In this document: piece by piece, positions 1 to 22,435 of the stretch
Position numbering within the stretch: position 1 is the stretch's first letter
How the letters are laid out: each line of letters begins with the position of its first letter
Origin: Priapulus caudatus
Taxonomy: Eukaryota > Priapulida > Priapulimorpha > Priapulimorphida > Priapulidae
NCBI RefSeq assembly: GCF_000485595.1
Contig: NW_014579301.1
Coordinates: 8,777 to 31,211 of the forward strand
Direction of reading: 5' to 3'
Length of the DNA stretch: 22,435 nucleotides
Program-made: the position numbers and the translations under genes
The notes under the pieces: generated by a model
Told to the model about the DNA's origin: nothing
Database searches by the model: none
The model's input: the letters and a program-made list of their open reading frames with translations, nothing else

Positions 1-81
1 TCCGATGCTTCAGTAAATATTCTGGTTGTATGTTGAGATTGGATGCAATTCTAATATTTTGTTACTATGAAAATTTTCTAG

Positions 82-170
82 TTATGCCATGACCGTGGAT
101 ACCTTGTAACACAGGAGGAACTGGACCAGACGATAGAGCACTTCAAGCAGCAGTTTGGAGAGAAACCCAG
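82..170 (+). CDS. POLR2E: POLR2E exon 2 (N-terminal jaw domain)
   Basis: This first visible exon codes for 29 residues beginning [20 protein letters not shown] and ending QQFGEKP. They correspond to about residues 20-48 of animal RPB5, where the human protein reads [18 protein letters not shown]. The acceptor is TTTTCTAG just before 82 and the donor is CCCAG/GTGACT. The exon starts in phase 0 and ends with two bases (AG) of a codon that the next exon completes as serine. The upstream exon encoding the start methionine lies outside the window, so the protein is partial here because of the window edge and nothing suggests damage. Confidence 0.96.
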
Positions 171-658
171 GTGACTGCATGTGTTCAGATATATTATAGA
201 AACACGTGCAGTGTCAGATTTATCTTTTATAGCAGGTTGTCATTTCCAATAATTATTAATTCAAATGAAATAACCAATCTAATGAAGTAAAAATAAAGAC
301 AACTTAGGTAACACCTATTAGCATATATGCATTGCTGGGCCTTATTGATGGAAAGAAAAAATAGAGTTACATAACCATGTGACAGCAACTAAGTTCGATG
401 CTAGCAGTGATGGCTTTACAGCAGCACTACTTATCGTTTATAATTATAATGACAGCAATTGAGTAGCTTTCCTTGAAAAAAATCTAATTGTTTTCTTGGT
501 TGAAAGAATGGAAATACATTTAGATCTATTCGTAATAAATTACCAACATCGTGGAGGCAACTATTTGTACTCTGAACCTTCAGTACTGCAAGGACAACTG
601 TTAACGTAATCCTGAGCAATCAGTTGTGCCAGTCAATACTCATACATTCATAGGCAGC
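171..658. other. intron, no recognisable feature
   Basis: This is the first part of the intron between exons 2 and 3. It is AT-rich with stops in all frames. A 62-codon open frame on the - strand (431-619) has no recognisable domain and no splice context, so I treat it as chance. Confidence 0.6.
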
Positions 659-1187
659 ATTAAAAGGATACTTTCCTCTAGAATTTGAGAGTATAGTATG
701 ATAATAGATTTATAAATATGTGTGTACCTATAATTATCTATAATTACGCATTCATGTTTGTCATAAAACAACATTGAATTTCGAAATCTTTATTTTTGGG
801 AGCTGACAATGACATGACACCCGCGACCGTGCTGCCACCCTGAAAAAGTTGCGCATTTTCCACTTTATTTTGCACGTTACAGACCGAGGGCTAATCACAA
901 AAGTGCAATTATATTTATACATAAATGCTATTTAACGGAACGATATTCATTTTAGGTCAAATTTATCCATATTATAACTGAAACTGTCGTTTATAAGATA
1001 TTGCAATCCTTCTGCTATTAAATTAATAAATAAGAAACACCCTCGGTCTGTAGCCTGCAGCCGAAACGGTGCTTTGTACAACTTTTCCAGTGGGTGTGCT
1101 GCTAGTGGCGCCACCGTCGTTGTAAGCAACGGTATAGCCGTCAGTTTTAAAACATTTTTTAAAAATATTTCTAATAAATATTGAACC
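659..1187 (+). repeat. dispersed inverted-repeat element, copy A
   Basis: This stretch is matched in reverse complement by 16573-17029 over almost its whole length, with many indels. Shared blocks include GCAATCCTTCT, GGCGCCACC, TTGTAAGCAACG and CTAATCACAAAAGTGCAATT. Inside it, ACAGACCGAGGG (879-890) is mirrored exactly by CCCTCGGTCTGT (1040-1051). A wider pair, GTGCTGCCACCCTG (829) against CAGTGGGTGTGCTGC (about 1091), surrounds them, so the element itself carries nested terminal-type inverted repeats. It has no coding capacity and looks like a non-autonomous DNA element. It ends about 90 bp before the next exon. Confidence 0.8.
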
Positions 1188-1276
1188 GCAAAACTTTTTA
1201 TGATTTCATGTGATATATTGGTATCTAATATTCTTATTGAACTAACCATTAAAACTACCTATTCCGTTTTTTGCAG

Positions 1277-1338
1277 TGAAAGAAGACCTGCCCGTGCTGA
1301 CCTTATCGTGCTAGTAGCTCACATTGATGACCCAACAG
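1277..1338 (+). CDS. POLR2E: POLR2E exon 3
   Basis: This 62-base exon completes the serine codon and encodes ERRPARADLIVLVAHIDDPT, matching the human stretch [20 protein letters not shown]. It then donates one base (G) to the next codon, which becomes aspartate. The acceptor GTTTTTTGCAG has a good pyrimidine tract and the donor is CAACAG/GTAAAT. The segment is part of the N-terminal jaw domain and corresponds to a conserved strand of the RPB5 fold. Confidence 0.95.
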
Positions 1339-2604
1339 GTAAATTCTATATGCCAGTGAATTATAGCATGCCTATTTCACATTAATATTCACTATAGTAG
1401 TCACTCTATAGCACAAGTATTTCATGATGCACATGTAACTATTTACCGTTACTACTAAACCTTTGAATGCAAAGGGATTTGGTAAAGCTATCAACTTACT
1501 ATAACTACATATACTGTTGATGTGTCAAATCACGGGCCTTCAGAGGAAAATACACAAGAGAGAAAACAAACACGAGCTGTCATTAAAGTTGATAAACCTC
1601 GCAGCTAAATACATATATATACCTCCTGTGAGCTTGCATATATATGTTGCAAAAATTCACTACAACTTAATTGTATTGCTAATTTCATAACATTTCTTCT
1701 CAAAATCTAAATGAAATTACATACGAACGTAGCACCACAGTCATGTTTATACATCCGGGACACAGCGGAGTGATCGGCTTGATTCATTAACAGTTCCTTT
1801 CTATGATAAAACAAGTTATAATTCATTATTCGATGTTTATCAGTACAAAATTATGAAATTTGTTTAAATCATATCGTTATCTATATTACTTATGCAATCA
1901 GGAAACAAATATAGTGTTTTCGTTCCAGGAACTATTTACGCTAGCGTATGGCTACTGCTAGCTGTGTAACAAAACCGCGTCCGACAGAGTTTTCAAAATA
2001 GTCAACTTCAGAGCACATTTCTGGCTCAATGAGAATATTTCGTGATGTTTGCACGCTGCAAGTATGCTCACAGTAGGTCTATATGAGCTTTTTGTTGCGA
2101 GGTTTATCCGTTTTAAAAGTTCATTCTTGGAAAAGTAAGGCTCACTTCCAGTTTATGCCGGTTACATTCAAGTAACAGATTATACAGTAATGGCTAATGC
2201 GTAACAAGTATTACTAACATCCCTTTTGATTTCAAAAGAAGCTTTAAGACTAGGGCTTACTTAGACTTAATTTAAGTAGCTAAATATCTGAGGATGCGAA
2301 AGACTCCGTTAAGACTAGTAATCTGTGTTACTATTACTTAATAATACTTATCTGTATTACAGTCACAGAATAAGCTTCACTTAATGTCTTTGCAGTCTTT
2401 TCTTTGATTTAATATTTGTACAGTCTTTTCAAAGTCACTTTGAGTTCCATAAAGAGTCAGTCTCTTTAAAATGTGTTTGGCAATTATAAAGATTAACAAC
2501 TTTAATTAACACTGACACATCAACTGGTGTTTCGTGCGGATGCAGTTCTTTCTGAATGTCTTTGACAAACAAAAGATTAACAACTAGAGGCACTACGGAG
2601 TGCA
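1339..2604. other. intron, no recognisable feature
   Basis: This is intron 3-4 sequence with AT-rich stretches and short CATATATA runs near 1610-1650. No open frame of interest, RNA gene or long repeat was seen. A matching repeat family in the genome cannot be excluded. Confidence 0.55.
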
Positions 2605-2947
2605 TACCTCCGCCAACTAAAGTAACACTATAGTAGAACATTATCTATATTATGACACTACTGATAATATTAGTGGACCTACCAATCCAGCCTTACACTT
2701 ATGTATGAGTGACTTAGCTAGGCAGAGTGCACTGACGGAGTGCATATGTGTTAGGAGCTGGCTCGCTGCGCTGGCTGGCTGGCTGGCTAATATCGATCGC
2801 GCGAACACACGAACACTAGACTGGTACCCAGTCCCACCTCTCGGCTTAGTTACTCGATGGGGGAATCGAGGTGGGAGCGAGTACCAGTCTAACGCGAACA
2901 CACAAGAGCGGAAACATAACCTCCTCCAACTCCGTTGGGCGGAGGTA
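2605..2947. repeat. CTCCGCC-ended repeat (possible MITE)
   Basis: The segment begins TACCTCCGCCAAC and ends with the near-inverse GTTGGGCGGAGGTA, giving terminal inverted repeats of about 13 bp over 343 bp. Inside are a GGCT microsatellite (about 2769-2788), a direct repeat of GCGAACACAC (2801 and 2893) and a strong hairpin. It has no coding potential. The end motif also forms its own short local hairpin, so the exact borders are uncertain. Confidence 0.55.
2817..2891. repeat. 24-bp-arm imperfect hairpin
   Basis: The arms 2817-2840 and 2868-2891 pair as TAGACTGGTAC...CCCACCTC against GAGGTGGG...GTACCAGTCTA, with a few mismatches in the middle and a loop of about 27 bases. The hairpin lies inside the CTCCGCC-ended repeat and is flanked by direct copies of GCGAACACAC. 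Confidence 0.75.
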
Positions 2948-4581
<1,634 letters not shown>

Positions 4582-4647
4582 TAGCCGCGTTCACACGTAG
4601 CAACAAATTCGGTATTTAGCGTTCACACGAGGCTAAAATGCGCGGTC

Positions 4648-4685
4648 CAACAAATACGGAATCTAAATAGATTCGGTATTTGTTG
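4648..4685. repeat. 18-bp-arm hairpin in the outer element
   Basis: CAACAAATACGGAATCTA is followed after two bases by its inverse TAGATTCGGTATTTGTTG. Seventeen of eighteen positions pair. It is an internal palindrome of the surrounding inverted-repeat element. Confidence 0.85.
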
Positions 4686-4805
4686 AAATACGCGGCTTCC
4701 CAGATGCCGAATTACTTCTCGTGCTTGAGAAATTTAGAATCTCTTGGACCGCGTATTTCTCTCGTGTGAACGCTAAATGCCGAATTTCTGAAGCCGCGTA
4801 TTTTA

Positions 4806-4874
4806 TAGACTGGTCCGCGCTTGACAGTTACACTCGCGTAACGCGAGTGGAACTGTCGAGCGCGGATCAGTCTA
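4806..4874. repeat. 69-bp near-perfect hairpin
   Basis: Two arms of about 33 bases flank a 3-base loop (TAA). The inner stem ACTCGCG/CGCGAGT is perfect and the outer stem pairs TAGACTG with CAGTCTA, with only scattered mismatches. It is GC-rich compared with the surrounding DNA. It is most simply an internal palindrome of the mobile element, but if transcribed it would fold into a precursor-like stem-loop. Confidence 0.85.
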
Positions 4875-4969
4875 CATATTTTATCGGCAGTTGCTGTGCA
4901 CTGATTGTTTATTTCGCATTGTTCGCTTGATTGTTCGCTTGGACGCATTGTTTATTTTTCATTGTACTA

Positions 4970-5501
4970 AAGCCTGGCGCACATTGCCGAACATTTTCCC
5001 GAACAAATGTTTTTGTCTGGCAATGTGCGGGTGAACAATTGCTGAGTGCACATTGCCGAACTTTTTTGCTGCCAACAACCTCGTGGCGCCATCTAGTAGC
5101 TGTGTTGTAAAGAGTCACGTGATCGGCGTGAATGGCGATGCCTAGTTTGCACAAGAGAATTTTAACAACTTTACTAATTTTAGACACGCTTCGACCATAA
5201 TCTCTTCCTTTTCAAAAGTCCACACTATTGACTATAGTCCGCCATATTGTACACAAAAATCGTGTGACCACATATCATGCTGCTATTGGTTACTACTTTG
5301 CAAATGTTCCTAGAATTGTTTGACATTCAGCGCACATTGACGAACATTCGACGAACAATGTTCGAGATATCAAACATTTCTGATCTTCAGAAACATTGTT
5401 CAGAACTTTTTTCACCGCACATTGCCGAACATTTCATGGAACATTGCTACCCTGTTTTTTAATGTTTTTTAGCAAAATCTTCGGCAATTTGCGCCGGGCT
5501 T
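4970..5501. mobile_element. 532-bp inverted-repeat element nested in the outer one
   Basis: The left end reads AAGCCTGGCGCACATTGCC. The right end, on the other strand, reads AAGCCCGGCGCAAATTGCC. The 22-bp terminal repeats differ at two positions. Internal copies of GCACATTGCCGAAC occur at about 4979, 5047 and 5416, some facing each other, with many ACATTG/CAATGT words. No protein is encoded. It interrupts the 4582-5632 element, so it inserted later. No clear target duplication is visible, so the family is not assigned. Confidence 0.78.
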
Positions 5502-5632
5502 GCAAATATGGTATTTCTGAAGCCGCAAAACAGCGTGTGAATGCTTTGGTCGAGTAAGTCGCATATTTGTCTCAGATTCGGTATCTCGCAAATATCGAAT
5601 TTCATAAATACGGAGTCGTGTGAACGCAGCTA

Positions 5633-5985
5633 TTATGTGAACATATTTCATATTCTCGAAATATTTTCAGTCCAGGGTAAAGTATTCAGGTTTAGTAAAA
5701 AAAAAAATTCAAAAATCACTCCTTAGCAGGACCGAATTTCCTGTGTGGCATTATTCTTTAAACACTTATTTTAAAATTCAATTGTTCTGTATTAGTGTAC
5801 TTACTGTGTAATAATGTGTATAAATATGAGCACTTTATTGGGAGATCACTCATGTATGCTATCAACACAATTCAGCAGTGAATATTAATAATTTTTTATG
5901 CTTGATGTTTATTGAAGGGTGTTTGTGTTTGCTCCTGATAATTGGAAGAGACTGCTTATTGTTCACTCATTCTTTTTAATTTTAG
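5633..5985. other. intron, no recognisable feature
   Basis: This is the end of intron 4-5, with an A-run at 5698-5708 and AT-rich DNA leading to the acceptor TTTTAATTTTAG. Confidence 0.65.
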
Positions 5986-6066
5986 GCACTAGTTGACATG
6001 GCTCCCAAGTACATCCTAGAACAGTTTTTAGAAGCAGAACTTCTCATCAATATAACAGAACATGAA
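5986..6066 (+). CDS. POLR2E: POLR2E exon 5
   Basis: This exon has 81 bases and 27 codons, phase 0 at both ends, and encodes [19 protein letters not shown] followed by LINITEHE. The human counterpart is [27 protein letters not shown]. It closes the jaw domain and begins the linker to the C-terminal domain. The donor is GAA/GTATGT. Confidence 0.98.
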
Positions 6067-6130
6067 GTATGTGTTGCTTAATTTAGTATATATAATAATT
6101 ATATATATTTATTAATATTTATTTATTAAT

Positions 6131-6189
6131 ATTCATTATATAAACTTAATTAATAATTGTTAATTATTAATTAAGTTTATATAATGAAT
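6131..6189. repeat. perfect 28-bp palindrome, 3-base loop
   Basis: Bases 6131-6158 are repeated exactly in reverse complement at 6162-6189, separated only by GTT. The arm begins ATTCATTATATAAACTTAAT and is almost pure A+T. It lies 65 bp after the exon 5 donor, just downstream of further AT repeats (6085-6130). Confidence 0.95.
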
Positions 6190-6660
6190 CATTTTTTTAG
6201 CTAATATCTGTATATCGTATTTTGTTTCCTAACATGCGCTTGCTCTGTAGCTCTGTGTATCTATTCGTTTTGTGGTACTCTAGTTGTGCTATGGTGGTGC
6301 TGTTTTTACTGGTTACCTGCCTATTTCAAGAAGTTCAGGTATGCCCATATGGAAAGATTTGCAGCTGTATAACTGATCTGCTGATAATTCAGACTTTAGT
6401 ACTCGGTATGCAGAAACTGATCTTCAAAGGGTTTGTGTCAAGCTTTTAAATGTTGAAACAGCTCGGTAACACTTGAATATATCATAGATATAGTTATATT
6501 CTTCAAGTGCTACAAAAAATCCGCTTGCAGCAATGTTGCTACATGTATTAACATATTCAAAATTTTCGCACTCCAATAAGAAATGTGGCGATAGTCCCAC
6601 ATGATTACTCGTACGTGAAGTCACATTAGTCTTGTCAGATCGGATCAGCTAGGCGATCTG
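6190..6660. other. intron, weak stem-loop only
   Basis: This is intron 5-6 sequence. Around 6464-6514, GTAACACTTGAA pairs loosely with TTCAAGTGCTAC. An open frame at 6222-6449 is hydrophobic at its start but has no recognisable family and no splice support. Confidence 0.45.
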
Positions 6661-6990
6661 ATATTTATTGTATCTCCCGCGACGAAGTCGGCGGGGATAC
6701 TATGGTTTCATGTCAGTCCAGCCTCCGCTCGCCGCCGCCGCCGCCGCCGCAGACACTTTCCCTTCCTCTCTATAACTCGACCCTTAATTGACCTAGCGCG
6801 ACCAAACTTGGTATACTTACACAGTGTTTCCCCGGGCCGAAAAGGTCAGTGAGGCGGTAAAAAAATTTTGGTTTCGCAAACCGAGAAGCGAGCATGCGAG
6901 CACCGAAGGTGAACCACATAAAATTTTGTGGTTTATGAAAATCTCTATAGTCGTGTCAGTTGTATCTCGGGTTACTCCAAGTGTGGGAAT
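6661..6990 (+). repeat. GC-rich repeat-like block with GCC microsatellite
   Basis: The block stands out from the AT-rich intron. It starts with a hairpin GTATCTCCCGC...GCGGGGATAC (6670-6700) that continues into CTATGGTTTCATGTCAGTCC, then has a (GCC)n run (6731-6750), then CTATAACTCGACCCTTAATTGACC. The layout (hairpin, triplet run, then a phrase about unordered DNA) resembles repeat consensus sequences seen in many marine invertebrates and echoes the element at 15228. The borders are not defined and the family is not identified. Confidence 0.45.
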
Positions 6991-7188
6991 GCATGATAGC
7001 CCGTAGGACTCAATCTTTAATAAGCAATTATCTTTGTACCTACATGCTAGTAACAAAGAATAAGTGAAGACACCTTATACAGGTGACACTACTTGCCAAT
7101 AACTGTCACGTACTCGAAGGTACAGATCAGAAATTGCTAACCTGGCTGACTAAGTGGATTTGAATAACATCCATCTGGACAGGTCACG

Positions 7189-7777
7189 TTTTTAAGACGT
7201 TTGCATTTGTTTTGTAAGGTCATTCAGCGATTCAGACAAATGTGTGATTAATAAATAGATTTCTTGAAATATGTGCCTAATATCAATGTTACTACGATAT
7301 TCAAGTTTGAGTGGGTTTGTTTGACATTTAAAATTAGACCAGGAAATATTTAAATAGGCTAGAGCACTAATGTGCCCACGATGTGCATCCGACATCTGAT
7401 GCGAGCTAAAGCTACTATATTTCCTTCAAATGTTGTGAATGAAGGCAGCTTTGCTCTACTACGGCTAGTGATCTTGAATATATCTTTTGTGATTTTAACA
7501 TGAAATTTGTTAACAGAAGAAGCTATGCCAGTAATGTAAGTGAATACGGATATGTTTGTCATTAATGGTCTGTTAGAAGAGATAACTTGAATATTTACTG
7601 TAGGAATTTTATACATACACGTGTACTGTTCAGTACGCTTCTGCAGACATACTTTGTTGTGTTTGTTAAAATTAACTTTTCTTCTGTTTTCCAATTACCA
7701 AACAATTTAACAGGTCCATTAATGTAGCAAATTGGCAATTGATCCATTAAATTTAATGTGGCAAACGTGTTTTTCAA
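7189..7777 (-). other. three overlapping open frames, possible decayed coding relic
   Basis: On the - strand, three open frames (7777-7595, 7694-7359, 7395-7192) overlap head to tail in successive reading frames. That is the pattern expected when a once-continuous coding sequence has been broken by frameshifts. The translated pieces are not strongly biased in composition, but I recognise no domain. No start or splice sites are convincing. The alternatives are chance open frames in a quiet stretch, or part of an unrecognised transposon. I do not claim a gene here. Confidence 0.25.
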
Positions 7778-7858
7778 AGCTTTATTATGCCTCCACTATT
7801 GAGTGGAAAACTTGCAGCTGTGGAAATCATATGGAATCATAATTATGTGAAATAATAA

Positions 7859-7970
7859 CTCCTGCAGTTCTTTGGCCATCATCCTCTGTAAACTAATTCC
7901 TCCTCCCCTCCTGCTCATCATCCTACTACTCCTGCCATTCCTCTACCACCTCCACATCCTCCTCTTGTGA
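7859..7970 (+). repeat. pyrimidine-rich low-complexity tract
   Basis: CTCCT, CATCCT and CCTCC words dominate this stretch (for example CCTCCTCCCCTCCTGC), giving a C+T strand bias. It lies in the middle of intron 5-6, too far from the exon at 8509 to be its pyrimidine tract. Confidence 0.7.
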
Positions 7971-8508
7971 CCACTTTTTATTAGAATATGAATTTTCACA
8001 TGTAATGAAAGTTTATTATTTTGAAGTTTACATACACTATAATTTATACGAAGTACCAAACATGCTAAATTACTAGCGTGTTAAAACAAGTATCACTAGA
8101 CAGCGTTGTCAAACAGAGATTGTACACACTACTGTTTAGCATACAGTTTTTGAAAATCCTAGGGAACTGTTATAGATGGATCCTTTTGAAGTATCGCCCA
8201 CTACCGTCCTATGCTCACCCAGTTTGGTACAGTTGAGCTAGACGAATAGCATGTATTATTATGTAATGGTCACTGCTTTGCTGTATAGACTGATATACGT
8301 TTCATGTCCATTGTATACTGTGTAACTTTAATTCTATGGTTAGACCTAGGTATACTTGCTGCGAAGCTTTGTGCTCTATGTACATACGGTCATATTGTAT
8401 GCTAAAATAAGTGCATTAGGCACAGCTAACTCGATCCACCTGTGTAGCACTGGTTTCGCACTAACTCGTTGCACAATTCAAATAAATAATTGTGATGTTT
8501 ACTTCCAG
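7971..8508. other. intron, no recognisable feature
   Basis: This is the end of intron 5-6, closing with the acceptor TTTACTTCCAG. Confidence 0.65.
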
Positions 8509-8567
8509 CATGTACCTGAACACATTGTCATGACACCAGAAGAGAAAACTGAACTGCTAGGAAGATA
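8509..8567 (+). CDS. POLR2E: POLR2E exon 6 (start of C-terminal assembly domain)
   Basis: This 59-base exon encodes HVPEHIVMTPEEKTELLGR plus two bases (TA) of a tyrosine codon finished by the next exon. The human counterpart is [20 protein letters not shown]. It begins the RpoH-like C-terminal domain that binds the largest subunit. The acceptor CTTCCAG is good. The donor GATA/GTATCC is weak, because the last exon base is A and the intron lacks the usual GTRAGT. Placing the donor here is forced by frame and by the next exon. The open frame would otherwise hit TAG immediately. Confidence 0.94.
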
Positions 8568-8610
8568 GTATCCTTGTAAAGCATAAATAACATTCAGCTT
8601 TTATGAATGC

Positions 8611-8892
8611 TGTAGTGTTTGCAACTAGTAATGTGGGTTTTAATTATTATTATTGCAAATTCAATGTGTACACATAATCTTTAATCAGTATTCTTCAATG
8701 ATATACTCCTAATAGATGATAGTCTATTATTATTATTATTATTATTATTATTATCTATATTATTATAATATTAGTATCTGGCTCAATGCTCATGGCTTCC
8801 CCTGGAGCCTCGTAACTACCAAATTAAAATCTGGCTCAGTCGTACAATTAAATCGTTTTAAGTTGTTTCTCACTATGCAGAAACCTATTACA
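8611..8892 (+). repeat. probable 5' LTR of the gypsy relic
   Basis: The right end (CCTATTACA at 8884-8892) directly precedes the primer-binding motif, which fixes it well. The left end is estimated from TGTAGTG at 8611. It contains a (TTA)n run that is absent from the 3' copy. Similarity to the 3' LTR is clearest in the last 70 bp and around AATCAGTAT...TATTCTTC. Confidence 0.6.
8725..8754 (+). repeat. (TTA)n microsatellite
   Basis: About ten TAT/TTA units inside the 5' LTR-like region, then interrupted TATATTAT sequence. It is absent from the 3' LTR copy, so it expanded after insertion. Confidence 0.9.
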
Positions 8893-8910
8893 TGGTGTCA
8901 GAAGTAGGAT
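8893..8910 (+). other. primer-binding-site-like motif
   Basis: TGGTGTCAGAAGTAGGAT follows immediately after the LTR end ATTACA. From family knowledge, a nearly identical phrase marks the start of the internal region in many animal Ty3/gypsy elements and is where the priming tRNA pairs. It is the anchor for calling 8892 as the LTR border. Confidence 0.7.
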
Positions 8911-9269
8911 GCAAAGATCAGTGATGGACTGAAATAGTCCCAATCTGAGAGAAGCATGAAATAATTCAAGCAACACTATCACTATGCTCATCGTGTTCAG
9001 AGCCTTTGTCATTGGAACTGTAGAAGGTTAAACATTTCATATCTGCTCTTTTGGATAAGTCAGTGAAGTTGTTCACCAACGTTCATGTTCCAAGAAGATG
9101 AGAAGAGTAAATTAGCACCCATTTACACCGATTAATGGGTTTTTAATTCCGAAAATCTAATACGGTGATGTGTCACGTCATGTGTTCCACCATAGAGTAC
9201 AGCAGCTAGCAGAGCCGGTCGACCAGTTTGTAATGGACGCAAGCTCATGATGGACTCTGCATATCCGCA

Positions 9270-9384
9270 AGCAGTCCAAAATGACCAAGTGCGTGATCAA
9301 TTTGGATTCGGAGTCGCATCAGATAAAGTGCAAGAAAGGCTTGTAGAACGATATCACGTTACACTATGAAAACTGGAATAAATG
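9270..9384 (+). pseudogene. gag relic of the gypsy element
   Basis: One frame reads NDQVRDQFGFGVASDKVQER and continues for about eight codons to a stop. This fits the VRDQ...VRERLL capsid segment common in animal gypsy gag proteins. It breaks just before the foldback insertion at 9385. After the insertion, a CRLCQRVGQGKR stretch (9864-9899) may be what is left of a zinc knuckle. The relic is not translatable as a whole. Confidence 0.65.
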
Positions 9385-9816
9385 GATAAATCACGGACTA
9401 ATCGCATGAATTGTGCAAAATGCATGGAGAGCCACGGACTATTACGGAGCTAATTACAGTCCGTGGTATAATACACGTACTTCCACGGACTGCTAATGGA
9501 CTGCCAACTAACAGTTATCGGTTGATTATTTAACGATGGTAAATAGCTAGAGCCCCAGCATCTGTTAACGTTCAACTGCTTCAAAATATCCCACTGCTGG
9601 TGTGAGGGTCCCATGCTGGCAGGGAAATTCACGTACTGTACTGTGAATTAATAATAACGGACACTTCTAGATTTGATCATTGTTAATTGGCAGTCCGTTA
9701 GCAGTCCGCGGCTAGTATGTGGGAGTTTATTTTGCCGGGGACTGTATTTAGCACCATAATAATCCGTGGCTCTCCGTGTGTTTTCACCATTTACGTTATT
9801 AGTCCGTGTTTTATTC
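9385..9816. mobile_element. foldback element with ~130-bp arms inside gag
   Basis: The left arm (9385 to about 9520) is found in reverse complement at about 9685-9816. Matching blocks include ACGGACTAAT, GGAGAGCCACGGA, TACAGTCC and GGACTGCTAAYGGACTGCCA. About 165 bp of loop separates them. The word CACGGACT or AGTCCGTG recurs several times within each arm. It has no coding capacity. The element lies between the gag relic and the zinc-knuckle relic, so it jumped into the retrotransposon and is younger than it. Confidence 0.85.
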
Positions 9817-10029
9817 GTCATGATAAGCACTATTATGGCATGTATCTTGCCAATGGTCAATCATGTAGATTGTGCCAAAGAGTAGGTCAAGGAAAAAGGA
9901 TATTCACGCCGTGGATGAATCCAGTTCCGGAGTTCCGTGAGGAATTCAGCATGGGCACTGTTTACAGCGCCGATGCCATGAGTAAGACAGTAGCTGATCC
10001 CTCAAGCCTATCAGGTCGTGTTTTCTATT

Positions 10030-12125
10030 ACACCTAACACTGGAGCTGAGGTCAACGTGTTACCGATATCGCTATACTAGTCTCTGGGCTGTCAATTGCT
10101 GAAGAGCGATTATCGTCCTGTATAGTTACTCTGGGCACTCGCTGGAAACACTAGCTTCTTGTGTAATAACGTGCACACATAAGGAAACCACCCTACCAGT
10201 GAAGTTTTCTGTCGTCAAAACTTCGTCACCCCCTGAAATTGTGTCTTTATTTTGATCTGGTAAAACTGGTAGTGTCTGTTAGGGAATCAGCCCAGTCATC
10301 TGCAGCACAGTTACCGTGTCCAGTGCCACAGGCTGCAACTCGACACGTCACACCTTCCTCCACGCAGGCTGTAGTAGACCAATTCAATGATGTGTTAAAA
10401 AAAATTGTTTCGAGGTGTTTCAAGGTCAATGCCCATTCGCCATCGACAGAAAAGTGACTCCTGTGAATCGCCCACCTGAGTATCCCCTTCTCGGACCGTG
10501 AAAAAGTCGAGCAGGAATTTGACAGTATGGTGGAAATCAAAGTCATTGCAAATGACCCCGAACCTACTGATTGGGTAAACTCTATATTAGTGGTTAAGAA
10601 ATAGTCACGGGTCATCAGGATTTGTTTGGATCCTGAGGACCTTATCGATGCCATCTGTCACCCACACTACCCTGCAAAGTCGCTCAACGACATCGGTGGA
10701 AGGTTAGCCGCTTCACGCTACTTCTGAATCCTTGCTGAGCGCTCAGGTTATTGGGCCATTGAACTGTTTCACCGGTTGTCCCTAGATACAACCTTCCACT
10801 TGCTATTTGGAAGGGACCGATTTCTCCGGTTGCCCTTGGAAATTGTCTGTATGCCACATGTGTTCTAGCCTAAGATTTATGAGGCTCATGGGAATTTGGG
10901 TGATGTCAAGTCCATTGTCCATTGTATTTTTCATATGGTCAGCACACGACAGTTGAGTATGATCACAAAGCCCTGGATCCATCAGAAATAAATGTAAGCT
11001 GCAGGGATATGATATCAAAGTCGTTCACAAGCCAGGCAAGGAAATACCTGTCGCCGACACGCTGTCTCGTCATTGCGTCGTCCTTCAATCTAATGATGAT
11101 GTGGAGTCGGTTGTACAAGTACACTCAGCGTTTGAGTCCATACCAGTCACCCCACATAAGCTAGAGGAAATAAGGTGTGCCACAGAATAATACCAGGTCA
11201 TGTATGTTCTCATGGCCACAATAATCAACGGCTGGTCAGAGTATCGTATGTCTTCCCCTAAAGACATACAGGAATACTGGAACCATAGGAGTGGGCTTTC
11301 TGTAATTGACGGTGTAGTTTTTAAATCCCACATGATTGTGATCCAAGAAAGGCTTAGATCTACGATTTGAGCATTTTTGCACACAGGCCAAATGGTCATT
11401 GAAAAGTGCAGGCTGAGAGAAAGAGACAGTATTCTGACCCTGCATCGATAAAGACCTTGAAAACAGCGTTCACTAGTGTGCCATTTGCAAAGCGCACCTG
11501 CGCATGAACCACTAGTGGGTTACCCCATTCCAGTCGGCGCCCATGACAGGGGATTGCCAGTGACATCTTTACTTTGAATGAGCTATGAAATACTTCTGTG
11601 GATGGTTTTTGCTTCGCCCGCACAACTTGTTATGTCTTCCGTAGCTGAGAATTGCCTCCCCCACCACAAGCTCTCAACCTGTGGCAATCTGACTCACATG
11701 CCAAAATCGGCAAGCCAGTCAAAAGAAGTATCAGGATTCCACCTTGCAGCTAGCTAAGTACTTTGTGATGAGAGAGTACATATAAACCAGATATTTTGCC
11801 CCAGCAAAACAGTTGTCATAATTGGTCAGGCTAAAGAGCCTAGATCATACGTCATCCAGTCTGATAATGGTGGCGTATATCGGCGTAATCACTACAATAT
11901 ACAGAGCTCTGAACAAACATTGTCATACCACTATAGAGTCCTACACTGAAATACATGCACCCCCGCAGGTACAAAGTACTCCGTCAAGACCAAGCCAGGA
12001 TGTAGAGCTCTGCATTATCCCATAAGCAGTCTGCTAAATCACCTTCACCACCAAAGCCAAACCATAGCGAACATGATAATACAGTCAGATCTATATATGG
12101 TAGAACTATCAAGCCCCCTATCAGC
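10030..12125 (+). pseudogene. pol relic of the gypsy element
   Basis: The fragments occur in the expected order but in shifting frames. A retropepsin motif NTGAEVNVLP (10036-10065) has Asn where the catalytic Asp belongs. Reverse transcriptase pieces follow (10500-10840), including EPTDWVNS, RICLDPEDL and SGYWAIEL. The polymerase YxDD region is deleted. An RNase H end reads LQGYDIKVVHKPGKE...ADTLSR (10999-11073). Integrase linker and zinc-binding pieces follow (CAICKAH, about 11477-11497), then the pol tail RSYVIQSDNGGVYRRN (11842-11889) and GRTIKPP (about 12099). In-frame stops and missing catalytic segments show it is dead. Confidence 0.85.
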
Positions 12126-12269
12126 ATGTCAGGCTTAACCCATGAGTGTATGAAATATTCAAAGCAAGCATACGATATGATGATGCTATATGCTTAGATA
12201 ACTAATATGCAGGCGTATAATAAGTTCGTTTCTTCACTATACAGCAGTTGATAGACACATATTTGTTCA

Positions 12270-12540
12270 TGTTACAGTACCTAAAGTACTGAAAGAGTCA
12301 GTGTAACACTACTAAGTCAATTATCAATGTGCAGTTTCAGTTCAGTTTTGAATCTCGTTTGTAATTTGCAAAACTTATTGTGTGAAGAGCGATGTAGTAT
12401 AATCAGTATAGGTATTCTTCATTAGATGGCGCCACCACTGTGTGCAGGATCCGGTTCATTGTGTCTGCTTGTGACGCAAATCTGACGTAATCGTACAATC
12501 AAACCGTAACATGTTGTTTCTACACAGCAACATATTACTA
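12270..12540 (+). repeat. probable 3' LTR of the gypsy relic
   Basis: It follows the pol tail. The end TTGTTTCTACACAGCAAC plus ATATTAC parallels the 5' LTR end TTGTTTCTCACTATGC plus CTATTACA. The start is placed at TGTTACAG (12270) by the TG rule only. The two LTRs are clearly diverged, indicating an old insertion. Confidence 0.5.
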
Positions 12541-12544
12541 TATA

Positions 12545-12880
12545 CTGGTGGGGGACCCGGCGTTGCCTGGGTTGCATTCACGACCAAAATATTTGCGGTG
12601 GTAACAACTGTGCACCGTCGCCATGCCCCCATGAGTGACCTCTACATCACCTGTAGGGGCAACCCTGGCGCGCAGCAATGGCTGCCGCTGTACATGTGTT
12701 ATATGGTATACAGTGTGAAACCAGGTATTTCTATATGATATTTTGCTCTAGATATGATCTAAATGTGCTTAGGCGCCCCAATTGGTGATCACCTAATAGT
12801 GCAGCAATTTTTGGTATCCTAAACCAATAAACGGTGGAATGCATAGCAGACAGACAGAGACAGACATAGTTGGTTCTTGT
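12545..12880 (+). repeat. non-LTR-like 3' tail (CCCGGCGTTGCC family)
   Basis: The block opens CTGGTGGGGGACCCGGCGTT and closes with AAACGGTGG...CAGACAGACAGAGACAGACA leading into microsatellite. A conserved ACCCGGCGTTGCC core followed by a CAGACAGA tail is, as I remember it, typical of 3' ends of some invertebrate LINE/SINE families. No reverse transcriptase is present in this piece. It may be a 5'-truncated copy. Confidence 0.45.
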
Positions 12881-12887
12881 AGTTGTA

Positions 12888-12888
12888 G

Positions 12889-12919
<31 letters not shown>

Positions 12920-12973
12920 TTATTTATTTATTTATTTATTTATTGATTTATTTATGTTTATATATATATATAG
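12888..12973 (+). repeat. (TA)n and (TTTA)n microsatellite
   Basis: An alternating TA run is followed by TTTA repeats and a second short TA run. It probably grew from the tail of the preceding retroposon-like block. Confidence 0.9.
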
Positions 12974-13057
12974 TTAAAGAATAATGGTTATTTGTACTAA
13001 TGATTGATTAAATTGCTTTGTTTGATGGAATTTGAGAATCCTTCACTCGCAATATAG

Positions 13058-13136
13058 CAAACTGAAAGACAGCCAGCTGCCTAGGATACAACAAGGTGAT
13101 CCAGTTGCGAGATACTTTGGATTGAAGCGAGGACAG
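13058..13136 (+). CDS. POLR2E: POLR2E exon 7 (assembly domain core)
   Basis: The first base completes the tyrosine codon begun in exon 6. The remaining 26 codons read [20 protein letters not shown] followed by GLKRGQ. This is the hallmark core of the RPB5/RpoH domain (human [21 protein letters not shown]), which docks onto the largest polymerase subunit. It ends in phase 0 at GGACAG/GTGTGT. The acceptor CACTCGCAATATAG has almost no pyrimidine tract, but frame and homology fix it. Confidence 0.97.
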
Positions 13137-13351
13137 GTGTGTATTTTTTACTTTTTAAATCGATACCTTCTTACATGTTCATTACTAGATTAATTCATCC
13201 ACAGAATTGCTTGCTATTTCAGGTCGAGTTGCAAACACCTGCAATGTGTCTTTCTTTTCAATTAGTGTAATCGTGAGAAAACACGTAACGTTTTCAACAA
13301 ATCTTACAATATTGGCATGCGCACACCTGCGCGTTATTGCATATGTGTACG

Positions 13352-13873
13352 CAGGGGCGGATCCAGGGCTGAAGCTAGACAATATTTTTCCAGATTTTAA
13401 GGGCACATCCCCCAAAAAGGGCACACCACCTTACAGTGGGCGCCGTTAGGCGCGGAAGCACATAGCGGGGGTCTGGGGGGCCTCCGCCAGGAAATTTCAA
13501 AATTACAAGGGTCCCTGGGCACAAAAAAGAGCACGATTTGAGCACACATTTAGTCAAGCAGCAATAGCTAAAAACCATATGGAATTTTATTTCTGCTTCA
13601 TTTTGCCTGCGCTTTGCATACCAGCAATTAATGCAGAATGATTCAAGCACTTACCTTATTTTTCAGATATCAAAGCTAGTTTTGTTACCATGTAAAATTT
13701 TGATTTCCTTCAAGTCATGTCAATGAATCAGAAGAAAAAGAAAACAAATAAAGAATATATAGCCAAATTCCATAAAATTGTTTTCTATATTTTTTAGCCC
13801 AAAATTTCGAAGGGCACTTTGAAATCTAGACCGTATTTCCCAATACGGCAAATACGGTCTGAATCCGCCCCTG
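13352..13873. mobile_element. 522-bp non-autonomous hAT-like element
   Basis: The left end CAGGGGCGGATCCAG and the right end CTGAATCCGCCCCTG are inverse over 15 bp with one mismatch. They are bounded on both sides by GTACG (13347-13351 and 13874-13878), a 5-bp target duplication. The CAGGGGCGGATCCAG terminus and the internal GGGGGTCTGGGGGGCCTCCGC phrase (20 of its bases at 13468-13487) are typical of widespread hAT-type short elements. Next to the right end, AGACCGTATTT and AAATACGGTCT form a subterminal hairpin. No transposase is encoded. Open frames on both strands here are shadows of repeat sequence. Confidence 0.85.
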
Positions 13874-13992
13874 GTACGGGTGGGTGCCTTTGTGTGTGAT
13901 TTGTTTATATACGTTTTTTATTGCTATTTTTATTGATATTTTTCTGTAACATTTATTGTTTATGTTGTGTACACATGAAATGTTCTATTTAG

Positions 13993-14058
13993 GTTGTTAA
14001 AATTATAAGACCAAGCGAAACTGCTGGTCGCTACATCACTTATAGACTTGTTGTCTGA
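13993..14058 (+). CDS. POLR2E: POLR2E terminal exon 8a
   Basis: This phase-0 exon of 21 codons plus TGA begins VVKII and continues [16 protein letters not shown]. It matches the C-terminus of animal RPB5 (human [21 protein letters not shown], except for the last residue). The acceptor is GTTCTATTTAG. It completes the RpoH-like domain. This is taken as the canonical end, being nearest to exon 7 and closest in sequence to other animals. A close copy is found 3.8 kb downstream at 17886-17951. Polyadenylation is uncertain. The first ATTAAA is at 14861 and the first AATAAA at 15205. Confidence 0.97.
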   Translation, partial: [21 protein letters not shown]

Positions 14059-15227
14059 TCTAAGAACCATCGATAGGTAAAGAAATGTGTATGGTTTCGC
14101 TTGCAATGTGTTTTCCCGTGTGCTACAAACTTACATGCGTGGGACATGAAACCAGAGCATCCCTATTAACTAAAACCAACTATTAGTTTTGTCAACCTCA
14201 GCCTACCTACCCATTTAGCAACATCTCAGCATTTCCAGTACTCCTTTTAAATTGTGATGAAATGCTAACTGCTGGTGTGAAATAAGGTTTGGTAATTACT
14301 AGTGATGTCATAATGATCAATTTAGTCAAAACTTGATCATTTGCAGTCACTGATTATAGAATAATTGAATAGCCTGTATTTTTGAGTTCTTATTATATCA
14401 GCTTCAGTTTAACTAAACATTACTTATAGGTTTACTTTTGAAATGTAAAAACTATTTGTAAAAAATTTTAATGATAAAAATCGGATTTTAAAAACAATCT
14501 TGAAACTAATTGTAATTATTATTTTATTTTTATTTTATTTTATCTTAAAAATATGATATCTATATTCTGAACATCAAAAGTTAACTGTTGGTAGTAGGAT
14601 CACCACTATAGTGTCACAATAGAAGCTCTTCTTTAGTCATTCGAATTAATCTGCAAAAGCGCTAAATGTGTTTTTTCTGTCAGTACCCTTAAAACATGTT
14701 TTCGACAATTTCATTCATTATTGCATAACATACTTATGTCTATAACTAATAGTATAGTAGTATTACCATACTGTCATCTTTAAGGTAATGGGGCCATTTC
14801 GAAAAAGATCTTTGTGTAAACTCAATCAAAATGTACATTGATAATACAAGCATGATAAACATTAAAAATAAGGTCATACGTGCAACATTGAGATGAATTA
14901 ATTATGAAATCCCAACCACTTCCCCCTTCACTAGTGCATGACATTCTAATAAGCAGTCAGTCAGTGAGTGTGACGTTTGAGATGATGAGTTTGCTTGGAT
15001 TAGTAAATATTTACTTACTGTTTGAGGTTGGACATCTCACATGTCTTTGTTTTGGGTTAACTTAGCCTGACCAGGCTGTGTGACTAATGTCAATATACAC
15101 ATCTCTTGATACACGGCTCAATACACGTCTCTTGATGTATGACCGTTTCTTGGAGCTAGGGTTAACTGTGCCACTTTACATTGAATTTTATTAAAAGATA
15201 AGGTAATAAAAATTTAGGCATGGTTTT
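14059..15227. other. 3' flank of exon 8a / start of the interval to exon 8b
   Basis: This is AT-rich DNA without coding features. It would hold the 3' untranslated region of the 8a form and is intron for the 8b form. Candidate poly(A) signals are ATTAAA at 14861-14866 and AATAAA at 15205-15210. A short direct repeat, CACGTCTCTTGATGTATGAC with a nearby ACATCTCTTGATACACGG, lies near 15099-15142. Confidence 0.5.
15205..15210 (+). promoter_or_regulatory. AATAAA poly(A) signal candidate for the 8a form
   Basis: This is the first canonical hexamer downstream of the exon 8a stop, 1.15 kb away and directly before the GTCC-repeat element. The weaker ATTAAA at 14861 could be used instead. Confidence 0.3.
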
Positions 15228-15775
15228 TAGCTCACCTTGACATCGTCAAGATGAGCTATTGCCATGGGGTGCCGTCCGTCCGTCCGTCCGTCTGTGCGTC
15301 CGTCCGTCCGTCAACATTTGGCTACGGTCAACAATAACTCAGGAACTGTTTGACCCACATGTTTCAAATTGCATATAGTTGTTACTCCTATGGGAGAGGT
15401 TTGAACGTCCTATTTTGGAGCACGCCAGTCGACCTACTTTCGAGCCACGTCCACTTTTTCGCAAAAATGGAAATGGCCATAAGAACTGGCCCCAAAACAT
15501 ATCAAACAGGTTTTGATTTTTTTTTAAATTATGCAAATTAGGTAAATTTCGGCAATTTCACTATGAATTTCAGTGTCTGCCTACGGTCACCGCCATCAGA
15601 TTGTATGCCAACAGATCTGAAACATTTATTTTCGCATCAAAAATTACTCGTATATCATCATTATCAAGAGTATATAATGGGAGATATGCTATATAATGGG
15701 AGTTCTCCCATATAATTATACTCTTGCTTTATATATCCCCCCCCCTCCCTCTTCTATCACACCCAAGGTGAGCTA
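15228..15775. mobile_element. 548-bp inverted-repeat element with (GTCC)n
   Basis: The left end TAGCTCACCTTG and right end CAAGGTGAGCTA are a perfect 12-bp inverted pair, with TA at each tip as a possible target duplication. Near the left end is CATGGGGTGCCGTCCGTCCG with the GTCC run continuing to about 15312. The phrase AACTCAGGAACTGTTTGACC follows. An internal stem, CAAGAGTATATAATGGGAG (15664) against CTCCCATATAATTATACTC, lies near the right end. The GTCC-bearing inverted-repeat layout is common in marine invertebrate genomes. It encodes no protein. The open frames at 15339-15541 are chance. Confidence 0.8.
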
Positions 15776-15800
15776 CAGTGTCATTGACACTTTCATTAAT

Positions 15801-16376
15801 TGTAGCGACCAATATTACATTCTGGCTATTATTGTCAATGGGACATTCATTGAGCCATGTTTACGCAACTATGTGCGGGCGAGAAACAATGTAGTGCAAG
15901 TAATGATGCCCGTCAACATCCATAGAGAAATATCAGCATGGCTATTTATATTGTGGACATTGTATGACGGGCTGAAATTGCATGCCGACGCATGATCGAT
16001 AACCATTGAGAACCAGGTATACTAGATTATTCAGGACCAAGCATATCACATTATTGAACACCACAATCTATGAGGGTGACGATGGCACGCGCTCGTCGGA
16101 GACATCCCGCACGAAACAAAGCAAATACGAGGATGCGTGCTCGCGGTCTAAGAGCGGGAAGAGAAGGATAAATAGGGCGTTGGTGCGGAGCGTTATGATC
16201 GGTATCCATGCGCACACCTACGCTCTGGTGTGGTTCGAGGTTCTGCCGGTCTTCTGTTATCAGTTGCAATAAACGTCTTGTCCCTTTAATTCTGGTCTTC
16301 ACCTTTGGCCATTCGTCCCTGGTTACTCTCCTACCTTTTCCCCTCACACTTGTGTAGCGTCACGCTATACGCTACA
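15801..16376 (+). mobile_element. probable solo LTR (576 bp)
   Basis: It starts TGTAGCG and ends CGCTACA, an inverse 7-bp pair obeying the TG...CA rule. In order inside are a TATA-type box GATAAATA (16167-16174) and, about 100 bp later, AATAAA (16268-16273), as expected for an LTR with U3, R and U5. Composition is much richer in GC than its surroundings. No internal retroelement sequence adjoins either side and no convincing target duplication is seen, so it could also be a truncated element. Open frames on both strands inside it have no protein support. Confidence 0.6.
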
Positions 16377-16572
16377 TACTCTTTGTATAAATTGCTGCAT
16401 CATACTGATACATCGATGTACTGTGATACAGCCGTCCACAATACGATAAACGCTACGCAGCGTCAGTATCGCAATACGAACAAGACGATGTTAAGGGGAT
16501 GCTTGACCCTAGGGTTCCTTGCACATTTTCAGTTAAAATAGGTTTAAATTATGCTACATAAAAAATTCCATT

Positions 16573-17029
16573 GTTCAATATTCATTAGAAGTATATTTTT
16601 TTAATGTTTTAAAACTAACTGCTGTTAAACGTTGCTTACAACAAAGGTGGCGCCACTACTAGCCCATCTGCTGTCAAATTTTGGCTGCAAGCTACAGACG
16701 GAGCTTATTTATAAATTTAAGATGAGAAGGATTGCACTACCTTGTAAACAACTTAGAGTCAATTATAATATGGACGAATTTGTCCTAAAATAAAAATCGT
16801 TCGGTTAAATTGCAGATAGGTATAAATTTAATTGCACTTTTGTGATTAGCCCTCGGTCTGTAACACAACTTTTCCAGTGTGGCAGCACCCAAAAATGAAG
16901 ATTTCGAAATTGTTGTTTTATGACAAATTTGAATGCATGATTGTAGAACTTTGTAGATATGTACTATTATTCATGCACTTGCTATCATAATATACCCGAA
17001 AATTCTAGCGTGGAGTATCTCTTTAAATA
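16573..17029 (-). repeat. dispersed inverted-repeat element, copy B
   Basis: This is the reverse complement partner of 659-1187. It keeps the marker words CCCTCGGTCTGT (16850-16861), GGTGGCGCCAC, TTGTTTTATGACAAATT and CTAGAATTTTC on the opposite strand, with many substitutions and indels. It lacks part of the inner region present in copy A. It lies between the two alternative POLR2E terminal exons. Confidence 0.8.
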
Positions 17030-17266
17030 GCGAATAATGCAAGCTAATTTATGTAATCAAGTACATGAAAATCTGGACCGACCCAATCTCCGAGCAGTCC
17101 GGATTTTTAGACTTCTACTGTGCGTAGTCTTGTGCTTAAATAACTTGTTCCCCAAGATTCCTACTTAGTGGTGAAAATTCCTACTTGTAAAGATTCAAAT
17201 TCCTATTACACAATGGTCAATGTTGGCACCTCTGCTGCAGCATCGTAAAGGCGCTGATAGATATTA

Positions 17267-17648
17267 TGTAGTGTAATAAGGGTTGGTAGAGGATATGGGG
17301 TAATTTACCAATTAAGGTAGGGGTAATAAACAAGTGAAGTGATGACAACAGTAAATAATCATTACCAGCAATAGGATTATTATGAGCCAGGGTAAACTAG
17401 GGCAGGCACGTGCCCTGTAATCAGGCTAGAGCAGGGTGTCCTGCCCCAGAGGTTCCAGAGGGGTTTTATAAGGAGGATCAGAGGAGAGAGGGACTCGCAG
17501 ATTAAAGAGAGAGGAGAGTACACACTCGACAGCCGCAGTCTGCAGGTTGCAGTGCATTTCTGTTGTAACCTGTGGTATAATAAACCTATCTCTATTTATA
17601 CTCAACGTTTTGGATCATCATTGACAGTTTACACCAAAGCTCCCTACA
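17267..17648 (+). mobile_element. possible solo LTR (382 bp)
   Basis: It starts TGTAGTG and ends CCCTACA, inverse at six of seven bases. It carries TATAAG (17467-17472), a GAGAG-rich leader, then AATAAA (17579-17584) about 65 bp before the end. That arrangement matches an LTR promoter and poly(A) site. No target duplication or internal region was found, so borders and class are tentative. Confidence 0.5.
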
Positions 17649-17885
17649 CTGCACTTGTAGGGTTTCAGATTAAAATGATGGAGAGGTCTATTTTTCATTG
17701 CACTGTGCAGCCGTGTTTTGCTTAGCCTGCCAGTTTTGTTTCGCCTTGGCCAGCCGCGATGTTGCTTTCTCGTTACAAAAGTATTCTTTCTCTGAATATT
17801 TTGTATTATTGTGTCTGTGAAATGGCCTATATAGGTGCCATATATCTAATGTGACCCATATTTCACAATTGTATTTTTGTTGCAG

Positions 17886-17951
17886 TTGGTGAAAATAGTC
17901 AGAACTAGTGAGACTGCAGGACGATATGTGAGTTACAGACTTGTTGTGTGA
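17886..17951 (+). CDS. POLR2E: POLR2E alternative terminal exon 8b (duplicated last exon)
   Basis: This is a second intact copy of the last RPB5 exon. After the strong acceptor ATTTTTGTTGCAG it has 21 codons and TGA, phase 0, so it can join exon 7 in place of exon 8a. It reads LVKIV then RTSETAGRYVSYRLVV. Against 8a, 6 codons are identical, 10 differ silently and 5 change the residue (V/L, I/V, P/T, I/V, T/S). The invariant SETAGRY and RLVV parts are kept. No upstream exons of a second gene copy were seen in 14059-17885. An AATAAA for this form is at 18710. It could be an alternative last exon, a relic of a tandem duplication, or less likely the end of a partial gene copy. Use in transcripts is inferred only. 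Confidence 0.85.
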   Translation: MVKIVRTSETAGRYVSYRLVV

Positions 17952-19257
17952 CCAAGTTGTGTATGGGCAACTGAAAGCAGTTGTCATTGCCAAAACTGAT
18001 GTACACCTGACCCTCACTCATCTCAACCTCATCTTCTACAAGTATCAAGTTGGACCACTTTGGCTGTTCATGACTACTTGTCATTTTATTGATGCAAGCC
18101 AGATAGTATGTCATGCTATGCCACAATTATTATTATGCAATTTCAGTTTTATATTAATTAGCTTCAGAATAATGTCAAGAAATTCACCACCATTGGTTTT
18201 CTATGGTTTTATCTGTCACAGTAACATTATCGTTTAGTTTTAAATACACTGTTGGTAGAGGCAAATGAACTGCAGATATGAAACTGTTCCCTAGGTTCGC
18301 TACAAGTTTAACACAGAAAAATGTTCGGTTTTGATCATGAAGCAGTTGTCAGTAACAATAATAAGTACACATGAATATGGTGAAATAAGTTGGGTTGTGC
18401 CTTTGTCAAGTGATAACAAACAAAAGCCTCAAAAAGCACTACCATGCCTGCAAATGGGCTGATTTGGTAGCACTGCTGTTTTTTTCTATCCATCTAAAAT
18501 AGCTAAATTCGCAGTCGGTGTTGCGATGAGTGCTATATAGATTCTGATGATTTAGTTTCTTCGGATTGTAGTTCTATTGTCTCTATTAATGGTTCCTGGT
18601 CCAAATTGAAATTATTTATGTGGAAAGGTCTACTTCAATGTACCAAACATGCAAAATTATATACTATATTTATGCAACTTTGCAGTTTATTTTTTGTAGT
18701 GCATACAGGAATAAAAAATTGTATAAATGTTGACAAAATTTCAATGCAAAAATTATTGTCAATTGTATTCGCCATTCCAAACATACATCTAATAAGACAT
18801 GAGGGATAAAAATGATCCAATTGGAAGAATTATTATTTAATAGCTAGATGTTCATAAAGCCTAGTGATGCTACTATATCTAGTTCCAATTTGCAATAACA
18901 ATCATTTAAGGTACTGCAATAATGCAGTCTTGTGACTGCTAACATTCCATGTCTTACCTAATATTCATTTTCTGAGGAAATGTCTGTTAAGTCAGTTGTT
19001 ACACTGCATATTTCATGATACAGACAAATGCTTACTTGTAAAAAAAAACAAGAAACTGCCTTATTTTGTGACTTATAGGATGGATGCCATTTATCCACAA
19101 AATTGTTCATCCAACTTGGTGTCCTATAAGCTGAATGTCGATGCAGTGGCCATTTTTAAGTATTACACAGTATAATAATAATCAGTGCTGATAAAGTGAA
19201 AGGCTTTTGAATTGCGGGAAGTTCGAGATAAAACAGAGTAACAAACACGGGTGTGGC
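17952..19257. other. 3' flank between the convergent genes
   Basis: This is AT-rich DNA with no gene. It would hold the 3' untranslated region of the 8b transcript (+ strand) up to about 18.73 kb. Open frames on both strands at 17688-18237 and 18606-18820 overlap each other and show no protein family. Confidence 0.6.
18710..18715 (+). promoter_or_regulatory. AATAAA poly(A) signal candidate for the 8b form
   Basis: GGAATAAAAAATTG lies 760 bp after the 8b stop codon and is the first canonical hexamer on the + strand in that flank. Confidence 0.35.
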
Positions 19258-19263
19258 TTTATT
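19258..19263 (-). promoter_or_regulatory. AATAAA poly(A) signal candidate for thioredoxin
   Basis: TTTATT on the + strand is AATAAA on the - strand, about 280 bases after the thioredoxin stop codon. It gives a plausible short 3' untranslated region that would not overlap the POLR2E 8b transcript. Confidence 0.4.
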
Positions 19264-19543
19264 TATAATGACAATATTATATACCCTTTAGTGAGGAGAC
19301 CTATTGCAGTGTTTTTTTAAAGATTGCTATAAAGATTACTTCCTCTTATATTTGTGGGTGCGTGCAATGTATCGGAGCATCTTATAAGCCACAAAATTCA
19401 GTAACTACACCTGATACTATCTATTAGTACTACATGCATGTACCAGAATTATAGAAGAAAGTATCTAAATTACTGGTTAACATGCTAAAGCAGATTTAGT
19501 TGGTGGTGATCGTAAAGGCCAATACTAATGAATCAAGATTCAT

Positions 19544-19606
19544 TTACTTATTGGACGCAATCTTGCTTTTTAGTTGATCTACATTTGCTCCAATCAGATT
19601 ATCCAC
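19544..19606 (-). CDS. thioredoxin last exon
   Basis: Read on the - strand, this exon is 63 bases, phase 0, giving VDNLIGANVDQLKSKIASNK and a TAA stop. It fits the last strand and helix of animal thioredoxin (human ...GEFSGANKEKLEATINELV), including the conserved GAN turn. The acceptor ATCTACAG (at 19607-19614 on the other strand) precedes it. Thioredoxin is a 105-residue cytosolic disulphide reductase. This exon ends it at the normal length. Confidence 0.93.
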   Translation of the reverse strand: MDNLIGANVDQLKSKIASNK

Positions 19607-20682
19607 CTGTAGATAAGATAAACATTATGTATACTGGTACCATATTTTAACATGATGGTTCACATTAAATAAAACACTTGATTAAGGTTACACACTTCTG
19701 ACAGCTCCTAACTTCACAACTTCCACAGCCCTCTGTTTTAGTTGATATTTACAGATTTGCTAGGGAAGGTAGAAGGAGAGAGAAAGCCAGAGAGGGTGGG
19801 GAAAGGAGAGGGAGTCCGAGCATGCAAGTACATGCCAGCATGCCTACGCAATAACACAATTTTTATCCAGGTACTATAGCAATCACTAATCTATTTCTGT
19901 GTTAAGGATGATAGGCCTACTGTTAGTTTTAGGGTTATGCACAGGTAACACTGACACTGTAAAAGGGCAGTGCAACATAACTGCTCATCAAATTCAATCC
20001 AGTTACTCATATCCATTACATAAGAGAGATGTCTCTCTGCGCTCTCGATGCATTTTTTTTTTTAATTCCTCGCTAATTAAGTGACGGCAAAAATTGTGAA
20101 TTTACAAACAAAAAATCTTTTTTTGTTATTTCTCAGAAACAGTAAAGAGTTGGGACCTAAACCTTTAACCATGTTGATCATAATATGAACTAAAAAATGT
20201 CCTTGGAATGCATTAATTTAGGAAATAAGTTGAAAAGATCAAGATGTACATGTGAAAATTTGTAGTGATTTTCAAAACGCAAAAATTTCGTAAACAAAGA
20301 GCCATAACTTATAAAATATAATATTTAAAAAAATTCCAGAGAAACCGTTTTCCTTTTATATGTTAGCATTGAAACGTAACATAATTTTATGCAATCGGAG
20401 TTATGAGTTTCGAGAAATAGCGTTTGAAAAATCAGCAACTTCAGCATTTCTAACAATGGAGATATTAGCACTTTTCTAAATTTCCCATGATTGAACGCCT
20501 GTGTTAAGAATTGACTAATGCAGGGATTTGGAACTGTTTGGGAGGCTACATACATAATTTCTACGTATACCAGCTGCTCTTGGGTGCGATCTATCAAATA
20601 AAGTGGGTATTGAATTTTCGACTGAAAATCGCCTCCCAACCATAACTAACAGTATCCTTAAAAAATGTTATCGCATATTCAC
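19607..20682. other. thioredoxin intron; purine-rich tract
   Basis: This is the intron between the last two thioredoxin exons. It holds a purine-rich run at 19757-19816 (GGGAAGGTAGAAGGAGAGAG and onward on the + strand). It also has an unclassified AT-rich block at 20100-20640 of the kind that often belongs to repeats, with GGGAGGC words near 20540 and, inverted, near 20630. The open frame at 20325-20639 (- strand) has no recognisable domain. Confidence 0.5.
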
Positions 20683-20745
20683 CTTCTTCCCATCTTTCAG
20701 AAACACAAATGTTGGCATCGCAGACACATCGTAATCTGCTGCAAT
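20683..20745 (-). CDS. thioredoxin penultimate exon (cis-proline loop)
   Basis: Another 63-base phase-0 exon encodes IAADYDVSAMPTFVFLKDGK plus a final K. It contains the conserved MPTF with the cis-proline that faces the active site, followed by the KDGKK turn, as in thioredoxins. The donor AAG/GTGAAT and acceptor TTTACAG (on the - strand) are good. Compared with human thioredoxin the positions of Cys69 and Cys73 are Tyr and Ala, so the extra regulatory cysteines of the vertebrate protein are absent. Confidence 0.96.
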
Positions 20746-20980
20746 CTGTAAATGTGAAGGTTGTTACAAAATATTATTTTTAATTATTTCTTACCTAATA
20801 AATAAGAATGGCACCACTTTAACTGGTTAATACAAATGCCACTACTAACATGGTTTAAAATTAGAAACTGTCTATTGAACATGGACACTAATGCTATGTA
20901 CCCTGCTCTATAGCAACTAAAACGTACAGCAATGGGTTACTTTAAAACACCAACACTCGTCAAAAGGAATGTCGACTTAC
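20746..20980. other. thioredoxin intron
   Basis: This is a 235-bp GT-AG intron on the - strand (GTAAGT donor, TTTACAG acceptor) with no other feature. Confidence 0.85.
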
Positions 20981-21043
20981 CTCATCACAGTCGTCAACAT
21001 TCACCTTGAGAAATACAACATCACTCAGCTCATCTGACATTGC
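20981..21043 (-). CDS. thioredoxin internal exon (5' part of gene outside window)
   Basis: A third 63-base phase-0 exon encodes AMSDELSDVVFLKVNVDDCD plus E. It corresponds to human [21 protein letters not shown], covering the second helix and third strand, with the buried Asp-Asp-Cys. The acceptor TATTTTCAG and consensus donor GTAAGT are clear. The preceding exon with the redox WCGPC motif was searched for on the - strand up to 22435 and not seen, so the gene continues beyond the window. Family membership (thioredoxin proper, and not a thioredoxin domain of a larger protein) is likely because the end matches the normal C-terminus. Confidence 0.95.
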
Positions 21044-21639
21044 CTGAAAATATAATTTGCAAGCTGAGGCACAAGAAACAAGTGCCGCGGAGCGACAGCG
21101 CTCATCTAACGTCTACTGCGGTGACTCTGTGGTGGAGTGGTGGGATTCTANTGCGTGCGTATATGCATCTGTGCGCTCGCTAACGTGTGTGACAAAAGTA
21201 AAATGCTTACGCATTCGTGAAGTTGCCGGTGATATTCGCGAAACAGTAAATATTATGCGAGCGAAAATAATCGGAACAATTAAATTATTTAAATAACTCT
21301 CAATGCATTCTTTCTCAACAGATCTCAAGTCCCAAAGCCATTGGCATGTTAGTCATAGCTACGACACCAGGGGGCGCATTCTCGAATATGTTTACCTACT
21401 GCAATGATGGAGATGTTCCCTTACGGTACCCAATAGCGATGATGGACATCGTCGAAAAACGAAAACTTAATATTTAAAACTTCACTAAAAGTGAGCTTAA
21501 ACTTTAACTTTTTAAATTGAACTTAACCTTTTAATTCAAACTTAAACTTAAACCTTGTGTAACCTTAAAACGTATAAACTAGTTTGTAATAAAATAGTAT
21601 TTATAATATAACTTAGTATAACTATTTGTTATTATAACT
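21044..21639. other. thioredoxin 5' intron or flank; one ambiguous base
   Basis: No exon was recognised. The part at 21080-21260 is richer in GC than its surroundings. A single N at 21151 marks an unresolved base. Direct AACTTAAACTTTAA-type repeats lie at 21478-21570. Confidence 0.5.
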
Positions 21640-21840
21640 AACCCCTGGGCAAAGTGGACCGAATATATTTCGTTGGCCAAAACGCTGTGAAAGAGCGAGA
21701 CAAAGTGAAACTTTTGACTCTAATCCTTTGGCTTAGGACAAGCACTAACAGGCGGTACAAACAAAGTTAATCTAAAAAACGACTTTATTGAAATATACAA
21801 AATTATAAAAGTTATAAACATTTCATTTTGCCCCAGACTC
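21640..21840. repeat. short inverted-repeat unit ending in GGGGCAAAGTG
   Basis: The left end CCCCTGGGCAAAGTGGACC (about 21642) faces the inverse TTTCATTTTGCCCCAG (21821-21836). About 200 bp in all, with no coding content. It abuts the next unit so closely that the shared junction itself forms a palindrome. Confidence 0.6.
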
Positions 21841-22423
21841 CCGGGGCAAAGTGAAACCTGTTATGGGTTATGTTGAATGTAATTTTACTCCATGTATATT
21901 GTGTCAAAAATGTTGCGTCCTCTTTCAGTGTCTGTGAGATATTATGATATTATGACATGTATTATTATGGATTGAGACGTGCTGCCATCGGGTGGTCATC
22001 TTTGTAACTTTTGCAATGTTCTGTTGTTTTGAGTGTTGTGTAGAAAATAAAGCGTGGCGGCAGTGGTAGACCTGCCTCGACCCTAAATAGAAATTGAGCC
22101 TCCGTTGCCTAACATGATGGATTCTTACAAAACCTAACAGTGTCCAACTCTGAACATCAAATTCATAGTTGCGTATCATTTTACCTAAAATGTGAAAGAA
22201 AAATGCCATTATAGGACGCTTATATTATGTAAGTCTAGGAAAGACACAATTAGGCCAATGTTAGCGAGTTAGGTGTTAAAATGATGCAAAGACAGGCATA
22301 TATTATACACCTGCTACTGAGAGTACTAATTAAGATCATAATAAATAATCTGATAATAATGAAATACATCTAGGCCTATCAAATATGGCCGGGGCAAAGT
22401 GGAATCCTGTTTCACTTTGCCCC
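21841..22423. repeat. inverted-repeat element ending in GGGGCAAAGTGAAAC
   Basis: The left end GGGGCAAAGTGAAACCTG (21843) is inverse to CCTGTTTCACTTTGCCCC (22406-22423), 18 bp with one mismatch. Just inside the right end a third copy, GGGGCAAAGTGGAA (22391-22404), makes a local palindrome. No protein is encoded, and open frames here are chance. It looks like a MITE in the 5' intron or flank of the thioredoxin gene. Confidence 0.7.
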
Positions 22424-22435
22424 ATCCGCATTGCC

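Follow-up and report, generated by a model that had tools for sequence, protein, structure and literature searches.

Tandem duplicated, alternatively spliced exons usually have equal length and phase, with selection acting on both. RPB5 is a subunit that nuclear RNA polymerases I, II and III have in common. Core polymerase subunits are generally regarded as invariant, and plants have more than one RPB5 form. The closest described parallel to the locus reported here is KRAS of vertebrates, in which two homologous last coding exons, 4A and 4B, lie in one gene and the proximal one carries a stop. According to PMC5945503, both transcripts contain exon 4B, which goes untranslated whenever the stop-bearing exon 4A is included, and in a preprint (PMC9882654) exon 4A is reported to derive from exon 4 of NRAS. 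Variation of RPB5 itself has been described as paralogues in trypanosomes, together with paralogues of shared subunits in plants (PMC8721170), and solved structures carry names such as ‘polymerase V subunit 5A’. The original prediction had taken RPB5 to be a single-isoform subunit in the species familiar to its author, which on this evidence is too broad a statement outside animals. The RPB5 (POLR2E) gene of Priapulus caudatus differs from the trypanosome and plant cases, which involve paralogues or polymerase-specific subunits, in being one gene with a doubled exon. It differs from tandem duplicated exons generally in that the exon is terminal and belongs to a universal RNA polymerase subunit, and from KRAS in that the KRAS tails differ in membrane-targeting motifs whereas the RPB5 tails appear near-equivalent and their alternative usage is putative. 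A predicted RPB5 model from Ladona fulva (P0005, 252 aa) contains exon-7-like sequence twice and is perhaps another, independent tandem duplication near the 3′ end of this gene, but there the duplicated segment is penultimate rather than last, and P0005 is known from the protein model alone. No paper combining ‘RPB5’ and ‘alternative last exon’ was found in the literature search, and there was nothing on two RPB5 tails in the titles or abstract beginnings of the literature matches listed.

The window, i.e. the whole 22,435-nucleotide stretch of P. caudatus contig NW_014579301.1 that was analysed, contains exons 2 to 7 of RPB5 and two versions of the last coding exon, here called 8a and 8b, arranged as follows in window coordinates.

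82–170, plus strand: RPB5 exon 2
1277–1338, plus strand: RPB5 exon 3
3552–3691, plus strand: RPB5 exon 4
5986–6066, plus strand: RPB5 exon 5
8509–8567, plus strand: RPB5 exon 6, its 3′ end at a presumed U12-type donor, GTATCCTT
13058–13136, plus strand: RPB5 exon 7, with a phase 0 end (CAG|gtgtgt), the shared 5′ partner of 8a and 8b
13993–14058, plus strand: coding part of exon 8a, 21 codons and TGA, absent from the database protein
14059–14076, plus strand: possible untranslated remainder of 8a, should 8a be a cassette exon, reaching to the donor TAG|GTAAAG, suggestive only
17886–17951, plus strand: coding part of exon 8b, LVKIVRTSETAGRYVSYRLVV and TGA, last exon of the database protein
17952–18730, plus strand: probable 3′UTR of 8b, with AATAAA at 18710 and a putative end

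Spliced together, exons 2 to 7 and 8b translate exactly to residues 20–210 of P0004, a predicted RPABC1-like protein of P. caudatus that is over the curated cut-offs for both Rpb5 domains (PF03871, 115.2 bits; PF01191, 115 bits). P0004 was the one near-identical protein among the best 120 of 3202 protein matches, the other listed identities being 88% or less; those 120 include only one named Priapulus entry, whose cluster has one member, and no 8a isoform. Because 8b supplies the tail of P0004, it is 8b that is annotated as the last exon, and 8a is absent from the model; this reverses the original prediction, where 8b had been presented as the second exon. The genome searched comprises 385 Mb in 2952 contigs, and the window reaches the end of its contig. 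In a profile search, too coarse for exons 8a and 8b, exon 7 was the sole PF01191 place in this genome at E ≤ 0.001, and the gene is apparently single-copy. The 8776 bases upstream of the window read N, so that exon 1 was not seen here.

Several other elements occur in the window. Intron 6 (8568–13057) has, besides its donor, a branch-like ATCCTTCAC shortly before the AG, and we take it to be of U12 type on the strength of its likeness to the consensus. Within the same intron, at about 10420–11720, remains of a decayed retroelement with reverse-transcriptase-like words were seen by eye. Mouse Polr2e is named in PMC7312986 among genes with affected U12 introns, a likeness at the level of the gene, and Priapulus is described in PMC10639083 as rich in minor introns. 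Exons of a thioredoxin-like gene lie on the minus strand at 19540–21045, convergent with RPB5; a joined 38-aa piece of it scores 24.2 bits against PF00085, whose cut-off is 23.5. An inverted repeat pair occupies 876–1202 and 16557–16864, with arm pairs 89% and 78% complementary, and the latter copy sits between 8a and 8b. No conserved RNA element was found in the window by Rfam at gathering thresholds, and tblastn against phages gave no match.

A direct check of the letters upheld the prediction of two in-phase terminal exons: 8a and 8b each follow an AG, each continue exon 7 in phase 0, and each consist of 21 codons and TGA. They are equal at 47 of 66 bases, differing at 19 of the 63 coding bases and at 5 of the 21 residues. 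By codon, 6 are identical, 10 differ silently and 5 are replacements (from 8a to 8b, V1L, I5V, P7T, I15V and T16S), the same counts of silent and replacement changes as had been proposed. The local alignment of the two exons scores 76, compared with 42 for the best of 300 Markov shuffles. The flanks, in which no similarity had been predicted, indeed score within the shuffle range at 60, 150 and 300 bases on either side, with 38–272 of 300 shuffles reaching the observed score. Being homologous, of the same length, strand and phase and in one gene, 8a and 8b constitute a tandem duplicated exon pair.

Patterns of substitution are consistent with long-standing selection to retain both copies, as the original prediction had held. 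The Nei-Gojobori method counts 13 silent differences at 16 silent sites, such that dS is saturated, and 6 replacement differences at 47 sites (dN 0.14), in a comparison covering 63 coding sites in one species. When neutral simulations were run to 19 differences, 2 of 20000 had five or fewer residue changes and no stop. When one copy was simulated as dead and the other was permitted silent changes only, 5 of 5000 runs were as conserved as the observed pair and the mean was 10 residue changes. Since simulated pairs were so rarely as conserved, it is unlikely that either 8a or 8b was dead throughout; the pair is best taken as an old duplicate whose two members are intact and have been under constraint over most of their existence. 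The same data are compatible with one copy having died recently.

Comparison with relatives suggests that the two tails, A from 8a and B from 8b, are probably near-equivalent in polymerases, because four of the five replaced positions also vary among relatives, and solved chains show a like spread. From 192 relatives fetched, 189 with a full tail were used, P0013, P0037 and P0052 being dropped for a missing or short tail; the tail-finding pattern required Gly12 and Tyr14, a requirement that excluded no relative. These 189 are the best matches to queries bearing 8b, and some are related to each other; because of the queries, the sample leans towards 8b, if it leans at all. The 8a tail is identical to that of 18 of the 189 relatives and the 8b tail to none, and 154 relatives are nearer to 8a, 23 nearer to 8b and 12 equally near. 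Ten tail positions are invariant in all 189, and all ten are kept in both exons. Positions 5 (I/V/T), 7 (P/S/N/R/A/T), 15 (I/V) and 16 (S/T/A) vary among the relatives, and four of the five replacements fall in the six most variable tail positions (P 0.011). The sole unusual replacement in 8b is V1L: at position 1 (residue 190) relatives have V in 186, C in 2 and I in 1, and the Leu of 8b in none. Thr at position 7 (residue 196), as in 8b, occurs in 1 of 189. At the five replaced positions, two solved chains read V, I, S, I, S (9mu7_E) and V, I, P, I, T (29tk_E), alongside L, V, T, V, S in 8b. The suggestion that two C-termini could mark distinct polymerase pools is not supported by these patterns, in which replacements mostly fall where relatives also vary and the invariant positions are kept.

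Our main reading, to which we would give a probability of about one half, is that the exon was duplicated long ago, that selection kept both copies, and that both are used, with 8a a skippable, stop-bearing exon resembling KRAS 4A. We infer that both exons are spliced to exon 7; use of both is unproven, and the case for it is built on the 63 coding bases, the gene model in the annotation and the signals at the splice sites. When 8a is included, exon 7 would join 8a, which would probably be spliced on to 8b from a donor at 14076/14077, giving tail A and turning 8b into 3′UTR. When 8a is skipped, exon 7 would join 8b and give tail B. The donor in question, GATAG|GTAAAG, lies 18 bases past the 8a stop and scores 1.96 on a generic matrix with approximate base frequencies, which was used for all splice sites. 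This falls among the scores of the six exon donors (−5.36, 1.15, 4.87, 4.98, 5.83 and 6.99), the lowest of which is the U12-type donor of exon 6, a site ill suited to the matrix. Such donors are expected by chance at 0.11 per 50 bases, and the one after 8a is for that reason suggestive only. Under the usual rule of 50–55 bases between stop and junction, RNA that includes 8a should escape nonsense-mediated decay because its stop would be only 18 bases before the junction.

The distribution of poly(A) signals is likewise in favor of 8a as a skippable exon: no AATAAA or ATTAAA occurs from the 8a stop to 14861 (about 800 bases), whereas 8b is followed by the AATAAA at 18710. This contrast is weak because gaps of 800 bases are not rare, with nine AATAAA and five ATTAAA in 13136–20700, and a signal near 8b is expected anyway. 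Against the same reading are the lack of an 8a isoform among the 120 protein matches listed, the possibility that the donor arose by chance, the rarity of Leu190 and Thr196 in relatives, and the weak acceptor of 8a, which scores 0.04, a value equalled or exceeded by 15% of the 1221 AGs in the window, compared with 4.86 for 8b, in the top 0.9% of those AGs. The acceptors of exons 2 and 7 score below that of 8a, the latter being of presumed U12 type. A weaker acceptor in 8a is what one would expect of a skippable exon, and just as much of a relic. The purpose of a skippable 8a, if any, would lie in the RNA, through 3′UTR content or splicing-dependent dosage, or in redundancy, and not in distinct enzymes. 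A much more speculative extension, which we consider a long shot, is that regulated inclusion of 8a would let RPB5 control its own output or 3′UTR through the speed at which it is itself transcribed and spliced, which would amount to kinetic feedback in a subunit shared by Pol I, II and III, with Leu190 and Thr196 of tail B slightly retuning contacts in one polymerase class.

An alternative explanation could be that 8a and 8b are true alternative last exons, both used and having separate poly(A) sites and 3′UTRs, as was first proposed. Both do end in TGA behind phase 0 acceptors, and poly(A)-like variants occur in the 420 bases after the 8a stop (AAGAAA at 14080, ACTAAA at 14169 and 14412, GATAAA at 14473), but the lack of AATAAA or ATTAAA over the 800 bases past that stop and the usable donor just after it speak, weakly in each case, for a skippable 8a instead, and we regard separate 3′ ends as possible but rather unlikely. 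It is also doubtful, to us, that 8b alone is used today and that 8a, in use until recently, is now a silent relic yet to decay. Such a history would agree with a database protein that has 8b only and with the weaker acceptor of 8a, but 8a is undamaged and equals a tail common among relatives, and a copy dead throughout would average about 10 residue differences where 5 are observed.

The converse possibility is that only 8a is in use and that the automatic gene model picked 8b, a copy under drift. That most relatives have tails nearer to 8a, in spite of the 8b-bearing queries, and that Leu190 is unusual would be in keeping with drift in 8b; however, the acceptor of 8b is much the stronger, its frame is intact and its changes are conservative, and a model that bypasses the nearer, more standard exon may point to transcript support, and we consider this improbable. 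We place next to no weight on an assembly artefact or a fragment of another RPB5 gene, although the contig is 31211 bases long here and 37087 in the source of the protein and a diverged second gene could escape DNA searches, which detect close copies only (the 8b query missed even 8a), since there is no N between the exons (the single N in the window is at 21151), the 66-mers of 8a and 8b each match themselves alone in the genome, exon 7 is the one PF01191 place, and, when the window is searched with the whole protein by tblastn, exons 2 to 7 each appear once and exon 8 twice, the best stray hit having E 0.53, no better than chance. In wider DNA searches, a 901-base stretch around 8a had one other genome match (75% over a 90-base stretch, window 14628–14717) and a 1021-base stretch around 8b had no other close copy. 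These results speak against the artefact and the separate dead copy that had been named as grounds for abandoning the prediction. Haplotype or assembly duplication was rejected on the 30% base divergence, more than haplotypes allow, and the unrelated flanks, and a second gene as the source of 8b is unlikely.

The doubled last coding exon in this core polymerase subunit gene is real, old and intact. Specialisation of the protein is not supported, and an explanation through splicing is preferred, though unproven. The data suggest that an intact coding exon, 8a, has been left out of the current Priapulus gene model. Exon duplication of this kind is known in itself, and an intact doubled last exon in a universal subunit is an unusual site for it. 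The doubled RPB5 exon allows a clear-cut test of what keeps duplicates like these in place: the protein, the 3′UTR or dosage control based on splicing.
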